Part shown: in pieces, positions 1 to 64,000 of the stretch
Layout: every line of letters starts with the position of its first letter
Numbering within the stretch: the first letter of the stretch is position 1
Assembly: GCA_004376055.2 (NCBI GenBank)
Contig: CP049016.1
Coordinates: 1,984,001 to 2,048,000 of the forward strand
From: Nitrospirales bacterium LBB_01
Lineage (GTDB): Bacteria; Nitrospirota; Thermodesulfovibrionia; Thermodesulfovibrionales; Magnetobacteriaceae
Direction: 5' to 3'
Length of the DNA: 64,000 nucleotides
Program-made: the position numbers and the translations under genes
Notes under the pieces: model-generated
Database searches by the model: none
What the model was told of the DNA's origin: nothing
Seen by the model: the letters and a program-made list of their open reading frames with translations, nothing else

Positions 1-134
1 ACTAAGCATACAGAGGGCAGCTTGCCATAGTATAATTCCCCGAATTCAGGCAATACTATCATATCACATGACAAAAAAACAAGAGGTGGGAGGTGGCAGC
101 TTTGACTATTTTATAGGCTCCAGCAACATTCTCC

Positions 135-161
135 TTGAATTTTTCCTCAAGTAGATATAAT
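135..161 (+). promoter_or_regulatory. Possible sigma70-type promoter
   Basis: TTGAAT at 135-140 and a perfect TATAAT at 156-161 lie upstream of the YdjM-like gene. The 15-bp spacer is shorter than the optimal 17, so only the -10 element is convincing. Nothing else supportable was seen in bases 1-134, apart from an imperfect inverted repeat (ATAGTAT near 28-34, ATACTAT near 53-59). Confidence 0.35.
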
Positions 162-192
162 ATCATTTAGGTTATTCTTACTCAGGAGCACA

Positions 193-855
193 ATGCCGGG
201 ATTTAAAGAGCATCTAACATTTGGACTGATAACTGGGGTGGCGGTCTCGCTCCCTGCGGTTACTATGCACTATGTTAAAAATTCCTTAGCGCTTCCAATT
301 ATTGCGTGCACATCTGTTGGAGCATTGATTGCTGATTTTGATTCTGAGTCCTCAGTTCCTTTTCACGTTGCATCTTCAGTATTTGCTGCCATAACAGGAG
401 TTTTTGTGTTTCTCTATTTGAAACGGACAACGCCTGAAATTGGCGACCTCTTGATATGGACTGTATGCTCTGTGCTTGCCGCCAAATTTCTTATCAGCCC
501 AATTATTAAAAAAATGACAACTCACAGAGGCATTTGGCATTCAATTCCGGCGGCGGTTATTTCATTTTTGGCAGCATTTCTTCTGCTGCAAAGAGTCAAC
601 ATGGAAACTGACTCAAGATTTTACTTAACCCTGTCTATTGGTATAGGTTATATAAGCCATCTTGTGCTTGATGAGGGGAAATCGCTGTTTCACTTTAAAT
701 TTCTTATTTTTTGGTCACCCAAAAAATCGATTGGCTCAGCGCTAAAGTTTATCGGGCAATCAAAGATAATCACATTGTTTACGTATTTGATTTTGGTCTA
801 TCTGGCCATTGAGTCGTATCCATACCTACTAAAAGTTCAAACACGCATCTTTTAG
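193..855 (+). CDS. YdjM-like inner-membrane metal-dependent hydrolase family protein
   Basis: A 220-aa membrane protein with at least five hydrophobic segments. The family hallmarks are visible: an early His (about residue 7), the acidic GALIADFD segment (about 43-50), HRGIWHS (about 113-119) and HLVLDEG (about 156-162). These His/Asp residues match the metal-binding pattern of the YdjM/DUF457 family. The biological substrate of that family is not established, so the exact reaction is unknown. The start follows AGGAGC at a good distance. It is transcribed alone, separated from the next gene by about 190 bp. Confidence 0.7.
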   Translation: MPGFKEHLTFGLITGVAVSLPAVTMHYVKNSLALPIIACTSVGALIADFDSESSVPFHVASSVFAAITGVFVFLYLKRTTPEIGDLLIWTVCSVLAAKFLISPIIKKMTTHRGIWHSIPAAVISFLAAFLLLQRVNMETDSRFYLTLSIGIGYISHLVLDEGKSLFHFKFLIFWSPKKSIGSALKFIGQSKIITLFTYLILVYLAIESYPYLLKVQTRIF

Positions 856-1044
856 TTATTTATTTCTACTGAATTGCTTCCAAAAAATATAAATTCAAAA
901 ATAGATTACATTATTTTATAAATTACCTTTAGATATGGAATACTTTTGTGTTATAGTTTGTTGTGTTGTAAATCTTGTGATTTTCATCACAGGGTATTTA
1001 CGATTTATTTGTATCTATTAACAATTCAAAAAGGGAGGTCAGAG

Positions 1045-1881
1045 ATGTCCATTAGGGTATTTGTAATCAAAACTATTTTCGTGTTATCCGCGATTTTAGT
1101 TACAATATGTCCCGCCGTTACCTTTGCTGAAACCACAGACACTGTAACCAGCATGGTTTTTGTGCCCGTAAAATGCGGGTGTTTTGAAATGGGGGATACG
1201 GTTGGAGATGGCGATCCAAACGAGCGGCCTGCCCGTGAGGTATGCGTAAATGATTTTTCCATGGGAAAATATGAAGTTACAAACGAACAGTTCAGAAAAT
1301 TCCGCCCTGACCATGACAGCGGTAAATTTGAAGGGCTAACCTTAAACGAGGATAAACAGCCTGTCGTGAATGTTTCATGGGAGGATGCAACAGAGTTTGC
1401 CAAATGGCTTTCAAAAAAATCTGGGCATACTTACAGACTGCCTTCAGAGGCCGAGTGGGAATATGCTGCACGCTCCGGAACAAAAACGAGTCATTATTGG
1501 GGAAATGACACAGCGGAGGCATGTACGTACGCAAACGTGTCGGATGTCACTGCTCAGAAACGTTTCTCTAAATGGAGGTCTTTTAATTGTGACGACGGGT
1601 TTTTAGTGGCGGCGCCGGTTGGCAGTTTTAAGCCAAATGCGTATGGGCTTTACGATATGCTGGGAAATGCGTGGGAGTGGGTACAAGACATTTATAACGC
1701 CGAGGCTTACAGTAAACTCCCTAAAAATAACCCTGTGTATGAAGGTAGTGGCGAGTATCGTGTTGAGCGCGGCGGCGGTTGGAGCAACGGCCCAATGGGT
1801 GTCAGAAGCTCGCACCGCATAGGGCTTACCCCTACTTTTGGCCATCGTTCGCTGGGTTTTCGCCTTGTGATGGAGAAATAA
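1045..1881 (+). CDS. Secreted SUMF1/FGE-sulfatase-domain protein (probably non-catalytic)
   Basis: A 278-aa protein with an N-terminal signal peptide (cleavage near TFAET) followed by one formylglycine-generating-enzyme-type domain. Landmarks are the GKYEVTNEQF start, PVVNVSWEDA, YRLPSEAEWEYAAR, GLYDMLGNAWEWVQD and a C-terminal RGGGWSNGP...LGFRLV. True formylglycine-generating enzymes carry two cysteines in this last stretch; here those positions read SNGPMG, so sulfatase activation is unlikely and a binding or scaffold role is inferred. The ATG at 1045 is chosen over an upstream in-frame start because GGGAGG precedes it and the signal peptide begins there. It lies just upstream of a decaheme cytochrome gene and may act in the same periplasmic system. 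Confidence 0.75.
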   Translation: MSIRVFVIKTIFVLSAILVTICPAVTFAETTDTVTSMVFVPVKCGCFEMGDTVGDGDPNERPAREVCVNDFSMGKYEVTNEQFRKFRPDHDSGKFEGLTLNEDKQPVVNVSWEDATEFAKWLSKKSGHTYRLPSEAEWEYAARSGTKTSHYWGNDTAEACTYANVSDVTAQKRFSKWRSFNCDDGFLVAAPVGSFKPNAYGLYDMLGNAWEWVQDIYNAEAYSKLPKNNPVYEGSGEYRVERGGGWSNGPMGVRSSHRIGLTPTFGHRSLGFRLVMEK

Positions 1882-1946
1882 CTTTTAAAATAGCATAATT
1901 CAGAAATGAATATAGTAATCAATTGATACTCCTAAGGAGGTAGTAA

Positions 1947-2902
1947 ATGAGCAAGAAGAAGAAATATATAATTCCGTTTTTACTCATAATCGTCTTTCTT
2001 TTTACAAGTGCCTCATTGCTGTATAGTGATGACAAGGTAAAAAGTGATACTAAAGAGGGTTACGTTGGGGCTGAGACCTGTAAAGGCTGCCACCCTGAAA
2101 ATTATGAAGCTTATAAAAAATCTGTCCACGGCAAACCAAGTGTAAAGGGCCCAGGCTCCAAGGATGCTTGTGAAACCTGTCATGGCTCTGGCGCCAAACA
2201 CGTTGAGAAAGGCGGCGGTAGAGGCGTGGACATCTTTAGCTTTGCTGACAAAAAAGTGGATGCAAAAGAAAAGAGTGCAAAATGTCTGGCCTGTCATCAG
2301 GAGAACAAATCCCAAGTTTTTTGGAGTATGAGCAAACACAGTGCAGCATCATCAGGTGTTTCCTGTGACTCCTGCATAAGATATTTGGCGGAAATGATAA
2401 GTTTTTAAAGGAAAAACAGCCTGATCTTTGCTTTGAGTGTCATAAAGACATAAGAATGCAGGCTAATAAGCAGTCCCACCATCCCATAAAAGAAGGCAAA
2501 GTTATGTGTAACGACTGTCATGACCCTCATGGCCAATTCGGTGCAAAAATGCTGAAGGCCGACTCTGTCAACGAACTGTGTTACAAGTGTCATGCTGAAA
2601 AAAGAGGCCCGTATATGTGGGAACATCCCCCTGTAGCAGAGAATTGCCTGACCTGTCACACACCTCACGGCAGCAATCATTCAAGACTTCTCGTCATGCG
2701 CATGCCATATCTTTGTAAGGACTGCCATCAGGGTACAGGTCACGGTAATACGACCTATAACAATACGGCTACGTTTGGCAACACCACGGTTGGAAACTAT
2801 TCAACTACGATTAAAACCACTCTCAGGGCCTGCTTGAACTGTCATGTCAACATTCATGGAAGTAACGGTCCTGGAATCTATGGACAGAGATTCATCAGAT
2901 AG
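1947..2902 (+). pseudogene. DmsE/MtrA-type periplasmic decaheme cytochrome c, broken by a one-base frameshift
   Basis: Frame one (1947-2408) has a signal peptide (about residues 1-27) and CKGCH, CETCH, CLACH and CDSC. The second frame, joined at base 2375, supplies the missing histidine and then CFECH, CNDCH, CYKCH, CLTCH, CKDCH and CLNCH. Read through, the gene encodes ten CXXCH hemes in about 318 aa, the size and heme count of MtrA/DmsE-family cytochromes that span the periplasm inside an MtrB-type barrel. The break sits in the fourth heme motif: TGCATAAG is read where TGC CAT AAG is expected, so a single C is missing. Both halves are otherwise intact, which suggests a recent mutation or an assembly error. 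The barrel partner follows 12 bp downstream. Confidence 0.85.
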
Positions 2903-2914
2903 GGGGATAAATTG

Positions 2915-5182
2915 ATGATAAGAGAATTACCAATAAAAGCAGTACTTGCAATCTTTTTGATGCTCCTGCCGATAAGTGCGACCTTTGCACAAAACGCAGC
3001 AGATTCGGACAACAACGGCAACAGCATGGGAATACCAAATTTATCTGGTGAAATAACGATGACAGGCCAGACAAAATTTGAAAGCGGAAACATGTCAAAG
3101 TACAACGAATACAAAGACACAAATAAAACCAACTTTTTTGGCGATATTAAACTGAAGTATGACGACGACAAGTACTGGTTTTACCTTAAAGCGGAGGACA
3201 TTGGTTACGATACACAGCACTACAAACTTGAAGGTGGAATATATGGAATTGTCAAATATAACCTTGAGTATAACGAGATGCCGCACAATTACTCACTGGG
3301 CGACAGAACCATTTATTCAGGAGCGGGTTCCAACAACCTTACCACAATCTCTGGGTTTTCAAAAACTCCTCAATCCAGGTGGAACACTATTGACTACTCT
3401 ATTGACAGACAGCTTTATGGCGGCGGTGTAAGACTGGACGCTATAAAGCCATTTTATGTGGAGTTCTCTACAACCAGAGAGACAAGAAGTGGAACCAGGC
3501 CAATCTCTGTTACAAACAGCAACGGTTCAAGCGGGCCTGTGACGGAATTCCCACAGCCGATAGATTACATAACCGAGTCGGTTAAGGGCGAGGCAGGCTA
3601 CATTACAAGACCTCTTTTTGCCTCAGTATATCTTCAGTACACCGATTTCACCAACAACAATACAGAGATGTACTTCCAAAATATATATACCGGAAGCAGC
3701 ACTATACCAAACAGAGCTGGGCAGACTGACACTTTGACCCTGCCTCCAAATAATGAGAACTACAACTACGGATTTAAAGGCTCTGTTGCACTTCCTTTAA
3801 ACAGCAGATTAAATGTAAGCCTATCGGGAAGTGATACAACCTCTGATGCAAGATACCTAACCTCGTCAGTAATTGGTGCTACGACAACTGTTCGCAGCCC
3901 CATGTACAGTTACATCTACTCTAATGGGAACAGCAATTGGCATGGTAAAGTCGATACCCAAAATTACAGCTTCGTGCTGACAACTAACCCTATTTATGAT
4001 CTCAATGCAAGTGTTTTCTACAAGTATCGCAGCTTGCAAAACAAATCTGATAACCCGACAGCAACCTCGTCAACCGGTGATACAAACACCTATGTACCGG
4101 TTAGTTATAACAAAAGCGATACCGGGGTGGATCTTTCATACAGACTACCGACGCATTTTATACTCACCGGTGGTTATAATTATGTCATCACTCACAACTC
4201 TATAGACATAAATTATGGAGTGAATGGAGCTGTTGCAGATGGTGCTGAGCAGATGACTTATGACATCCCCACAACGACTGACAATATCTGGAATATTGGC
4301 GTGAAATGGGCAGGAGTTGATTTCATGTCTGCCAAAGTAGGATATGAGAGGATGAACAGAGACGGCTCTAATGACTCCTCGATATATGCAGCAGCAGATA
4401 GATTCGCTCAGTACAAAAACGAGTTTGACACAGGGTCGCAGAAAAGAGATAAGATTAAGGTAAGCGTAAATTTTTTCCCTATTGAGACTCTGGACATAGG
4501 ACTTGGTTACAATTATAAAAAATCAACGTATCCTGACACCGTTATCGGCCTAAGAGACAGCAGAAACGATGAGTATTATGTAGATGCCGGCTATACCTTT
4601 GGCAAAGTTGCAAGACTGAATGGATATCTTGCTTATGAAGATCTGAAAACATATCAGTTTATGCGCACTGCCAACACAACAGCAGGGAATGATCCTAACG
4701 GCACAACCCAAAACTCAACCAACTACAACTGGGATCTTACGCTGAGGGATAAGAGTTTTGACTATGGCGCAAATGTTGACTTCTACCTGGTTCCCAAAAA
4801 GGTAACGTTAAGAGTCCAGTATGACTCAGCGAGATCTGATGGAAGCGGCGACTTCACGATTTTAAATCAGGCGGCTCTTAATACGCTGGGTTCCTCAACT
4901 CCATCTCAAAACAATAGCAACATTGATATTTCAAATATTGACAACTACAGAAGAAACACGTTCCTTACCAAAATACTGTGGAACATTACAAAAAGTTTTA
5001 CGGTAGCACTTGGATACGCATACGAACACTACAAGTATGACGATTATGCTTACAACAACTACCCCTACACATACACAATTAAGGACTCAAGCGGCAATGT
5101 AACATACCTCACAGGTGCTTACTCAGACCCGTCATACAACGCAAGTCTTGCATTTCTGACATTGAAGTACAGTTTTAAATAG
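2915..5182 (+). CDS. MtrB/PioB-family decaheme-associated outer-membrane beta-barrel
   Basis: A 755-aa protein with a signal peptide (cleavage after about SATFAQ) and a long series of alternating, aromatic-rich amphipathic strands ending in a C-terminal ...LKYSFK. Such an ending (aromatic last residue, alternating hydrophobics) is the usual signal for insertion into the outer membrane. Length and position beside a decaheme cytochrome match the MtrB/PioB family, which sheathes an MtrA-like cytochrome to carry electrons across the outer membrane. No cysteine is seen in the protein, so the N-terminal CXXC known from Shewanella MtrB is absent. The start is the ATG at 2915 after AGGGGG; a TTG directly before it is an alternative. 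No extracellular MtrC-like cytochrome is encoded next to it. Confidence 0.8.
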   Translation: MIRELPIKAVLAIFLMLLPISATFAQNAADSDNNGNSMGIPNLSGEITMTGQTKFESGNMSKYNEYKDTNKTNFFGDIKLKYDDDKYWFYLKAEDIGYDTQHYKLEGGIYGIVKYNLEYNEMPHNYSLGDRTIYSGAGSNNLTTISGFSKTPQSRWNTIDYSIDRQLYGGGVRLDAIKPFYVEFSTTRETRSGTRPISVTNSNGSSGPVTEFPQPIDYITESVKGEAGYITRPLFASVYLQYTDFTNNNTEMYFQNIYTGSSTIPNRAGQTDTLTLPPNNENYNYGFKGSVALPLNSRLNVSLSGSDTTSDARYLTSSVIGATTTVRSPMYSYIYSNGNSNWHGKVDTQNYSFVLTTNPIYDLNASVFYKYRSLQNKSDNPTATSSTGDTNTYVPVSYNKSDTGVDLSYRLPTHFILTGGYNYVITHNSIDINYGVNGAVADGAEQMTYDIPTTTDNIWNIGVKWAGVDFMSAKVGYERMNRDGSNDSSIYAAADRFAQYKNEFDTGSQKRDKIKVSVNFFPIETLDIGLGYNYKKSTYPDTVIGLRDSRNDEYYVDAGYTFGKVARLNGYLAYEDLKTYQFMRTANTTAGNDPNGTTQNSTNYNWDLTLRDKSFDYGANVDFYLVPKKVTLRVQYDSARSDGSGDFTILNQAALNTLGSSTPSQNNSNIDISNIDNYRRNTFLTKILWNITKSFTVALGYAYEHYKYDDYAYNNYPYTYTIKDSSGNVTYLTGAYSDPSYNASLAFLTLKYSFK

Positions 5183-5205
5183 TTAAAACATCGCAATAAG
5201 TAGAA

Positions 5206-5242
5206 AAACAGGACGAGAGAGCGCAGCTCTCTCGTCCTGTTT
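5206..5242 (+). terminator. Perfect 17-bp hairpin terminator
   Basis: Bases 5206-5222 and 5226-5242 are perfect reverse complements around a GCA loop, with A residues on the left arm and T residues on the right arm. It lies 24 bp after the barrel stop codon and can end transcription of the cytochrome/barrel operon. The A/T-flanked symmetry would also let it work from the other strand. Confidence 0.85.
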
Positions 5243-5257
5243 GCACATTCTACCTTA

Positions 5258-5439
5258 TACCGAGTTGCATTCAAAGATAAAACTAAATGTCATAGTAAAA
5301 AGAGGAGATTGCCACACCCCTTCGGGGGTTCGCAATGACGGCGGGGTTGTTATTACTGTTTTTATCCGTCATTACGAGGAGCGTCAGCGACGTGGTAATC
5401 TCATCTTTATTCTCTTACTTTTTTGACCGCTACTTGGTA
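5258..5439. mobile_element. MITE-like element B (TACCRAGTWGC ends, TTA target duplication)
   Basis: A 182-bp non-coding element with imperfect terminal inverted repeats TACCGAGTTGC (5258-5268) and GCTACTTGGTA (5429-5439). It is flanked on both sides by TTA (5255-5257 and 5440-5442), read as a 3-bp target duplication. The interior holds two palindromes: ATTGC...CCCCTTCGGGG...GCAAT (about 5308-5336) and a GTCATTACGAGGAGC-type repeat (about 5368-5400) of a kind common in many bacterial genomes. No transposase is encoded, so movement would need one supplied elsewhere. TWA duplications point to IS5/IS1031-like transposases, which is inference. It sits at the 3' end of a degraded parE gene. Confidence 0.75.
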
Positions 5440-5441
5440 TT

Positions 5442-5769
5442 AATTCCCATTTCTCATAAAAAGCCGTTTCAAAATCCCTTGCACTGTGTAATACCGCAAT
5501 AAGAGACCTTATAAATCGTTTGGCATATGTGTATGAGTCTGTGGCTATATACTCATATATTGATTGTAATACCGAGTTGCGTTCAAAGACATAAATAAAA
5601 AGATGGATTCCTGCCTTCGCAGGAATGACAGAGAGAGGGGTTACGTCCCCTTGTCATTCCCGCCTACGAGCGGGAATCCAGTCCTTTCTCTCCTCTATTA
5701 CATTACCTTTTTGGAAGCTACTTGGTATAAGTTGCTGCTCGCCTTTTCTGTCCATCTTATTTTGCCCAT
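5442..5769 (-). pseudogene. ParE/RelE-type toxin remnant, split by a MITE and internally deleted
   Basis: On the minus strand an ATG at 5769, overlapping the antitoxin stop by 13 bp, begins MGKIRWTEKASSNL. The frame is then interrupted by element A. Removing the element and one TAA copy restores SSNLQSIYEYIATDS, a classic ParE alpha-helix, followed by YAKRFIRSLI, AVLHSARDFETAF and YEKWELR-stop. About 45 central ParE residues are missing between RSLI and AVLHSARD, an in-frame deletion. Element B interrupts the last codons. The toxin is certainly inactive. Confidence 0.75.
5570..5727. mobile_element. MITE-like element A (TACCRAGTWGC ends, TAA target duplication) inside parE
   Basis: A 158-bp non-coding element with terminal inverted repeats TACCGAGTTGC (5570-5580) and GCTACTTGGTA (5717-5727). 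It is flanked by TAA at 5567-5569 and 5728-5730. The interior carries a head-to-head pair of hairpins: GGATTCCTGCCTTCGCAGGA at 5605 onward, and GTCATTCCCGCC...GCGGGAATCCAG at 5653-5681. The insertion site lies inside a toxin reading frame that is restored when the element is removed, which fixes its borders to the base. The ends match element B and, less exactly, the element at 46733, although the interiors differ. Confidence 0.85.
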
Positions 5770-5942
5770 TGCTCAACTCGTTCTAAGAGTTCTTTTGTGG
5801 TTAATAGCCTTTTTGATTCAGCATCCTTCAGTCCTTCTAAAGCTTGAGCAACAAAATCTATTTTGTACATTATATCCTCTGCTGAACACTCCTCCGGCAT
5901 CCGTTTTATAGTTTCAATCGCTGCGTCTTTTAGTAGTATCAT
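5757..5942 (-). CDS. RelB/ParD-like small antitoxin (partner toxin destroyed)
   Basis: A 61-aa acidic, helical protein (MILLKDAAIETIKRMPEECS...) of the kind that precedes ParE/RelE toxins: AIETIKRMPEE, a DIMYKIDF helix, a GLKDAESKRLLTTKEL stretch and a terminal WAK. No clear ribbon-helix-helix DNA-binding half is present. A strong AAGGAGG lies 7 bp upstream. The downstream gene in the same operon is the parE remnant, so this is now an orphan antitoxin. It may persist neutrally or still neutralise a related toxin elsewhere. Confidence 0.65.
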   Translation of the reverse strand: MILLKDAAIETIKRMPEECSAEDIMYKIDFVAQALEGLKDAESKRLLTTKELLERVEQWAK

Positions 5943-6002
5943 TTAAATACCTCCTTTTTTAATATAATTGCAAATACTATATAACATTATAACCTATATT
6001 TT

Positions 6003-7097
6003 TTAAACAGTCAGTCTCTTATATAACAACTCAGTCTTATCAAGCATTACTTCTATGGAATGGTTTTTTAGGACAAATTCCCGTGCGTTAGAAATCAGGT
6101 TGTTACACACTGTAGGATTATTTATTAATCTGATAATTGCAGCAGAGAGCGCTTCGTGGTCATTTGGAGGAATCAATAAACCGGTTTTCTCGTTCTCTAT
6201 TATCTCAGGCACTCCACCTACCCTTGTTGCCACAACCGGCACTCCCGCCGCCATAGACTGTAAAATGCTCTGCGGGATACCCTCTGAGTGGGATGAGAGC
6301 ACTGATACATCTGTTACAGCAAACACTGTGGTTACATCTTTTATATAGCCTGCAAAAAGTACGTTTCGCGTTATTCCTAACTCCTCGGAAAGTTTTAACA
6401 GAGAATTTTTCTTGGGGCCATCTCCAGCAAACAAAAAAACTGCATGTGGAATTTCAGAAACCACCTTTTTCACAGCTTTGAGAGTAACCTCATGCCCTTT
6501 TACGCCTCTTAACACACCGACATTGGATATAACAATGGAATCAGGTGGCAGATTAAACAGAGATTTTTTAAGCTCAGGAGTTCGCTCTACTTTAAAAAAT
6601 CTCTCTTCAACTCCGGTAGGAATACTGACTACCTTAGTTTCAGGAAAGCCGCAATTGTTAACAAGATTTTCTCTCATCGTATCCCCGCACGTTATAAATG
6701 ACTGCGGCAGGTAGTGGATGAAGTTCAACAGGTTTCTTCTTAGCGGTATGTTGATGTGTCTGGTTCTAACCAGAGCGGGTACCCCTGCCAATTTTGCGGC
6801 AATTCCACCTACCCAGGAGTCTTTTCCGCTATGCGTATTAACAATGTCAAATTTTTTTGTTTTTATATATTGATAGAGTTTAACCATAGTGATAACGTCA
6901 AAAGAAGAGCTAAACGGCATCGCAATACACTCTATGCCGCTCTTTTGAGCTTCTGGCAGGAGTTTGGCATGTTTGCGACAGGCGATAACAACAGTGTGTC
7001 CGCGGTCTTTCATACCAATAGCCTCGGCAAGCACCCGTTTTTCCTGCCCTCCAAGGTCATCTGACCATTCGGTGTGAAGTATTCTCATAACGCGCAC
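6003..7097 (-). CDS. Family 4 glycosyltransferase
   Basis: A 364-aa GT-B fold enzyme predicted to move a sugar from a nucleotide-sugar donor onto a surface glycan or glycolipid. The N-terminal part begins RILHTEWSDDLGGQEKRVL, including the glycine-rich acceptor-side loop. The C-terminal donor domain has NVGVLRGVKGHE, LFAGDGP and SEGIPQSILQSMAAGVPVVA with GGVPEI. The usual EX7E catalytic pair reads E...Q here, so the second glutamate is replaced. The GTG at 7097 directly abuts the stop of the upstream deacetylase; an in-frame ATG at 7088 is an equal candidate. It is translated in one operon with that deacetylase. Confidence 0.8.
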   Translation of the reverse strand: MRVMRILHTEWSDDLGGQEKRVLAEAIGMKDRGHTVVIACRKHAKLLPEAQKSGIECIAMPFSSSFDVITMVKLYQYIKTKKFDIVNTHSGKDSWVGGIAAKLAGVPALVRTRHINIPLRRNLLNFIHYLPQSFITCGDTMRENLVNNCGFPETKVVSIPTGVEERFFKVERTPELKKSLFNLPPDSIVISNVGVLRGVKGHEVTLKAVKKVVSEIPHAVFLFAGDGPKKNSLLKLSEELGITRNVLFAGYIKDVTTVFAVTDVSVLSSHSEGIPQSILQSMAAGVPVVATRVGGVPEIIENEKTGLLIPPNDHEALSAAIIRLINNPTVCNNLISNAREFVLKNHSIEVMLDKTELLYKRLTV

Positions 7098-7910
7098 TTA
7101 TTTCAGTATTTTGTAGTAGAGGCTGCTTATGGCAGAGTGAGAGTTAATAAACAGCTTTTTCCTGAAGTTCAAGATGCCGATGTTTCCAATAGGTATGCGT
7201 TTAAGTCTGAAAATATCAGAAGTAACTGTGTTTGTGCCTTTTTCTGTTGTAAAAAGAATACTAAATCCGGCTTTTTCAGCGGTCTTTATATAATCCTCCG
7301 TGTATATTCCCCAGGGCCAGCATAATGCTGTGCAATTCTTATTTAAATGCTCCTCAATTGCTGCCCTAGAGGACGCAATATCTCTGTACAAGCTCTCAAG
7401 CATATCGGGTTCAGCGTCCCATCTGTGATGAGTGTGCGTGTGGGATTGAACGTCAATAAGACCTGAGAGTTCCATTTGACGAAGCTCCTCCCATGACATC
7501 ATTACATCACCGCTGCTTGTTTTAATTATCTCTACACACTCTTTATGGGTTGGAATACGCCCTGTAAATCCCTCATCAATGCGCTTTCGTAATCCAGCCG
7601 ATGCAATATGAGCGGTTATAACGAAAAACACCGCCTTTAGTTTCAGCAATTTTAATATCGGATAGGCATAGACCCAGTTATCCAGCCATCCATCGTCAAA
7701 TGTTATAATCACAGGTCTTGGCGGCACTTTTCCGGTTTTTCTGATTTCTAAAAAATCTGTCGTCGTTAACGTGGTATAACCCTCTCGTTTCAGAAAAGCC
7801 ATTTGTCTTTCAAATACGTTTACATCCACTGTGATAAAGTCGCTGCCTTTTTCAGAGTTTTCCGTAAGTACATTGACATGATGGTACATTAATATCGGTA
7901 TCGCTGACAC
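7098..7910 (-). CDS. Polysaccharide deacetylase (CE4/NodB domain)
   Basis: A 270-aa protein with the NodB homology domain. Motif 1 is ITFDDGW (about residues 69-75) with the metal and base aspartates, and the metal-binding histidines lie in SHTHTHHRW (about 156-164). An early ILMYHHV segment is typical of the subgroup that acts on N-acetylhexosamine polymers of the envelope. No signal peptide or clear membrane anchor is visible, so a cytoplasmic-side role in glycan building is as likely as a secreted one. It is the first gene of a two-gene operon with a glycosyltransferase and is divergent from a kinase-like gene. Confidence 0.8.
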   Translation of the reverse strand: MSAIPILMYHHVNVLTENSEKGSDFITVDVNVFERQMAFLKREGYTTLTTTDFLEIRKTGKVPPRPVIITFDDGWLDNWVYAYPILKLLKLKAVFFVITAHIASAGLRKRIDEGFTGRIPTHKECVEIIKTSSGDVMMSWEELRQMELSGLIDVQSHTHTHHRWDAEPDMLESLYRDIASSRAAIEEHLNKNCTALCWPWGIYTEDYIKTAEKAGFSILFTTEKGTNTVTSDIFRLKRIPIGNIGILNFRKKLFINSHSAISSLYYKILK

Positions 7911-7958
7911 ATTCGTATTTTACTATAACAGGCTAAAAATTGTAATATATTCATAAGT

Positions 7959-8720
7959 ATGAGAGAGACCCCTGAAAGTATAACAATAGCCGGCGAGGAG
8001 TTTTTATACGAAAAAATTCTGAAGGACGATTTCTTTTCAGTTAACGTGCTCTATAAAAGTGAAAGCGGACTGCGATATGTACTAAAACTATCTGATTTCA
8101 GGTTTATTTTTGGAATTTTTTTAAGACCGCTGGCTCAATTTTTCTCAAGACGTGAGTACACAATTTATGAAAAAGTTAAAGACATTACCGGAGTGCCAAC
8201 GCTTGGCCCACGATTTGGCAAACGTGGATATTATCACTTATTTGCTGAGGGCGTGACACTGCACGAGTATAAGGGGATTTTGCCAGATGATTTCTTTGCT
8301 AATCTAAAAGAGATAATTGACGAAATCCACAGAAGAAGAATTTTCTATCTTGATTTAAATAAGCTTGGCAATATAATCGTTGGCACTGATAACAAACCCT
8401 ATCTGATAGATTTTCAGGTCAGCATTTATTTTAAGCCGATAAAATTGTTTTTCGTAGGCAGGATTATTGACTGGATTTTCAATAAACTCATCCGTGAGGA
8501 TATTTACCATCTGTATAAACATAAGAAACGTTTTCGTCCCGACCTCATAACAGACTATGAGCTTTCACTAACCAAACGCACAGGATTTAATAAGTGGTAC
8601 AACCTTCTTTTTGGACAACCATACCGCAAATTGAAACGCCTGATTTATCCCTCAGGCAGTAATGAAATTATATGGTACAAATGGCGACGCATTAAAGATA
8701 AGTCAAAAACAATGCCGTAA
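7959..8720 (+). CDS. Protein-kinase-fold protein, lipopolysaccharide-kinase-like
   Basis: A 253-aa protein with a reduced kinase fold: a VLKLSD segment with the putative ATP lysine (about residue 46), a catalytic-loop equivalent YLDLNKLGNIIVG (about 128-140) with Asp and Asn in the expected spacing, and YLIDFQ (about 145-150) in place of DFG. This arrangement resembles the WaaP/KdkA/InaA group that phosphorylates lipid A core sugars. The neighbouring deacetylase and glycosyltransferase support an envelope role. The N-terminal glycine-rich loop is not obvious. Substrate unknown. It is divergent from the deacetylase with a gap of only 48 bp. Confidence 0.55.
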   Translation: MRETPESITIAGEEFLYEKILKDDFFSVNVLYKSESGLRYVLKLSDFRFIFGIFLRPLAQFFSRREYTIYEKVKDITGVPTLGPRFGKRGYYHLFAEGVTLHEYKGILPDDFFANLKEIIDEIHRRRIFYLDLNKLGNIIVGTDNKPYLIDFQVSIYFKPIKLFFVGRIIDWIFNKLIREDIYHLYKHKKRFRPDLITDYELSLTKRTGFNKWYNLLFGQPYRKLKRLIYPSGSNEIIWYKWRRIKDKSKTMP

Positions 8721-8785
8721 AAAAATACTAAACATACACATATGGTTTTATTAAGTCAGATTTGAACAAACACAGGCAAAATATA

Positions 8786-8991
8786 TTTTGAAAAAAATTT
8801 ATTGCCTATGCAGTTAGCTCCGCAAACAAAAAAATGGATTCCTGCCTTCGCAGGAATAACAAAAAAAAAGGAATGGCCCCCTTTGTCATTCCCGCCTACG
8901 AGCGGGAATCCAGTCCTTTTTACTGTATCATTTGCTGACTGAAAAAAATTTTCAGGAGTTAACTCAATAAGCAATAAAAATTTTTTCAAAT
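8786..8991. repeat. MITE-like element D with long terminal inverted repeats and paired hairpins
   Basis: The ends are about 36 bp long and imperfectly inverted: TTTTGAAAAAAATTTATTGC...AGTTAGCTCC at 8786-8820, and its complement GGAGTTAACTCAATAAGC... at 8955-8991. Inside are GGATTCCTGCC...GGCAGGAATAAC (about 8836-8860) and GTCATTCCCGCC...GCGGGAATCCAG (about 8885-8913) facing each other. No coding capacity is seen in 8721-9103. The AGTTARCTCC ends are shared with the element near 34600 and differ from those of the elements at 5.3-5.7 kb. Confidence 0.65.
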
Positions 8992-9103
8992 AATTGCAAA
9001 AATAGATTTTATTAACGAGAAACATATTGACAAATCAGAAAAATAGTGTTAAACTTCGCACTGTTTTGGAAAAAAGACTGAAGAAAGAGGGGGGTGGATG
9101 TGA

Positions 9104-9298
9104 ATGCCCATGGTCAATGTCAAGGATAGTGATTCCTTTGAGCTTGCTCTTAAGCGGTTTAAGAAGCAGTGCGAAAAGGAAGGGATACTGTCTGAGATAA
9201 AGAGAAGAGAACACTACGAAAAACCAAGCATCAGAAAAAAGAAGAAGATAATAGCAGCCAGAAAGAAAGCAGCTAAGCGCGTATCTGTGTCACAGTAA
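9104..9298 (+). CDS. rpsU: 30S ribosomal protein S21
   Basis: A 64-aa basic protein with the S21 pattern: [39 protein letters not shown], followed by a lysine/arginine-rich tail ([16 protein letters not shown]). It binds the platform of the small subunit near the 16S anti-Shine-Dalgarno region. GAGGGGGGTGG stands upstream; the ATG at 9104 is used, with the ATG at 9110 as an alternative. It precedes dnaG, echoing the rpsU-dnaG pairing known in several bacterial phyla, although here a promoter and hairpin lie between them. Confidence 0.92.
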
Positions 9299-9325
9299 CT
9301 GCGATATTTTTTCCGCAGGTTAATA

Positions 9326-9353
9326 TTGACTATATAATAAGCTACTGTATAAT
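9326..9353 (+). promoter_or_regulatory. Strong sigma70-type promoter between rpsU and dnaG
   Basis: TTGACT (9326-9331) and TATAAT (9348-9353) are separated by 16 bp. The expected start near 9360 falls exactly at the left arm of a hairpin, so the transcript would begin with that stem-loop and continue toward dnaG. Confidence 0.7.
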
Positions 9354-9357
9354 CTGC

Positions 9358-9394
9358 AAAAAAGCAAGGATGTTTCAAGCATTCTTGCTTTTTG
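9358..9394 (+). terminator. Hairpin with U-rich tail after rpsU
   Basis: AAAAGCAAGGATG (9360-9372) pairs with CATTCTTGCTTTT (9380-9392) through 13 bp with one G-U pair and a 7-nt loop, followed by T residues. It fits an intrinsic terminator for rpsU. Because a promoter ends immediately before it, it could instead or also attenuate dnaG or protect the 5' end of the dnaG mRNA. Confidence 0.65.
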
Positions 9395-9544
9395 TCATTT
9401 TTATGAGCAGCTTGACTAAGAGATTGCATATGTTCTATAGTTAGCTTGAAGACAGGCGGCCTAAGACAGATTATAAATCAGACGCACCGCCCGAGTCTGT
9501 GCAAATCAGTTAATGATGTAGTTTAAGAGGTAGAAGGGTAAGAG

Positions 9545-11248
9545 ATGGACCTGCAAAGAGTCAGAGATGATGTAAAGTCGCGTTTAGACATTGTAGATGT
9601 AATTTCTAAATATGTTAATCTTAAAAGATCCGGGGCTAATTTCAAAGGGTTGTGTCCGTTTCACAATGAAAAGACGTCCTCATTTACTGTAAGTCCGGTC
9701 AGGCAGGTGTTTCATTGCTTTGGGTGCGGGGCCGGCGGTGACATATTCACGTTTGTCATGAAAGAGGAGGGACTTGCCTATCTTGATGCTGTTAAGCAGT
9801 TGGCAGAGCAGGCAGGGATCAAAATTGACACCAATTTTTACCCGCAGGGAATGGGTACAGAGGGCAGACAAGAGTATCTTAATATTCATGCGGAGGCAAG
9901 GGATTTCTTTCAGACAATTTTTAAGAAATCAGAGAAAGCCGTCAGTTATCTGAAAGCAAGAGGGTTAACTGATGAGAGTTTAGATATGTTCTCAATTGGT
10001 TTTGCTCCTGATAGTAAAGATATACTCTATAAACATCTAAGGAGCCTTGGCCATCTGGATGGTAAGATATTTGAGACCTCTTTGGTAAGCATACGAGAAA
10101 ATACGCCTTTTGATGTGTTCAGAAGAAGAATAATGTTTCCTATAGATACTGCTAAAGGAGAAACTATCGCATTTGGAGGCCGTGCCCTTGACGACGTTCC
10201 TCCCAAATATTTGAATTCCTCAGAAACGCCTCTGTTTAAAAAGAAGCGGACACTCTATGGCCTGAGCCAGGCACATGCTGCGATTTTAAAGGCCAGGTCT
10301 GTAGTCATAGTAGAAGGCTATCTGGATGTGATAATGTGTCATCAGTATGGGATAAGAAATGTGGTGGCGCCACTTGGCACAGCACTATCTGAGGAGCACG
10401 CCACAGCGTTAAAGCGTAGTGCCGATGAGGTGATTGTGCTTTTTGACGGAGATGAGGCCGGGGTAAGAGCCGCAAGGCGTGCAATTGCACTGATTAGTAA
10501 AAAGGGGTTGATAGCTAAAGGGGTGGTAATACCCGGGGAAAACGATCCTGACAGCCTCCTTCGGCATGACGGACAGCCAGCCCTTGCCGGACTGATTTCA
10601 CAGGCAATGGGATTTGTTGAATTTATGCTCTCTACCGGAGGCACGGGAATAGAGAATCTTAGGGAGATGTACCGGACAATAGAGGATGTTGAGGATACAG
10701 TTTTAAGGGGCAAGCTGATTACAGAGCTGTCACAAAAGGGTGCAATTTCTGAGACAACGTTAAGAGAGTCCGTAAAAGGCCGCACCACTACCCAAAATAA
10801 AGAAACAACTGTCCGAGTTAATAAGCGCCTGATAGATGAGGAGATTTTATTTAACGCTTACATGGGCTTTGAGGATGTGCGTGAGACAATAGCAGCCGAC
10901 TTAGAGCTGGTTATGTTTGAAAACGCAACCTTAAAGAAGATATTTGCGGGCTTACTTGATGGGCAACTTAGCCCCACAACTGACAGTATCTTAGCACTAT
11001 GTACGGAGGAGGAAATTTCCTACATAACGTCTCTTATGGTGCAGCCGTACGTTGACACCGAAAATGTTGCTCAAAATGTGTCTGACTGCTTGAAAAACAT
11101 GAAGAATAAAATACACCAAAGAACCATAGCGGAAATAAACAGTAAAATAAAGATGGCAGAAAACCTAAAAAATACGGAAACAATAGCGCCTTTACAGGCT
11201 GAGCTGTCAAGATTAAACAGATTGATAAAAACAGGTAAGGAAAATTAA
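9545..11248 (+). CDS. dnaG: DNA primase
   Basis: A 567-aa primase that makes RNA primers at the replication fork with DnaB. An N-terminal zinc finger reads CPFHNEKTSSFTVSP...FHCFGCG (about residues 38-64). The TOPRIM core includes VIVEGYLDVI (about 257-266) and the metal-binding LFDGDEAG (about 300-307). The C-terminal part, poorly conserved in general, ends in a charged helical region expected to bind DnaB. The length is normal for the family. The start follows TTTAAGAGGTAGAAGGG. rpoD, often next to dnaG, is not in the window. Confidence 0.95.
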   Translation: MDLQRVRDDVKSRLDIVDVISKYVNLKRSGANFKGLCPFHNEKTSSFTVSPVRQVFHCFGCGAGGDIFTFVMKEEGLAYLDAVKQLAEQAGIKIDTNFYPQGMGTEGRQEYLNIHAEARDFFQTIFKKSEKAVSYLKARGLTDESLDMFSIGFAPDSKDILYKHLRSLGHLDGKIFETSLVSIRENTPFDVFRRRIMFPIDTAKGETIAFGGRALDDVPPKYLNSSETPLFKKKRTLYGLSQAHAAILKARSVVIVEGYLDVIMCHQYGIRNVVAPLGTALSEEHATALKRSADEVIVLFDGDEAGVRAARRAIALISKKGLIAKGVVIPGENDPDSLLRHDGQPALAGLISQAMGFVEFMLSTGGTGIENLREMYRTIEDVEDTVLRGKLITELSQKGAISETTLRESVKGRTTTQNKETTVRVNKRLIDEEILFNAYMGFEDVRETIAADLELVMFENATLKKIFAGLLDGQLSPTTDSILALCTEEEISYITSLMVQPYVDTENVAQNVSDCLKNMKNKIHQRTIAEINSKIKMAENLKNTETIAPLQAELSRLNRLIKTGKEN

Positions 11249-11311
11249 TAGGGGATTTTCAAATAATTTTACTTGCCAAACATAAACTATATTTGTTACG
11301 CTTCAGAGTTA

Positions 11312-11341
11312 TTGACATATGAAGAAAGTGAAAAGTATAGC
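11312..11341 (+). promoter_or_regulatory. tRNA-Met promoter
   Basis: A perfect -35 TTGACA (11312-11317), an 18-bp spacer and TATAGC (11336-11341), about 20 bp before the tRNA. Confidence 0.65.
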
Positions 11342-11360
11342 AGCTAACGAGAAATCAGCA

Positions 11361-11436
11361 GGGCCCATAGCTCAGTTGGTAGAGCTACCGGCTCATAACC
11401 GGTTGGTCCCAGGTTCGAGTCCTGGTGGGCCCACCA
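11361..11436 (+). tRNA. tRNA-Met (CAU anticodon), CCA encoded
   Basis: A 76-nt cloverleaf. The acceptor arms GGGCCCA and TGGGCCC are fully paired, the D arm is GCTC...GAGC, the anticodon stem ACCGG/CCGGT encloses CTCATAA, the T arm is CCAGG TTCGAGT CCTGG, and ACCA ends the gene. CAT could also belong to tRNA-Ile2, whose C34 is modified to lysidine. The absence of the unpaired 1-72 position rules out an initiator tRNA. Confidence 0.93.
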
Positions 11437-11476
11437 CGAAAAGGACTGCGGAGTTAATCTTTTATATGGTGGGTAA

Positions 11477-12193
11477 GTGTTAGAAGAGATTGGTCTCCTT
11501 AAAGAGATACAGGCTCTTGACAGTGAAGTAATAAGAATTAAGCTTCTTATTGAAAAAACCCCAAAGACGGTGGTCGAGTACGATAAGGCCCTTAATGCAG
11601 CCAAATCCGATGTAGTTCTGAAGAAGACAGCTGTTGATAAGGCTATAAAACAAAGAAAAGACCTTGAGCTTCTGGCAGAGGAAAAAAGCGCTCGCATAAC
11701 AAAGATGAGAGGCCGCATTAACGATCTTAAATCAAACAAAGAGTATAAAACCCACTTAAAAGAGATAGAGCAGGTGGAAAGAGAGAAGCGCCACACAGAG
11801 GATGACATTTTAAATCTGATGGAACAGATGGAAACCTATGACAAGGCATTGAAAAAGTCAGAGCTTGCGCTTACAAAAGAGGAGTCAAACTATAACGAAA
11901 AACTCTCAGGGCTGAATAAGGAAAAAGCAATAAGTGAAAAAGAGCTTGAAGGACTGATTTCCAAAAGAAATAAACTCAGCAAAGGAATAAGTAAGGAAAT
12001 CTATGATAAGTATATAAAACTCCTCAGCAAAAAGGGTGGCATAGCCGTAGTCAGGGCGGTGTCAGAGATTTGTTGCGGGTGTAATATGAGCATACCTCCC
12101 CAGCTGTTTGTAGAAGTCATGAAAAATGACCGCATCTTAACATGTCCACAATGCGGGCGGATTCTCTGGTATGAACAAGAAATCTCTCCGTAG
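11477..12193 (+). CDS. Coiled-coil protein with C4 zinc ribbon (DUF164/CT398-like)
   Basis: A 238-aa protein made of a long antiparallel coiled coil (about residues 1-170, rich in Lys/Glu heptads) and a C-terminal zinc ribbon CCGCNMSIPPQLF...LTCPQCGRILW (about 197-232). Family members of this architecture are widespread and usually lie beside dnaG, rpoD or Nif3-like genes. Proposed roles include nucleic-acid binding or a link to secretion and flagella; none is settled. The start is GTG at 11477, shortly after the tRNA and the in-frame stop that precedes it. Confidence 0.7.
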   Translation: MLEEIGLLKEIQALDSEVIRIKLLIEKTPKTVVEYDKALNAAKSDVVLKKTAVDKAIKQRKDLELLAEEKSARITKMRGRINDLKSNKEYKTHLKEIEQVEREKRHTEDDILNLMEQMETYDKALKKSELALTKEESNYNEKLSGLNKEKAISEKELEGLISKRNKLSKGISKEIYDKYIKLLSKKGGIAVVRAVSEICCGCNMSIPPQLFVEVMKNDRILTCPQCGRILWYEQEISP

Positions 12194-12318
12194 AATTCCA
12201 ACACTTTTGAATTGTTTTTTTATACAGAATAAGATTATAATAACTCTCCGATATTTACAGGGATTTAACAAGAGTACCATGCTCTTGATTTAAAATAAAA
12301 GAATGGAGGTATTTTTCT

Positions 12319-12771
12319 ATGAGTAAAAAGAGCTTTGATTCTTTTGAAGAGCTGATAGAACGGGCGAGCAAGTTTGTGGAGTCGCAGGGTGGTAAGTGGG
12401 ACCACATGGCGTGGCTTGAGTTTTTATCAGACATGCAGAAGCAGGGATTTAATCTGTCCCATGATATGCAGTCATACCTTGGCTCTATGCTTGAGTCAAT
12501 GAAGAAACTCTATGGCACAGTTATGAGCACAAAGGGTTTTGAAAACGTTCTATTGGATATATCAGAAAATACGATAAGTTTTATCAAAAAGACAAAAGGC
12601 ACATGGGACCATATCGGATGGGAGGCTTTTATAAAGGATGTTCAAAAGACCGGCGTATCCTTAACTGAGGAGACCACTACATACCTTGGCGGTGTGCTTG
12701 AGGCAGCAAAAGAACTCTATATGTTTCCTATGAAATCAACGACAGAGAAAAAGGGTAAGGGTAAAGAATAA
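12319..12771 (+). CDS. Uncharacterised protein made of two tandem copies of a ~70-aa domain
   Basis: A 150-aa protein of unknown function. Residues about 10-70 and 82-142 are copies of one unit: Phe-rich entry helix, GKWDHMAWLEFLSDMQKQG (copy 1) or GTWDHIGWEAFIKDVQKTG (copy 2), then L-x6-YLG-x2-LE-x2-K-x-LY. Signal peptide and membrane segments are absent and the tail is lysine-rich. A strong GGAGG precedes the ATG. It stands between the zinc-ribbon gene and the MTA deaminase operon, facing the same way, about 125 bp from either side. The unit's WDH and YLG motifs are the best handles for a family search. Confidence 0.6.
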   Translation: MSKKSFDSFEELIERASKFVESQGGKWDHMAWLEFLSDMQKQGFNLSHDMQSYLGSMLESMKKLYGTVMSTKGFENVLLDISENTISFIKKTKGTWDHIGWEAFIKDVQKTGVSLTEETTTYLGGVLEAAKELYMFPMKSTTEKKGKGKE

Positions 12772-12795
12772 TAACGGCTCTACATAGGTAAGCTC

Positions 12796-12834
12796 TGGAG
12801 CGGACATATACATTACGACAGTTATACCGCTCCA
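12796..12834 (+). other. Inverted repeat in intergenic region
   Basis: TGGAGCGG (12796-12803) and CCGCTCCA (12827-12834) are perfect complements with a 23-nt loop. No T-tract follows, so a classical terminator is doubtful. It could be a 5' structure for the downstream operon or a protein-binding site. Confidence 0.35.
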
Positions 12835-12894
12835 CTGCTTTGGCAATTTGTAAATAATCGGCGCTGTGAGTTATTTTAAGGAGAGTTAAGAACG

Positions 12895-13233
12895 GTGGAT
12901 GATTTTAGAAAATTCACAAAACAGGAAAATCTCATATATGAAGAGGCGATAAGAACATTAACTGCTGATGTTGAACGCGGTGCCGGTTATGAGGATGCAG
13001 TAAATAAACTTGCTATAGATGATGCACAACTAAAGCAGCTCATAAGCGATGACTTCTTAAAAATACTCATAGTAAAGCTCCATTATGAAGAAGGCATGAG
13101 TTTAAAGGAGGCAGCATCCAAATTAGGCGTAACCCATGAGCTTATGGTGGCAACAAAAAATGAAATGCTTGAAGAGGTTCAAAGCTCAGCCATCAAGGCT
13201 TTCCATAGCGATGTAAAATGGGGAAATGCTTGA
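12895..13233 (+). CDS. Small putative helix-turn-helix protein in MTA deaminase operon
   Basis: A 112-aa, all-helical, acidic protein that I do not recognise as a named family. The C-terminal half has a sequence compatible with a helix-turn-helix (LHYEEGMSLKEAASKLGVTH, about 63-82). The GTG at 12895 follows AAGGAGAG. The stop overlaps the start of the deaminase gene by one base (TGATG), so translation is probably coupled. A regulatory role for this operon is inference. Confidence 0.55.
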   Translation: MDDFRKFTKQENLIYEEAIRTLTADVERGAGYEDAVNKLAIDDAQLKQLISDDFLKILIVKLHYEEGMSLKEAASKLGVTHELMVATKNEMLEEVQSSAIKAFHSDVKWGNA

Positions 13234-14567
13234 TGAGCGGCACCGAGGTGGATTATTTAATCACCGGCGATTATGTTGTCACTATGGAGCCTGGACTTGA
13301 ACCGTTAGTAAACGGGGCTGTTGCGGTTACCGGCGAGAAAATAACAGAGATTGGTACATATGAAGCGCTCTCCAGAAAATATAAGCCTGGCAGGATTTTA
13401 GGCGGCAAAGGCAGGGCAGTAATACCAGGCCTTATAAACACTCATACTCATGCAGCTATGGTTTATTTCAGAGGGCTTGCCGATGATTTACCCCTTAAGG
13501 AATGGCTTGAGGGCTACATTTGGCCGGCTGAGGGCAAATGGTTAAGCGATGAGTTTGTATCGGATGCAATAACCCTTGCCTGTCTTGAGATGATGTTAAA
13601 TGGAATAACCATGTACAATGATATGTACTTTTTTAAAGACAGTATTGCCAAGACGACAAGAGATATGGGAATGCGGGTGGTTTTAGGCGCTGGAATTTTG
13701 GATTTTCCTACGGCCTCAGCTAATAACGCTGATGAGTATCTAAGTAAGGCTGAAAATTTTATAAAAGACTGGCTTTCCTCAGACAGCCTGATAACTCCGG
13801 CAGTGTCCCCTCATGCTCCATATACCTGTAGTCCTGAGACACTTTTAAAAGCTAAGAGACTATCGGAGCGCTACGGGGTCTTACTCCATACTCATCTTTC
13901 CGAAACACAACACGAGGTTGATGACATAACAAAACTGTATGGTAAGCCGCCTGTAGAACATCTAAACTCATTAGGAATACTTGATAACACGGTTGTGGCA
14001 GCACACTGTGTATGGGTAAGTGACAAGGAGATTGATATTCTGTCAGAGTCAGGCGTTAGTGTATCGCACTGCGTGGAGAGCAACCTTAAACTTGCCTCAG
14101 GTATTGCTCCCGTTGTGCCAATGCTTAAAAAAGGCGTAAATGTAACTTTTGGAACAGATGGCGCAGCCAGTAACAACGACCTTGATATTTTTACCGAGAT
14201 GTCAATTGCGGCAAGGCTTCACAAGGCTGTCAACAACGACCCAACGGTGCTTACTGCAAGAGATGCTCTTAAGATGGCAACTATATCAGGCGCTAAAGCG
14301 CTTGGCAAATCTGAAACCCTCGGCAGCATAAAGTCTGGTAAACTAGCCGATTTGGTAATACTTAATCTTGATAAACCACATCTGACGCCTTTTTATGATA
14401 TTTACTCCCTTATTGTCTATTCAATGAGGGCCTCAGATGTTGACACTGTTATGATAAACGGAAAAATTACCGTTGAAAACAAAACCTGTCTAATGAAAGA
14501 CGAATCTGAGATAATTGAAAGGGCACGGTGGTGGAAAGACAGGATTGCCCTTGAAACTAAAAACTGA
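13233..14567 (+). CDS. mtaD: 5-methylthioadenosine/S-adenosylhomocysteine deaminase (amidohydrolase)
   Basis: About 444 aa. It deaminates MTA or SAH to the inosine forms, recycling products of SAM use, in the cytoplasm. The TIM-barrel amidohydrolase motifs are all visible: NTHTHAAM (metal HxH), LHTHLSETQHE, AAHCVW and FGTDGAASNND with the catalytic Asp. A C-terminal beta-sandwich segment SGKLADLVILNLD closes the fold. The ATG at 13233 is chosen because it overlaps the preceding stop; an in-frame ATG at 13218 would add five residues. The enzyme is near 440 aa in the family, matching this length. Guanine or atrazine-type deaminases are related alternatives. Confidence 0.85.
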   Translation: MSGTEVDYLITGDYVVTMEPGLEPLVNGAVAVTGEKITEIGTYEALSRKYKPGRILGGKGRAVIPGLINTHTHAAMVYFRGLADDLPLKEWLEGYIWPAEGKWLSDEFVSDAITLACLEMMLNGITMYNDMYFFKDSIAKTTRDMGMRVVLGAGILDFPTASANNADEYLSKAENFIKDWLSSDSLITPAVSPHAPYTCSPETLLKAKRLSERYGVLLHTHLSETQHEVDDITKLYGKPPVEHLNSLGILDNTVVAAHCVWVSDKEIDILSESGVSVSHCVESNLKLASGIAPVVPMLKKGVNVTFGTDGAASNNDLDIFTEMSIAARLHKAVNNDPTVLTARDALKMATISGAKALGKSETLGSIKSGKLADLVILNLDKPHLTPFYDIYSLIVYSMRASDVDTVMINGKITVENKTCLMKDESEIIERARWWKDRIALETKN

Positions 14568-14571
14568 CGCT

Positions 14572-15024
14572 CTACTCTGCTTTAAACACAAAAAACTTGT
14601 AACCAAGAAAGTTCCAAAGCAAACCGCAAGCAGTTCCGCAAAGTGAGCCGATGTTGACCCAAACCTGATCCCCAATCCATGTCAGATTTAATCCGGGTCT
14701 TACAATATTTACAACTAACGAGGCTGATGCTACATTAACAGCCATCCCTATTAAACTCACGGCAACAAAATGAGAAAATTTCCCGCCTTTTGTACCATCC
14801 TTATGCTCAAATGCCCATTTCTTATTAAGGTAATAACTAAAAATCACTGCAACAAGAAACGAAAGCGCCTTCTGTACGGCAAAGGGAGTGCCTGTCTTAA
14901 GTCCTGTCAGAATGGTTTCCAGATTGAGGATTGCCATATCAACAACGGTGTTTAAAGCCCCAATAAGAGCAAACCTAATAAATTGTCTTATGGTTTTTTT
15001 TCTATATAAATTTATCTCAGTCAT
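14572..15024 (-). CDS. GtrA-like membrane protein
   Basis: A 150-aa integral membrane protein with four predicted hydrophobic helices (about 13-32, 47-65, 82-104 and 118-145). It carries family-typical RFALIGALNTVVDMAILN at the start and NFLGYKFFVF at the end. GtrA-family proteins are thought to help move lipid-linked sugars across the inner membrane or assist glycosyltransferases. The gene overlaps the end of pdxA by 8 bp in the same direction, so it is co-transcribed with pdxA. It converges on the deaminase gene with a 4-bp gap. Confidence 0.85.
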   Translation of the reverse strand: MTEINLYRKKTIRQFIRFALIGALNTVVDMAILNLETILTGLKTGTPFAVQKALSFLVAVIFSYYLNKKWAFEHKDGTKGGKFSHFVAVSLIGMAVNVASASLVVNIVRPGLNLTWIGDQVWVNIGSLCGTACGLLWNFLGYKFFVFKAE

Positions 15025-16015
15025 AGTGATTGATAGGTGTGTATGGCCTCAGAGTCTCGGCAAGTCTCATAGCCTCGCACATACTTTGAGGGTTAACGGC
15101 ACTTTTTGAGCTGTACGCAATATCGTATGCTGTGCCATGATCTGGGGACGTCCGCACAAAGGGCAGCCCTACTGTGATATTAACTCCGCTTTCAAATGCT
15201 GTCATTTTTAGCGGAATGAGTCCCTGATCGTGATACATTGCTACCACAATATCCACTTGTCCTTTGTACGCCTTGTAAAATAATGTATCGGCTGGGAAAG
15301 GGCCGTCTGCGGCAATACCCATTCGTACCGCCGCCTCTATTGCAGGCACGATTTCCTGTATCTCCTCTCTGCCAAACAACCCAGCCTCTCCGGCATGAGG
15401 GTTTAGCGCCGACACTGCTATTTTAGGAGTTTCTATGCCAAGCATATAGGCAGCGGCATTGGCTAAGATTAATGTTTTTACAACCCTGTCTTTTGTAATA
15501 AGAGCAGGCACATTGGCAATTGCCTCATGAATTGTAACAAGCATAACTCTAATTGGGCCTCCAACAAGCATCATCGCAAAGTTTTCGGTATGAGTCAAAG
15601 CGGCAAGCATTTCAGTATGTCCGGGGTATGTGATGTCGGCAAGTTTTAGCGCCTCTTTTGAAATTGGAGAGGTAACAAGCGCATCTCCCTGTCCGCTCAT
15701 AATTAATTCCACAGCTTTTTCTATACAACGTGCACTTAATAAGCCGCCCTCTTTGGTTGGTCGGCGCTTTGCGTACTGTTTTGCAGCTGTTACATTTACT
15801 ACGTTTAAAGTTGTACCGTCAAAAAACCCGTCACGCGGGTTTTCAACTATATGTATCGTAAGGTTACAGTTTATAAGTCTCATGACATCCTTAATGACTT
15901 CAACATCGCCAATAAATACTGCTTTCTGCGATTTGTAAGTGAGATATGCCCTTATAGCTGCATCAGGCCCTATACCACCAGGGTCACCCAGCGTTATTAA
16001 TATTAATCTCGACAC
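15017..16015 (-). CDS. pdxA: 4-hydroxythreonine-4-phosphate dehydrogenase
   Basis: A 332-aa enzyme of the DXP-dependent pyridoxal phosphate pathway, oxidising 4-phosphohydroxy-threonine. Family landmarks are LGDPGGIGPD (about 8-17), a PGHTEMLA segment with the substrate/metal histidine, SALNPHAGEAG, MYHDQGLIPLK and HGTAYDIA. All three metal histidines appear present. The start is GTG at 16015 with the conserved N-terminal beta strand ILITLGDPGG. Length matches the family. Confidence 0.9.
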   Translation of the reverse strand: MSRLILITLGDPGGIGPDAAIRAYLTYKSQKAVFIGDVEVIKDVMRLINCNLTIHIVENPRDGFFDGTTLNVVNVTAAKQYAKRRPTKEGGLLSARCIEKAVELIMSGQGDALVTSPISKEALKLADITYPGHTEMLAALTHTENFAMMLVGGPIRVMLVTIHEAIANVPALITKDRVVKTLILANAAAYMLGIETPKIAVSALNPHAGEAGLFGREEIQEIVPAIEAAVRMGIAADGPFPADTLFYKAYKGQVDIVVAMYHDQGLIPLKMTAFESGVNITVGLPFVRTSPDHGTAYDIAYSSKSAVNPQSMCEAMRLAETLRPYTPINHYD

Positions 16016-16155
16016 CGTGTCTATTATAGCAGACTGAGCTGAAAGTTTAAAATTTAGCAGAAAGACTCTTTTTCTTTAATTAATAAAGTTTTTCGTGTTT
16101 ATTACCGAATAGTGTTCATGGAGTACAAGGGAATGAGAAGGTTAGGAGGCCGAGG

Positions 16156-17835
16156 ATAGCAATAACTGTATATAACCGTGAGCAGGCGGTAGAGACTGTA
16201 CTCAAAGATAAGAAATTTCTCATCATTGACGACTATAAAGACTTCAGAGTTAGTCTAAGAAGAAGCCTCCTGACTCTTGGTGCAAAATCGGTAGATATTA
16301 CCGAGGAGGCTAACGATGCAATAGCCAAGGTTTCCACTAAGCAATATGATGTAATCCTTTGCGACTATAACCTTGGAGAGGAAAAAAAGGACGGTCATCA
16401 GATTTTTGAAGAGTTAGCGTATAAAAATAAGATTGGTTATTCTACAATGTTTATGATGATAACGGCTGAAAACACAATAAATTTAGTGATGGGCGTGATG
16501 GATTACCAACCGGATGGATATTTGATAAAGCCCTTTACCACTAAAGAGCTTGTAGCGCGAATTAAAGCCACTGAGGACAAGAAACACTTGTTTGCAGGCA
16601 TAGACGCAGTCATGAGGCGTAAGGATTTCAAAGAGGCAATAGCCTTGTGTGACGACTTGCTGCAGAAAAACCCACGGTATCGCATTGATATTTTAAAGGT
16701 AAAGGGTGAGGTTTACATGACAAGCGGCGATTACAAAAACGCCGAGGATGTGTACGCCTTAGTACTAACTACGCACAAGTTGCCGTGGGCCTCGTTTAAC
16801 ATGGGAAAGGTGTACTTCCATACAAAAAGGTTTCAGGATGCTGCCGATACATTTAAAGCTCTGATTACTGAAAACGATAAATTTATACCTGTCTATGACT
16901 GGTATGCTAAAGCTCTGGATGAATTGGGAGAGAAAAGTTCTGCTCAGGATGTTTTACACAAAGCTGTAAGTTTATCGCCTAAAGCAATATTTCGGCAAAG
17001 GGCGCTTGGTAACATCGCTTTTACCAACACGGATTTTAACACAGCAGAGTCATCCTTTAAAAAAGCAATCAAACTTGGAAAAACCTCCATCTTCAAAGAC
17101 TCCTCCGATTACACTCAACTTGCCAAAGTGTTTGTTAATAAGAAAGAAACCGCTAAAGCCCTTGATATGGTAAAAGATGTAATGAACGACTTTGCTGAAA
17201 ATGACGAGGTTTTGCTTCAGGCTACACTGTTAAAGAGTCATATATATGCAGAAACTAAGGAAAGTGATAAGTCTATGGCGTCTCTAAAAGAGGCGGAGGA
17301 CATTTATAAAAAACTTGGCGGTAAAGTTGCCCCTCAACTGGCTATTGAAATTGCTCAATCTTTTATTGAAAACAATGAAAAAGACAAGGGCATGGAATTA
17401 ATGAAATATATCGTAAGGAATAATTTTTCTGACAATAACATATTAACTGTAGTACAGGACACATTTAAGGATTTGGGTATGGCAGTGGAGGGAGCTGCTT
17501 TTGTTTCAGAGACAAAAGCCGAGATTGTCGGAACAAATAACAGGGGTGTTGAATTTATTGATAAGGGGATGCTCACTGAAGCCATAGACTTATTTGAGAA
17601 AGCTGCTGATGGATTGCCTTCAAATTTCACTATAAATTTCAATGCACTAAAGGCAATAATCGGATTTTTACAAAAGAATGGGAGAGATGACCGCTACTTA
17701 TTCAAATGTGAAAAGTATATCAGCCGATTGAATGAGATAGAGCCTGATAACAATAAATACCTACAGCTTGTTGATAAGTATAAAAGTATTAAGTCTTCTG
17801 ACAGCGGCAATGTGGATTTATCTGAAATGCTTTAA
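16156..17835 (+). CDS. Response-regulator receiver domain fused to TPR repeats; no canonical start codon
   Basis: About 559 aa. The receiver domain has FLIIDD (acidic pair at about 25-26), phosphoacceptor Asp70 in ILCDYNLG, Thr103 in MITAE and Lys125 in LIKPF. It is followed from about residue 145 by at least six TPR-like helical pairs. It would act as a scaffold or adaptor controlled by phosphorylation. The frame is open well upstream of the first ATG (16447), which would delete most of the receiver domain. A perfect AGGAGG at 16144-16149 stands 6 nt before ATA at 16156, and no ATG, GTG or TTG occurs in frame there. Either ATA (AUA) initiates, or a base is missing in the leader, where ATG 16118 opens a 13-codon frame. 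Confidence 0.75.
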   Translation: MAITVYNREQAVETVLKDKKFLIIDDYKDFRVSLRRSLLTLGAKSVDITEEANDAIAKVSTKQYDVILCDYNLGEEKKDGHQIFEELAYKNKIGYSTMFMMITAENTINLVMGVMDYQPDGYLIKPFTTKELVARIKATEDKKHLFAGIDAVMRRKDFKEAIALCDDLLQKNPRYRIDILKVKGEVYMTSGDYKNAEDVYALVLTTHKLPWASFNMGKVYFHTKRFQDAADTFKALITENDKFIPVYDWYAKALDELGEKSSAQDVLHKAVSLSPKAIFRQRALGNIAFTNTDFNTAESSFKKAIKLGKTSIFKDSSDYTQLAKVFVNKKETAKALDMVKDVMNDFAENDEVLLQATLLKSHIYAETKESDKSMASLKEAEDIYKKLGGKVAPQLAIEIAQSFIENNEKDKGMELMKYIVRNNFSDNNILTVVQDTFKDLGMAVEGAAFVSETKAEIVGTNNRGVEFIDKGMLTEAIDLFEKAADGLPSNFTINFNALKAIIGFLQKNGRDDRYLFKCEKYISRLNEIEPDNNKYLQLVDKYKSIKSSDSGNVDLSEML

Positions 17836-17857
17836 ACATTGCTCAAAAGACATAAAA

Positions 17858-17902
17858 TGTAACAAAACCTTCACACAGTTGTAACAATTCATTTGGTAGT
17901 AT
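17858..17902 (+). promoter_or_regulatory. Pho-box-like array and -10 for small cysteine protein gene
   Basis: Three 11-bp units are consecutive: TGTAACAAAAC (17858), CTTCACACAGT (17869) and TGTAACAATTC (17880). A -10 TAGTAT follows at 17897-17902. The unit length and the position of the last unit relative to -10 match three other sites in this window. An activator replacing the -35, as PhoB does, is inferred. Confidence 0.7.
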
Positions 17903-18023
17903 AGAAGGTGTGTGAGACGCAGTATAACTACAACTTAACACGGCTTAGTTCTAAGCGCAGTGGGGTAAGATGTAAGCGGTGTTTAAGTAGCCTTTTCTTA
18001 TACCTATGTTACAGGAGGAGACC

Positions 18024-18224
18024 ATGAAGTGTCCCTATTATGATGAGAGAACAAAGAACTGTGTGCAATCGTCTATTTATCCAGGTGAAAAAATTCAACA
18101 ATATGTTTTCATAGGCCAGCACGTATGCACATCAACTACATATGAGGCATGTTCAGCTTATGTCAGATCATTGTTTTTGATGGCGGACTGGCAAGGTGAC
18201 AAATTAAGTAGCAATTGGAAATGA
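18024..18224 (+). CDS. Small cysteine-rich protein, Pho-box controlled
   Basis: A 66-aa soluble protein of unknown function. Cysteines lie at 3, 13, 35 and 43, in CPYYDERTKNC and CTSTTYEAC contexts, which could hold a metal ion or disulfides. An excellent ACAGGAGGAG stands just before the ATG at 18024, so the in-frame ATG 18 bp upstream is not used. A roughly 115-nt leader with a small hairpin (17943-17956) separates it from its promoter. Monocistronic, with a terminator directly after it. Confidence 0.65.
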   Translation: MKCPYYDERTKNCVQSSIYPGEKIQQYVFIGQHVCTSTTYEACSAYVRSLFLMADWQGDKLSSNWK

Positions 18225-18226
18225 AG

Positions 18227-18251
18227 CTCCCCACCGCAGAGCAGTGGGGTA
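18227..18251 (+). terminator. Hairpin after small cysteine protein gene
   Basis: CCCCAC and GTGGGG pair around a loop CGCAGAGCA just after the stop codon. The T-tract is weak, so termination efficiency is uncertain. Confidence 0.5.
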
Positions 18252-18281
18252 TTGAAAATTTAACAAACTGTTTAGTGACTG

Positions 18282-18420
18282 TTAATTGGCTATTTCCGCC
18301 ATAAGTCTTTGGTCATAAATTGGGAAAAAATATCTGGTTTCGCATTGCTTACATAAATATATATATCCAGTTGTAAATTTATTTAGAAGAACAAGGACAC
18401 TGTCGCAGTTTTCACACTCC
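18282..18420 (-). pseudogene. Tiny zinc-ribbon protein gene with a frameshift in an AT-repeat
   Basis: On the minus strand ATG at 18420 gives MECENCDSVLVLLNKFTTGY and stops after 23 codons. A one-base shift inside the ATATATAT tract (about 18355-18365) continues as CKQCETRYFFPIYDQRLMAE to a stop at 18282. Joined, the product is a 45-46-aa zinc ribbon with CENC and CKQC pairs 17-18 residues apart, an excellent fit to the fold. It lies 20 bp downstream of another tiny cysteine-rich gene and would be co-transcribed with it. The slip may be real, phase-variable or a sequencing error. Confidence 0.5.
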
Positions 18421-18440
18421 ATAACTTGTACCCCCAGCTA

Positions 18441-18590
18441 TTAGTTTGATACAGACATGTTCAGTCTGACTGTAGCACCAACCGACATATGCTCCTTGAA
18501 ACTTTCACACAAATGTTTATAAGTACAGCGCAGACATTTCATAATATCCGAAGTGCTCTCAAACCTCTCACATATTATTGATGTATCCAT
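18441..18590 (-). CDS. 49-aa cysteine-rich protein, Pho-box controlled
   Basis: A short but well-supported gene: AAGGAGGTGAC, almost the full anti-Shine-Dalgarno complement, precedes ATG at 18590, and a Pho-box-like promoter stands 40-80 bp upstream. The product MDTSIICERFESTSDIMKCL... has cysteines at 7, 19, 22 and 28 (C-x11-C-x2-C-x5-C), consistent with a zinc or iron-sulfur knuckle. Function unknown. First gene of a two-gene unit with the zinc-ribbon remnant. Confidence 0.6.
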   Translation of the reverse strand: MDTSIICERFESTSDIMKCLRCTYKHLCESFKEHMSVGATVRLNMSVSN

Positions 18591-18626
18591 GTGTCACCTC
18601 CTTTTTGTAACTTTACTCACTATATT

Positions 18627-18671
18627 ATTATAGTATAACAATTGTTACAAAAAAATGAAGTTGATATTAAA
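18627..18671 (-). promoter_or_regulatory. Pho-box-like array and -10 (minus strand)
   Basis: On the minus strand the 11-bp units TTTAATATCAA, CTTCATTTTTT and TGTAACAATTG run from 18671 to 18639. A perfect TATAAT follows at 18632-18627. The first base of TGTAACAATTG to the -10 is 17 bp, identical to the other three sites. The array overlaps the stop codon of the EAL-CBS-GGDEF gene and drives the 49-aa gene. Confidence 0.7.
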
Positions 18672-20505
18672 TATTGGTTAAATCATATGCTCTTCTTTCT
18701 TTAAATATAGAAAAGCCGGGAGTCATTTTAGCGGTTTTTTTGACCTCTGCGGCGGCCTGTGCAAGTTTTTGATAAGAGTCTATGTTGCTTGAGGCAGTAC
18801 TGACTATTCCAATTGAGATGGAAAGCAACGGGAATTTCTCAAGGTCGCCTTTGCGGCTTTTAGAGAAATAGTAGCCATGTTGATAGTCGCCATTTCCGTG
18901 CAACTCTGGTAGTATGTTTTTAAATTGACTATTAATTTCTGAACAGATATCCTCTGACTGACCCGGGTCAGCTATCACTATAAAATCATCTCCCCCAATG
19001 TGCCCAACAAAGCTGCACTGAGCGCTGTATAATTTCAGCACATCTAAAATAATTCTGCCAAGCTCTCTTATTGCAACATCACCTCTGTCAAATCCATAAT
19101 TATCATTAAAGGGCTTAAAATTATCAAGATCTATGTAGCAAACATCAAAAAGTAGCCCCTCAGAAAACTTACGATTTACCTCTCTGAATATGGCGTCATT
19201 ACCGGGTAAGCCGGTCAGTGGATTTGCGTTTCTCGCAAGAGATATTGTTTTCTCTGTCATTGCACCTAAAAGAACACTGACTGGAACCGTGCCATAATAT
19301 TTACCACGGTGTGTAACACATACATCATCATATATCAAATCCTTACTTCTTGCCTGAATACGTCTGGCAGCATCCTCAAGAGTAGCCTCTGAATCAATGC
19401 TGATTACGATTTTTTCCATAAGCTCCTCTATAGTTTTACGATGATTTAACGCAACCCCATAGCCGCATTTTCCCAAAACCTGAAGTTCAAGAAACTCTCT
19501 TCTGTTTAGAGTACCTACAAGGTAACCATCCCTTACAACCGGTATCAGTCTGGTTTCTTGATTATTTATAAACTTATCATAAGCTTCTCTGAGAGAGTCT
19601 TGTGGATGCACTGTATGTGTGTAAACGGCTAAATCTCCGATACGTTTATCTTCTGCCGCCTTTATTATGCACCTGTCCCTGCCCCCGGGAATTGGCACAT
19701 AATTCCTTTGTGCCAGCATTGCCGGTTTTGCAAGCAAATAGCCCTGAAAGTACTCTATCCCAAAATTTAAAGCAGCAAACATCTCCTCATCACGCTCCAC
19801 ACCCTCAGCTATCACTTTTATACCTAATCTGTGACAAGCCATAACGATTGCGTCCACAAGATTATATTTTACAACGGTTGTATCTATATCAGAAATAAAA
19901 TGACGGTCAATCTTTACAAAATCCGGCTCTATTATAGAGAGCATTTTTAACCCGCCATAACCTGCCCCAAAATCATCTATCGCTATTTTATATCCTTTTC
20001 GCTTCAGCTGCTCTATTGCCCTTGCAAATAAAACATAATTCTTTACAGCGCTTTCCTCGGTCACTTCTAAAACTATTCGTTCACGTGGTATGCTGAGTTC
20101 TGTACCAAAAAGATCGCTTAACCCGTAATCAGAGCTTATTCTGACAAGAGTTTCAGGGCACATGTTTATGAAAATATGTTCTTGAACACACTGTTCACAT
20201 GCCTTTGTGTAAGCAGTGTGCCTTGCATGACCATCCAACAGTTGTATCAAACCCGTATTTCTTGCCATATCAAACAACTCACTGGTATCAATATTCACAC
20301 TGGGGTCAGTTATTCTGGTTAGCGCTTCAAAACCGAATGGATAACCGTCACTTTGATTATATATCGGCTGAAAGTGTGTAGTAAGAAGATCATTGTCTAT
20401 TAGGTCAAATATTAAGTCTCTTTCGTTCTGATAGGAATTACCTTTCTGTGAGTTGGTTAAGATAGAAAAAACAGCACTTTCTTCGTGTAATTGCTCCACA
20501 ATCAT
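18667..20505 (-). CDS. c-di-GMP protein with EAL, paired CBS and GGDEF domains
   Basis: 612 aa in the unusual order EAL - CBS pair - GGDEF. The EAL domain (about 35-275) has FEALTR, the DDFGAGYG metal motif and VKIDR, AEGVE and QGYLLAKP, so phosphodiesterase activity looks possible. Two CBS motifs (about 290-410) suggest nucleotide sensing. The C-terminal GGDEF domain (about 425-600) has DLDNFKPFND and GGDDF in place of GG(D/E)EF, still compatible with cyclase activity. No membrane segment, so cytoplasmic. ATG at 20505 follows AAGGAGG. Its own Pho-box-like promoter lies about 70-110 bp upstream, linking phosphate status to c-di-GMP. Confidence 0.85.
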   Translation of the reverse strand: MIVEQLHEESAVFSILTNSQKGNSYQNERDLIFDLIDNDLLTTHFQPIYNQSDGYPFGFEALTRITDPSVNIDTSELFDMARNTGLIQLLDGHARHTAYTKACEQCVQEHIFINMCPETLVRISSDYGLSDLFGTELSIPRERIVLEVTEESAVKNYVLFARAIEQLKRKGYKIAIDDFGAGYGGLKMLSIIEPDFVKIDRHFISDIDTTVVKYNLVDAIVMACHRLGIKVIAEGVERDEEMFAALNFGIEYFQGYLLAKPAMLAQRNYVPIPGGRDRCIIKAAEDKRIGDLAVYTHTVHPQDSLREAYDKFINNQETRLIPVVRDGYLVGTLNRREFLELQVLGKCGYGVALNHRKTIEELMEKIVISIDSEATLEDAARRIQARSKDLIYDDVCVTHRGKYYGTVPVSVLLGAMTEKTISLARNANPLTGLPGNDAIFREVNRKFSEGLLFDVCYIDLDNFKPFNDNYGFDRGDVAIRELGRIILDVLKLYSAQCSFVGHIGGDDFIVIADPGQSEDICSEINSQFKNILPELHGNGDYQHGYYFSKSRKGDLEKFPLLSISIGIVSTASSNIDSYQKLAQAAAEVKKTAKMTPGFSIFKERRAYDLTNI

Positions 20506-20571
20506 TATAGCCTCCTTTTGTGTGTATTATTTGTTGAGTCCCCCATGTTTGTAACTTTCATGTTCTGAGGG

Positions 20572-20616
20572 ATTCTAACATTACAATTGTTACACTATAA
20601 TGAAGCTTATATTACA
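20572..20616 (-). promoter_or_regulatory. Pho-box-like array and -10 for the EAL-CBS-GGDEF gene
   Basis: Minus-strand units TGTAATATAAG, CTTCATTATAG and TGTAACAATTG occupy 20616-20584. TAGAAT (20577-20572) is the -10 at the same spacing as in the other three copies. The stretch from TGTAACAATTG to TTAGAAT is almost identical to the pstC promoter. Confidence 0.75.
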
Positions 20617-20647
20617 TTTTGATTAATTGAGTGGAGAGAATATGAAA

Positions 20648-21544
20648 TTACCATCTCATCTTTTTCTCGTACCTGTTTCTAAGCAAAGCAACGATGCCGT
20701 TTATGATAAAAACAATTACCAATAAAATGGTGATAGCAGCAGCAGCATTTACGGAAAACCCTCGCTGAGGTCTAGTTACCCAGTTGAAAATCTGGATGGG
20801 CATATTAGTAAATCCATCAAAGAGTCCTTTTAAGGAAATGAATGGAAAATCTGATTTTATCGGCATTTCAGGAAGAAAGGCAATATAGGTGAGAGCACCT
20901 ATCATAATAAGCGGTGCAGCCTCACCAATAGCGCGTGATATAGCCAAAATAGCGCCTGTTAGAATTCCAGGCATTGCAGCAGGAATTACCTGTTTTCTTA
21001 TGGTTTGCCACTTTGTAGCACCAAGAGCGTATGAGGCCTCACGTATCGTAGAGGGTATTGACCTTATAGCCTCACGGGATGAAATTATAATAGTGGGCAG
21101 CACAAGAAGCCCCATCGTTAACCCCCCGGCAAGAACACTGTTACCTAACTTTAATATTCTTACAAACAATTCAAGCCCTAAAAGTCCATAAATTATAGCC
21201 GGCACAGCTGACAAGTTGGCTATGTTGATTTCTATTAATTCTGTCATCCAATTTTTTTTAGCATATTCCTCCAGATAAATAGCAGCCGAGACTCCGGCAG
21301 GAAACGCAACCATGACTGTAGTTACCACTATCCAGATAGTGCCTACCCATGCTGAAAGAATACCAGCCTCTAAGGGTTTTCTGGAGGGGAAACTTATCAA
21401 AAATTGCCAGTTCAGTCTGGGGAAACCGGTAGTAACCACGTTGTATATTAAAAAAATAACCATAACAAGCCCAAAAACAGCAGCAAGAAAGCCGATTACG
21501 GGAAATACTTTGTTAGCTATTTCAAGTCTTTTAGGTTTATTCAT
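20648..21544 (-). CDS. pstA: Phosphate ABC transporter permease PstA
   Basis: A 298-aa inner-membrane permease with six predicted helices, partner of PstC in high-affinity phosphate import. The cytoplasmic EAA-type loop reads GATKWQTIRKQVIPAAMPGI (about 180-200) followed by SRAIGEAAPL, as in PstA. It overlaps pstC by 8 bp. The ATPase gene pstB, which usually follows, is absent; the next gene is the EAL-CBS-GGDEF protein under its own promoter. Confidence 0.93.
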   Translation of the reverse strand: MNKPKRLEIANKVFPVIGFLAAVFGLVMVIFLIYNVVTTGFPRLNWQFLISFPSRKPLEAGILSAWVGTIWIVVTTVMVAFPAGVSAAIYLEEYAKKNWMTELIEINIANLSAVPAIIYGLLGLELFVRILKLGNSVLAGGLTMGLLVLPTIIISSREAIRSIPSTIREASYALGATKWQTIRKQVIPAAMPGILTGAILAISRAIGEAAPLIMIGALTYIAFLPEMPIKSDFPFISLKGLFDGFTNMPIQIFNWVTRPQRGFSVNAAAAITILLVIVFIINGIVALLRNRYEKKMRW

Positions 21545-22421
21545 AAATATACCTGAATTTCTTTTTCAAATGATAGCTTAAAATATTTAATAAAAAAGTT
21601 ACAACAAAAAGACTCATACCTGCGGCAAAAATGGTTTTAAACTCAAGCGTTCCGGTTGGCGTGTCCCCAAGACTTACCTGCACTATGTAGGCTGTAACAG
21701 TCTCTATGGGAACTAACGGATTCAGGGTAAAACGCGACTGCTGACCTGCTGCTATGGCAACAACCATTGTCTCGCCAATCGCTCTGGATATGCCAAGTAT
21801 AAATGCGGCTGCCACACCTGAAAGGGCTGCAGGAAGCACTATTTTAAATGAGGTCTGAAACTTAGAAGCCCCAAGAGCAAATGAACTCTCTCTGATACTT
21901 ATTGGCACGGCTCTTAAGGAGTCTTCACTCATAGAGAGTACTACCGGTATAATCATAATTCCCATCACTATACCTGGGCCTATAGCATTAAAACCTGAAA
22001 GGTTTGTAATAATCTTTTGCAAAAACGGTGTGACAACAAGCAAAGCAAAGTATCCATACACCACAGTAGGCACTGCCGCAAGTATTTCAATAGATGGCTT
22101 TAATATCTTTCTTATTTTTACATTAGAATATTCACTTAAATAAATAGCGCCAATAAGTCCTATTGGCAGCGCTATGAGCATAGCAATAAAAGTTGTTAGA
22201 AAAGTGCCGCAAAACAACGATATAATCCCAAAGTGCTTTTCTTCAAAGAGCGGCGTCCACTGAGTGTCAAACAGAAAATCCCGAATCCTTACAACTGCAA
22301 AAAACTCGTATGTCTCAAACAATAGGACAAGCACTATTCCCACAGTTGTAAATACAGATAAGAGAGCGGCTAATAGCAGAATAAGTTCTATTAGTTTTTC
22401 TACGACTTTTCTTTTAGACAT
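21537..22421 (-). CDS. pstC: Phosphate ABC transporter permease PstC
   Basis: A 294-aa six-helix permease. Family segments LALPIGLIGAIYLSEY, AVPTVVYGYFAL and the EAA loop GASKFQTSFKIVLPAA with SRAIGETMVVAIAAG are present. It pairs with PstA to form the channel of the Pst system. It is the first gene after a Pho-box-like promoter at 22514-22558. The binding protein PstS is not encoded upstream in this window, so PstS and PstB must lie elsewhere. Confidence 0.93.
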   Translation of the reverse strand: MSKRKVVEKLIELILLLAALLSVFTTVGIVLVLLFETYEFFAVVRIRDFLFDTQWTPLFEEKHFGIISLFCGTFLTTFIAMLIALPIGLIGAIYLSEYSNVKIRKILKPSIEILAAVPTVVYGYFALLVVTPFLQKIITNLSGFNAIGPGIVMGIMIIPVVLSMSEDSLRAVPISIRESSFALGASKFQTSFKIVLPAALSGVAAAFILGISRAIGETMVVAIAAGQQSRFTLNPLVPIETVTAYIVQVSLGDTPTGTLEFKTIFAAGMSLFVVTFLLNILSYHLKKKFRYIYE

Positions 22422-22513
22422 CTATAGTTTATCCTCTTTGTTAACAACCGTATTTATGTGAAACTAACTGAACCATCTAAGAGAATATTTTTTTCATTTG
22501 TTCATAGTAACGA

Positions 22514-22558
22514 ATTCTAACATTTCAATTGTTACAATTATATTACATTTAACTTGAG
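22514..22558 (-). promoter_or_regulatory. Pho-box-like array and -10 for pstCA
   Basis: Minus-strand 11-bp units CTCAAGTTAAA, TGTAATATAAT and TGTAACAATTG run 22558-22526, then TAGAAT at 22519-22514. Location in front of pst genes is the main reason to call these arrays Pho boxes; the TGTAACA unit and 11-bp phase agree with PhoB sites in general. Confidence 0.8.
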
Positions 22559-22609
22559 AGTACCGAATTTAATAAAAATCACCTTTAGAAAATCAAAGAA
22601 GCATTTTAT

Positions 22610-22639
22610 TTGACAATCAAAACAAAAAACGTGTAATCT
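22610..22639 (+). promoter_or_regulatory. tRNA-Arg promoter
   Basis: TTGACA (22610-22615), an 18-bp spacer and TAATCT (22634-22639), 10 bp before the tRNA gene. Confidence 0.55.
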
Positions 22640-22649
22640 ATTTCCGACA

Positions 22650-22726
22650 GCCCTCTTAGCTCAGTAGGATAGAGCACAGGATTCCTAATCCTGGGGTCGT
22701 GAGTTCGAATCTCGCAGAGGGCACCA
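22650..22726 (+). tRNA. tRNA-Arg (CCU anticodon), CCA encoded
   Basis: A 77-nt cloverleaf: acceptor GCCCTCT with AGAGGGC, D arm GCTC...GAGC, anticodon stem CAGGA/TCCTG around TTCCTAA, T arm with TTCGAAT, and ACCA at the end. It reads AGG codons. Confidence 0.92.
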
Positions 22727-22831
22727 TTTTTACCGCTTAAATAGCCATTGTACGGAGATTCTCTAACCAGTTTTCAAAAAGGGCTGTTGACCATTGTTGC
22801 TTAATAACATGTCAACCTTTTCGGGAGAACA

Positions 22832-24181
22832 TCATACAGACTCGGAAAGTCTTCGCAAAACAGCTTTTTCACCAAGAATCTCCTTCGCCTCACCCAGAAG
22901 ATAAAACGAGCCGGTTACAACTATCAGTGTACCGGCACGATAAAGAGCGATTGCCTTTTTAAGTGCCCCTGTGACTGTCATTGTTACGTGATAATTTTTA
23001 CCTGCGAATTTCAACTTTATCTCAGACAGCAAACTTTCTGGTTTTTCAGCCCTGTCATAAGAAAGTGCGGTAAAGATGACCTCATCCCCAGCGGGCACTA
23101 TTTCATTAACCATCCGTCTCCAGTCTTTGTCGGACATGGCAGCAAAAATAAGAATTATCCTGTCATATGATGAGTCAGAGTTTCCACTTTTTAAATAGAC
23201 ATGACGAAGCGTCTCGGAGAGCATGGTCAAAGCCTCAGCATTGTGCGCTCCGTCAAAGAGATATTGGACGCCGTCAATTATCTTCAACTCACTCCGGCCT
23301 TGCCACACCATTTGCTTAAGTGAGTTTCTGAGTAATTCCTCGCTGCCGCTGATTTTACCGTTTTCTCTGAGCAGCTCCCAAGCTCTTACGGCAGAGCTCA
23401 CGTTTGCCGCCTGATGAGCACCTACTACCGGTATAGAGAGTGCATTTATTTCAGTGTTTCCGTGATAGTCAAATGTAGTTCCCAGATGCGTGCATTTAAT
23501 GTTATTAGCAACAAAATCCTCTCCGTAAAGATACATCTGACTGTCCTTGCACACATCCTTTATCACAGATAATGCCTCAGTGCGTTGCGGCAGGACAATA
23601 ACCGGCACACCTCTTTTGATTATGCCGGCCTTTTCAAACGCTATTTTTTCTATCGTGTCTCCTAGAAACTGCTTATGATCCTCTCCGATTGTTGTTATTA
23701 TGGAAACAGCCGGGAGTACAACATTGGTTGAGTCAAAACGCCCTCCCATTCCGGTTTCTAAAACAGCCCAGTCACACCCCGTGCTTCTAAAATAAAGGAA
23801 TGCCATAGCGGTTACAAATTCAAAGAATGTCGGCTGTATTTCTTGCCGTTCTTTGAGAGCCTCTAAAATTTCACCTGTCAGATTTACAACGTCATCCTCA
23901 GAAATCTCAGTGCCGTCAATTGTAATCCGTTCGGTAAATCTAACCATGTGGGGCGAGATAAAAAGACCTGTCTTATATCCTAAACCGGTAAGGATACTCT
24001 GCATGGCTTTTGCCGTGGTGCCCTTACCGTTGGTGCCGGCAATATGAACTGTGTTTAGAGCAGTTTCCGGGTTATCCAAAAGAGCACAAATCCACTCTAT
24101 ATTTTGAAGCCCTAATTTTATCCCGTACTTTTGGAGGCTGTACAGGTAATTGATGGCATTAGCGTAGTACATCAGGCACAT
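22832..24181 (-). CDS. folC: Folylpolyglutamate synthase / dihydrofolate synthase
   Basis: A 449-aa Mur-ligase-fold enzyme that adds glutamate to folates, and probably makes dihydrofolate. The N-terminal ATP loop HIAGTNGKGTTA (about 46-57), FISPHMVRFTERI, the metal-loop ETGMGGRFDSTN and the C-terminal YLFDGAHNAEA and VTGSFYLLGEA are all present. It is the last gene of trpA-accD-folC and overlaps accD by 23 bp. ATG at 24181 or ATG at 24172 may start translation. Confidence 0.92.
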   Translation of the reverse strand: MCLMYYANAINYLYSLQKYGIKLGLQNIEWICALLDNPETALNTVHIAGTNGKGTTAKAMQSILTGLGYKTGLFISPHMVRFTERITIDGTEISEDDVVNLTGEILEALKERQEIQPTFFEFVTAMAFLYFRSTGCDWAVLETGMGGRFDSTNVVLPAVSIITTIGEDHKQFLGDTIEKIAFEKAGIIKRGVPVIVLPQRTEALSVIKDVCKDSQMYLYGEDFVANNIKCTHLGTTFDYHGNTEINALSIPVVGAHQAANVSSAVRAWELLRENGKISGSEELLRNSLKQMVWQGRSELKIIDGVQYLFDGAHNAEALTMLSETLRHVYLKSGNSDSSYDRIILIFAAMSDKDWRRMVNEIVPAGDEVIFTALSYDRAEKPESLLSEIKLKFAGKNYHVTMTVTGALKKAIALYRAGTLIVVTGSFYLLGEAKEILGEKAVLRRLSESV

Positions 24182-25016
24182 TAGAGGTCAGAATTCGGAC
24201 TATGTTGGAAAGAGTGGTCTTTAAATCACGTCTGTGGACAACCTTATCAATTAGTCCGTTTTTGAGCAGAAATTCCGCCTGTTGAAAATCCTCCGGCAAT
24301 TGGCGGTTAATGGTTTGCTGGATTACTCTTGCTCCGGCAAAACCTATAAGGCTGCGCGGTTCGGCTATGATTATATCGCCAAGCATGGCAAAACTTGCGC
24401 TTACCCCTCCAAAGGTGGGATCGGTTAAGACAGTTATGTACGGTATAAGCTCTTCTTTTAAGACAGCTATCACTGAGCTTACCTTAGCCATTTGCATAAG
24501 TGAGTAAATCCCCTCCTGCATCCGCGCCCCGCCTGACGATGTAAACACAATGAGAGGTAACTTCTCAGTGATAGACCTCTCCGCTGCCCTTACAATTTTC
24601 TCTCCAACCACAGAGCCCATACTGCCGCCCATGAAGGAGAAATCCATAATGGCCAGCACCACAGGCTGACGGTTTATAGCAGCCCTGCCTGTCACTACTG
24701 CCTCTTTAAGACTGCTTTTCTTTTCACTGGCTTTTATGCGTCCCATATACGCAACCGTATCTTTAAACTCAAGCGGATCATTAGGTGTGAGGTGTGAGTC
24801 CATCTCTTCAAAGCTGTTAGTGTCTGCTGTCAGAGCTATCCTCTCTCTGGCTCCTATACGGAAATGATAGTTACACTTGGGACAGATTTTTAAGTTCTTT
24901 TCAAACTCTTTGCGGTAGATTATCTCCTTACAAAGCGTACACTTAACCCACAGTCCCTCAGGAATTTTCACCTTTCTGTGTGTCTGTGTATCTATTGGTT
25001 TTTTAAACCACGGCAT
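24159..25016 (-). CDS. accD: Acetyl-CoA carboxylase carboxyltransferase subunit beta
   Basis: A 285-aa subunit that, with AccA, moves CO2 from biotin to acetyl-CoA in the first step of fatty-acid synthesis. It carries the N-terminal four-cysteine zinc ribbon CTLCKEI...KICPKC (about 26-48) and the crotonase-type core with DFSFMGGSMGSVVGEK and SSGGARMQEG. The gene sits between trpA and folC, an order common in many bacteria, with a 1-bp gap to trpA. Confidence 0.95.
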   Translation of the reverse strand: MPWFKKPIDTQTHRKVKIPEGLWVKCTLCKEIIYRKEFEKNLKICPKCNYHFRIGARERIALTADTNSFEEMDSHLTPNDPLEFKDTVAYMGRIKASEKKSSLKEAVVTGRAAINRQPVVLAIMDFSFMGGSMGSVVGEKIVRAAERSITEKLPLIVFTSSGGARMQEGIYSLMQMAKVSSVIAVLKEELIPYITVLTDPTFGGVSASFAMLGDIIIAEPRSLIGFAGARVIQQTINRQLPEDFQQAEFLLKNGLIDKVVHRRDLKTTLSNIVRILTSNVPDVLR

Positions 25017-25017
25017 C

Positions 25018-25800
25018 CTATATAGCCTGTCTAAGACTGATTATATAATCCGTGAGGGCTTTCTCATCATTAAGCATACCTGAAACAATAGAGCTTCCCA
25101 CTATTACTCCATCAGCATGATGCGCTATCTCTTTGGCATCCTCCGGAGACTTTATACCAAACCCTACGGCTACAGGTTTACCGGAAATTCGCTTTATCTT
25201 TTCAACCATGCCCTTAAGCTCAGCCCCTATGGTAATGGTTGAACCGGTAATGCCTGTCAGGGACACGTAGTATATAAACCCGCGTGAGGCCTCTGCGACA
25301 AGCTGTATTCTGTCATCAGTAGAGGTGGGAGCAAGGAGAAATATAGTATCAAGGTTATTTTTTAACGCAAGCCCTCTAAAGCCAGGCTCCTCATCGGGCG
25401 GCAGATCGGGAATTATCACGCCATCCACGCCACACTGCACCGCATCAAGGATAAAGTGCTCCATCCCGTACTTAAACACTGGGTTAAAGTACGTCATAAG
25501 TACTATTTCAACATCTGTTTTTTCTCTAAGCCCTTTAACAAGAGCAAGCACTTTTCTAAGGTTAACTCCATTTTTAATGGCAATATCCGCAGCAGCTTGA
25601 ATTGTAGGGCCATCGGCAAGAGGGTCAGAAAAAGGCACTCCCAACTCAACAATATCACACCCAAGACGAGAAAAGTTTAAAACCCACTCCTCTGTTTTTT
25701 CCAAAGAAGGGCACCCTGCCATTATGTAAGGGATAAACGCTTTTTTCCCTTCCTTTAAGATGGATTCAAATCTACGACCTATTTTTGTTGTCTGTTCCAT
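25018..25800 (-). CDS. trpA: Tryptophan synthase alpha chain
   Basis: About 260 aa. A TIM barrel that cleaves indole-3-glycerol phosphate to indole. It shows PYIMAGCPS, the catalytic Glu in DIVELGVPFSDPLADGP, the catalytic Asp region GVIIPDLPPDE and the phosphate loop GFGIKSPEDA. ATG at 25800 after TTGAGGA is chosen over an upstream ATG that would add nine residues. trpB, normally directly upstream, is missing; unrelated signalling genes occupy that side. Confidence 0.94.
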   Translation of the reverse strand: MEQTTKIGRRFESILKEGKKAFIPYIMAGCPSLEKTEEWVLNFSRLGCDIVELGVPFSDPLADGPTIQAAADIAIKNGVNLRKVLALVKGLREKTDVEIVLMTYFNPVFKYGMEHFILDAVQCGVDGVIIPDLPPDEEPGFRGLALKNNLDTIFLLAPTSTDDRIQLVAEASRGFIYYVSLTGITGSTITIGAELKGMVEKIKRISGKPVAVGFGIKSPEDAKEIAHHADGVIVGSSIVSGMLNDEKALTDYIISLRQAI

Positions 25801-25925
25801 TTTTTTCCTCAAAAATACAGGCCACACTATAGTAACAAATATTTATAAATTAATCCAGCAGTCTCCAATTAGATACAACATTACAACTATGAGCACTAAA
25901 GATGTCAACAAGATTTTTTTAAGTT

Positions 25926-26924
25926 TTACCCACTACAGAACTCATAAGCACTGGTTCTCTTCTCTTTAGCCTTGTACATGGCCTCGTCAGCCTTTTTGAT
26001 TAACACTGCGGCTTCTGAGGCATTAAGTGGATAAATGCTGATTCCGATACTGGTTCCTACAGAGCACTCATGCCCCTCGATAAGAAAGGGTTTTGTCAGA
26101 GACTCTATGATTTTTAAGGCGACAGATGTGGGATCTTGCTTGCCGGCTATTCGTGACAGTATGATATTGAACTCATCTCCGCCCATGCGTGCCAATGTGT
26201 CTGACTTTCTAATGCAATCGTTGATGCGATGTGCCGTCTCCTTAAGAAGCATATCTCCGATGTGATGACCATAGAGGTCATTTACAGCTTTGAAGCGGTT
26301 AAGGTCAAGAAAAAGCAGTGCCAACATGTGGTTATACCGCTTGGCCTGTTCTATGAAATTATTAAGCCTGTCAAAGAAAAGCATTCTGTTTGGTAATCCG
26401 GTAAGCATATCGTGGTGAGCTATGTAATGAAGACGCTCCTCGGCCTCCTTCCTTTCCGTAATCCCTACTGCTGAGCCGATAAAGCCGTTAAACTCACTAT
26501 TAATACAATGACGAGGAGTGCCTGTTTCAAGTATCCAGCGGTAAACACCATCTTTCCGTCTTAACCGGTACTCAATCTTATAAGCCTCCTTAAGCTCCAG
26601 GTGGCTTTTGTAAAACTCTTCAAATTTATCTCTATCATCATCGTGAATGTTGTTAATCCAGCTATTGCCAGATTCCTCTTCAATCGTTCGCCCAGTGTAA
26701 TCAAGCCACACTTTGTTAAAATAACTGCGTTTGCCGTCAGCCTCAGACATCCATATAAAAACCGGCGCAGAGTCTGCCATCAGCATAAACCTTGTCTCAG
26801 TCTCCTTTAGGTTAGCCTCACACTCCTTACACTTACGCGCCTTTTCCTCATAATAAAACAGATTGTCCTTAAGCTCTTCAAGCTCGCGTAATAAGTCTTC
26901 TTTTGTTTTCTCCCGCTCATCCAT
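25926..26924 (-). CDS. PAS-domain diguanylate cyclase
   Basis: 332 aa: an N-terminal short coiled coil (about 1-40), a PAS/PAC sensor domain (about 42-160, ending GSAVGITERKEAEERL) and a GGDEF domain (about 165-330) with DLNRFKAVND and an intact MGGDEF signature. Intact metal and substrate residues predict synthesis of c-di-GMP. No transmembrane segment, so a cytoplasmic signal is sensed through PAS. No RxxD inhibitory site is clear before GGDEF. It is divergent from the selenoprotein gene, whose start lies 70 bp away. Confidence 0.88.
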   Translation of the reverse strand: MDEREKTKEDLLRELEELKDNLFYYEEKARKCKECEANLKETETRFMLMADSAPVFIWMSEADGKRSYFNKVWLDYTGRTIEEESGNSWINNIHDDDRDKFEEFYKSHLELKEAYKIEYRLRRKDGVYRWILETGTPRHCINSEFNGFIGSAVGITERKEAEERLHYIAHHDMLTGLPNRMLFFDRLNNFIEQAKRYNHMLALLFLDLNRFKAVNDLYGHHIGDMLLKETAHRINDCIRKSDTLARMGGDEFNIILSRIAGKQDPTSVALKIIESLTKPFLIEGHECSVGTSIGISIYPLNASEAAVLIKKADEAMYKAKEKRTSAYEFCSG

Positions 26925-26993
26925 AAGCTCCTCTATAATATGTTATAATGAAGCAGTATGTCCAGCACAAAAAAAAGCATAAGAGGAGGACTT

Positions 26994-27209
26994 ATGGATG
27001 AAGATGTAGTCATATACGGAAAAGCCGGTTGACCTTACACTGAAAAAGCCAGGTCGGCTTACGGAGGCAATGCCATATACTTTGACGTTGTCCTTGATGA
27101 GGACAAGATGAATGAGATGCTAAAGTATTCCGGTGGAAGGAAAATTGTACCTATAATTCTGGAGGACGGCAATGTTACAGTTGGCTATGGCGGCACCTGA
27201 GGCGTTTAG
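26994..27209 (+). CDS. Glutaredoxin-like selenoprotein with two selenocysteines (UPYT and UGV-stop)
   Basis: The frame from ATG 26994, behind AGAGGAGGA, contains two in-frame TGA codons and ends at TAG 27209, giving 71 aa. The first TGA (27030) replaces the active-site Cys of a glutaredoxin motif: YGKAG-U-PYTEKARSAYGG. The second (27198) lies three codons before the end: TVGYGGT-U-GV-stop. The body IYFDVVLDEDKMNEMLKYSG and GGRKIVPIILEDGNVTVGYG keeps the glutaredoxin/thioredoxin fold with the cis-Pro loop IVP. Hairpins follow both TGA codons at SECIS-like distances. The arrangement matches the glutaredoxin-like family known as Uxx-star (seleno)proteins. A redox or peroxide-linked role is likely; partners are unknown. 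An upstream in-frame ATG (26958) is less likely. Confidence 0.85.
27046..27060 (+). promoter_or_regulatory. Putative SECIS hairpin for first UGA
   Basis: AAGCC (27046-27050) and GGCTT (27056-27060) pair around the loop AGGTC, 13 nt after TGA 27030-27032. The AGGUC loop resembles that of the E. coli fdhF SECIS, where SelB binds. Additional lower pairing CCT...AGG is possible. Confidence 0.7.
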
Positions 27210-27215
27210 ATTAAA

Positions 27216-27234
27216 AGCAGACAGTTTGTCTGTT
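27216..27234 (+). promoter_or_regulatory. Putative SECIS hairpin for second UGA
   Basis: CAGACA (27218-27223) and TGTCTG (27227-27232) form a stem with a GTT loop, extended by flanking G-U and A-T pairs. It lies 15 nt beyond TGA 27198-27200 and past the TAG stop, as expected for a C-terminal selenocysteine. It might instead be the gene's terminator hairpin. Confidence 0.55.
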
Positions 27235-27261
27235 AACGTAAATTCTCAAATCAATACGACT

Positions 27262-28128
27262 CTAAACCACATCATTTAACGTGCTGTCTGAGTCTGTTTC
27301 CTGAGCTTGCATTTGCATTGCAAGTTCCTCTGATGCGGCACGAAGACGATGAAGCAGCCGTCTAATTATAAACATGAGAATATGGTAGGAGGCTTTGGGG
27401 TAGTCTTTCAGAAATTGCAGAAATTGCTCTCTGTCAAATTTCAGGAGTGTGGTCAACTCTTCACTGGTCACATTTGCCATGCGTCGTTGTGATTCAAATA
27501 TTGAAGAGACGCCAAAGACGTCATTTTTGGTTATTTTGTAGAGGAAAAACTCCTTGTCAGGGTTGTCAGGCGAGTCTTTGGTTACCTTAAGCGAACCTGA
27601 AACCACAGCGTAGAAACAATCAGCCTCTTCATTCTGAGCCACTATGCGGTCATACGGGCGGCATGTGACTTTTTCGCCAATGTAAGCCAGCGTATCTAAA
27701 ATATGCTCTGGAATCTCATGAAACATTTTTACACTTTTTAACATCTCACTTATATCGTGATACCGGGACTTTATATCGTGATACTTGTCAAGCTCCTTTG
27801 GCATTACCTCTTTGGTAATTTTATTTTGTAAAACAAGGATTTCACCAATAGGCGGTCTTAGCTTTTCCCTCTCTCTGGTTATCATGTCAACCTGCTCAGC
27901 GGTAAGAAAGCCTTTTCTTTGAGCGATTTCTTCAAATGAGTAGTCAGACATAGCGTGGAGGTTAAGTATCTCATACACTTCTTTCATGTTAAGGAATGAT
28001 AGCCTTGTTGCCATATCAATAAAAGACGGGGTTTCTTGACTCTGACACTTAAGCGCCTCAAGCATATCTTTTTCAGATATAAGGTTTCGTCTGACTAAAT
28101 ATGTCCCAAAAAAAGTCTCTGTTTCCAA
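27262..28128 (-). CDS. Cyclic-nucleotide-binding-domain protein with MshEN-like N-terminus
   Basis: 288 aa. Residues about 1-110 look like two short T2SSE-N/MshEN-type modules (FGTYLVRRNLISEKDMLEAL...; GFLTAEQVDMI...; PPIGEILVLQNKI). This kind of module in some proteins binds c-di-GMP. Residues about 130-265 form a CRP-like cyclic-nucleotide-binding barrel (MFHEIPEHIL...AVVSGSLKV...KNDVFGVSSIFE). No helix-turn-helix follows, so it is not a CRP-type transcription factor. The protein is cytoplasmic. Convergent with the selenoprotein gene. Which ligand it binds cannot be read from the sequence. Confidence 0.65.
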   Translation of the reverse strand: METETFFGTYLVRRNLISEKDMLEALKCQSQETPSFIDMATRLSFLNMKEVYEILNLHAMSDYSFEEIAQRKGFLTAEQVDMITREREKLRPPIGEILVLQNKITKEVMPKELDKYHDIKSRYHDISEMLKSVKMFHEIPEHILDTLAYIGEKVTCRPYDRIVAQNEEADCFYAVVSGSLKVTKDSPDNPDKEFFLYKITKNDVFGVSSIFESQRRMANVTSEELTTLLKFDREQFLQFLKDYPKASYHILMFIIRRLLHRLRAASEELAMQMQAQETDSDSTLNDVV

Positions 28129-28175
28129 AATTACACTACCCCCGTGCGTGCGTTGTTGCTATTGAATTACTTTGA

Positions 28176-28412
28176 TTATAACATAAAACGACGATAGTCA
28201 TCTGAGCGTCTTATAAATTTCCTTCTTATGTCGGTAATCCCATCCGCTTTTAATCTCTTTTTCAGATTCTCAAAACTGAAAGACGGCTCATCTTTATGTT
28301 CCGCTATTATAGCAAGATCGTGGATATTCTCAAGAAGCTCCTCATAATCCTCCATCGGCAAGATTATAGCTTTTTTGATGCCGGCTTCATCTACAATAAA
28401 CTGAGTATCCAT
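28176..28412 (-). CDS. Phd/RelB-like antitoxin-type small protein
   Basis: A 78-aa protein starting MDTQFIVDEAGIKKAIILPM, then EDYEELLENIHDLAIIAEHKD. This is the pattern of small antitoxins paired with RelE toxins, which lack an obvious DNA-binding domain. The C-terminal extension after LKADG (DIRRKFIRRSDDYRRFML) is longer and more basic than usual. GGAGGCG precedes the ATG. No toxin gene follows in 28129-28175, so it looks orphaned. Confidence 0.5.
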   Translation of the reverse strand: MDTQFIVDEAGIKKAIILPMEDYEELLENIHDLAIIAEHKDEPSFSFENLKKRLKADGITDIRRKFIRRSDDYRRFML

Positions 28413-28565
28413 TGTTCGCCTCCTAACAAATTATATCACAATTGTTAGCTATAAATCTTTTAAATTGATTCTCGGAAACTACTATAAGCTGCAATAGCTA
28501 TTGATTTAAAAAAGCTCTAACACATAAAATAACTCTATATTGACTGAAACACGGGGGTGTAGTTT

Positions 28566-30449
28566 ATGCAGCTTCAGATAACAGGAGAAAGCACTATCAA
28601 TGTAAACGATGAGGAGACTATATATGATGCGTTAAAGAGAAACGGTATATATCTTGTGGCACCGTGTGGGGGTAAAAGCACCTGCGGTAAGTGCAAAGTT
28701 AAGATACTGGATGGTAAAGCGGACTGTAAATCATACGGAAGATTACAGCAGAGGGAAAGACTTGAGGGAGTGGTGCTCTCCTGTCAGAGCACACTGAAAA
28801 CCCCTCTCTCAATAGAAATTCCAAAGCAGTCACGGCTTGTGTTGGGTGGTAAAATAGCCGTATCAATTTTTAAAGACACAACGGCGTATTTAAAATCATA
28901 CAACGTGGAGATTGACCCAATTGTAAAGCGCTCATTTTTACAGCTCCCGCCGCCAACCATATCTGATAACTTAAGCGACCTTGAGAGACTCAAACGAGCG
29001 TTAAGCGATAATGGTTTAGGACAGATGAGGTTTTCATACGAACTCGTAACCGGTATCTCTGACACTCTAAGGGAGGCAAACTGGTCTATTACACTCTCAT
29101 ACACCCAGCATGGTGATTTCAGCGAGGCACTGTCTTTGTTTTTAGCCGATGAGTGCTCAAGGCGCTATGGGCTTGCCATAGACATCGGAACCACAACGGT
29201 TGTGGTCTATCTGGTTGACCTTATAAGCGGAGAAATTATAGATATTGGTTCCACGTATAATTCACAAACCCGCTATGGCGATGACGTTATAACCAGAATC
29301 GTGTTTGCTACCGAGGGAGGCGGTCTGAATGACTTAAGACAGGCCGTAACGGAGGACATCAACACACTTGTAGAGTCCCTTACGGACAAACACCATATAA
29401 ACAGTTGTGAGATAGATGCTGCCGTAATTTCCGGTAACACCACGATGTCTCAGATATTTTGGGGACTCAATCCGGGTTCAATTCGTGAGGAGCCTTATAT
29501 TCCCACTGTTAATTACTTTCCCCTGTGGAGAGGCGCCGTGTCAGGATTAAAGATAAACCCTCAGTCGCCTGTTTATACGTCGCCATGTGTGGCAAGCTAC
29601 GTAGGAGGCGATATAACCACCGGAATTCTTGCATCCAAAATGCACAGAAACTCTGAGATTTCCCTGTTTATGGACATAGGTACAAACGCTGAGGTCGCAA
29701 TTGGTAACAACGAATGGATTATGACAGCCGCCTGTTCGGCAGGCCCGTGTTTTGAAGGCGGAGGTATTAAACACGGCATGAGGGCAACTGCCGGAGCAAT
29801 TGAATCTATAAAGATTGATCCAGCCACACTGGAGCCGATTATTGAAGTAATCGGAGGCGTACCGCCTATGGGAATATGCGGCTCTGGGATGATTGACGCA
29901 ATTACCGAGATGTTCAAAACCGGCATAATCAATCAAAAGGGATTGTTTAATCCAAAGAAATCAGAGCGTATCAGAGAAGGCGAGGAGGGTCTTGAGTACC
30001 TTATACACTCAGACGCTGCCGCTTCTCGTGACATAGTGCTTACCAAAGTGGATATTGAAAATCTGATACGGGCAAAGGCCGCTATTTTTGCCGGAGTATC
30101 GTTGCTTGTCAATGAGGTCGGCTTAACCCTTGACGTAATTGACAGGGTGTATGTGGCAGGAGGGTTTGGAAATTCTCTAAATGTAGCTAAAACCGTCATG
30201 TTGGGAATGATACCGGATTTGCCGGAGGAAAAATACACATTTTTAGGAAACACCTCTATCATAGGCGCATATCTTGCGCTGATGAGTGACACGCTCCGAG
30301 TGGAGCTTGAGGAAATATGTTCTAAGATGACCTATGTGGAGCTTTCAGTAGTTGGCGGCTATATGGATGAGTACATGTCTGCTATGTTTATTCCTCACAC
30401 GGATATGTCTAAGTTTCCAACAGTGGCTGCCGCTATGCTGGGGGGTTAA
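28566..30449 (+). CDS. 2Fe-2S ferredoxin / ASKHA ATPase, RACo-like corrinoid activator
   Basis: 627 aa. The N-terminal plant-type [2Fe-2S] domain has Cys34, Cys40, Cys43 and Cys73 (CGGKSTCGKC...LSC). A linker leads to an ASKHA ATPase fold starting YGLAIDIGTTTVVVYLVDL (about 200) with MDIGTNAEVAI, GICGSGMIDAI and VYVAGGFGNSL. This is the architecture of RACo/RamA-type proteins, which use ATP to reduce Co(II) corrinoid proteins back to the active Co(I) form for methyl transfer. No methyltransferase or corrinoid protein is nearby, so the partner is unknown. Length and domain order match the family. Confidence 0.85.
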   Translation: MQLQITGESTINVNDEETIYDALKRNGIYLVAPCGGKSTCGKCKVKILDGKADCKSYGRLQQRERLEGVVLSCQSTLKTPLSIEIPKQSRLVLGGKIAVSIFKDTTAYLKSYNVEIDPIVKRSFLQLPPPTISDNLSDLERLKRALSDNGLGQMRFSYELVTGISDTLREANWSITLSYTQHGDFSEALSLFLADECSRRYGLAIDIGTTTVVVYLVDLISGEIIDIGSTYNSQTRYGDDVITRIVFATEGGGLNDLRQAVTEDINTLVESLTDKHHINSCEIDAAVISGNTTMSQIFWGLNPGSIREEPYIPTVNYFPLWRGAVSGLKINPQSPVYTSPCVASYVGGDITTGILASKMHRNSEISLFMDIGTNAEVAIGNNEWIMTAACSAGPCFEGGGIKHGMRATAGAIESIKIDPATLEPIIEVIGGVPPMGICGSGMIDAITEMFKTGIINQKGLFNPKKSERIREGEEGLEYLIHSDAAASRDIVLTKVDIENLIRAKAAIFAGVSLLVNEVGLTLDVIDRVYVAGGFGNSLNVAKTVMLGMIPDLPEEKYTFLGNTSIIGAYLALMSDTLRVELEEICSKMTYVELSVVGGYMDEYMSAMFIPHTDMSKFPTVAAAMLGG

Positions 30450-30477
30450 TGCCTAAAGCAGATGGATATTCTCATGT

Positions 30478-30627
30478 GAGAAACTCTAAATGAGAGAATA
30501 AACTTCGTTTTGTCATTCCTGCGGAGGCAGGAATCCATGTCCCTTAATAGGACTCTTAAAGTACTGGATTCCCGCTCGGAGGCGGGAATGACAGATAGAA
30601 ACTATTTAACACAAACACTTAAGAGAT
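30478..30627. repeat. MITE-like element F with paired hairpins, opposite orientation
   Basis: GTCATTCCTGCGGAGGCAGG... (about 30513-30540) and CTGGATTCCCGCTC...GGGAATGAC (about 30567-30592) form a pair in the outward order, reversed relative to elements A, D and E. Weak terminal inverted repeats GAGAAACTCTAAATGAG and CACTTAAGAGATTTC frame it. The element occupies almost all the gap between the RACo-like gene and mutL. Confidence 0.5.
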
Positions 30628-30653
30628 TTCTTTAGGAGGTGTTAAAACGAATT

Positions 30654-32441
30654 ATGTCTGTAATAGAGCTGCTTAACGAGACAGTAATAGATAAAATTGC
30701 CGCAGGCGAGGTCATAGAAAGGCCGTCATCTGTAGTAAAGGAACTTCTGGAAAATGCGATAGATGCCGGTGGAGAGGAAATCAGGGTGGATATACTAAAC
30801 GGCGGTAAGCGTCTGATTCGGGTTTCAGACGATGGCATAGGGATGGATAGGGACGATGCTCTGACCTCTCTTAAACGCCACGCTACAAGTAAGATTCGCT
30901 CTGAGGGGGATTTATTAAATCTAAAAACTCTTGGGTTTAGAGGTGAGGCGCTCTCCTCAATTGCCTCAGTTTCCAGAATGATTATAACGACAGCCCTCCG
31001 TGGAGCTGAGGTCGGCACTTATGTTGAGATTTACGGAGGTGAGGTTAAATCCGTAAAAGAAAAAGCCTCCGTTGGCACAACTATTGAGGTCAGGGAGCTT
31101 TTTTACAACACACCGGCAAGAAAGAAGTTTCTTAAGAGCACACAGTCTGAGCTATATCACATAATGGATGTGGTGACACAGGCTGCGTTATCATACCCGG
31201 AGCGCAAGTTCATTCTCTATGTGGATGAGAAAAAGGTGCTTGAAGTCTCAACCTCCTCAGGCATCAGAGAGCGCATCATGCAGCTCTACGGCATGGAGTT
31301 TCTGGACGGGCTAATCGAGTTTAAACAAAATTCGTATGATGCCGATGTGTCAGGGTTTGTATCAAAAGAGGGAAACTATGCGCGCTCCCGCTCTCATCAG
31401 TACATTTTTGTAAATGGCCGCCCAATAAGAGATAATTACATTCGCCATGCTGTGTATCAGCCTTATAAGAGCATACTGCCTGAGGGGATGCACCCGCACT
31501 GTTTCCTCTACATGGGGGTTAAACCTGAGCGGGTGGATTATAACGTGCATCCGCAGAAATTTGAGGTACGGTTTTCTGAGCGTGAGACAATATATAAAGC
31601 AGTTCTCAGCGCAGTCTATAAAGCCGTAATTGGCAAAGACATGGAGACGGACACAAATCCCTCGTCAAGCAAAGGATATGAGGATTATAAAAGGCAGAGA
31701 GAATCAGCCGCAGCATCCGGCACACAGGGTTATTACAGTGGGTATAATGAGAAATTTGGAGGTGGTGATAAACCTAAAACCTCTGCTTCTGATGATAGTG
31801 CCTATAGCGATGATGCAAGGCAGCCTAATACGCTGCAGGCTGTGGAAAGCACGGGACTGCCGATAGCGTTTGAAGCAGGGCGCAGATTCCTATATCTTGG
31901 GGATGTCTTTGTTGCGTACGTGGATGGAGGAGGACTGTGTGTCGCTGACCATCATGCTTGTCATGAGAGGGTGCTTTATGAAAAGTTGAGGGACGGAGTT
32001 GGACTAATACGGCAAGGGATTTTGTTTCCCGTACAGGTGCAAGTAGCGGCACGGGAGTATGTGTTATTAAGCAACAGTTTACCGGCCTTAAGAGAGATGG
32101 CAATAGACATAGAGGCGTTTGGCTCAGATACGTTTATAATCAGAGCACTGCCTGATGGGCTTAAAGGAGCAGATATAGCTGCAATACTAACTGATATAGC
32201 TTCAAACCTTGTGGATTTTTCATCGGCTGGCTCACCTGTTGCTGAGATTAAAGAAAAAATAGCAAAACGAATAGCCTGTCACAGCTCAGTGCGTGGAAAA
32301 GTGGTGTTAAATGACTCAGAGATGTTTAACATGTTAAAAGACCTTGATAACTGCGGTGATCCAAACCATTGCCCGCACGGGCGCCCCACCAGAGTTTATC
32401 TGACGCTTGATAAGCTAAAAAAACTATTCAAACGGACATAA
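30654..32441 (+). CDS. mutL: DNA mismatch repair protein MutL, endonuclease type
   Basis: About 595 aa. The N-terminal GHKL ATPase shows VIDKIAAGEVIERPSSVVKE, ELLENAIDAG (Mg/ATP Glu and Asn), DDGIGM and GFRGEALSSIASV. The C-terminal dimer domain has the metal-binding endonuclease motif as DHHACHERVLYE (DQHAX2EX4E with Gln to His) and CPHGRP, so this MutL should nick DNA itself, as in bacteria lacking MutH. The linker (about 340-400) is low-complexity. ATG at 30654 is preferred; the GTG at 30639 overlaps the AGGAGG. Confidence 0.93.
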   Translation: MSVIELLNETVIDKIAAGEVIERPSSVVKELLENAIDAGGEEIRVDILNGGKRLIRVSDDGIGMDRDDALTSLKRHATSKIRSEGDLLNLKTLGFRGEALSSIASVSRMIITTALRGAEVGTYVEIYGGEVKSVKEKASVGTTIEVRELFYNTPARKKFLKSTQSELYHIMDVVTQAALSYPERKFILYVDEKKVLEVSTSSGIRERIMQLYGMEFLDGLIEFKQNSYDADVSGFVSKEGNYARSRSHQYIFVNGRPIRDNYIRHAVYQPYKSILPEGMHPHCFLYMGVKPERVDYNVHPQKFEVRFSERETIYKAVLSAVYKAVIGKDMETDTNPSSSKGYEDYKRQRESAAASGTQGYYSGYNEKFGGGDKPKTSASDDSAYSDDARQPNTLQAVESTGLPIAFEAGRRFLYLGDVFVAYVDGGGLCVADHHACHERVLYEKLRDGVGLIRQGILFPVQVQVAAREYVLLSNSLPALREMAIDIEAFGSDTFIIRALPDGLKGADIAAILTDIASNLVDFSSAGSPVAEIKEKIAKRIACHSSVRGKVVLNDSEMFNMLKDLDNCGDPNHCPHGRPTRVYLTLDKLKKLFKRT

Positions 32442-32960
32442 TTACTCAAATATTTCACTGATGTCAACCTGAAGTCCCGCTATGACCTTCGATGTGACAA
32501 CGCCTCCAATTGCAGCAAAGGAATGCAGCTTATACTTATCGTTTTCTATGGTTAGAATCTCAATGGTTTGCGGCTCCGGCATAACTATCCAATATTCCGG
32601 CACCTTGTATTTCTCATATATTGCCTTTTTAACTTCGGTATCCATTTCATAGCTGTATGGCGATATTATCTCACAAACCATGTCTGGCACGCCTCTTATC
32701 CAATCCTGGGCAATACTAAGGTTTTCTTTTCTGATAAAAAGTATGTCCGGCTGCAGCCTGTTTACAGCCTCATCAAAGATTACATCAAGCGGAGATAGAT
32801 GAACCTCTCCTAAGTTATTTATTTTAGCGTATAGACCTATAATAAGATGTAATTTACTGACAATTTTTTGGTGTTGAAAAAACGGACTGGGCCCCATGAT
32901 TTCCTCTCCATTAATGATTTCCGTTAAGTCTAAATCTGTTTCAATAGTCTGCATAATCAT
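32442..32960 (-). CDS. Uma2-family (DUF820) endonuclease-fold protein
   Basis: A 172-aa protein with the PD-(D/E)xK-like Uma2 pattern: RLQPDILFIRKEN, GVPDMVCEIISPYS and EKYKVPEYWIVMP. The catalytic Asp and Glu line up with the family. Biological role unknown; these genes are numerous in cyanobacteria and mobile-rich genomes. Its ATG overlaps the cimA stop (ATGA), so translation is coupled. It is convergent with mutL, whose stop is adjacent. Confidence 0.75.
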   Translation of the reverse strand: MIMQTIETDLDLTEIINGEEIMGPSPFFQHQKIVSKLHLIIGLYAKINNLGEVHLSPLDVIFDEAVNRLQPDILFIRKENLSIAQDWIRGVPDMVCEIISPYSYEMDTEVKKAIYEKYKVPEYWIVMPEPQTIEILTIENDKYKLHSFAAIGGVVTSKVIAGLQVDISEIFE

Positions 32961-34528
32961 CCCCGTAGCAGTTTATACTCAATGCTGTCCAAAAGCGCCT
33001 GCCATGAGGCCTCTATTACGTTTTCACTAACGCCGACTGTGCTCCATTTTGTGGTCTCATCGCCGGATTCAATCAACACCCGTACGTTGGTAGCTGTCCC
33101 CAATCCAGACTGAAGCACTCTTACTTTGTAATCAAGCAGCTTTACTGACCGTAACTCAGGATAGTGCTTATCCAACGCTTTTCTTAACGCTTTGTCAAGA
33201 GCGTTAACAGGGCCGTTTCCCTCAGAGACGGTGTGCACTATAGTACTGCCTTCATTGTCTTTAGCAGGCAGCCGGAGTTTGACAGTTGCCTCACACAGAC
33301 AGTCCTTGTCTCGCCCCCACTTATCCACTATCACCCTGAATCCCAAAAGTTCAAACGCCTCAGTATATTGACCGGTCATTTTTTTAATCATAATTTCAAA
33401 AGATGCCTCGGCAGCTTCAAACTGAAAACCCTGATTTTCCAAAGTCTTAAGCTTGTGCAAAAGCCCTGATGCCTCATCATCTATTTTTAAGCCAAACTCC
33501 TCGGCTTTCCGTAAAATCGTGCTTTTTCCGGCAAGGTCTGAGACCAGTATCCGCTGAGTGTTCCCTACAGACTCAGGAGTGATGTGTTCATAGGTGCTGG
33601 CACACGCTCTGATAGCGCTTACATGAATCCCTCCCTTATGGGCAAAAGCGCTGTCGCCAACAAATGGCTGCCTCTTTACGTGGCTTTGATTAGCAATCTC
33701 TGTGACAAAACGAGAGACCTCGCGGAGATTTTTCAGCTTATTGTCGTCAATACAGTGGATTTTACGCTTAAGCTGCAAGTTTGGTATGATAGAGCACAGA
33801 TTAGCGTTTCCGCATCGCTCCCCAATACCGTTAATTGTGCCCTGAACCTGCTTGACGTTAGCCAACACCGCCTCTATTGTGTTAGCAACCGCACAGTCGG
33901 AGTCGTTATGGGCATGAATGCCAAGTTGGACAGTGGTTTTCTCTCTGACATCCCGTGTAATCAGTCTTATATCATCAGGCAAACAGCCGCCGTTTGTTTC
34001 ACAAAGCACTATACAGTCTGCCCCCGCATCCGCAGCAACTTTGATGCACCTAAGCGCATATTCTGGATTACACAGATACCCCTGATAAAAGTGCTCGGCA
34101 TCAAAAAACACGGTTTTTTCATGTTTTTTAAGATATGTTATCGAGTCGTGAATAAGTTTCAGATTGTCGTCATAAGTGATTTTAAGCGCCTCCGTAACAT
34201 GTAAATCCCACGTTTTTCCAACAATTGTAACAACAGGAGTTTCAGCCTCAAGCAAATGCTTAATGTTAGTGTCTTTATAAACCGGATGCCCATGCCTGTG
34301 AGTGCTGCCAAATGCCGCTATGCGCGCCGTCTTGAGTTTGAGCTTTCTAACCTCTTTAAAATAGTCAATATCACGGGGATTAGAGCCGGGCCATCCACCC
34401 TCAATATAGGGAATTCCAAATTCGTCAAGCTCCACGGTTATACGCAGCTTGTCCTCTACTGAAAACGATACGTCTTCAGATTGAGCTCCGTCTCGGAGTG
34501 TTGTATCGTAAATCTCTACTGTATCCAT
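32957..34528 (-). CDS. cimA: Citramalate synthase
   Basis: A 523-aa enzyme condensing pyruvate and acetyl-CoA to (R)-citramalate, the threonine-independent route to isoleucine. The HMG-CoA-lyase-like barrel shows YDTTLRDGAQSEDVSFS, GGWPGSNPRD, FDAEHFYQGYLCNP and GIHAHNDSDCAVANT with the metal histidines. The C-terminal regulatory domain (about 400-520) resembles that of LeuA. The GGWPGSNP signature separates CimA-type enzymes from 2-isopropylmalate synthase. ATG at 34528. Confidence 0.9.
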   Translation of the reverse strand: MDTVEIYDTTLRDGAQSEDVSFSVEDKLRITVELDEFGIPYIEGGWPGSNPRDIDYFKEVRKLKLKTARIAAFGSTHRHGHPVYKDTNIKHLLEAETPVVTIVGKTWDLHVTEALKITYDDNLKLIHDSITYLKKHEKTVFFDAEHFYQGYLCNPEYALRCIKVAADAGADCIVLCETNGGCLPDDIRLITRDVREKTTVQLGIHAHNDSDCAVANTIEAVLANVKQVQGTINGIGERCGNANLCSIIPNLQLKRKIHCIDDNKLKNLREVSRFVTEIANQSHVKRQPFVGDSAFAHKGGIHVSAIRACASTYEHITPESVGNTQRILVSDLAGKSTILRKAEEFGLKIDDEASGLLHKLKTLENQGFQFEAAEASFEIMIKKMTGQYTEAFELLGFRVIVDKWGRDKDCLCEATVKLRLPAKDNEGSTIVHTVSEGNGPVNALDKALRKALDKHYPELRSVKLLDYKVRVLQSGLGTATNVRVLIESGDETTKWSTVGVSENVIEASWQALLDSIEYKLLRG

Positions 34529-34591
34529 AGTGTCCTTTTATAACACATTATAAGCAGTAAAATAAAGATGCTCCGGTTCACTTTCAAAAAG

Positions 34592-34790
34592 GCAAATTGC
34601 TATAAATGCTTATGAAGTTAACTTAGGTAGTTATTTTCTGCTTGCTAAGGATATATAGAACAGGTCTGGATTCCCGCTCGGAGGCGGGAATGACAAAAGA
34701 AGAGCTGCCTTTCTCTTTTTGTCATTCCTGCGAAAGCAGGAATCCAGTTTTTTCTTGCTGGAGCTAACTACATAGTAATTTGCTATAATA
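34592..34790. repeat. MITE-like element E with paired hairpins
   Basis: CTGGATTCCCGCTCGG...GGGAATGAC (about 34666-34694) and GTCATTCCTGCGAAAGCAGG... (about 34720-34746) face each other. End sequences GCAAATTGC...AGTTAACTT (left) and GAGCTAACTACATAGTAATT (right) form an imperfect inverted repeat related to that of element D. It fills the gap between cimA and xseA. Confidence 0.55.
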
Positions 34791-34809
34791 TCACAGGAGT
34801 CAACTGGGC

Positions 34810-36213
34810 ATGATAAGAAAAAGACAAACACTTAGCTTGTATGAGTTTAATCTTCTGGTAAAAGAAGTCCTTGAACATACATTTGCAGAGAGTTATCTGA
34901 TTACAGCAGAGATAGCCTCGCTAAATGTTGACGCCCGCGGGCACTGTTACATGGAGCTGGTGGAAAAGGACGAAAGCGGGATACGAGCTAACGCATCGGC
35001 TCGTATTTGGGCTTCGTCATATAAATTAATCAAATCAGAGTTTGAAAATGCAACAGGAGCAGCGCTTTCAAAAGGGCTAAAGATACTCCTTGAAGCAACC
35101 CTTATGTTTCATGAAAGATATGGGCTTAGTTTAATCATAAAGTGGATAGACCCTTCATATACGCTGGGTGAGATGGCAAGAAAAAAGCGCGAGATTCTTC
35201 AAAGGCTTGAAACTGAGGGCATATTAAACCGCAATAAATCATTACAGCTTCCTGTGGTAATACAAAAAATAGCTGTGTTTTCAGCTAAAGGAGCGGCAGG
35301 ATTTGAGGATTTTATAAGGCACCTGCAATCAAACCCGTACGGATACATATTTGATGTGACATTGTATGAGACCGTTATGCAGGGCGACCGAGTGGAGGAG
35401 TCCTTTGTTGAGTCTCTCAGGCGTTGTCAGGCACTTGCCAACAGTTTGGATGTTGTCGTAATAGTGCGTGGAGGCGGTGGTGCGGTTGATCTGGATGCGT
35501 TTAATAATTACTTAATTGGCAAAGGGATAGCGCTTTTAACCATTCCGGTTATATGCGGCGTAGGACACGAAAGGGATCGCTCCGTAATAGATGAGGTCAG
35601 TCACACATCGGTAAAGACCCCTACGGCTGCCGCAGCTTTTATAATAGAGCGGGTTAGAGCTTTTGAGGAAATTCTTGACAGCAGGCTTGCAGAGTTGGTT
35701 ATTGCTGTCAGAGACAGAGAGAGTACGCTTAACACTGAACTGATTACACTTTACAAGGCTCTTGAACAGGGAGCATCGGCTGCAATTTTAAGGAATAGGT
35801 ATGCGATTAAATCCTACAGCACAACCCTTCATACTACACTTAAAATTATGCACCGGCATAGAAATCATGTCACAGTGCTGGCTGAAAAATTTAAAACTAT
35901 TGCAGTTGGTGATATACGTACTCTTAAAACCAGAGTTGATTACCTTAGAAACCGGCTTGAACTATCGCTCAAAAAACTTGTTAGTAAAGAGCGTGAGAGA
36001 TTAAAGACTTTAACGACATCTGCCGCTAACTTAAATCCTGAAAATGTGCTGAAACGCGGCTACAGTATAACTATGGGTGAAGGAGGGGGTCTCATAAAAT
36101 CATCAGAACAGGTAAAAGAGGGAATGAAACTTCAGACAATTCTTGCGTCAGGGCATATTGAGAGCACAGTGACTCGTGCTCTATCTCCAAAATTCAACAA
36201 TAAAGAGGTATAA
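34810..36213 (+). CDS. xseA: Exodeoxyribonuclease VII large subunit
   Basis: 467 aa. An N-terminal OB fold (about 1-100: TLSLYEFNLLVKEVLEHTF...ITAEIASLN) binds single-stranded DNA. The catalytic core has the GxxRGGG-like VIVRGGGGAVDLDAFN (about 216-231) and VICGVGHERDRSVIDEVSHTSVKTPTAAA (about 241-270). The long C-terminal coiled coil (about 290-400) anchors XseB copies. The start is ATG at 34810 following CAGGAG. It forms an operon with xseB. Confidence 0.92.
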   Translation: MIRKRQTLSLYEFNLLVKEVLEHTFAESYLITAEIASLNVDARGHCYMELVEKDESGIRANASARIWASSYKLIKSEFENATGAALSKGLKILLEATLMFHERYGLSLIIKWIDPSYTLGEMARKKREILQRLETEGILNRNKSLQLPVVIQKIAVFSAKGAAGFEDFIRHLQSNPYGYIFDVTLYETVMQGDRVEESFVESLRRCQALANSLDVVVIVRGGGGAVDLDAFNNYLIGKGIALLTIPVICGVGHERDRSVIDEVSHTSVKTPTAAAAFIIERVRAFEEILDSRLAELVIAVRDRESTLNTELITLYKALEQGASAAILRNRYAIKSYSTTLHTTLKIMHRHRNHVTVLAEKFKTIAVGDIRTLKTRVDYLRNRLELSLKKLVSKERERLKTLTTSAANLNPENVLKRGYSITMGEGGGLIKSSEQVKEGMKLQTILASGHIESTVTRALSPKFNNKEV

Positions 36214-36217
36214 ACCT

Positions 36218-36496
36218 GTGACAAAAAAATACTCGGAGGCTATACAAGAAATTGAGGGGATAATCACGGAAATTGAAAATGAGACAATTGATGTTGATTT
36301 ACTTACAGAGAAGGTACAGACGGCAGTTGGTCTTATAAAGTTGTGCAAGTCACGCTTAAGAAGCACTGAGGAGGAATTGGAAAATGTGCTGAAAGATTTT
36401 GAAGAAAGACCCGATGAGACGGAGAAACCGGATGACTCCGTAAAGAACCCTAAAAGAAAAACAAAGGTTGAGAAAAAGGACTCTCTATTTTCTTAA
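36218..36496 (+). CDS. xseB: Exodeoxyribonuclease VII small subunit
   Basis: 92 aa. A helical hairpin EAIQEIEGIITEIENETIDVDLLTEKVQTAVGLIKLCKSRL matches XseB, which coats the XseA coiled coil, followed by an acidic/lysine-rich tail. GTG at 36218, 5 bp after the xseA stop and behind AAAGAGGT, is chosen over an overlapping start 42 bp upstream. Confidence 0.88.
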   Translation: MTKKYSEAIQEIEGIITEIENETIDVDLLTEKVQTAVGLIKLCKSRLRSTEEELENVLKDFEERPDETEKPDDSVKNPKRKTKVEKKDSLFS

Positions 36497-36574
36497 AATC
36501 AAAGACTTGAAAAATCGGCGGCACTTATCATATAATATCGTTGTATTTGTACAATTTCAGGAGGGATACGTTTA

Positions 36575-36844
36575 ATGGAAAAGCAAAGCATAAACATAAA
36601 AGAAATAAAGGAATTGGCACAGAAATTTTCCACTGTGGAGATAGAGACCTGTATAACTCAGCAACTGCAAGAGGGTATAAATGAGTGCAAAATGGGAGGC
36701 CCCGCAGACCACGTTATCAACGAGCTTTCCAAGGCAGAATACGTAAGTACCAGAATGTCTGAGGGAGTCACTGTCGTTGACGCTATGAGAGAGCTTGCCA
36801 AAAAAATCCGCAATGTTCAGAGCGGATTCGGTAACGGCGGTTAA
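36575..36844 (+). CDS. Conserved-looking small helical protein of unknown function
   Basis: An 89-aa soluble protein: MEKQSINIKEIKELAQKFST, VEIETCITQQLQEGINECK, GGPADHVINELSKAEYVS and VVDAMRELAKKIRNVQS are helices with two cysteines. No signal peptide or membrane segment. CAGGAGGGA precedes the ATG at 36575. It lies 78 bp after xseB and may be in the same transcript. I do not recognise the family. Confidence 0.55.
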   Translation: MEKQSINIKEIKELAQKFSTVEIETCITQQLQEGINECKMGGPADHVINELSKAEYVSTRMSEGVTVVDAMRELAKKIRNVQSGFGNGG

Positions 36845-36860
36845 CCAATCGCCAACTCTG

Positions 36861-37403
36861 CTATTTAACCCTTATAGCCGGCTCCTCAACATGTGGACGT
36901 TTGCCCTTTAAGCCCTGATCAAGTACAGGCGCATTCTTCTGGGCAGAGTTCCCTATCCATATCTGCACGCGTGTGTTTCTCTGCCAGTCTCCGGGAGCTT
37001 GAATAAATATCATACAGTTTTTATAGGGCTTTATAAATGTTAACAGCGTTGACTTCTTAGCAAATGCCGAGGCTACAAATTCCCAGCCATTTTTAGGCAT
37101 ACTTACTCTGAAAAACTTCATAACCGATTCTATCGTTACGTTGCCGCGGTAAACAAGAGTGCCGCCGCTATAATTGTTTGTATTCAACATTACGGACTCA
37201 TCCTGAACTATTTCAAGCTCTGCCGGTACTTCTATATCTTCAAAGTCAGTGCCCATCAAAGACATACGCACAGGTTCTGCTGGAGGTTCAGTAGTAGCAG
37301 CACCCTGCTCACTCTCAGGCTTAACCCCTGTGGTATTCATACATCCGCTTGCTAAAAACACCACGATTAACGGAATTATAAGTAGAAACTTCTTTAAAAA
37401 CAT
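36861..37403 (-). CDS. Putative lipoprotein
   Basis: 180 aa with a lipoprotein signal (LVVFLASGC lipobox, Cys at about 21), a short acidic Pro/Glu linker and one globular domain of roughly 110 residues: YSGGTLVYRGNVTIESVMKFF, MPKNGWEFV and KNCMIFIQAPGDW. The domain resembles small beta-alpha lipoprotein domains of unknown role. It is attached to the inner face of the outer membrane or to the inner membrane; no Asp+2 retention signal is seen (Cys-Met-Asn). AGGAGGTGAG stands before the ATG. Confidence 0.65.
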   Translation of the reverse strand: MFLKKFLLIIPLIVVFLASGCMNTTGVKPESEQGAATTEPPAEPVRMSLMGTDFEDIEVPAELEIVQDESVMLNTNNYSGGTLVYRGNVTIESVMKFFRVSMPKNGWEFVASAFAKKSTLLTFIKPYKNCMIFIQAPGDWQRNTRVQIWIGNSAQKNAPVLDQGLKGKRPHVEEPAIRVK

Positions 37404-37484
37404 ACACTCACCTCCTGATAAATTATCGTGATAAAATCATAACACATTCTTTTTTAATAAATAAACCTGATGTGAATCAACTTG

Positions 37485-38132
37485 TCAACTGAGTGTTTTT
37501 ACAATTGGCAAAAGTTCAATTAACCGCTCTTTGATTATATAGTCAGCCGCCGTAAGAGTCTCTATTGACCTGTAACCGTAGGCACAAGCGACAGTCTTAG
37601 TGCCGGCTCGTTTTCCTGCTTCAATATCAAAGGAACTATCCCCTACGACAATTGTCTCAGTTTGTGAAGTGCCGCAAAGCTCCATTGCTTTTAGTATCGG
37701 CATTGGGGATGGCTTACATTTGGCAAAAGAATCGTGACCAAACACATATTTAAAATGCTTTGACAGATTCAGCCTCTCTATGACAAGTTTTGACATCGCT
37801 TCAGTTTTGTTACTTACAACCACCATGTTGTATGAGGAAAGTGCTGTAAGAGTTTCCACTACCGTATCATAGGCCCTTGTTTTATCAAGCATGTGAGCCT
37901 CATAGTGAGTAAAAAAGGTCTTTAAGACGGATTCCTTTTTGTGAAGAAGACCGCTGCCAAGCACTCTTTCTGCAAGCTTCCCAACTCCTTCTCCAACAAG
38001 GCTGACCACTGCCGATGAACTCAATGCCTTTAGACCCACTGTAGCTATTGCATAATTTAACGAGGCAGCTATATCCTCAACTGAATCTATTAAGGTGCCG
38101 TCCAAATCAAAAACTATTAATTTCAGTCCCAC
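37485..38132 (-). CDS. gph: HAD hydrolase, phosphoglycolate-phosphatase-like
   Basis: 215 aa. All HAD motifs are clear: FDLDGTLIDS (nucleophile Asp), VVSNKT, a Lys in the CKPSPMP stretch and VGDSSFDIEAGKRAGT. A helical cap lies at about 15-85. This pattern fits Gph, which removes 2-phosphoglycolate from DNA repair, or other small-substrate phosphatases. The substrate cannot be assigned from sequence alone, so the symbol is tentative. It is followed downstream by the lipoprotein gene 82 bp away. Confidence 0.75.
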   Translation of the reverse strand: MGLKLIVFDLDGTLIDSVEDIAASLNYAIATVGLKALSSSAVVSLVGEGVGKLAERVLGSGLLHKKESVLKTFFTHYEAHMLDKTRAYDTVVETLTALSSYNMVVVSNKTEAMSKLVIERLNLSKHFKYVFGHDSFAKCKPSPMPILKAMELCGTSQTETIVVGDSSFDIEAGKRAGTKTVACAYGYRSIETLTAADYIIKERLIELLPIVKTLS

Positions 38133-38143
38133 CGTGATAGCGC

Positions 38144-38380
38144 CTAATGACCAGCTTTCATTAATCTTTCATATTTTTCAATTCCAATGCACTCCTTAGC
38201 CGCTGGACACCATTGGATACACGTTGGTTTCATCTCTCTCGTTAATAGAGCTTTGCAACTGCTGCAGTTCATCTCACTTTCGTCAGACCATATCTCGTTT
38301 GAGTGACCGCAAAATATACACAGAAGATGCTCAGGATATGGATTAGTAATCTCCTTGCTACCTGGACAGCTTTCTTTCAT
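38144..38380 (-). CDS. Small zinc-ribbon protein with C-terminal CxxxC-x5-C motif
   Basis: A 78-aa protein with an N-terminal CIFCGHSNEIW...CSSC zinc ribbon and a second cysteine cluster CIQWCPAAKECIG. This layout recurs in small proteins of anaerobes, function unknown to me. The second cluster could bind iron-sulfur or a second metal. It ends 11 bp upstream of the gph-like start and is likely co-transcribed with it. Start ATG at 38380. Confidence 0.6.
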   Translation of the reverse strand: MKESCPGSKEITNPYPEHLLCIFCGHSNEIWSDESEMNCSSCKALLTREMKPTCIQWCPAAKECIGIEKYERLMKAGH

Positions 38381-38390
38381 AGCACAATCC

Positions 38391-39059
38391 TCACTGTTTG
38401 TTCTCCATGCCTTGCACGGGTTTATCGTTTACAAATACCATGTTTTTTCTTGAGCCGTCAGGATACGTAAGCACACCGGGGCCGTTTTTCTTATCGTCCT
38501 TAAATTCCCCCTCATAGCTGCTTCTATCCGTGTAGGTGTAGGTGCCGTGACCCTCTTTTTTCCCGTCTTTAAAAGCGCCATTATAAATTATCCCTGAGGG
38601 GTCTGTGTATGTACCCTGCCCATCCATTTTACCGTCTTTAAAGTCTCCCTCATACTTTGTGCCGTTAGGCCATGTGTATAAACCGTGTTTCATCTTTCCA
38701 TCAGTAAACTCTCCGGTAAATTTCATTCCCTCTTTCCACGTGAATTCACCAAGCCCGTTTTGCTTATCGTCTTTGTAGTCTCCGGCATACTTGTTGCCGT
38801 TAGCGAATGTATAAACTCCCTGCCCGTCCCTTTTACCGTCTTTAAACGAACCGGCATACTTGCTGCCATCGGCAAAGGTATATACTCCTGAGCCCTCGGG
38901 GCTGCCATTTTTAAACTCGCCGGCATACTTTGATTTATCGGCAAACACTAAGATGCCTTCACCGTTTCTGCAATCTCCTTTTAAACATTCTGAAAATGCC
39001 TCTGTGCTCATAATTGACATCACAGTTAAGAGTAGCAGCATTTTTACGATTATCTTCAT
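38391..39059 (-). CDS. Secreted MORN-repeat protein
   Basis: About 222 aa: a signal peptide (about 1-24, ending STEAFS) and then seven to eight 23-residue MORN repeats of the form YxGxFKDGKxxGxGxYTxxDG. MORN arrays form an elongated beta-hairpin stack, often a lipid- or membrane-associated scaffold. Two cysteines near the mature N-terminus (SECLKGDC) may form a disulfide. ATG at 39059 after GGAGGT is preferred to a TTG four codons upstream. Confidence 0.8.
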   Translation of the reverse strand: MKIIVKMLLLLTVMSIMSTEAFSECLKGDCRNGEGILVFADKSKYAGEFKNGSPEGSGVYTFADGSKYAGSFKDGKRDGQGVYTFANGNKYAGDYKDDKQNGLGEFTWKEGMKFTGEFTDGKMKHGLYTWPNGTKYEGDFKDGKMDGQGTYTDPSGIIYNGAFKDGKKEGHGTYTYTDRSSYEGEFKDDKKNGPGVLTYPDGSRKNMVFVNDKPVQGMENKQ

Positions 39060-39113
39060 TTTTACCTCCAAAATTCTATTTTCTCACGTTATAATTTAAC
39101 ATAAAGGACAAAC

Positions 39114-40226
39114 TTATTTTATTAATTCATTTTCCGTAACGACACGGTTTTTACCGGTGTGTTTGGCCATATAAAGAGCCTTGTCCGCCCTTTCTGTTGT
39201 TACACCAGACTTCTCTCCATTACGAAAAACACTTACCCCCACACTGACCGTAAAGGCAAGTGATTTGCCCTCATAGTCGCCGTCAAGTTTATATCGGGAA
39301 CTCTCTACAGATTTGCATATAGCGGTTGCCCTCTTAGAGGCATTTTTTAGTGATGTATCCGGCAGAATCACTACAAATTCCTCTCCGCCGTATCTGGCAA
39401 AAAAATCATCCTTTCTGATATGCTCCCTGCACACTTGCACCATTGCCACTAACGCCCTGTCACCGGTCTGATGTCCATAGGTGTCATTTATGCTCTTAAA
39501 GTTATCGATATCAATCATAAGCATTGAAAACCCTAAGCCATCTACCGTGTTGGCATCCATAAGTTTACGCATATAACTTTCATAAGCCATGCGGTTATAC
39601 ACTCCGGTTAAGCCATCCAGCAGAGAGTCCGTGCGAGCCTTCATTAAATCCTCTCTAAGAGCTGAAACCTCTTTTGTGAGATTTTCTAACTGCTTTGAAT
39701 CTGCCGTTTCCTTTTGTCTTATCGCATCCTGAATGTGCTCAACCTCACTTCGTATTTCCTCTTTTATCTTTTTTATGTCATCCAGCAGGGTTATTTTCCC
39801 TATCTTTTCGCTTCTGTCATAAACTTTCCGGTTAAAATCCATGTTCCCGGTCTCAAGCGCAGATATTCCCTTTGACAGTAAATCAATAATCGTTTTATAC
39901 TCGGACTCCCTCTCTTTAAAATAAACCTTTTTACTTTCAATGAATGAGATTATTGTTTCTTTACTTCTCTCAAGAACACTCTGAAGGCGTTTTACCTTTT
40001 CCTCCTTAGAGACATCCTCAGAAAACTCATCCATCCTGTCCTTGAATTTATCAGAATCTATTTCCTTTATGTCAAACGAAAACTCCTTAAGGAAGACTAT
40101 CAATGTCTTAACTGCCTGTATAAGAAAACTCTTGTGTTCGCCCAGATGAGTTAATTTCTCGGTAAGACACTCAACAGTGGCTTCATCACAATCATCAGCT
40201 TTCTTTTTAGTAGAAAATAGTCCCAT
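39114..40226 (-). CDS. Diguanylate cyclase with N-terminal helical domain
   Basis: 370 aa. A helical, coiled-coil N-terminus (about 15-200) has no recognised sensor. The C-terminal GGDEF domain (about 205-370) has DIDNFKSINDTYGHQTGD and YGGEEFVVILP (GGEEF), with all catalytic positions intact. An active c-di-GMP synthase, cytoplasmic. The ending MGLFSTKKKADDCDEA start is at ATG 40226. A coiled-coil membrane protein gene lies 27 bp upstream in the same direction. Confidence 0.88.
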   Translation of the reverse strand: MGLFSTKKKADDCDEATVECLTEKLTHLGEHKSFLIQAVKTLIVFLKEFSFDIKEIDSDKFKDRMDEFSEDVSKEEKVKRLQSVLERSKETIISFIESKKVYFKERESEYKTIIDLLSKGISALETGNMDFNRKVYDRSEKIGKITLLDDIKKIKEEIRSEVEHIQDAIRQKETADSKQLENLTKEVSALREDLMKARTDSLLDGLTGVYNRMAYESYMRKLMDANTVDGLGFSMLMIDIDNFKSINDTYGHQTGDRALVAMVQVCREHIRKDDFFARYGGEEFVVILPDTSLKNASKRATAICKSVESSRYKLDGDYEGKSLAFTVSVGVSVFRNGEKSGVTTERADKALYMAKHTGKNRVVTENELIK

Positions 40227-40253
40227 ATTTAACTCCCTGATTCCTTTCCCTCA

Positions 40254-40664
40254 TTATTTTAAAAACTTAATCAGAGCAACTATAATTCCTATTTGGCTTG
40301 CCCAGAAAATAAACATCCACTTAAGGAGTTCGGCTTTTGTGTCGAGGAGTTCGGTTCTTACTTTGGATATTTCAGACTTTAGTTCAGCCTTTACCTCAGA
40401 TATTTCAGCCTTTAGTTCGGATTTTACTTTGAGAATTTCGGATTTTACTTCGGATATTTCAGTCTTTTGTTCGGCTTTAGCGGCAAGCGAATCAGTTTTC
40501 GTAACGAATTCTTTTGACAGCTCCTCCCTCATAGTCTCCTTTGTAGTTGACGATAGTTCAGAGGACTCCCTAACCACCTCTGCAATTTCCTTAGCAGCCT
40601 TATCGCTAAGGTCTGCGCTCTTAAGCCGTTCGTATATCTTTAACGTGTCAATTGCTGTTGCCAT
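40254..40664 (-). CDS. DUF1640/CCDC90-like coiled-coil protein with C-terminal membrane helix
   Basis: 136 aa. Residues about 50-112 are a coiled coil built of near-repeats EISEVKSE(I/L)KxE..., and the last 20 residues (MFIFWASQIGIIVALIKFL) form one transmembrane helix. This tail-anchored layout matches DUF1640/CCDC90-like proteins found in bacteria and mitochondria. The role here is unknown; insertion would be Sec/YidC dependent. The repeated codons make the DNA look repetitive at 40360-40480. ATG at 40664 after GGAGGT. Confidence 0.7.
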   Translation of the reverse strand: MATAIDTLKIYERLKSADLSDKAAKEIAEVVRESSELSSTTKETMREELSKEFVTKTDSLAAKAEQKTEISEVKSEILKVKSELKAEISEVKAELKSEISKVRTELLDTKAELLKWMFIFWASQIGIIVALIKFLK

Positions 40665-40691
40665 GTTTTTTTACCTCCAGTCTAAAATACT

Positions 40692-42236
40692 TTACGACTC
40701 AAATGTAAATCCTGTCTTAATTACCTCAATGCAAGCCTCAACAACTACTGGATCATATAAAATGCCGCTGTTTTTTGTTATTTCCTCAACTGCTTTTTCA
40801 ATTCCAAGAGCTGCCCTGTAGGGTCTGTGGAATGCCATTGCCTCAACCACGTCGGCAACACACATAATACGTGCCTCAATTAGTATCTCTTCAGCTTTTA
40901 AGCCGGCTGGATAACCTGTGCCGTTTAGTCTTTCATGATGTTGAAGCACTACCTCTGCAACAGGCCCAGGGAATTCTATGTCTTTTAGAATATCGTAACC
41001 GACCTTTGAGTGGGTTTTAATCAGTGAAAATTCTATCTTATTCAACTGACCGGGTTTACTTAATATCTCAGAGGGAATAGCGATTTTCCCCAAATCATGT
41101 ATTATACCGGCAAGCTCTATGCAATCAGTAACATCATCGGGAAGCTCCATCTTTTGGGCTATTCTTACCGCAAGCAGAGACACGCGGCGCTGATGTCCTG
41201 CCGTGTATGGATCCTTTGCCTCTACGGCATGTGACATCGCCTCTACCACATCTTTTATGTTTCTGTTGAGTCTTTCTATACTGTGCTGTTGGTGCTCCTC
41301 AGCCCTTTTGCGCACTATTACGCTGGCCAGAGCGTTAGAGACAGCGCTTAGAATCTCCTTTTCGCCTGAATCGTCAGAGTGTCCTGCTCTTAAGTATATG
41401 TTAAGCACTCCAAGGGTTTTATCGTTATACACAAGCGGGGTGCAGTAGTGGCCATGCGGTGACATCCCTTCATATCTGATAGTGTGGCTATCGTCTGTTG
41501 TAGGAGTAAAAATTATTTTCTGTTGCAGAGCTGCCTGTCCACAGTGGCAAGTCCCAAAGGGGACTATATTGCACTGCTTGATGTTTTCATCGGGAAGCCC
41601 TCTGTGAGCCTTAAGAACAAGCTCTGAGGGATTGTTCTCTGTCAGAAATATTGCGCCTTTGTTTTCAAACGTTAGCCACGGGATTGACATTATTAAGTTA
41701 ATCGCCTCGTTAAGGTACTCATGAATATCTATGTTTTCCAGTGATTTGCTTAACAGCAATGCTATGACCGATTGTATCCGGTAGTTATGACGGAGTTTTT
41801 TTTCAGCCTCCCATCGCTCATGTATCTCGTTTCTTAGCGCTTGCTCAGTCTTACTAAGCCTTAAAATATTTCTTACCATACCCCGCAATTCATATATGTT
41901 AAAGGGTTTTGTTAAAAACGCTATCGTGCCCCACTCAAAGCACTTCTCAATGTAGTCGTCGTTAGCATGCCCTGAGAGCACTATTATCGGACACACATTT
42001 TTTTGGGATATTGTCTTTAATTCCTCCAAAAACTCCACTCCACCCATGCCTGGCATTTTCATATCCAGCACTATAAGCGACGGTTGCTGCTTTTTACAAG
42101 AATCCAACGCCTCAATACCATTTATCGCTGTTATTATCTCGTAGCCATCCCGCTGCAGTATCTTATTAACTGCCAACCGTACACTTTCGTCATCGTCAAT
42201 GACCATTATTATGTCTTTCAACGCATCCCCCGTCAC
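40692..42236 (-). CDS. Receiver-GAF-HD-GYP response regulator (c-di-GMP phosphodiesterase)
   Basis: 514 aa: receiver domain (about 8-125; DDD at about 14-16, phosphoacceptor in VLDMKMPGM, Lys in LTKPF), a GAF domain (about 155-310, with the GTCHCG motif) and an HD-GYP domain (about 325-510). HDLGKIAIP, HSKVGYDIL and HHERLNGTGYP carry the metal and substrate residues, so hydrolysis of c-di-GMP is predicted. Together with the nearby GGDEF gene it could set local c-di-GMP. Start ATG 42236. Confidence 0.9.
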   Translation of the reverse strand: MTGDALKDIIMVIDDDESVRLAVNKILQRDGYEIITAINGIEALDSCKKQQPSLIVLDMKMPGMGGVEFLEELKTISQKNVCPIIVLSGHANDDYIEKCFEWGTIAFLTKPFNIYELRGMVRNILRLSKTEQALRNEIHERWEAEKKLRHNYRIQSVIALLLSKSLENIDIHEYLNEAINLIMSIPWLTFENKGAIFLTENNPSELVLKAHRGLPDENIKQCNIVPFGTCHCGQAALQQKIIFTPTTDDSHTIRYEGMSPHGHYCTPLVYNDKTLGVLNIYLRAGHSDDSGEKEILSAVSNALASVIVRKRAEEHQQHSIERLNRNIKDVVEAMSHAVEAKDPYTAGHQRRVSLLAVRIAQKMELPDDVTDCIELAGIIHDLGKIAIPSEILSKPGQLNKIEFSLIKTHSKVGYDILKDIEFPGPVAEVVLQHHERLNGTGYPAGLKAEEILIEARIMCVADVVEAMAFHRPYRAALGIEKAVEEITKNSGILYDPVVVEACIEVIKTGFTFES

Positions 42237-42336
42237 TCTGACTTTAGTATAACCTTTTAAACATCGTTACGCAATGCTGACAACCACTTATTTTCTAATA
42301 ATCATGAAGATATTTGCAAGTGCGGCTCAAACAATC

Positions 42337-43506
42337 CTACTTTATAAAAACCGGTGTGTGCAGCTCTACCTCAGAAACAAGTTCTTTCATGTCCCTGTCG
42401 TTTAAGGAAACACACCCTGCCGTCCAATCAGCCTCGCCCCCGCCATGAATCATTATAAGGCTGCCAAGCGGCGTGTTTTGTGGAGGAATATTACTATTTT
42501 CAATTGCCTCTGTTATCTGATTGTACTCTGTAACGCTTATTATGCCCCCTGTAAGACCACGCCAGGCATCCATATGGTTTGGATAACTAATCAAAAAAGA
42601 CGGAAGCCCCGCCCCTGTATCCGGATCTCTGCCAAACTGGCTTACATGGTTTATATCGGCTATGTAGTAAATCCCCTCGGGAGTCCTTCTGTCACCTTTA
42701 ACCCTTTTAGGAAAAAGATCATCGTTGTAAATTAAATTGAATCTGTCATCGTAAAACCATACAAGCGCTGATGAAAAAATAATTTTATCACCTAATCTGT
42801 ATTGATTGTCTCTTTTTACCCATTTCCCTGAGACTGTTTCATAGACTGTTATCTTTTTGGTGTCTCTATCCACAAAAACAACAGCTCTGGCTTTTTGTGC
42901 ATCAGGAAATTTACTCAGTGGTTTTTCATACAACTTAAACCCGTTATCTCTCATTAACACCAGACACACTCTCGGTTGAAATGTTAAACTTGTGCTGAGT
43001 CTTTTGCCGGAAAAACTGCCAAGTCCCACATGGTAGCTCTTCTTTTCTTTCCATGTGTTGCCGTATTTTTCATATAAAATGAGAATTCTTGATTCCTTAT
43101 TAACCAGTATCTTCTTGTCCGAATTTGAAAGATTGAAAAACTCCTCCTCCTTTCGTTCATACTTTGTATCAACATAGGTTTTATTTGTAAGGAGGTCTCT
43201 GTGCTTTAACCAAAACGAGCCACCGTTAATTTTTATCTCAAACCACTGAAACCCTTCAGACTGAGTGTTGTCAACAGGTTCTATTTCCATACCCTTGAGA
43301 AGATGAAGTGAAACCGGCGCATCCTCAGACGGCTCTGTATAAACCGGCAGTGTGTCAACCGATACGCGGTAAAAACCGGAAAGACTGTCTTGCGGCTGAG
43401 CTCCTGCCTGCTGACAGATTAAGAAGCAGCATATAACACTGAAAAGGCTTGCTGTTACGCAAAGCCTTTCAGGAATTGTAGTACACTTTTTCACTGTCAT
43501 AAACAT
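42337..43506 (-). CDS. Exported L,D-transpeptidase (YkuD) with N-terminal SH3-like domain
   Basis: 389 aa. A signal sequence (about 1-37, ending QQAGA), a bacterial SH3-like domain (about 43-105) and a C-terminal YkuD domain (about 220-388). Catalytic pattern: LIMIHGGGEADWTAGCVSLND, with the nucleophile Cys about residue 366 and His about 354. It would cross-link peptidoglycan or attach proteins to it in the periplasm. It begins 50 bp downstream of flgE on the same strand and could be the last gene of the flagellar operon. Start ATG 43506 or 43500. Confidence 0.85.
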   Translation of the reverse strand: MFMTVKKCTTIPERLCVTASLFSVICCFLICQQAGAQPQDSLSGFYRVSVDTLPVYTEPSEDAPVSLHLLKGMEIEPVDNTQSEGFQWFEIKINGGSFWLKHRDLLTNKTYVDTKYERKEEEFFNLSNSDKKILVNKESRILILYEKYGNTWKEKKSYHVGLGSFSGKRLSTSLTFQPRVCLVLMRDNGFKLYEKPLSKFPDAQKARAVVFVDRDTKKITVYETVSGKWVKRDNQYRLGDKIIFSSALVWFYDDRFNLIYNDDLFPKRVKGDRRTPEGIYYIADINHVSQFGRDPDTGAGLPSFLISYPNHMDAWRGLTGGIISVTEYNQITEAIENSNIPPQNTPLGSLIMIHGGGEADWTAGCVSLNDRDMKELVSEVELHTPVFIK

Positions 43507-43556
43507 AATAATCCTACACTAAAATGGCACTCAGTCTCTTAGTATCAACCATTACA

Positions 43557-44918
43557 TTATCTCTTAAGCGACAGTATATCCTGCAGCAATTCATCCGTTG
43601 TCTGAACGGACTTAGAGTTTGCCTGAAAGGCTCTCTGGTTAGTAATCATGATGACAAACTCAGTGCCAAGGTCAACGTTGCTTTGTTCCAGTTTGCCCTC
43701 ATCTATTGCTCCAAGGCCGCTTGTCTGTGCTGTGTTAACTATGGCATCGCCAGAATCAGGGGTTACGCCATACATATTTGCACCTTCTTTTTTCAACCCA
43801 TTGGGATTATTAAAACGAGCTAACGCAAGCTGCCCGATAACTTTCGTCAAACCGTTTGTATATGTGGCTGTTATCTTGCCATAAGAATCAATACTCATAC
43901 TTGAATATGTTCCAGATGAGTTACCATTCTGACTAACATCAAGAACCTGCGAACTATCTGCCAGCTGCTGAGTTGTATTTGCCCCAGAACCGCCTTGAAG
44001 TATAGATGTTCCAAAGTTAAAACTAACCGACTGGTCAGTAGCAACGCCGCCGAGAAAGTTAAACGTAATGCTCGGTTCTGTAATTGCAGAGACATCTGTT
44101 CCGGTACCATCGCTTACAAGATTGCCGCTGGTGTTAAATGTCAGCGTCTGTGTGGCGCTTGATGAGGCAAGGGTTAGAACACTGCTTGAGCTTGACTGCT
44201 GATAAGCATAATGTACCTGCCACTTGTTGTCTGCCGTTTTCGTGTAGTATGCGGTTATGTCGTGTGCGCCACCTTGCGAATCGTATATCGTGGTTGAGGT
44301 TGAGTAGTTATAATTAGCAGGGTCTTCATTTACACCGTCTCCGTTGCTGTCAAGTGTAAAGGCAGCTGTTATTATACTTGACGATGAGTTTAAATTTACT
44401 TTCCAGTCAACATTAGACGTCTCCTTCGCAGCACTTACATTCATGTTTATCTTAATATCGGTAAGATTACCCGATAAACTGGTGCTTGAAACTGATGAAC
44501 TGGAAATGTCACTTGCCATATAACCTTGCACTCTTAAACCGCTTGGGGTTACCATATAACCGCTTTTATCAATGCTAAAGTTGCCTGCGCGGGTATAATA
44601 TGATGAGTTTGAAGCCGTTGTTGAACCATCATCCTTTACTATAAAAAATCCGTTACCATCTATTGCTAAATCAGTCGGGTTGTTAGTGGTAATGAAAGAT
44701 CCTTGAGTAAAAAGAGCGTCTATATTTGTAACATACGAACCTTTACCAACTTGTCCACCACCTGTTCCAATCATAGCCTGACTCAGTACATCGCCGAAAT
44801 CTGCCCTGCTTGATTTAAAACCGGTTGTATTCATATTTGCAATGTTGTCACCAACAACACTCAATGAGGTGCTGTTTGAGTTCATTCCGCTGACTGCTGT
44901 CCAAAGTGATGATAACAT
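43557..44918 (-). CDS. flgE: Flagellar hook protein FlgE
   Basis: 453 aa, forming the extracellular universal joint. The N-terminal rod-like region LWTAVSGMNSNSTSLSVVGDNIANMNTTGFKSSRADF and the C-terminal QSNVDLGTEFVIMITNQRAFQANSKSV pair as in hook proteins. The central part (about 95-370) is Ser/Thr-rich and surface-exposed. The size is typical. It is exported by the flagellar type III system without a cleaved signal. Separated from flgD by 34 bp with AGGAGGGT before the ATG. Confidence 0.95.
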   Translation of the reverse strand: MLSSLWTAVSGMNSNSTSLSVVGDNIANMNTTGFKSSRADFGDVLSQAMIGTGGGQVGKGSYVTNIDALFTQGSFITTNNPTDLAIDGNGFFIVKDDGSTTASNSSYYTRAGNFSIDKSGYMVTPSGLRVQGYMASDISSSSVSSTSLSGNLTDIKINMNVSAAKETSNVDWKVNLNSSSSIITAAFTLDSNGDGVNEDPANYNYSTSTTIYDSQGGAHDITAYYTKTADNKWQVHYAYQQSSSSSVLTLASSSATQTLTFNTSGNLVSDGTGTDVSAITEPSITFNFLGGVATDQSVSFNFGTSILQGGSGANTTQQLADSSQVLDVSQNGNSSGTYSSMSIDSYGKITATYTNGLTKVIGQLALARFNNPNGLKKEGANMYGVTPDSGDAIVNTAQTSGLGAIDEGKLEQSNVDLGTEFVIMITNQRAFQANSKSVQTTDELLQDILSLKR

Positions 44919-44952
44919 ATCTTATACCCTCCTATCTTGTTTCATTAGCCAA

Positions 44953-45393
44953 TTATGACGACGAACTTGTGCTGTTTAAACTTATTTCCTTAACGTTACC
45001 CATGTAAACGGTACTGCCATCACTTAAAGCCAGCGAGGAAACCCCATCGCTGAAACTGATTCCTGTTATTTGCCCTTTTGTCCCATCATTCATTGTAACG
45101 TATTTGCCTATCATGTTTGACGCCATCATATTATTTAAAGAGTTTGAATACTTGTTTAGAGTTGAAATCCCGCTTTGTATGTTAGTAAGAGCCTCAACCG
45201 ATGAGAATTGCGCTAACTGACTTGTAAAGTTAGATGAATCCATAGGGTCTAACGGATTTTGATACTGAAGCTGCTTTGTGAAAAGCTGTAGAAAATCAGA
45301 CGTACCTAATGCACCGCTTGTTGAAGAGCTTGAGCTGGATGTAGCGCTCGATGTGCTGCTGCTTGACGAATCTGTGGCTGATGTCGTATTCAT
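44953..45393 (-). CDS. flgD: Flagellar hook capping protein FlgD
   Basis: 146 aa, the short form of the hook-assembly cap. A Ser-rich N-terminus, LGTSDFLQLFTKQLQYQNPLDPMDSSNFTSQLAQFSSVE (the conserved FlgD core) and a small C-terminal domain with KYVTMNDGTKGQITGI. It lacks the long C-terminal Ig-like domain of enterobacterial FlgD. AAGGAGGGA precedes the ATG. Between fliK and flgE. Confidence 0.92.
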   Translation of the reverse strand: MNTTSATDSSSSSTSSATSSSSSSTSGALGTSDFLQLFTKQLQYQNPLDPMDSSNFTSQLAQFSSVEALTNIQSGISTLNKYSNSLNNMMASNMIGKYVTMNDGTKGQITGISFSDGVSSLALSDGSTVYMGNVKEISLNSTSSSS

Positions 45394-45411
45394 ATCTATC
45401 CCTCCTTTTGC

Positions 45412-46683
45412 CTAAGCAAATATGTTTACCTTGCCGTTATCTGAGTAACTATAGCGTTTCACTGGTGTAACCTCCTCATCCTCTGGTAAATCCACCCGGG
45501 AAATCTTCTTATCAGCGGCTCCGGGCTGTTTTTTATACTCACCTTGGTTACCTTTGTCTTTTAATGAAACAGAGAAGTCCCCTACCGTTAAACCCTCTTG
45601 TGTTAAGGTTTTCACTATATCGTTTAGATTCTTTTCAATTATTGTCTTTGCTGCCTCAGTTGAGGCTCTTATGTCGGCATGAAGAGTGCCGTTTTCCATG
45701 TTTAAGTGTATTTTCACAGAGCCAAGACCCTCTGGCTCCAGCCTTACCTCTATTGAGCTGTCGCTAAGTTTGCTTACACTGAAGGTGTGCTCGTTTATTT
45801 GAACAGTTGTTTTGGGGACAGCGTTTTCGTTGTTTACGTCACGAGGCACTGCAGTGGGTGCTTTTTCTGCACCGAGGGCTTGTTGAGAACCCTGTGTGTC
45901 GTTAAACTCTACCACCTGTTCCTTGCCGGTTTTGGTATCAGCGGGTTTATCCTGCTTTTTTTCTCCGGTATTGTTATCTGTCTGAGATTGTACTACCTCT
46001 TTTATCTGTGTGTCACCGACATCAAATTTACCCACTTGTGGGTTAGTGTCTAACTTGTCTTTTGGTGCGTTAGCATCTAACATCTCTTTTGGTGCGTTAG
46101 CATCCGACTTTTCTTTTGGTGTGTTAGTCTTCGTATTATCCTTGAATAGATTTTCAATTGCTGCGTTCATTGCATCTGATGCCTGCGCTTTTTCCTCAGC
46201 AGCGCCGTCGTTTTTTGTGGCTGACTCCTTTAGAAGCTCTGCAGTATTGGCATCTGACACTGTCTTTTCAGCCGAACCTGTATCTTTATTGCTTTTATCA
46301 TCAGTGTTTTTATCGTCTTGTTTTGGTACATCTGCAGATTTTTTAATCTCTTTATCTCCATTAGGATTTAAAACAGCAGTTTTGCCAAGGGCTGTCATGT
46401 CTATGGGGGGAGCAGCTTTTTGGACTGAAACTGTTGCCGTATCAGCCGATGTTCCCTCAGGTGGATTTGTTGTGGGAGCAGCGCCGCCCAACATATTCAT
46501 TAAAAGCATAGAGGCTGCCACATTGCCTGCCAACTCTGTACTTTCCTTATCAACAAGTACCTTATTTAAAACCGATCCAAACTTACTCGGCGTATTGCCC
46601 ATACCATGAGGCACTCCCATTTGTGGTGCCTGCGATGCCTGACCTCCGGCTCCGAGTAAATTTGCTACATTTATGTCACTCAT
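45412..46683 (-). CDS. fliK: Flagellar hook-length control protein FliK
   Basis: About 423 aa. A long disordered, Lys/Asp/Asn-rich N-terminal ruler (about 20-300) with the small tandem units (N)AP KEKSDANAPKEMLDANAPKDK, and a C-terminal FliK domain with IEVRLEPEGLGSVKIHLN, GTLHADIRAS and LTQEGLTVGDFSVSL. The ruler sets hook length and the C domain switches export specificity. The ATG at 46683 (MSDINVANLLGAG) is preferred to one 24 bp upstream. A MITE-like element lies just upstream. Confidence 0.88.
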   Translation of the reverse strand: MSDINVANLLGAGGQASQAPQMGVPHGMGNTPSKFGSVLNKVLVDKESTELAGNVAASMLLMNMLGGAAPTTNPPEGTSADTATVSVQKAAPPIDMTALGKTAVLNPNGDKEIKKSADVPKQDDKNTDDKSNKDTGSAEKTVSDANTAELLKESATKNDGAAEEKAQASDAMNAAIENLFKDNTKTNTPKEKSDANAPKEMLDANAPKDKLDTNPQVGKFDVGDTQIKEVVQSQTDNNTGEKKQDKPADTKTGKEQVVEFNDTQGSQQALGAEKAPTAVPRDVNNENAVPKTTVQINEHTFSVSKLSDSSIEVRLEPEGLGSVKIHLNMENGTLHADIRASTEAAKTIIEKNLNDIVKTLTQEGLTVGDFSVSLKDKGNQGEYKKQPGAADKKISRVDLPEDEEVTPVKRYSYSDNGKVNIFA

Positions 46684-46732
46684 ACAACATGTAATAGCAA
46701 ATATCATACCAAACCGAATATGTAAGGATTAA

Positions 46733-46892
46733 TACCGAGTTGCTGCCAAAAAAGTAATAGGATGTAATGGTGGAGAAAAAGGACTGGATCCCGCAACAAG
46801 TGCGGGATGACAAAGGGGTGGTTACTATCTTGTCATTCCTGCGAAGGCAGGAATCCATGTCTTTTATTTATATCTTTGAGCATAACTTAGTA
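46733..46892. mobile_element. MITE-like element C inside the flagellar operon
   Basis: The left end TACCGAGTTGC (46733-46743) equals that of elements A and B. The right end GCATAACTTAGTA (46880-46892) is a diverged complement with a 2-bp insertion. Flanking triplets TAA and CAA differ by one base. The interior hairpins GGATCCCGCA...TGCGGGATGAC (about 46795-46811) and GTCATTCCTGCGAAGGCAGG... (46832 onward) repeat the head-to-head design. It separates the MotE-like gene from fliK. Confidence 0.65.
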
Positions 46893-46941
46893 CAAGAGAA
46901 ATGTTTTTAAGTATAACACTCAGACAGATGGGAAAAAGTTT

Positions 46942-47424
46942 TCACTTTAGAGGAAAACTTTTCTTAATACTTGTCATTTTTTCAGTAAGAGAAGCAACCT
47001 TTCTTGGCTCTATCTGTGCCATTGCGGCGCCTGCCTTTTTGGGATTCATCTTTAGGAGAAGATTAGCGGCGGTGTCCTCATCGAGGGCGCTTATGCGTGC
47101 CCCTGCCTCCTCAGTCGGCATAGCCTCGTAGTCTTTCACAACGCGCTTAAAGCGCTCATCATCTGGCTGTTTCAGTTTTTGCAGGGCATCATCTATCTGT
47201 TTGAGAATAGCTTGATACTTTGCCATTTTATCGTCTATGTCTGTTTTAAGCGCATCAAGACGTGCTGCCTCTTTTTTTAGACTGTCTTCTTTCAACGCAA
47301 TTTCCTTTTGCCTTGACGCACAGTCATCCTGTGCCTGTACGCTGGAGCAGGGCACAAGAACGAGCAAACTGCAAATCAGACTAATTGCGAGGGAGCCTTG
47401 ATAAATATACGAAATCCATTTCAC
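46942..47424 (-). CDS. MotE-like periplasmic flagellar chaperone
   Basis: 160 aa with an N-terminal signal/anchor (about 7-30), a coiled coil (about 38-85) and a C-terminal MgtE-N-like helical domain: YEAMPTEEAGARISALDEDTAANLLLKMNPKKAGAAMAQIEP. MotE proteins assist assembly of the stator, stabilising MotC in the periplasm. Position directly after fliJ supports a flagellar role. The gene starts within fliJ (44-bp overlap). The family name rests on architecture and location. Confidence 0.75.
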   Translation of the reverse strand: MKWISYIYQGSLAISLICSLLVLVPCSSVQAQDDCASRQKEIALKEDSLKKEAARLDALKTDIDDKMAKYQAILKQIDDALQKLKQPDDERFKRVVKDYEAMPTEEAGARISALDEDTAANLLLKMNPKKAGAAMAQIEPRKVASLTEKMTSIKKSFPLK

Positions 47425-47821
47425 GCTGTGTTTGCCTCTCCATTTTTTTACGTTCCTCTGTTACCACACGGTCTTTCAATACAACCACCGTTTTCACCTC
47501 TCTGTAAGCCTCTATTAGCTCTGTCTGTCTTTTTTCTACCTCTATAGTTTTCGCTGCTACAACTTTAACTTGTGCATCAATTTTTTTGTAGAGGGTATCT
47601 ATGTAATCATAATATAGGGTAAGTTCATAAACATTAATGTTTCTTGAGTTTTTCTTTCTGTCCAAAATAGCTGTGTTCTCTGACAGATGTCTTTCCAGCA
47701 AGTCAAGCTGAGTTTGTTCTGCTCTCAGCACCCTCCATGCCTTTTGAAGCTCAAGCTCAGCCTCAGATTTCTTGTACTCCTTCACCTGTATAATCCGTTT
47801 AAGCGTGTCAAGTCTTGCCAT
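47381..47821 (-). CDS. fliJ: Flagellar export protein FliJ
   Basis: 146 aa, an uninterrupted antiparallel coiled coil rich in Glu, Lys and Gln with an early LDTLKRIIQVKEYKKSEAELELQ, typical of FliJ, the stalk between the FliI ATPase and FlhA. It follows fliI by 14 bp, the canonical order. Sequence conservation in FliJ is low, so position carries much of the weight. Confidence 0.85.
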   Translation of the reverse strand: MARLDTLKRIIQVKEYKKSEAELELQKAWRVLRAEQTQLDLLERHLSENTAILDRKKNSRNINVYELTLYYDYIDTLYKKIDAQVKVVAAKTIEVEKRQTELIEAYREVKTVVVLKDRVVTEERKKMERQTQREMDFVYLSRLPRN

Positions 47822-47835
47822 TAGCTATTTTTCAC

Positions 47836-49143
47836 CTAAAAAAGCTTGTGAAGTAAGTCCGTTGTCGTTGCAAAATCTCTGGACTCCGTCATTGACTGCC
47901 TTAAGAAACCATTTAGTTTTTCTATCATAGAAAGTGCAAAATCCACCTTTTGATTTGATCCCTCTTTATAGGCTCCAAGGTTTATCATATCCTCAAATCT
48001 CTTATAAACAGCCATAGTCTCCATAAATTTGCCTGCTGCGGTTTTGTGTTTTTCCTCTATTATGTCAGGCATTACTCTGCTGATTGAGCGCAAAATGTTT
48101 ATGGCAGGGTAGTGGTTTTCCATAGCAAGCTCTCTGGAAAGAATAATGTGGCCGTCAAGGATTGAAGTAGCAATATCAGCCACGGGGTCTGTCAGATCAT
48201 CACCCTCCACAAGCACCGTGTAAAGCCCCGTGATGCTGCCCTTTCCCTTTATAGTTCCAGCGCGTTCAAGCAGTTTTGGCAGGAGCGCAAACACTGACGG
48301 TGTGTATCCCTTAGAGGCCGGAGGCTCCCCTGTAGCAAGCCCTATCTCCCTTTGCGCCATTGCAACTCTTGTAAGAGAATCCATAAAAAGCAGCACATCG
48401 TTACCCTCTGACCTGAAGTAATCTGCAATTGCCGTTGCTACGAATGCGTTTCTGACTTTTGCAACGGGGGACTGATCAGAGGTTGTAACCACAACGACAG
48501 AGCGTTTCAATCCCTCAGGCCCGAGGTCGCGCTCTATAAACTCCCTCACCTCACGGTTTCTCTCACCTATCAGAGCGATTACGTTTAAATCCGCACGCGT
48601 ATATTTTGCCATCATACCCAGAAGGACGCTCTTTCCCACGCCAGCACCCGACATTATGCCTATCCTCTGTCCCTTGCCAATTGTTAAAAGTCCGTTTATC
48701 GCTGAAATACCAATGTCTATAGGCTCACTAATCCGCTCCCTTTGCAGAGGATTAACCAGCGTTGAATACAGCGGATAATGAGAGGCACGTATCAAACCTT
48801 TACTATCCAGCGGCTCCCCTGATTCGCTGACCACACGTCCTATCAGCTCAGGCCCCACACGCACCGATACCTTGCGTCCCATCGCTCTGACCCGTGCCCC
48901 AGGTCTTATCAGAGAAATATCTCCAGTTGCCATAAGAAGCACTCTGCCGTCTTTAAACCCTACCACCTCAGCATCCAAAGGATCACTGTTGTCTGAGTAT
49001 ATTAAACAGGTTTCCCCTACCGCTGCATTTACTCCGGTGCATTTTATGAGAATTCCGGTTATTTCAACCACCCTCCCATAAACTCTTAGCGGGTCGGACT
49101 TGTTTACAACATCAATGTAGGAGTCAAGATCAACCGCCTGCAT
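47836..49143 (-). CDS. fliI: Flagellum-specific ATPase FliI
   Basis: 435 aa. Walker A GIMSGAGVGKSVL (about 160-172), Walker B LLFMDSLTRVAMAQREIGLATGEPPASKGY (about 247-276) and the type III ATPase signature PKLLERAG. It energises export of flagellar proteins from the cytoplasmic side. It overlaps fliH by 14 bp. Length is normal. Confidence 0.95.
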   Translation of the reverse strand: MQAVDLDSYIDVVNKSDPLRVYGRVVEITGILIKCTGVNAAVGETCLIYSDNSDPLDAEVVGFKDGRVLLMATGDISLIRPGARVRAMGRKVSVRVGPELIGRVVSESGEPLDSKGLIRASHYPLYSTLVNPLQRERISEPIDIGISAINGLLTIGKGQRIGIMSGAGVGKSVLLGMMAKYTRADLNVIALIGERNREVREFIERDLGPEGLKRSVVVVTTSDQSPVAKVRNAFVATAIADYFRSEGNDVLLFMDSLTRVAMAQREIGLATGEPPASKGYTPSVFALLPKLLERAGTIKGKGSITGLYTVLVEGDDLTDPVADIATSILDGHIILSRELAMENHYPAINILRSISRVMPDIIEEKHKTAAGKFMETMAVYKRFEDMINLGAYKEGSNQKVDFALSMIEKLNGFLRQSMTESRDFATTTDLLHKLF

Positions 49144-49924
49144 CGTGTTCCCTCATATCCTCTATAATGTTATCCAGAAGCTCAAGCGGGTTAACAGAAG
49201 CCTCCTCAAGCGGGCCAATAACGACAACGCCCTCAAGAGGCAGTGCCGGATCAACTTCAAACAGTATCTCAGGGTTTAATTCGGTCAGTTCAGGTTTTTT
49301 GGATATAAACATATCGTAAAGCGCTGGGTTTAGCTTTATTGTTACAGCACCGGTCTTTTTAAGTCTGTTTATTCCTTCTTTGGTAAGCCTTATTAAAACC
49401 TCTGGGTTAATTTTAAGTTCTCCCAAAAGCGCAGCCTTTGCCACATCCAGAGTCAGTTGCACAACCTTTGGTTGAAGTGTGTTTAGTACCCCTTCTTTAA
49501 CATTACGGAGGTCCTCTATTATTTTAGCAAGTGCATCTAAAAGAGGCAGATTTTTTTGATTAAACTCCGCAATAGCTTGGTTTTTGCCAGCCTCAATTCC
49601 TTCGTTAAAACCATTTTCGTAACCTTGTTTTTGCGCCTCTTGTTCTAACTGCAGGGCAGTTTCCTGTGCTTCTCTGATGATTTCCTCAGGGGTTGGCGGT
49701 GGTTCCTCCGGCTCAGGAGCGGGTTGCTGCGGCTGAGGGCTGCTTAACTGATCTTCGGGAGCGCTCTCACCTTCAAGCGGTTCAGAGTCTTGTGCACTTT
49801 CTGAGGGTGTGTCATCAACAGCTGCCTCTCTCTCACTTTCTACATTATCGCTGTCTCTTCTATCTAAAGAGGGCATCAAAAATCGCTCAACGCTGATACC
49901 CTTTATGACCCCCGACCTATACAA
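49130..49924 (-). CDS. fliH: Flagellar assembly protein FliH
   Basis: 264 aa: a disordered acidic/Pro-rich N-terminus (about 15-90), a central helix with Ala/Gly-spaced repeats (YENGFNEGIEAGKNQAIAEF) and a C-terminal VATP-synthase-E-like domain. It binds FliI as a negative regulator and links it to the C-ring. It overlaps fliG by 8 bp and fliI by 14 bp. Confidence 0.9.
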   Translation of the reverse strand: MYRSGVIKGISVERFLMPSLDRRDSDNVESEREAAVDDTPSESAQDSEPLEGESAPEDQLSSPQPQQPAPEPEEPPPTPEEIIREAQETALQLEQEAQKQGYENGFNEGIEAGKNQAIAEFNQKNLPLLDALAKIIEDLRNVKEGVLNTLQPKVVQLTLDVAKAALLGELKINPEVLIRLTKEGINRLKKTGAVTIKLNPALYDMFISKKPELTELNPEILFEVDPALPLEGVVVIGPLEEASVNPLELLDNIIEDMREHDAGG

Positions 49925-50906
49925 GTTGTTCTTCCTCAGAGCTTCCGGGCAGGATTATCTTACCCTCTTCACTGAGTTTTCTGGCTATCTTAATTATATT
50001 CTGCTGAGACTTTTCAACCTCCGACACCCTCACAGGGCCCTTTGACTCCATCTCGTCTTTGAGTATCTCTGCTGCTCTCTTTGACATGTTCTTAAACACC
50101 TTCTCTTTAAGACCTTCTGAGGCGGTTTTAAGCGCAAGCGACAAGTCCTCTGTGCTGACCTCCTTAAGAACCATCTGAATACCCCTGTCATCAAGCCTCG
50201 TAAGGTCTTCAAATACAAACATGAACTGTCTTATAGCATCTGCTAGTTCGTAGTCATGACTTTCTATGTTTTCAAGAATCAGCTCCTCAGTTGCTTTATC
50301 TATTGAGTTTAGTATCTGAGCAACCTTTTTGACGCCTCCCACTTTTATTCCTTCTCCTCTGTCAAGGTCGAGTTCACTCTTAAGCACATCCTCTATCTCT
50401 TCTATGGCGTCCATTGGTATTCCCTCAGTTGTTGCCATTCGCATTGCCACGTCCACTTTTAACGACTTGGGCAGGGTTTGAAGCACAATTGCGGCCTGCC
50501 CAGGATCAAGTAAACTTAGAATCAGAGCTATAGTCTGGGGATGCTCGGTAAGAAGGAAATTGGTCAGCTTTTTAGCGTCCACTTTCTTTAGGTTATCAAG
50601 GGTAGCCTCAATAGCGGCTTTTTCCATTATTTTTTTGGCGGTTTTCTCATCAAGACCTTTGATTAACATATTTTTTACGTAATCGTTACCGCCCATGTAC
50701 ATTTCGCCCTTTTCTATCTTCTTAGAGGCCTCTTGAAAAACCGCCTTCACTTCATCTTCTTTCAGGGATTTTATTTTTGTCATCACACTGGCAATCTTAC
50801 CTATCTCTTTCATGTCGAGAGTTTTCATAATCTCGGCAGCGGCATCCTCGCCAATAGCGGTCAAAAATATTGCGGCTTTCTCAAAACCTGTCAATTGCAT
50901 TGCCAT
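49917..50906 (-). CDS. fliG: Flagellar motor switch protein FliG
   Basis: 329 aa. The N-terminal domain (about 5-100) binds FliF, the EHPQTIALILSLLDPGQAA motif marks the middle domain, and the C-terminal torque region includes FEDLTRLDDRGIQMVLKEVS and the charged residues that face MotA. Complete and of usual length. It lies directly after a 67-aa gene that repeats the FliF tail. Confidence 0.95.
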   Translation of the reverse strand: MAMQLTGFEKAAIFLTAIGEDAAAEIMKTLDMKEIGKIASVMTKIKSLKEDEVKAVFQEASKKIEKGEMYMGGNDYVKNMLIKGLDEKTAKKIMEKAAIEATLDNLKKVDAKKLTNFLLTEHPQTIALILSLLDPGQAAIVLQTLPKSLKVDVAMRMATTEGIPMDAIEEIEDVLKSELDLDRGEGIKVGGVKKVAQILNSIDKATEELILENIESHDYELADAIRQFMFVFEDLTRLDDRGIQMVLKEVSTEDLSLALKTASEGLKEKVFKNMSKRAAEILKDEMESKGPVRVSEVEKSQQNIIKIARKLSEEGKIILPGSSEEEQLV

Positions 50907-50909
50907 GCT

Positions 50910-51113
50910 CTATTTCTCCTCACTCTCCAACCACTGTCTTACTATTTTTGCTGCCTTAGCAGGATTATCTTTAATCCACTTAGACCAGTCAGCCAACTCC
51001 TCAGTCATCTTGAACTTATTTATGACAGGGACTTTAACTGCATCTTTACGCTCAATCGCAAACTTTATGTCTGCCAACTTAGCGCTTTTAGGAATTTTTC
51101 TATCTTCAGCCAT
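50910..51113 (-). CDS. 67-aa stand-alone paralog of the FliF C-terminal (FliG-binding) tail
   Basis: The C-terminal half ELADWSKWIKDNPAKAAKIV...WLESEEK is closely alike to the last residues of FliF in the next gene (DLNDWAKWVQDNPKQASQMV...WMEHEEA). The basic N-terminal half (MAEDRKIPKSAKLADIKFAI) has no counterpart in FliF and there is no membrane segment. It starts behind GAGGAGG, which is part of the fliF end, and stops 4 bp before fliG. FliF tail is the known docking site for the FliG N-domain. A soluble competitor, adaptor or assembly timer is inferred. An upstream in-frame start would add ten residues. Confidence 0.75.
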   Translation of the reverse strand: MAEDRKIPKSAKLADIKFAIERKDAVKVPVINKFKMTEELADWSKWIKDNPAKAAKIVRQWLESEEK

Positions 51114-51118
51114 ACTCT

Positions 51119-52756
51119 TTATGCCTCCTCGTGTTCCATCCACTCTTTTACCATCTGGGATGCCTGTTTGGGATTATCCTGTACCCACTTAGCCCAGTCG
51201 TTTAAGTCCTGCAATATACCTGGTTCCTCCTCTGGAGGCATTGACACATCTCTTTGTCTTTCAGGCTCAGCCGCTTTCTGCACTGGTTTTGCTTCTTTAT
51301 CTATAAGCTCAGGCATTGGTTTTAGCTTGGGCAATTCAGGCGTCGGAGGCGGCTCTGTCAAAGACTTTATAACTGGACGCACCACAAAAATTATAAACAA
51401 CAGCGCAAGCAATACCGGAGCCAAATACTTTGCAAGCATCACGCTGTCTTTGACATAATCGCGCTTTTCAGGTTCCTCCTTAGGAATCCCGCTAAATGCC
51501 ATGTTTATTACTGTCACCTCATCGCCGCGCTTTTCAATGAAGCCGATTGCCTTCTTTACCAAGTCTCCGTACTGTTTCAACTCAGCATCGGTTCTGGCTA
51601 CATATACCTGCTCAGGTTCGGTTTTCTTCTTGGCATTCTTGGCGTCTTTGGAATCTTTAGCAGCATCCTTCTTCTCTTTAAACACGCCGTCAACCAGCAC
51701 TGCTGCTGATATCCTTTTTATAGAACCATAGGGGCCTGTCACATGGCTTACCACTTTAGATATTTCGTAGTTTGTCGTTTCACTTTGTTTTTGAGTAGAG
51801 GTCTGCATTCCTGCGCCCGAAAGAGGGGTTTTACCGGGAAGGTTGGACTGAACTCCGGGAATTCCGCCTGGGCCTGTCGTTACCGATTTTTCCTTCATTG
51901 ACTGCTCACTGCGGACAACGGCTCCCTCAGGGTCATATTTTTCCTCTGTCTTTTCTATTTTTGCAAAATCCAGTTCAAGACTGACCCGTGCTTTGACCTT
52001 TTCCCGTCCAACAATGGGGCCAAGAATTTCACCAATCCGCTGCTGAAATTCTTTTTCCATCTTACGTTGATACTCAAGCTGTGTAGCGGTAAGACCTATC
52101 AACTCATCGGTTGGACGTGTAAGAAGCTCCCCCTGACTGTTTAGCACTGTGATGTTGTTTGGAATAAGACCCTCGACACTGCTTGACACAAGATGTACGA
52201 TACCCTGTACCTGTTCCTGAGTAAGCGCCTTCTTCTGTTTCAGACTCACTACGATTGAGGCTGTGGGCAGCTCTTTGTCTTTAACAAACAGAGATTTCTC
52301 GGGCACGGCAAGATGTACCTTTGCCTTATCTATTTCCTCCAGTGAGGCGATGGTTCTTGCCAGCTCGCCCTCAAGTGCCCTTCTGTAATTTAATTTTTGG
52401 ACAAAATCAGTGGCCTGAAAATCAGGTTTATCGAAAATCTCAAATCCAACGCCCGTGCCCTGAGGCAGCCCTGAAGTGGCAAGCTGAATCCTGAGTTCGT
52501 GGACTTTATCCTGCGGCACCATCACACTGTTTTGCGTGACCTTGTACGGAACTTTAAGGTCTTTGAGTTTAGCAACAATTTTACCAGCATCCTCGTCGGC
52601 TAAATTGGAAAACAAGACCTGATAGGGCACTTTCTGACTCCACGCAAACAACACTATGACAGCAGCCAGACCTAACACGAGAAATCCGGCCATAACGGCC
52701 TTCTTTTTATCCGGCCAATTTTTTACTTTGTCAACTAATAGTTTAATGTCAGCCAT
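51119..52756 (-). CDS. fliF: Flagellar MS-ring protein FliF
   Basis: 545 aa. Two transmembrane helices (about 18-38 and about 440-462) flank the periplasmic ring-building motifs (YQVLFSNLADEDAGKIVAKLK; RRALEGELARTIASL; KVHLAVPEKSLFV). The cytoplasmic tail ends in the FliG-binding DWAKWVQDNPKQASQMV. It is the base on which the basal body and export gate assemble. Canonical position between fliE and fliG. Confidence 0.96.
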   Translation of the reverse strand: MADIKLLVDKVKNWPDKKKAVMAGFLVLGLAAVIVLFAWSQKVPYQVLFSNLADEDAGKIVAKLKDLKVPYKVTQNSVMVPQDKVHELRIQLATSGLPQGTGVGFEIFDKPDFQATDFVQKLNYRRALEGELARTIASLEEIDKAKVHLAVPEKSLFVKDKELPTASIVVSLKQKKALTQEQVQGIVHLVSSSVEGLIPNNITVLNSQGELLTRPTDELIGLTATQLEYQRKMEKEFQQRIGEILGPIVGREKVKARVSLELDFAKIEKTEEKYDPEGAVVRSEQSMKEKSVTTGPGGIPGVQSNLPGKTPLSGAGMQTSTQKQSETTNYEISKVVSHVTGPYGSIKRISAAVLVDGVFKEKKDAAKDSKDAKNAKKKTEPEQVYVARTDAELKQYGDLVKKAIGFIEKRGDEVTVINMAFSGIPKEEPEKRDYVKDSVMLAKYLAPVLLALLFIIFVVRPVIKSLTEPPPTPELPKLKPMPELIDKEAKPVQKAAEPERQRDVSMPPEEEPGILQDLNDWAKWVQDNPKQASQMVKEWMEHEEA

Positions 52757-52822
52757 ATAATTTACTCATCCAAATCACAGGCCGCCATGCTCAAAAGCTC
52801 AACCAGTGAGAATCCGGAACCC

Positions 52823-53125
52823 CTATACCTGCATCCTCATAACCTCTTCGTAGGCACTAAGAAGCTTGTTTCTCACCTCTTGCATGATCTGGAATGACAT
52901 GTCGGCTTTCTCCATGGCAAGCACAGCATTGTTAATGTCGCCCCCTGAGGCAAGATCCTCGATTGCTTTATCCGCCTCTTTCTGGATATTGTTTACCTTT
53001 GTAAGAGCATCCTTTAAGACAGTGTCAAATCCCCCTCCGACACTGCTGTCATTAGTGCTGGCAGGTTTTTGCTTGTTAAGCTCCTGCGCAAAATTTGTTC
53101 CAGTAATCTTACTAAAATCAGCCAT
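52823..53125 (-). CDS. fliE: Flagellar hook-basal body protein FliE
   Basis: 100 aa. The C-terminal GGDINNAVLAMEKADMSFQIMQEVRNKLLSAYEEVMRMQV is the conserved part that joins the MS ring to the rod. The N-terminus is variable and Ser/Thr-rich. Canonical position after flgC with a 3-bp gap. Confidence 0.93.
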   Translation of the reverse strand: MADFSKITGTNFAQELNKQKPASTNDSSVGGGFDTVLKDALTKVNNIQKEADKAIEDLASGGDINNAVLAMEKADMSFQIMQEVRNKLLSAYEEVMRMQV

Positions 53126-53128
53126 GGC

Positions 53129-53542
53129 TTATTTCCCAATATCCAAAGTTTTCAAAAACATGCTTTTAGATACGTTAAAGGCAGCAACATTAGCCTCATA
53201 CGCTCTGGTGGCCATCATCATATTGACCATTTCCTCTACAACATTTATGTTTGGCATAGCCACGTAGCCGCGCTCATCAGCATCTGGGTGCGACGGGTCA
53301 TAGACCATCATGGGTGGATTAGGGTCCTCGTAAATCTGAGCAACCCTCACTCCCTCGGTGTGGTTTCTTATATCCGGGTCTAACAAAGCCGTCTGAAACA
53401 CGACGTCGTGTCTTTTGTATGGGCCGCCCTCTTTTGTCTGCGTTGTATGGATGTTAGCCAAATTGGAGGCTATCGTGTTCATACGCTCACGCTGTGCCTC
53501 AAGTGCCGACGCACTTACCTTAAATACGCCAAAGACTTCCAT
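53129..53542 (-). CDS. flgC: Flagellar basal-body rod protein FlgC
   Basis: 137 aa. KVSASALEAQRERMNTIASNLANIHTT begins the protein and YVAMPNINVVEEMVNMMMATRAYEANVAAFN ends it, both classic for rod proteins. Proximal rod subunit. Confidence 0.95.
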   Translation of the reverse strand: MEVFGVFKVSASALEAQRERMNTIASNLANIHTTQTKEGGPYKRHDVVFQTALLDPDIRNHTEGVRVAQIYEDPNPPMMVYDPSHPDADERGYVAMPNINVVEEMVNMMMATRAYEANVAAFNVSKSMFLKTLDIGK

Positions 53543-53543
53543 C

Positions 53544-53921
53544 CTACTGTGCCGTCACTTTGGCTGCCGCTTTATACAGCCTGTACTTTGTTGAAATCAA
53601 CTTAGTCGCTCCCTGGTATAGTAAACCATTCTCGGTCATCTTTGCGACCTCCATATCAAGTTCCACATTATTTTTATCGCCCCAAAACAGGGTATCTTCA
53701 TTCATCACTGCGCCATCATGACCGGGCTGCGTTCCGATTTCATAGTGCATCGGAGACGTTGAAACCATCTTCAACCTTGCCTTATCAAAGAATGCACTGA
53801 AATCCACCTCTTTTGCCGTATATCCCGGCGTATCGGAGTTTGCTATGTTTGAAGACAATACCTTATTTCTGAGCGTCGTAAAGTCCATTAAGGTGGTGAG
53901 TGTTTTAACTCCTTCATCCAT
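53544..53921 (-). CDS. flgB: Flagellar basal-body rod protein FlgB
   Basis: 125 aa with TLRNKVLSSNIANSDTPGYTAKEVDF and the C-terminal MTENGLLYQGATKLISTKYRLYKAA. First gene of the hook-basal-body operon and first rod subunit. The gap 53922-54242 upstream holds the promoter region and the regulator's terminator. Confidence 0.94.
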   Translation of the reverse strand: MDEGVKTLTTLMDFTTLRNKVLSSNIANSDTPGYTAKEVDFSAFFDKARLKMVSTSPMHYEIGTQPGHDGAVMNEDTLFWGDKNNVELDMEVAKMTENGLLYQGATKLISTKYRLYKAAAKVTAQ

Positions 53922-54071
53922 GTGACCGCTCCTCAGCGGATAATGTCATAAGCAGCAGGGGACTACTAATCCTGCCGCACTTACCCGCTCTCTCTCTGTC
54001 GTGTATAAACATTCCACTCCTTGTCAGTAAAGGCAACCCAGTGCCCTGACATTCAACTGCTGGTAATAATG

Positions 54072-54088
54072 TATCAATAATCATGCCA
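54072..54088 (-). promoter_or_regulatory. Candidate sigma54 (-24/-12) promoter for the flagellar operon
   Basis: The minus strand reads TGGCATGATTATTGATA: GG and the -12 dinucleotide are 10 bp apart as required, but the -12 GC is GA. A second near-match, GGGCACTGGGTTGCC (minus strand of 54032-54046), has both dinucleotides but wrong spacing. The nearby NtrC-family regulator makes a sigma54 promoter here plausible. No other signal was seen in the 320-bp gap. Confidence 0.3.
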
Positions 54089-54203
54089 AAACAGAAATAA
54101 CGCCTTAATATTCATATCTACTTTAACACCAACATCTTAACACATTGTTTACAAAACATAAATTAGCCGCTTAACATCACTGCGTGCTAACGTATTAGTC
54201 GTC

Positions 54204-54231
54204 AAAAAACGGTTGAAAACCATCGTTTCAG
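54204..54231 (-). terminator. Terminator after the NtrC-family regulator gene
   Basis: On the minus strand GATGGTT and AACCGTT pair (with G-U pairs) around TTC, followed by TTTTTT. It lies 12 bp beyond the stop codon. Confidence 0.6.
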
Positions 54232-54242
54232 CGCCAAAAAAC

Positions 54243-55538
54243 CTACACACCGGGAAAATCTTTCCCATATTCGTTTAATTTATTACGTATCGTCCTGACA
54301 CTTACGCCAAGAATCTTAGCAGCCTTAGTTTTATTGCCATCCACTTCTTTAAGTGTTTTAAAGATAAGGTCTTTTTCCATTGCCTTTATACCCTTTGCGT
54401 CAGAATCTGTCACTGGTGTCACAGGGTCGTTAAATAAAAAATCATCGGTATCTATAAACTCACTGCGCGATAGCAGCACAGCGCGGTGAATTACATTTTC
54501 AAGCTCACGGATATTTCCTCTCCACGGGTTTTTCTCAATAACCGAGAGAGCCTCCTTTTTAATACCCTTAACGCCTTTGCCAAGCAGTGAGGCATATTTT
54601 TTAACAAAATAGTCACTCAGTGCAATCACATCCTCTGGGCGTTCCCTAAGGGGTGGTATATGAAGGGGAAAGATGCTGAGTCTGTAATAGAGATCCTCTC
54701 TGAACCTGCCCTCAGTGCTTTCCTTGTAAAGGTCTCTGTTGGTAGTGGCAATTACTCTTGTATCTATTGGGATAGTCTGCTTACCGCCGACCCGGTCAAT
54801 CTCTTTTTCCTGAAGCACTCTTAGTAACTTTGCCTGAAGCGGAAGCGGCATCTCCCCTATCTCATCCAAAAGAATGGTGCCTCCGCTAGCCAGTTCAAAC
54901 TTACCCAATTTTCTATCGGTAGCACCCGTGAATGCTCCCTTTTCGTGCCCAAACAGCTCGGATTCAAGAAGGTTTTCCGGTATTGCAGCACAGTTTACAC
55001 CAACAAATTGTTTTTGCTTTCTTTGGCTTGATTGATGAATAAACCTTGCAACTAACTCTTTACCGGTACCGCTTTCGCCATAAATCAACACGGTCGTATC
55101 CCCTGAAGCAACCTCGTTGGCAAGCAGGAGGATTTTTTTCATTTTTGGATTTTCGGTAATTATTTCCTTTACAGAGTTCATTGCATCCATTATGGAGTTT
55201 ATCTTACGGGTGAGGGTGTCAAAGGAAAACGGCTTCATGAGATAATCTGAGGCTCCTTCTTTCATAGCCTCAACGGCGTTTTCAACCGTTCCAAAGCCTG
55301 TTATCACAAGCACAGGCAGACTGCCCACACGTTTTTTCACTTCTTTGAGAAAAGTCAGACCGTCCATTTTAGGCATCTTCATATCGGTCACAACCAGTGC
55401 AATAGGAGTTGTAGCAAGTTTATTCAGGGCATCCTGTCCGTTTTCAGCCACCACCGCAGCAAACCCAAGCCGCTTTATGGCCTCCCTCAGAGCATCCCTC
55501 ATCTGGGGGTCATCGTCCACTACAAGTATGGGTTTCAT
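54243..55538 (-). CDS. NtrC-family sigma54-dependent response regulator (flagellar type)
   Basis: 431 aa. Receiver domain (VVDDDPQMR, phosphoacceptor in VTDMKMPKM, Lys in LMKPF), AAA+ domain with Walker [17 protein letters not shown], the sigma54-contact loop GAFTGA and Walker [12 protein letters not shown], and a Fis-type helix-turn-helix at the end ([25 protein letters not shown]). All elements of an FlrC/FleR/ZraR-type activator are present. Its place right before flgB suggests control of the flagellar operon. No sensor kinase is adjacent. Confidence 0.88.
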
Positions 55539-55691
55539 CTAAAATATACACTCCTTAACGTTCTATCGTATCAAAAACTAAGACACACCCGTCTGGATAT
55601 ATAATAGTACTTTTCGCTATTTTTTGTCACTATCTTTAATTTTACGGTAATTTTGTTTAGAGCTAAAATAGTACAAAGTGAAGATTTGTTA

Positions 55692-55712
55692 TATAATATA
55701 GTAAAACTATAT
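55692..55712 (+). promoter_or_regulatory. -10 and operator palindrome for toxin-antitoxin operon
   Basis: TATAAT (55692-55697) overlaps the palindrome ATATAGT-AAA-ACTATAT (55696-55712), 17 bp before the antitoxin ATG. A ribbon-helix-helix antitoxin binding here would block the polymerase, the usual autoregulation. Confidence 0.6.
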
Positions 55713-55729
55713 GGAGGTGGATAGAATAT

Positions 55730-55966
55730 ATGAAGACCACTTTAAGAATAAGCGAAGATTTATCTGAAAGATTGAGTGCTTTGGCTAAATCTGAACATCA
55801 GTCGGAATCTTCTCTTGCATCTGAGGCAATTGAGGAGTTTTTAAATGTACGTCAATGGCATATTCAAGCAATCAGCGAGGGCATTGAGGCTGCAGACAGG
55901 GGCGGGGTTGTAAGTCATGAGGAGGCTGTAGCAGAGCTGAAAAAATGGGGTAATGCTGCATATTGA
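55730..55966 (+). CDS. Ribbon-helix-helix (CopG/ParD-like) antitoxin
   Basis: 78 aa. The N-terminal MKTTLRISEDLSERLSALAKSEHQSESSLASEAIEEFL is an RHH DNA-binding fold, and the C-terminal part VSHEEAVAELKKWG matches the toxin-binding tail of ParD-like antitoxins. It overlaps the ParE gene by 14 bp. GGAGGTGG precedes the ATG. Confidence 0.85.
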   Translation: MKTTLRISEDLSERLSALAKSEHQSESSLASEAIEEFLNVRQWHIQAISEGIEAADRGGVVSHEEAVAELKKWGNAAY

Positions 55967-56231
55967 GTGGACGTCCCTTGCGCTCAGGGACATTAGAGAT
56001 GCCGGAGAATTTATTGCCATGAATAACCGCAATGCAGCGGATTTAGTAGCGAAAAGAATAATAGATGCTGTAGAGTATTTGCGGGAATATCCAATGATAG
56101 GCCGGAGCGGGCGCGTTTTAGGAACAAGAGAACTTGTTATATCTGGAACACCGTTCATAGTAGTTTACCGTAAAAATGTTTCCGCTATTCAAATACTGAG
56201 AATTCTTCATCACGCCAGAAAGTGGCCTTAG
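55953..56231 (+). CDS. ParE/RelE-family toxin
   Basis: 92 aa with the ParE pattern: IEWTSLALRDIRDAGEFIAMNNRNAADLVAKRI, YLREYPMIGRSGRV, GTRELVISGTPFIVVYRK and ILRILHHARKWP. It is complete, unlike the remnant at 5.4-5.8 kb. ParE toxins poison gyrase; RelE cleaves mRNA; the two cannot be told apart here, although spacing with an RHH antitoxin favours ParE. Confidence 0.85.
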   Translation: MLHIEWTSLALRDIRDAGEFIAMNNRNAADLVAKRIIDAVEYLREYPMIGRSGRVLGTRELVISGTPFIVVYRKNVSAIQILRILHHARKWP

Positions 56232-56282
56232 AATTTGAAGTTTTATCCATCCTTACCAGAGACAGAATTCTTTGCAACGTGG

Positions 56283-56301
56283 AGCAATCTTTAAGATTGC
56301 T
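56283..56301 (+). other. Perfect hairpin between the TA operon and tatA
   Basis: AGCAATCT-TTA-AGATTGCT, an 8-bp perfect stem, 50 bp after the toxin stop. No T-tract follows on either strand, so it may be a weak terminator or mRNA stabiliser. Confidence 0.4.
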
Positions 56302-56407
56302 AAAACGTAGCGGTTTGAAGAAATTTTTTGTGAAAAATACAAAAATATTTGTTATAATCTGAGTACAAGAATTAAAAGATATATAGTAAGCTAAGGAGGA
56401 GTAGAAC

Positions 56408-56602
56408 ATGTTTGAAGGATTATTTCAACCGACTCATTTATTCATTATTTTAGCGATTTTTTTAGTATTGTTTGGCCCAAGCAAACTTCCACAAATAGGC
56501 GAGGGATTAGGGAAAGGGATTCGCGGCTTTAAAAAAGCCCTGTCTGACGACAGCACAGACAGCAACGCAAAACCTGCTGCTCAATCAGATGTAAAACCAT
56601 AA
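56408..56602 (+). CDS. tatA: Twin-arginine translocase TatA/E
   Basis: 64 aa: a single N-terminal membrane helix (HLFIILAIFLVLFGPSKLPQI), the FGPSKLP hinge, an amphipathic helix (GEGLGKGIRGFKKAL) and a polar tail. It forms the pore for folded proteins, such as those with molybdenum cofactor, which fits the MOSC/MoaB genes next door. A good AAGGAGGAG stands upstream. tatC is not in the window. Confidence 0.9.
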   Translation: MFEGLFQPTHLFIILAIFLVLFGPSKLPQIGEGLGKGIRGFKKALSDDSTDSNAKPAAQSDVKP

Positions 56603-56608
56603 TATTTC

Positions 56609-57112
56609 TTACCGGTGCTCACAACCTATGGTTCTGGCGCAGTCCTCGTGGCTGCCCTTGATTTTTTCAAGAGCGTGGGGAATGACGCCGGTTACTACGG
56701 CGAGGTTTTCTCGTACGGCTTTGGTGCTGCCGGGAAGGTTAATGATTAGAGTCTCTCTGTAAACTCCGGCTACTGCCCGGGAAAGCATCGCTCTGTCTGT
56801 TTTTTTAAGTCCCTCTGCTCTCATTGCCTCAGCTATTCCCGGTATTTCCCGCTCTATTACTTCAACAGTCGCATCCGGCGTCACATCATCAGGGGTTAAC
56901 CCAGTACCGCCGGTTGTTATAATCAAATCTGAAATTAGTGAAAGCGCTATCAGTTTTTCCTTAATTATTGCCTTATCATCGGGCACAATTTCATGTGATA
57001 CCGTCTCTATGCCGATGCTTTTTAATATTTCACTAACTATAGGGCCGCTTTCATCCTCTCGTTTTCCGGCACTGCCACGTGTGCTTACGGTTAGCACCGA
57101 TGCCTTAAACAT
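56609..57112 (-). CDS. MoaB/MogA-like molybdopterin biosynthesis protein
   Basis: About 167 aa. Family signatures LTVSTRGSAGKREDESGP (about 5-22) and LIITTGGTGLTPDDVTPDA (about 67-85) match the molybdopterin-binding fold that adenylates molybdopterin before metal insertion. ATG at 57112, overlapping the end of the MOSC gene, is chosen over a GTG at 57124. Translationally coupled to MOSC. Confidence 0.88.
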   Translation of the reverse strand: MFKASVLTVSTRGSAGKREDESGPIVSEILKSIGIETVSHEIVPDDKAIIKEKLIALSLISDLIITTGGTGLTPDDVTPDATVEVIEREIPGIAEAMRAEGLKKTDRAMLSRAVAGVYRETLIINLPGSTKAVRENLAVVTGVIPHALEKIKGSHEDCARTIGCEHR

Positions 57113-57572
57113 CAGTGTCGGCAACCACTACGCTATCGCCGGGTCTTAACACTCCGCCTTTGAGTACCCGAACAAAAATCCCATCCTTTGGCATAACACA
57201 ATCCCCCGCCTGATAGTATATCGCACAACGGTTGTGACACTCCTTCCCAATCTGAGTCACCTCTGCTTCAATATCACTGCCAAGTAACATTTTTGTGCCG
57301 ATTTTTAACTCTGGAAGCGGAATTCCCTCAGTAGTTATATTTTCTGCAAAGTCACCGCTATCAACATCAAGCCCAAGCGCTTGCATTTTTCGTATGCTCT
57401 CTATCGCAAGGAGACTGACCTGCCTGTGCCACTCTGATGAGGCATGGGCATCGCCCTCAATTCCAAAGTTCTCCTTGACATTGGCCACCTTTATGGACTT
57501 CTTGCGCATCCCCTTGTCTGGGCTTATGTTTATTGACACCACTTTGCCGGTCACAGTAAAAAATAATACCAC
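57105..57572 (-). CDS. MOSC-domain protein
   Basis: 155 aa, a single beta-rich MOSC domain: VVSINISPDKGMRKK, FGIEGDAHAS, WHRQVSLLA, GDFAENITTEGI and a conserved cysteine in IGKECHNRC/YYQAGDCVMPKDGIF. MOSC proteins deliver sulfur to molybdenum or other metal cofactors. It forms one operon with the MoaB-like gene. The start (GTG at 57572) is weak; an in-frame GTG 18 bp downstream is an alternative. Confidence 0.85.
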   Translation of the reverse strand: MVLFFTVTGKVVSINISPDKGMRKKSIKVANVKENFGIEGDAHASSEWHRQVSLLAIESIRKMQALGLDVDSGDFAENITTEGIPLPELKIGTKMLLGSDIEAEVTQIGKECHNRCAIYYQAGDCVMPKDGIFVRVLKGGVLRPGDSVVVADTDV

Positions 57573-57676
57573 ATCTGACTAGGAAAATAAAAATAGCCCT
57601 GCAAAAATATAAATACAGCATTTATTGTCTTTTTTATGATACAATACCGAAATAAAAAAAACTTAGGAAAACTCAA

Positions 57677-59353
57677 ATGATGAAAAACTTACTGAAGTTA
57701 TCAGCTTTAACACTGTTGATGTTTTGCCTGTTTCCACAACGAGGTGGAAATGGGGAGGAAAATCCGTTAGTCCCACTTAGCGAACAAGCTGTTAAATATT
57801 TTAAGGCGGCCTCTTTGACAATAACAAAGGTCGCTCAGACTTCTGTTACACTTACAAAAGAATCCGGTTCAGAATTGACAGTCGGCGCAAGGCTGGATAT
57901 TTTCAGACCTGGAGAGCAGTTCTACCATCCTGTGACAAAAGAGCCGCTCGGACGCTTTGAAAAACACATAGGAACCGCTGAAATCAAATCCGCTACAGAC
58001 GCCTCATATGAAGCAGCAATTATAGATGGAACCCCTCAAAAGGGCGACATTGTGCGGATAACGAAATCTAAAATCCGCGCTCTTTACTACCAGAGTAAGA
58101 AAATGGATTGGTTTCTGGGAGATGCCTACTTCAGACAACTAAAAGACACGCAACGTTTTGAACTGATTGACACTCCTTTAGCAGATGATGACGTCAGTAA
58201 GTTAATTGAGGAGGGTAAACGTCTTCAGGCTGATGTACTCTTATTTGTTGACTCTGCAGCGGAAAAGGATGACAAGTATCTAAGACAGCGCATTTTCTGG
58301 GTCAAAGATGGAAAAGAGTTATTGGCCGGTAAATCTAAATACTCGGATGCTTACTTAGAGAAACTTGCCTCTGCCGCCGATTTCTTTATTGCTTCAATAA
58401 GCGACCCTATGATTACCTATACGCTTTCCAACTCCTCCGAACTCATAGCCATTGGAGACGTCAATGGCGATGGACAGGAGGAAATCCTCATCGGGCACGA
58501 CTCAAGTGTTACTGTCTATCAGCCCGGAGTTGATTTGCACAAACTGTGGGAGCTGCCCGGTAACAACCTCGGCGAAAATCTCTATATGGATGTGCTTAAG
58601 ACTTCAACAAAAGGACTTGTTGTAATAGCGTCGCTTCTTAGCGACGGTATGCACTCTTTCGTGTATGAACTGATAGGTAATGATTTTCATGAGGTATGGC
58701 ACACAAACGGATTCCTCAGAGTGATAAAAGATAACCTGTACTATCAGGCATACTCTAATCTGTCAGGCTTTGACGGCCCGGTTGAAGAGATTAAGTATGA
58801 CGGTAAATTTACAAATACTGGACAAAAGTTGAAACTACCCAAGGGTGTAAATCTCTACGACTTTGCCATTATCGAAGACACTGACAAAAAAGAGCGCTTA
58901 ATCCTCTACTACAGTAATGATAATTACATCAACCTAATAGATTCTAATGGAGTAAACACATTCAGAAGCAAGCGGGACATGGGAGGCTTCATTAGAGAGA
59001 ACAAAAAGGCACAGCCAGTGGTAATGATTGACAGCGGCAACTGGCATGTCAGCGACAAACTTCAAACATCCGGCACAAAAGTAACCGCAATCAGAAGGGT
59101 ACCCTTAACTGTAACAGCAACATCGCTTGGGTATCAAAAATCAAACCTTGTGAGCTTTCGCTACATTGGGTTGACACTTGAGGAGGATGTGCTTATTGGC
59201 AATGTGGGTGGTTCAATTCTGGACTATGCCATTTATAAAGATAAAGTGTATGTGTTGTCAAAACCATTTTTAGGGATAAAACTATCCAATATACTAAAGG
59301 GAGATAATCCTCTGGTTTCCACTTTGTATGTGTATTCGATTTTAAAGTACTAA
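57677..59353 (+). CDS. Exported protein with FG-GAP/EF-hand-like calcium loop
   Basis: 558 aa with a signal peptide (about 1-20). An N-terminal beta domain of about 35-130 has VGARLDIFRPG. A beta-propeller-like second half contains AIGDVNGDGQEEILIG, a calcium-binding FG-GAP/VCBS motif at about 258-273, with further hydrophobic blades such as NLYDFAIIEDTDKKERLILYY. It is periplasmic or surface-bound. The neighbour is uppS, 7 bp away on the same strand, but no shared role is evident. I do not recognise a named family. Confidence 0.6.
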   Translation: MMKNLLKLSALTLLMFCLFPQRGGNGEENPLVPLSEQAVKYFKAASLTITKVAQTSVTLTKESGSELTVGARLDIFRPGEQFYHPVTKEPLGRFEKHIGTAEIKSATDASYEAAIIDGTPQKGDIVRITKSKIRALYYQSKKMDWFLGDAYFRQLKDTQRFELIDTPLADDDVSKLIEEGKRLQADVLLFVDSAAEKDDKYLRQRIFWVKDGKELLAGKSKYSDAYLEKLASAADFFIASISDPMITYTLSNSSELIAIGDVNGDGQEEILIGHDSSVTVYQPGVDLHKLWELPGNNLGENLYMDVLKTSTKGLVVIASLLSDGMHSFVYELIGNDFHEVWHTNGFLRVIKDNLYYQAYSNLSGFDGPVEEIKYDGKFTNTGQKLKLPKGVNLYDFAIIEDTDKKERLILYYSNDNYINLIDSNGVNTFRSKRDMGGFIRENKKAQPVVMIDSGNWHVSDKLQTSGTKVTAIRRVPLTVTATSLGYQKSNLVSFRYIGLTLEEDVLIGNVGGSILDYAIYKDKVYVLSKPFLGIKLSNILKGDNPLVSTLYVYSILKY

Positions 59354-59360
59354 GGGGGGT

Positions 59361-60107
59361 ATGTTTTTGGATAAAAGTTCACTGCCATGCCATGTTGGGA
59401 TAATTATGGACGGAAACGGCAGATGGGCAAACCTGAGGGGACGTCCCCGCGTAGAGGGCCATAAGCAGGGGGCACACAGGACAAAGGAAATTATTGAGGC
59501 TGCTGCAGAACTTGGCGTCAAGGTGTTAACGCTGTATGCGTTTTCAATAGAGAATTGGAAAAGGCCGGAGTTTGAGGTGGATACCCTTATGGATTTGCTG
59601 GACTACTACTTACAGACAGAAATCCTTGAGCTTCTTCAAAAAGGGGTTGTGTTTAAGGTAATTGGTAACCGTGAAAAGCTGCCGGACAAGATTCGTTATC
59701 TGATAGATCAGGCAGAGGATATGACGGCTTCTAACACAGGGATGCTGCTTTTAATGGCAATAAGCTATGGCGGTAGAGACGACATCTTGCGTGCTGTTCA
59801 AAAGATGGCTCTAAATGGCGAGGATATTGCAAATCTGTCTGAAGAGCACTTTGTGGAACATCTGGACACAGCGGGCTGCGGCATGGTGGATTTGATAATT
59901 CGCACCGGCGGCGAAAAAAGAATCAGCAATTTTCTTATCTGGCAGGCAGCATACGCTGAGCTTTATTTTACAGATACTCTTTGGCCAGACTTCACTAAAG
60001 ACGACTTTTACGATGCTATGGAGGACTATAAGTCAAGACAAAGGCGTTTCGGTGCTATCCCTGAGGATATTGATACTTTGAAGGTTACCCCCACAAAATG
60101 CACTTAA
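59361..60107 (+). CDS. uppS: Isoprenyl transferase (undecaprenyl diphosphate synthase)
   Basis: 248 aa. It makes undecaprenyl diphosphate, the lipid carrier for peptidoglycan and glycan synthesis. HVGIIMDGNGRWA (catalytic Asp), GHKQGAHRTKEI, LTLYAFSIENWKRP and RTGGEKRISNFLIWQAAYAELYFTDTLWPDF are all intact. First of the uppS-cdsA-dxr-rseP operon; GGGGGG stands before ATG. Confidence 0.95.
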   Translation: MFLDKSSLPCHVGIIMDGNGRWANLRGRPRVEGHKQGAHRTKEIIEAAAELGVKVLTLYAFSIENWKRPEFEVDTLMDLLDYYLQTEILELLQKGVVFKVIGNREKLPDKIRYLIDQAEDMTASNTGMLLLMAISYGGRDDILRAVQKMALNGEDIANLSEEHFVEHLDTAGCGMVDLIIRTGGEKRISNFLIWQAAYAELYFTDTLWPDFTKDDFYDAMEDYKSRQRRFGAIPEDIDTLKVTPTKCT

Positions 60108-60877
60108 AAAGGCTTTTAGTTGCCTTAGTTGTTGTACCGGCTCTGTATCTGTATGTAAAATACATGCCGCCCTTGTTTCTCTTCATTTTGATAGCGCTTG
60201 TTTCATACCTCTGTCTGCTTGAGTTTTTATCGATGTATAAAGCAAATGTTTTAGCGCGCCACACGTTTTCAATATTAGGCATAATACCGGTCTATTTAAC
60301 GTACAAGTACAACGACATCCCAATTTCAGCCGTAGTAGCAGTGTTTTTCCTAATTTCAATTATACGGCTATATGGGAAAAAAACAGCCGACAATGCTATC
60401 AATGATCTGGCGCCGTTTTGGATCGGATTTTTCTACATACCATTTGTTCTGTCCTATTTTATTAAACTTCGTGCCATAGGGACAGAGCTTGTAATTTCCC
60501 TGCTTGTGATTATCTGGGTGGCGGATAGTTTTGCACTCTACGTGGGTAAGGCAATTGGGAGGCGAAAACTTTATGAAACTATGAGCCCTAATAAAACAGT
60601 AGAGGGAGCTGTTGCCGCCATTATTGGAGCAGTGTTGTCAACACTTGCCATGAGAGCAGTTTATAGTTTTACAATGTCGGCTTCAAAGGCTGTCATTATT
60701 GGAGTTGTGTTAGGAATATTTGGAATAATCGGAGACCTTGTAGAGTCAATGTTTAAACGAGACGCCGGCGTTAAAGACTCAGGCGTAATTTTGCCCGGGC
60801 ACGGCGGGCTTCTGGATAAAATGGACGGAATGATTTTTAGCGCTCCAGTTTTATACTATATGATAGTTTATTTTTAA
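60098..60877 (+). CDS. cdsA: Phosphatidate cytidylyltransferase
   Basis: 259 aa with about eight membrane helices. Makes CDP-diacylglycerol for phospholipids. The signature SMFKRDAGVKDSGVILPGHGGLLDKMDG (about 223-250) ends the protein. It overlaps uppS by 10 bp. Confidence 0.93.
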   Translation: MHLKRLLVALVVVPALYLYVKYMPPLFLFILIALVSYLCLLEFLSMYKANVLARHTFSILGIIPVYLTYKYNDIPISAVVAVFFLISIIRLYGKKTADNAINDLAPFWIGFFYIPFVLSYFIKLRAIGTELVISLLVIIWVADSFALYVGKAIGRRKLYETMSPNKTVEGAVAAIIGAVLSTLAMRAVYSFTMSASKAVIIGVVLGIFGIIGDLVESMFKRDAGVKDSGVILPGHGGLLDKMDGMIFSAPVLYYMIVYF

Positions 60878-60880
60878 AAC

Positions 60881-62062
60881 ATGGATATAACCACAAAAAA
60901 AATAACCGTGTTAGGTTCAACAGGTTCAATAGGCCGCAGCACGCTTGAAGTGATAGCCGGTAATCCTGATAAGTTTAAAGTTTGTGCCCTTAGCGCTAAT
61001 AACAATATAGACGTGCTAAAGGAGCAAATCCTGCAGTTTAAACCCGATGTTGCTGCGCTTTCTGACGAAAAAGCAGCTAATGAATTATACAAATGGCTTA
61101 AAGTAAGCGGAGTAAATAGCTGTCATGTGCTTAGCGGGCCTCAGGGCGTGTGTGATGTGGCAGCTTACGGTGAGTCCGACTTTGTAGTATCAGCAATAGT
61201 TGGAGCAGCGGGCTTACGCCCCACTCTTTCTGCGATACGTGCAAAGAAGCATATAGGATTGGCCAATAAAGAAACCCTTGTTATGGCAGGTGCTGCAGTT
61301 ATGGCGGAGGCGCATAAGAATGGGGTTACAATCTTGCCAATAGACAGCGAGCACAGCGCCATATTTCAGTGCCTTGAGGGGCATGACAAGGCAGCCGTAA
61401 GGCGGCTGATTTTAACTGCCTCAGGCGGCCCTTTTTTTGGTAAAACGCTTCAGGAGCTTGAATTTGTAACAAGAGCCGACGCCCTTAAACATCCAAACTG
61501 GGAGATGGGCGCAAAAATAACTATTGACAGCGCAACGTTAATGAATAAGGGGCTTGAGGTAATAGAGGCACACCATTTATTTGGTTTTTCTCATGATAAA
61601 ATATCTGTAGTGGTACATCCTCAGAGCATAATACACTCAATGGTTGAATTTATAGACGGCTCGGTGCTTGCTGAGCTTTCAGTGCCTGATATGAAAGGCC
61701 CCATTGCGTATGCCCTGTCATACCCTGAGCGAATAAACGGAGTGCTTAAGAGAGTTAACCTTGAAGATATCTGTACGCTAAGTTTTCATAAGCCCGACAC
61801 TGATACATTTAAGTGTCTGAGGCTTGCTTATGAGGCACTTAAAGAGGGTGGCACGATGCCAGCAGTGTTAAACGGCGCTAATGAGGCGGCTGTTGGTTTA
61901 TTTATTAAAGATATTATCAATTTTAACATGATACCTGATATTATAGAGGAAGTGATGGATGCTCATGACAATATCGGCGAGTGTGATTTAGAATCGGTGT
62001 CGGAGGCAGACAGTTGGGCAAGGGCGATAGCGGTTGAAAAATTTATGGAGGTCAAAAAATGA
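60881..62062 (+). CDS. dxr: 1-deoxy-D-xylulose 5-phosphate reductoisomerase
   Basis: 393 aa. First committed enzyme of the MEP isoprenoid route, NADPH dependent. GSTGSIGRSTLEVI (nucleotide loop), ANKETLVMAG, LPIDSEHSAIFQCL (metal Asp/Glu) and the flexible loop HPNWEMGAKITIDSATLMNKGLE are present. Complete length. Overlaps the rseP start by 4 bp. Confidence 0.96.
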   Translation: MDITTKKITVLGSTGSIGRSTLEVIAGNPDKFKVCALSANNNIDVLKEQILQFKPDVAALSDEKAANELYKWLKVSGVNSCHVLSGPQGVCDVAAYGESDFVVSAIVGAAGLRPTLSAIRAKKHIGLANKETLVMAGAAVMAEAHKNGVTILPIDSEHSAIFQCLEGHDKAAVRRLILTASGGPFFGKTLQELEFVTRADALKHPNWEMGAKITIDSATLMNKGLEVIEAHHLFGFSHDKISVVVHPQSIIHSMVEFIDGSVLAELSVPDMKGPIAYALSYPERINGVLKRVNLEDICTLSFHKPDTDTFKCLRLAYEALKEGGTMPAVLNGANEAAVGLFIKDIINFNMIPDIIEEVMDAHDNIGECDLESVSEADSWARAIAVEKFMEVKK

Positions 62063-63132
62063 CAGGGGTAATAAGCGCCGTTGTGCTTCTTGGCGTGTTG
62101 ATATTTGTTCATGAGCTGGGACATTTTTTGCTGGCTAAAGCTGTAGGGATAAAAGTGTTGAAGTTTTCTCTTGGGTTTGGCCCAAAAGTTATTGGCAGAA
62201 AAGTGGGAGATACCGAGTATATGCTCTCAGCTATACCTTTTGGCGGATACGTCAAGATGTACGGGGATGAGTCAATGGAGGAGATTAGCACTGAGGACAG
62301 AGACACTGCATTTTTGGCAAAATCGGTGTGGAGAAGGGCGTTGGTTGTCTGTGCCGGTTCGGTGTTTAACATTCTGTTTGCAGCACTTTTGTTTGTTTTA
62401 ATATATATGGTCGGAGTGCCAAGACCGCTTCCGGTTATAGGGGAGCTTTCAAAAGGTGCACCGGCACAGAGAGCTGGCTTAGCTGCTGGAGATAAGATAT
62501 TGGGAATAAACGGCAATAAGATTAAGTATTGGGAGGAGATGACAGAAGTAGTCCACAAAAGTGCCGGTAAGGAACTCACTTTTTCTATAGAAACAAAGGA
62601 TGGAACAAAAACTTTTAAGATAACGCCTGAGAGTAAGAAGATGAAAAATCTCTTTGGCGAACAGGAGGAGTTGGGGCTTATTGGAATATCTCCTCGCGGC
62701 GATGCCGAAACGGTCTCATTCAGTCTTTTTGAATCCATACCCATTGCGTTTAAAAAGACATTTGAGGTTATAATGTTGACACTCCTTGCGCTGGTTAAGA
62801 TAATTCAAAAGGTGCTGCCTGCTGACACAATCGGTGGGCCTATTATGATTTTTCAGTTAGCCAGCAAACAGGCCTCAACGGGGATAATGAGTTTTATAAT
62901 GTTTCTTGCCGTAATAAACATCAACCTTGGCGTTTTTAATCTATTTCCGATTCCGATACTGGATGGCGGTCACATGGTGTATCTGTTAATAGAGGCAATC
63001 CGCAGAAAACCGCTCAGTGATAAGGTGATAGTGATAACTCAGAAGATTGGGCTTGCACTAATTTTGATGCTTATGACATTTGCGATATATAACGATGTGC
63101 TGAGAGTGTTTAAGGGTACTCCGCTGCCGTAA
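62059..63132 (+). CDS. rseP: Intramembrane zinc metalloprotease RseP
   Basis: 357 aa. Catalytic HELGHFLLAK in the first helix, a single PDZ domain (about 115-200, GAPAQRAGLAAGDKILGING), and the LDG motif FNLFPIPILDGGHM. Site-2 protease for regulated membrane cleavage (anti-sigma factor, signal peptides). Enzyme length is toward the shorter end with one PDZ instead of two. Confidence 0.92.
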   Translation: MTGVISAVVLLGVLIFVHELGHFLLAKAVGIKVLKFSLGFGPKVIGRKVGDTEYMLSAIPFGGYVKMYGDESMEEISTEDRDTAFLAKSVWRRALVVCAGSVFNILFAALLFVLIYMVGVPRPLPVIGELSKGAPAQRAGLAAGDKILGINGNKIKYWEEMTEVVHKSAGKELTFSIETKDGTKTFKITPESKKMKNLFGEQEELGLIGISPRGDAETVSFSLFESIPIAFKKTFEVIMLTLLALVKIIQKVLPADTIGGPIMIFQLASKQASTGIMSFIMFLAVININLGVFNLFPIPILDGGHMVYLLIEAIRRKPLSDKVIVITQKIGLALILMLMTFAIYNDVLRVFKGTPLP

Positions 63133-63138
63133 AGGCTT

Positions 63139-63537
63139 ATGGACGACAGGATTGACATAAGAGTTTACTACGAGGACACGGACTGTGGCGGGGTGGTGTA
63201 TTATGGCAAATACTTAGCGTTTCTTGAGCGAGCGCGGACGCAGTATCTGGAAAATCGTGGAATTAAAATAAGTGAGCTGATGCTTGAGGGTGTGTGGTTT
63301 GTCGTAGCTGACGTTCACATTCGCTATCATAAACCTGCAAAATACGCTGACATTATAACTGTCCACACAGAGATAGCTGAGCTTAGTTTTGCTTCTATTT
63401 TGTTTAAACACCGAATAGAACACAAAGAGACAGAGGCATTGATAGCCACAGCAGAGGTTAAACTCGCAACCGTTGGAAATGACCTCAGACCTAAGCGAAT
63501 GACTGAGAAGATGAGCAAGGCGCTAAAAGTAATTTAG
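63139..63537 (+). CDS. YbgC-like acyl-CoA thioesterase
   Basis: 132 aa hotdog-fold protein with DIRVYYEDTDCGGVVYYGKYLAFLERAR (catalytic Asp region) and DVHIRYHKPAKYADIITVHTEI. YbgC proteins hydrolyse acyl-CoA or acyl-ACP, often near the Tol-Pal system. Downstream of rseP by 6 bp, probably in the same operon; convergent with the ABC ATPase gene. Confidence 0.88.
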   Translation: MDDRIDIRVYYEDTDCGGVVYYGKYLAFLERARTQYLENRGIKISELMLEGVWFVVADVHIRYHKPAKYADIITVHTEIAELSFASILFKHRIEHKETEALIATAEVKLATVGNDLRPKRMTEKMSKALKVI

Positions 63538-63576
63538 GTAAGGGATAGCGCATTTTCTTCGCTGCCTTAAACACCC

Positions 63577-64000
63577 TCATCCTGCGATAACTTTAAAGTA
63601 ATCGTCCTGAGATTGAGTTTCCTCGTTGGGGGTTCGCTCTAAAAATGTCCTGACTTTTGGAATCTCTGACTCTTTAAATTCCTCAAGAGTGCCGGCAAAT
63701 ATAACATCGCCACTGTCAAGCATAATCACATAGTCTGCGATTTTAAAAATACTCGGCAACTCATGAGTGACAACAACAACTGTAATTTTAAACACTTTAT
63801 TGAGTTTATTAATAAGCTCATCCAATCCGGCAGCTGTCACAGGGTCAAGGCCTGCTGAGGGCTCGTCAAAGAAGAGGATTTCTGGATCCATCGCCATAGC
63901 CCGGGCTATTCCAGCACGCTTTTTCATACCACCCGATAACTGAGACGGGTAGAAGTTATCAAATCCCGATAGTCCCACAAGATCAAGTTTCATGCGCACC
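63577..64000 (-). CDS. MlaF-like lipid-transport ABC ATPase (truncated by window edge)
   Basis: The C-terminal 140 residues of an ATPase: LSGGMKKRAGIARAMAMDPEILFFDEPSAGLDPV (signature, Walker B) and the H-loop VVVTHELPSIFKIADYVIML. The Walker A half lies beyond base 64000. The sequence matches the ATPase of Mla-type phospholipid transporters, which keep outer-membrane asymmetry; other organic-solvent-tolerance-type ATPases are alternatives. Confidence 0.8.
   Translation of the reverse strand, partial: VRMKLDLVGLSGFDNFYPSQLSGGMKKRAGIARAMAMDPEILFFDEPSAGLDPVTAAGLDELINKLNKVFKITVVVVTHELPSIFKIADYVIMLDSGDVIFAGTLEEFKESEIPKVRTFLERTPNEETQSQDDYFKVIAG

Follow-up and report, generated by a model that had tools for sequence, protein, structure and literature searches.

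The window analyzed here is a 64,000-nucleotide stretch (C1:1984001-2048000) of the single-contig, 3.27-Mb genome of Nitrospirales bacterium LBB_01. At positions 26994-27209 it holds a real gene for a member of UXX-star family 1, in which two UGA codons are very probably both read as selenocysteine (Sec). The original prediction had placed here a reading frame behind a strong Shine-Dalgarno sequence, missed by normal gene calling, with a TGA at 27030 where the cysteine of a glutaredoxin CPYT motif belongs and a second TGA at 27198 followed by two codons and a stop. Direct reading bears out each of these points: UPYT is found at the first TGA, TGA GGC GTT TAG is read at 27198-27209, and gene calling with table 11 leaves the locus empty, with no ORF of at least 60 aa in 26994-27209. 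The features of the locus are as follows.

26984..26989, + strand: Shine-Dalgarno sequence AGGAGG, by direct reading, with the ATG 4 nt downstream
26994..27209, + strand: predicted UXX-star family 1 glutaredoxin-like double selenoprotein, 71 aa, from the NF041114 and NF041212 profiles and from homologs
27030..27032, + strand: UGA predicted to be read as Sec13, in UPYT; TGA in 45/49 copies, TGC (Cys) in 4/49
27046..27060, + strand: SECIS-like hairpin 1, AAGCC-AGGUC-GGCUU, loop 18 nt past the UGA, pairing conserved
27198..27200, + strand: UGA predicted to be read as Sec69, in GGTUGV-stop; TGA in 49/49 copies
27216..27234, + strand: SECIS-like hairpin 2, AGCAGACA-GUU-UGUCUGUU, 3' of the stop codon, loop 23 nt past the UGA

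From the ATG at 26994 to the TAG at 27207-27209, and with TGA written as U, the frame translates as MDEDVVIYGKAGUPYTEKARSAYGGNAIYFDVVLDEDKMNEMLKYSGGRKIVPIILEDGNVTVGYGGTUGV* (71 aa), the two TGAs lying in the contexts G-K-A-G-U-P-Y-T and G-G-T-U-G-V.

Several profile searches place this protein among the UXX-star selenoproteins, as had been predicted. The NF041114 profile ('UXX-star selenoprotein family 1') gives 101.4 bits against a cut-off of 72 (E 2.4e-29), with protein residues 5-71 aligned to positions 1-70 of 70, and the parent family NF041212 gives 76 bits against a cut-off of 66. The Pfam glutaredoxin domain PF00462 is matched at 25.3 bits (gathering score 22.9). Both traits of NF041114 are present, that is, a Sec UGA placed two residues ahead of the stop, and a second Sec in an N-terminal UxxT, and we found no departure from this family, also named 'Distant Grx-like protein 1'. 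UXX-star families 2 (NF041211) and 3 (NF047338) and the HUGP/GUXX-star fusion (NF045501) belong to the same superfamily and are matched at 44-52 bits, below their cut-offs of 97-325 bits. The protein also falls far under the cut-offs for classical glutaredoxin 3 (27.6 bits against 90 for TIGR02181). A 2022 review already contains Distant Grx-like protein 1 with UxxT (PMC9312934), and a 2026 review lists it under NF041114 with UxxT and 2 Sec, predicted with high confidence (PMC13188914 Table 1). The two-Sec form is thus less surprising than first thought, and the gene is a good example of a catalogued, computationally predicted family, not a new kind of protein. The selenoprotein glutaredoxin of Clostridium sp. 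OhILAs (C. oremlandii) likewise has Sec in its glutaredoxin active site near the N terminus; that type of glutaredoxin selenoprotein, however, has a UxxC motif and one Sec (PMC13188914 Table 1), whereas the protein described here combines UxxT with a C-terminal Sec.

NF041114 is matched above its cut-off in 45 of the 296 genomes of the phylum. We read these 45 matches directly, the window gene included, and added 4 copies from further contigs, the closest of which comes from a Nitrospirae MAG (L053), to give 49 copies. All 49 carry Cys or Sec (TGA) at both positions, in agreement with the original prediction. The second site is TGA in every copy, with no Cys among the 49 copies read, and the first is TGA in 45 and TGC (Cys) in L054, L055, L056 and L068. 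In five genomes (G178, G219, G172, G140, and G007) the profile match ended before the second TGA, which is present on direct reading. The two residues after this TGA are mostly GV, with some IV, MV or GL, and the stop that follows U-x-x in the 47 copies considered is TAA in 20, TAG in 16 and TGA in 10, with no immediate stop in 1. In these 10 copies (for example L031, L032, L033, L034, L050, and L069), two UGAs lie 9 nt apart, and the first should specify Sec and the second should end translation. Differences from relatives fall mainly at third codon positions throughout the frame, including both TGAs; a copy from the same genus (L065) shows 4, 6 and 16 differences at codon positions 1, 2 and 3. 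The invariant residues are K10, U/C13, P14, A19, V52, P53, I55, G64, G66, G67, and U69, several of which fall at glutaredoxin active-site and glutathione-site positions. Relatives also encode another glutaredoxin-like protein, probably exported, with UPYC in L080, L082, L083 and L084, where a TGA takes the place of the first Cys codon, and CPYC in L076 and L078; this is a different family, under the NF041114 cut-off.

The genome encodes the full apparatus for selenocysteine, and the earlier expectation of selA, selB, selD and tRNA-Sec is confirmed for all four. Profile searches recovered SelB (351 bits, cut-off 242), SelA (592 bits, cut-off 268), and SelD (317 bits, cut-off 125), and a tRNA-Sec with anticodon UCA scores 70.7 bits (cut-off 47); the other match above the cut-off in the tRNA search is a tRNA-Ser. 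The SelD gene (L011, C1:3237280-3238206) has one in-frame TGA, at a GUVSK motif, and selenophosphate synthetase is therefore likely a selenoprotein itself. Across the phylum, SelA is found in 40 of the 45 genomes that bear the family versus 88 of the 251 others (Fisher p 8e-12, kinship being ignored). The five family-bearing genomes without a SelA match (G021, G033, G041, G084, and G140) are all drafts, and the missing SelA probably, but not certainly, reflects their incompleteness. The alternative that the locus is a glutaredoxin pseudogene, decayed through two nonsense mutations, has as its sole support that two in-frame TGAs break the frame. Given that the same two TGAs occur in dozens of genera, that substitutions are mainly at third positions, and that the genome has full Sec machinery, the chance of such decay is negligible and we reject it.

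Each UGA is followed just downstream by a hairpin, with the loops at 18 and 23 nt. It had been predicted that these hairpins begin 13-15 nt after each TGA and that the first loop is AGGUC; RNA folding recovers both, and both are conserved in homologs. Hairpin 1 has a 5-bp stem that begins 13 nt after the first TGA. Taken alone, the window sequence is no more stable here than its shuffles (z about -0.6 to -1.0, not unusual), and the case for hairpin 1 is therefore one of conservation: its stem is paired in 93% across 42 distinct sequences, versus 16-64% when one arm is slid by 1-4 columns. It lies inside the coding frame, and the third-position changes at one of its pairs run from CG to TA and AT. 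Hairpin 2 has an 8-bp stem that begins 15 nt after the second TGA, with a GUU loop, and is more stable than expected by chance even in the window sequence alone (z -2.3 to -3.0). Nearly all of the 47 copies have a counterpart whose loop lies 17-27 nt past the TGA (mean score 11.1 versus 6.8 for shuffles). The 26 sequences with a 3-nt loop beginning in G pair almost without exception at 6 positions, most of which vary among several standard pair types. Because hairpin 2 lies beyond the stop codon, its conservation is not explicable by coding constraint. The two TGAs and the two hairpins are found again in 40 or more homologs, with changes on both sides of the hairpin pairs, and it is this conservation that raises both hairpins above chance.

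On the minus strand, hairpin 2 (27218-27232) precedes a T-rich tail, and it may double as the terminator of a convergent cyclic-nucleotide-binding-like gene at 27262-28128 on that strand, in which case both uses would hold. A different reading would have only the first UGA decoded as Sec while the second mostly terminates, giving a main product of 68 aa with one Sec and leaving the hairpin to serve another role, such as termination of this convergent gene. The minus-strand hairpin, 27232-27218 and then CTTTTAATCT, was indeed flagged as terminator-like. Nevertheless, termination at the second UGA is very unlikely: the codon is never TAA or TAG in any copy, two mostly conserved residues and a separate stop follow it (TAA or TAG in 36/47), and despite differing neighbours nearly every copy keeps the loop 17-27 nt after the TGA. 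We thus favor the decoding of both UGAs as Sec by way of SelB and the hairpins, a strong inference from the sequence and its homologs. Under this scheme the ribosome would initiate at 26994, SelB would bring Sec-tRNA and insert selenocysteine at UGA 27030 and again at UGA 27198, in each case recruited by the hairpin that follows, and translation would stop at UAG 27207. In essence the original prediction holds, the two redox centres it named being putative.

The surroundings of the gene contain no conserved operon partner; neighbour clusters are lineage-specific, with no conserved neighbour that points to a pathway, and upstream of the window gene only a genus-level diguanylate cyclase gene recurs. 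With respect to a mobile-element origin, there was no match in plasmids or phages, and none was confirmed in viral contigs. Further downstream, at 28566-30449 on the + strand, a 627-aa ORF combines a 2Fe-2S ferredoxin-like motif at its N terminus with an ASKHA-like body, and by eye it resembles activators of corrinoid proteins.

An AlphaFold2 model built with a 47-row alignment has a glutaredoxin fold (pLDDT 91). Its best structural matches are glutaredoxins and NrdH-redoxins, which align over about 63 residues with Z about 8-9 and stop at model residue 67. A search of solved structures for a close relative gave nothing nearer than distant glutaredoxins (best E 0.001). Since residues 1-67 of E. 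coli Grx3 are matched to model residues 3-67 (a correspondence of ranges, not a residue-level alignment), the UXX-star chain is predicted to end near the passage of the glutaredoxin GGxDD region into the last helix. Classical bacterial glutaredoxin 3 and NrdH share with the window protein the fold and the CPYx and VP motifs, whereas the window protein is without the third helix, has GGTUGV-stop in place of the GGxDD region, and carries Sec for Cys and Thr for the second active-site Cys of CPYC.

We tentatively propose an internal redox relay, which we consider possible, if short of probable. The protein would consist of the glutaredoxin beta-alpha-beta-alpha-beta-beta core without the last helix, and Sec13 of UPYT would be the nucleophile that attacks a disulfide. 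Sec69 would sit on a short tail where the glutathione-binding region of ordinary glutaredoxins ends; in place of glutathione, it would then resolve the intermediate by forming a Se-Se (or Se-S) bond. Such a relay would be self-contained, operating without glutathione and recharged by a thioredoxin-reductase-like enzyme. With the two models tried for glutathione synthesis, E. coli-type GshA (TIGR01434) and the GshB ATP-grasp (PF02955), there was no match in the genome, and a TrxB-like reductase is encoded, just under its cut-off (303 of 343 bits); both results are in line with Sec69 replacing glutathione. Still more cautiously, UXX-star family 1 as a whole might comprise glutathione-free glutaredoxins whose active-site Sec is resolved by a C-terminal Sec, set where glutathione once bound, to form an intramolecular diselenide; each Sec would be inserted by its own independent SECIS element, with both elements in a span of about 170 nt.

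The main rival to this relay accepts the same double selenoprotein and takes the two selenols to be metal or metalloid ligands, as in a Hg/As-type buffer or chaperone. In its favor, the published suggestion for UXX-star proteins is that they bind metal or an unknown substrate, with Sec as a possible metal ligand (PMC13188914). Nevertheless, the gene stands alone among lineage-specific neighbour clusters, the predicted fold and the UPYT site match a redox enzyme, and the glutaredoxin cis-Pro (VP) is invariant. We regard metal binding as somewhat less likely than the redox relay, which we retain as the preferred function.

The finding amounts to a known family correctly recognized in raw sequence. 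For a bacterial protein, two Sec in a chain of 71 residues makes for a high density of selenium, in a gene that ordinary gene calling misses, and hairpin 2, beyond the stop codon, offers a clean case of a SECIS element without coding constraint. The gene lies in a single-contig genome that has the full Sec apparatus. With its small, well-behaved predicted fold, a protein such as this could settle whether paired selenols of this kind serve an internal redox relay or metal binding.

Follow-up and report, generated by a model that had tools for sequence, protein, structure and literature searches.

A FliF-tail open reading frame between fliF and fliG

The window, that is the whole stretch of 64,000 nucleotides from Nitrospirales bacterium LBB_01 that was analysed, carries on its minus strand a run of flagellar genes in the order flgB-flgC-fliE-fliF-[ORF]-fliG-fliH-fliI-fliJ, in which fliF and fliG were identified via Pfam and the names of the other six are assumed by us from gene order and sequence. 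The fliF gene (positions 51119–52756, minus strand) encodes a protein of 545 residues that matches YscJ_FliF and YscJ_FliF_C in Pfam as well as TIGR00206 and whose own tail is complete, and fliG (49917–50906, minus strand) encodes 329 residues with the Pfam domains FliG_N, FliG_M and FliG_C. No other gene with FliG_N was detected in the genome (two matched stretches, both within fliG), and fliG encodes the presumed partner of the product of a small open reading frame (ORF) at 50910–51113 of the minus strand. It was at this junction that the preliminary description had placed a free-standing FliF tail, and the ORF is indeed present there, running from ATG to TAG and encoding 67 residues. Sequences read as Shine-Dalgarno elements precede both downstream genes on the minus strand, GAGGAGG at 51124–51130 for the ORF, within the 3' end of fliF, and GAGGAG at 50916–50921 for fliG, within the 3' end of the ORF. 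An alternative GTG start at 51143 would give a product of 77 residues; the ATG at 51113 is favoured because of its good Shine-Dalgarno sequence and its agreement with the starts in relatives. Elsewhere in the window, two neighbouring small genes on the plus strand (55730–56231; 78 and 92 residues) resemble what we take to be a ribbon-helix-helix antitoxin and a RelE/ParE-type toxin, respectively.

The ORF protein consists of a variable N-terminal linker of 38 residues (51000–51113, minus strand), which has no transmembrane helix, and a FliF-tail-like segment formed by its last 29 residues (50913–50999, minus strand), which is predicted to form two helices interrupted at N-P. This segment is identical to the C-terminus of FliF at 14 of 29 positions, and the best ungapped score between the ORF and FliF was 118, whereas 300 shuffled versions of the ORF averaged 32.4 and never exceeded 48. 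When the complete genome (one contig of 3,273,455 bases) was searched, the sole match apart from the ORF was the tail of FliF (E 1.7e-8). The reported repeat of the FliF C-terminus is thus real, although its motif has to be corrected to DW-x-KW-x2-DNP-x2-A-x3-V-x2-W, common to the ORF and FliF, since the alanine had been placed one residue late and the methionine given as an alternative is absent, both proteins having valine. The corresponding 29 C-terminal residues of FliF (51122–51208, minus strand) are the tail for which docking to FliG_N is described in the consulted parts of PMC6079021 and PMC7355467, and they are the presumed parent of the duplication that gave the ORF.

Neither the ring-building YscJ_FliF domains nor transmembrane helices were detected in the ORF protein by Pfam and a hydrophobicity scan, and Pfam and NCBIfam gave no credible family for it. 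The resemblance of the linker to ribosomal protein L23 (phmmer E 0.44) was dismissed as chance, the linker being unalignable between genera. Among solved structures, a profile search with the free tails found no flagellar entry (best E 0.41), and the C-terminal 93 residues of the window FliF, searched alone, gave no match up to E 10.

Distribution and conservation of the free tail

The same small ORF, sought in other genomes, was found at the fliF-fliG junction in 12 of the 19 genomes of the family, a count taken from those junctions that were readable. A lack of homologues in related flagellar operons, which the preliminary description had named as grounds for refuting its proposal, is therefore not what is observed. 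These 12 genomes hold 13 copies and belong to three of the seven genera of the family, namely g1 (4 of 4 genomes, G000–G003), g3 (7 of 7; G005, G011, G013 and G015–G018) and g4, whose single genome (G006) has two fliF-ORF-fliG loci. Most of these organisms are uncultured. One of the ORF-bearing genomes, Nitrospirae bacterium nDJH6bin1 (G003), is listed among magnetotactic Nitrospirae in the consulted part of PMC8353452. The ORF is missing from six family genomes that do possess FliG (G004, G007–G010 and G012), and consequently it is not required by every flagellum of the family. It is absent in the three genomes of g2 (G004, G010, G012), where fliF lies near fliG, in G007 (g5), where fliF and fliG overlap, and in G009 (g7), where fliG has no fliF immediately upstream; in G008 (g6) a gap of 160 nucleotides between fliF and fliG contains no tail-like ORF. 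The remaining genome, G014, is 56% complete and gave no FliG_N match.

In the first search of relatives (60 genomes), small frames with a FliF tail nearby were confined to the bacterium's own family. Furthermore, when a profile built from the 13 copies was run against 230 genomes of the class and 395 of the phylum, two samples that overlap, and against 398 Pseudomonadota, it turned up no additional free tail next to fliF, although a divergent free tail may escape it, since at the thresholds used it reports just 87, 81 and 43 of these genomes, respectively. The profile also picks up FliF tails across the phylum, which bears out the sequence similarity of free tails to FliF tails. Weak matches to short frames were G183:C20 (a frame of 47 residues with an internal stop) and G255:C351 (194 residues), and in Pseudomonadota eight frames of 22–110 residues with E 0.017–0.09, each the sole match in its genome (G609, G620, G640, G671, G673, G688, G712 and G789). 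Frames of 213–317 residues in G073, G094 and G096 were assumed to be FliF fragments, and a match in Methylobrevis was discarded as chance, as it lies inside a non-flagellar frame of 359 residues, which we read as a glycine-betaine-type binding protein.

The free-tail proteins are 49–98 residues long and the length of the linker varies freely, while each of the 13 retains the motif W-x-K-W-x-K-x2-P-x2-A-x6-W. Eight alignment columns do not vary across the copies, namely M1, W43, K45, W46, K48, P51, A54 and W61. When the 22 tail codons were compared within genera, the synonymous proportion exceeded the nonsynonymous one in 22 of 28 pairs, which are not independent of one another, the reverse being found in five and no differences in one; the tail thus appears to be under a mostly purifying pattern. 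None of the 13 copies has a transmembrane segment, as judged by a 19-residue Kyte-Doolittle maximum of 0.52, compared with 2.67 for the second transmembrane helix (TM2) of FliF.

By sequence, the tail of the ORF belongs to the FliF-tail kind, and its proposed origin by duplication is well supported by the FliF-tail-like character of every copy, by a PLPP stretch in G006 and by the site directly downstream of fliF. In G006 the similarity to FliF reaches upstream through this PLPP segment, which can be regarded as a trace of the duplication. The lysine of WxKW is found in 13 of 13 free tails as against 3 of the 17 FliF tails compared, a sign that the free tails have diverged on their own path. 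Mean identity is 44–50% between free tails of different genera and 53–67% when a free tail is compared with FliF tails from within its genus. Free tails of different genera are thus no more alike than each is to its own FliF tail, and the FliG tree does not separate g1, g2, g3, g4 and g6 clearly, so that one ancestral duplication with losses and partial co-evolution, or several duplications, would each fit these sequences.

The start of the ORF lies -1 to 7 nucleotides from the fliF stop in 11 of the 13 copies, and 47 and 102 nucleotides from it at the two loci of G006; the tight spacing suggests coupled translation. The ribosome site serving the ORF falls, in g1 and g3, within the last codons of fliF, as that of fliG does within the last codons of the ORF, and fliF, ORF and fliG presumably share one mRNA. 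The two loci of the G006 bin (completeness 79, contamination 3) are on contigs C75 and C217, their copies have diverged, and they may represent two flagellar systems or two strains. Frames reading MDSCLRRNDK or WIPAFATMT occur both in the window (46676–46910) and in G006 (L035, about 2280–2380); we assume from their resemblance that they belong to a short interspersed palindromic repeat, and one copy separates fliF from the free tail at the second G006 locus (G006b).

Two genomes without the inserted ORF, G009 and G007, each encode a further protein in which a single hydrophobic segment is combined with a FliF-like tail. The protein of G009 (100 residues; G009:C3:12323–12622, minus strand; L103 reverse complement 3379–3681) has the layout of the last transmembrane helix of FliF plus the tail. 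It aligns over nearly its full length with TM2 and tail of FliF from other genomes (E down to 3.9e-13) and with positions 455–553 of the TIGR00206 FliF model (E 2.8e-7). No flagellar genes were seen in the 7 kb read around it, and a full FliF-like frame is also present in this genome (C77). The protein of G007 (122 residues; G007:C31; L104 reverse complement 3940–4308) was assigned from a FliF-tail match to the free-tail profile (E 0.0096) together with the alignment, and it has no match in NCBIfam. We take the neighbouring genes to be phoU-like, adjoining the gene in G009, and aspS-like, preceding that in G007.

Predicted fit to the FliG N-domain

In the consulted parts of PMC6079021 and PMC7355467, FliG_N is described as shifting its conformation and co-folding 1:1 with the FliF tail into a fold resembling FliG_M. 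The tail of the ORF and FliG_N were modelled as one chain of 141 residues, with the TAG read as Gln and with two aligned sequences (the window and nDJH6bin1). The model had a mean pLDDT of 67.2 and a pTM of 0.64; the tail blocks reached about 79–85, and 35 residues fell below a pLDDT of 50. By VIA-align the model, including the tail, was superimposed on the FliG middle domain 4fq0_C (Z 8.0, rmsd 2.0, 79 of the 80-residue chain, model residues 6–101) and on 4qrm_B (Z 8.2, rmsd 2.0, 74 residues, model residues 16–106), Z values that are modest and in the range commonly seen for helical models. The top PDB matches in Foldseek were 5wuj and 5tdy, the two FliF:FliG complexes, but with E 0.38–0.42 and large rmsd. 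DSSP assigned two short helices with the break at N-P, at residues 5–16 and 18–34 of the 141-residue model and at 37–49 and 51–67 of the full-length construct of tail and FliG, which was modelled poorly (pLDDT 44.7) and whose helices are of low confidence.

With low-to-moderate confidence, the free tail is placed by this model in a FliG_M-like module, which agrees with docking in the groove used by FliF; the single-chain construct, however, ties the tail to FliG_N and thereby favours contact. From the published co-fold and the modest model, binding of FliG by the ORF protein, as put forward in the preliminary description, is plausible.

Possible roles and relation to known systems

A tentative explanation, to which we give a little under an even chance, is that the ORF encodes a soluble FliF-tail paralogue that completes and occupies the N-domain of FliG as a placeholder or chaperone until the MS ring takes over. 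We consider it the likeliest because of the gene layout, in which the tail is made just before FliG. Translated between fliF and fliG on a shared mRNA, the ORF protein would be present as FliG is made, and its two short helices would complete the N-domain of FliG in the manner of the FliF tail in the split-domain co-fold. The new cytosolic FliG would thus be kept folded with its docking groove filled, until the clustered FliF tails of the MS ring displaced the ORF protein, and displacement at that site would bias assembly of the FliG ring toward MS rings. That the protein binds FliG in the cell, that FliF displaces it and that it acts as a chaperone or on timing are what we infer here.

The main rivals to a placeholder are a permanent part of the rotor and a decoy inhibitor. 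If the free tail stayed on FliG_N domains lacking FliF in the finished C-ring, more FliG than FliF could be accommodated, and a free tail is the simplest means to uncouple the C ring from the MS ring; the head-to-tail arrangement of fliF, ORF and fliG with overlapping ribosome sites would also suit a structural component. Torque, however, must pass via FliF and an unattached FliG_N would carry none, and the literature searched contains no motor structure from this group, so that we regard a rotor part as unlikely. Ranked next below it, and likewise unlikely, is a negative regulator that would titrate FliG and so restrict how many flagella are made, or when. A complete tail that is not anchored in the membrane would be expected to compete with FliF for one groove, and the extra membrane-anchored tails of G007 and G009 would suit a repeated use of tails as decoys, but such a decoy would hardly answer a signal of its own, since it shares a gene run with FliF and FliG and no separate control was seen.

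More doubtful than either is that the ORF is a vestigial, functionless duplicate or is important solely for coupling the translation of fliG to that of fliF. The lack of the ORF in several relatives, the freedom of its N-terminal part to change and the gap of G008, with no tail-like ORF, would agree with a vestige. Invariant Trp, Lys, Pro and Ala across three genera and the mostly purifying pattern of the tail speak against it; moreover, a peptide resembling the FliF tail would not be preserved by coupling alone, and in g2 and g5 fliF is joined to fliG with no such ORF. The tail might also be made within a larger protein, either by read-through of the stop to give a tail-FliG fusion, as the window ORF is in frame with fliG and separated from it by TAG-AGC alone, or by a frameshift in fliF giving an exchanged or second tail. 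Yet just 8 of the 13 copies share the frame of fliG (12 gaps measured, 8 in frame and 4 out, while the thirteenth copy, G006a, is out of frame as judged from its ORF frames), the stop codon may be TAG, TAA or TGA, the frame relative to fliF differs among species, and a Shine-Dalgarno-like sequence precedes each of the genes. With neither frame conserved, such fusions are largely refuted and may be considered highly improbable.

The 1:1 pairing of FliF tail and FliG_N is regarded as the reason why the symmetry of the C ring matches that of the MS ring. A soluble tail that acted as a rotor part or assembly factor and completed FliG_N in trans would uncouple the number of FliG from that of FliF, and in these Nitrospirota a C-ring larger than, or built ahead of, the MS ring could result, the anchored tails of G007 and G009 then being a second solution; we consider this improbable, as we do the rotor part. 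A conserved unanchored tail encoded beside both of its partners would be a natural tool for asking if FliG_N can fold on its own, and for approaching two-step loading of FliG and a ring size uncoupled from FliF number.

The closest known counterpart is the FliF tail in the split domain of FliF and FliG_N (5TDY, 5WUJ), with which the ORF protein shares the tail motif, the helices broken at N-P and a gene beside fliG, whereas it differs in being a separate soluble chain without anchor or ring domains that is additional to a full FliF tail. No free FliF tail or FliF-tail paralogue is described in the literature searched, in which the crystal-structure papers of Lynch (2017) and Xue (2018) were covered via other papers, and in the searches made the ORF, as a separate soluble protein, matches no described system. 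FlgV of Campylobacterota is likewise small, restricted to its lineage and an accessory protein where FliF meets FliG; according to the consulted part of PMC10655999, it takes part in assembling the motor and in motility, contains transmembrane helices and a GFFxG motif, and forms a ring of its own; the ORF protein, a copy of the FliF tail, has neither a transmembrane helix nor GFF. FlhF, as presented in the consulted part of PMC11236974, is cytosolic, binds the M and C domains of FliG ahead of C-ring assembly and governs the step that follows; no similarity to it is claimed, and FlhF leaves FliF binding possible, whereas the ORF protein would be expected to occupy FliG_N itself. Full-frame fusions of FliF and FliG, which still assemble rings according to the consulted part of PMC6079021, are another way of linking the two proteins, and unlike them the ORF encodes a natural, separate tail protein.
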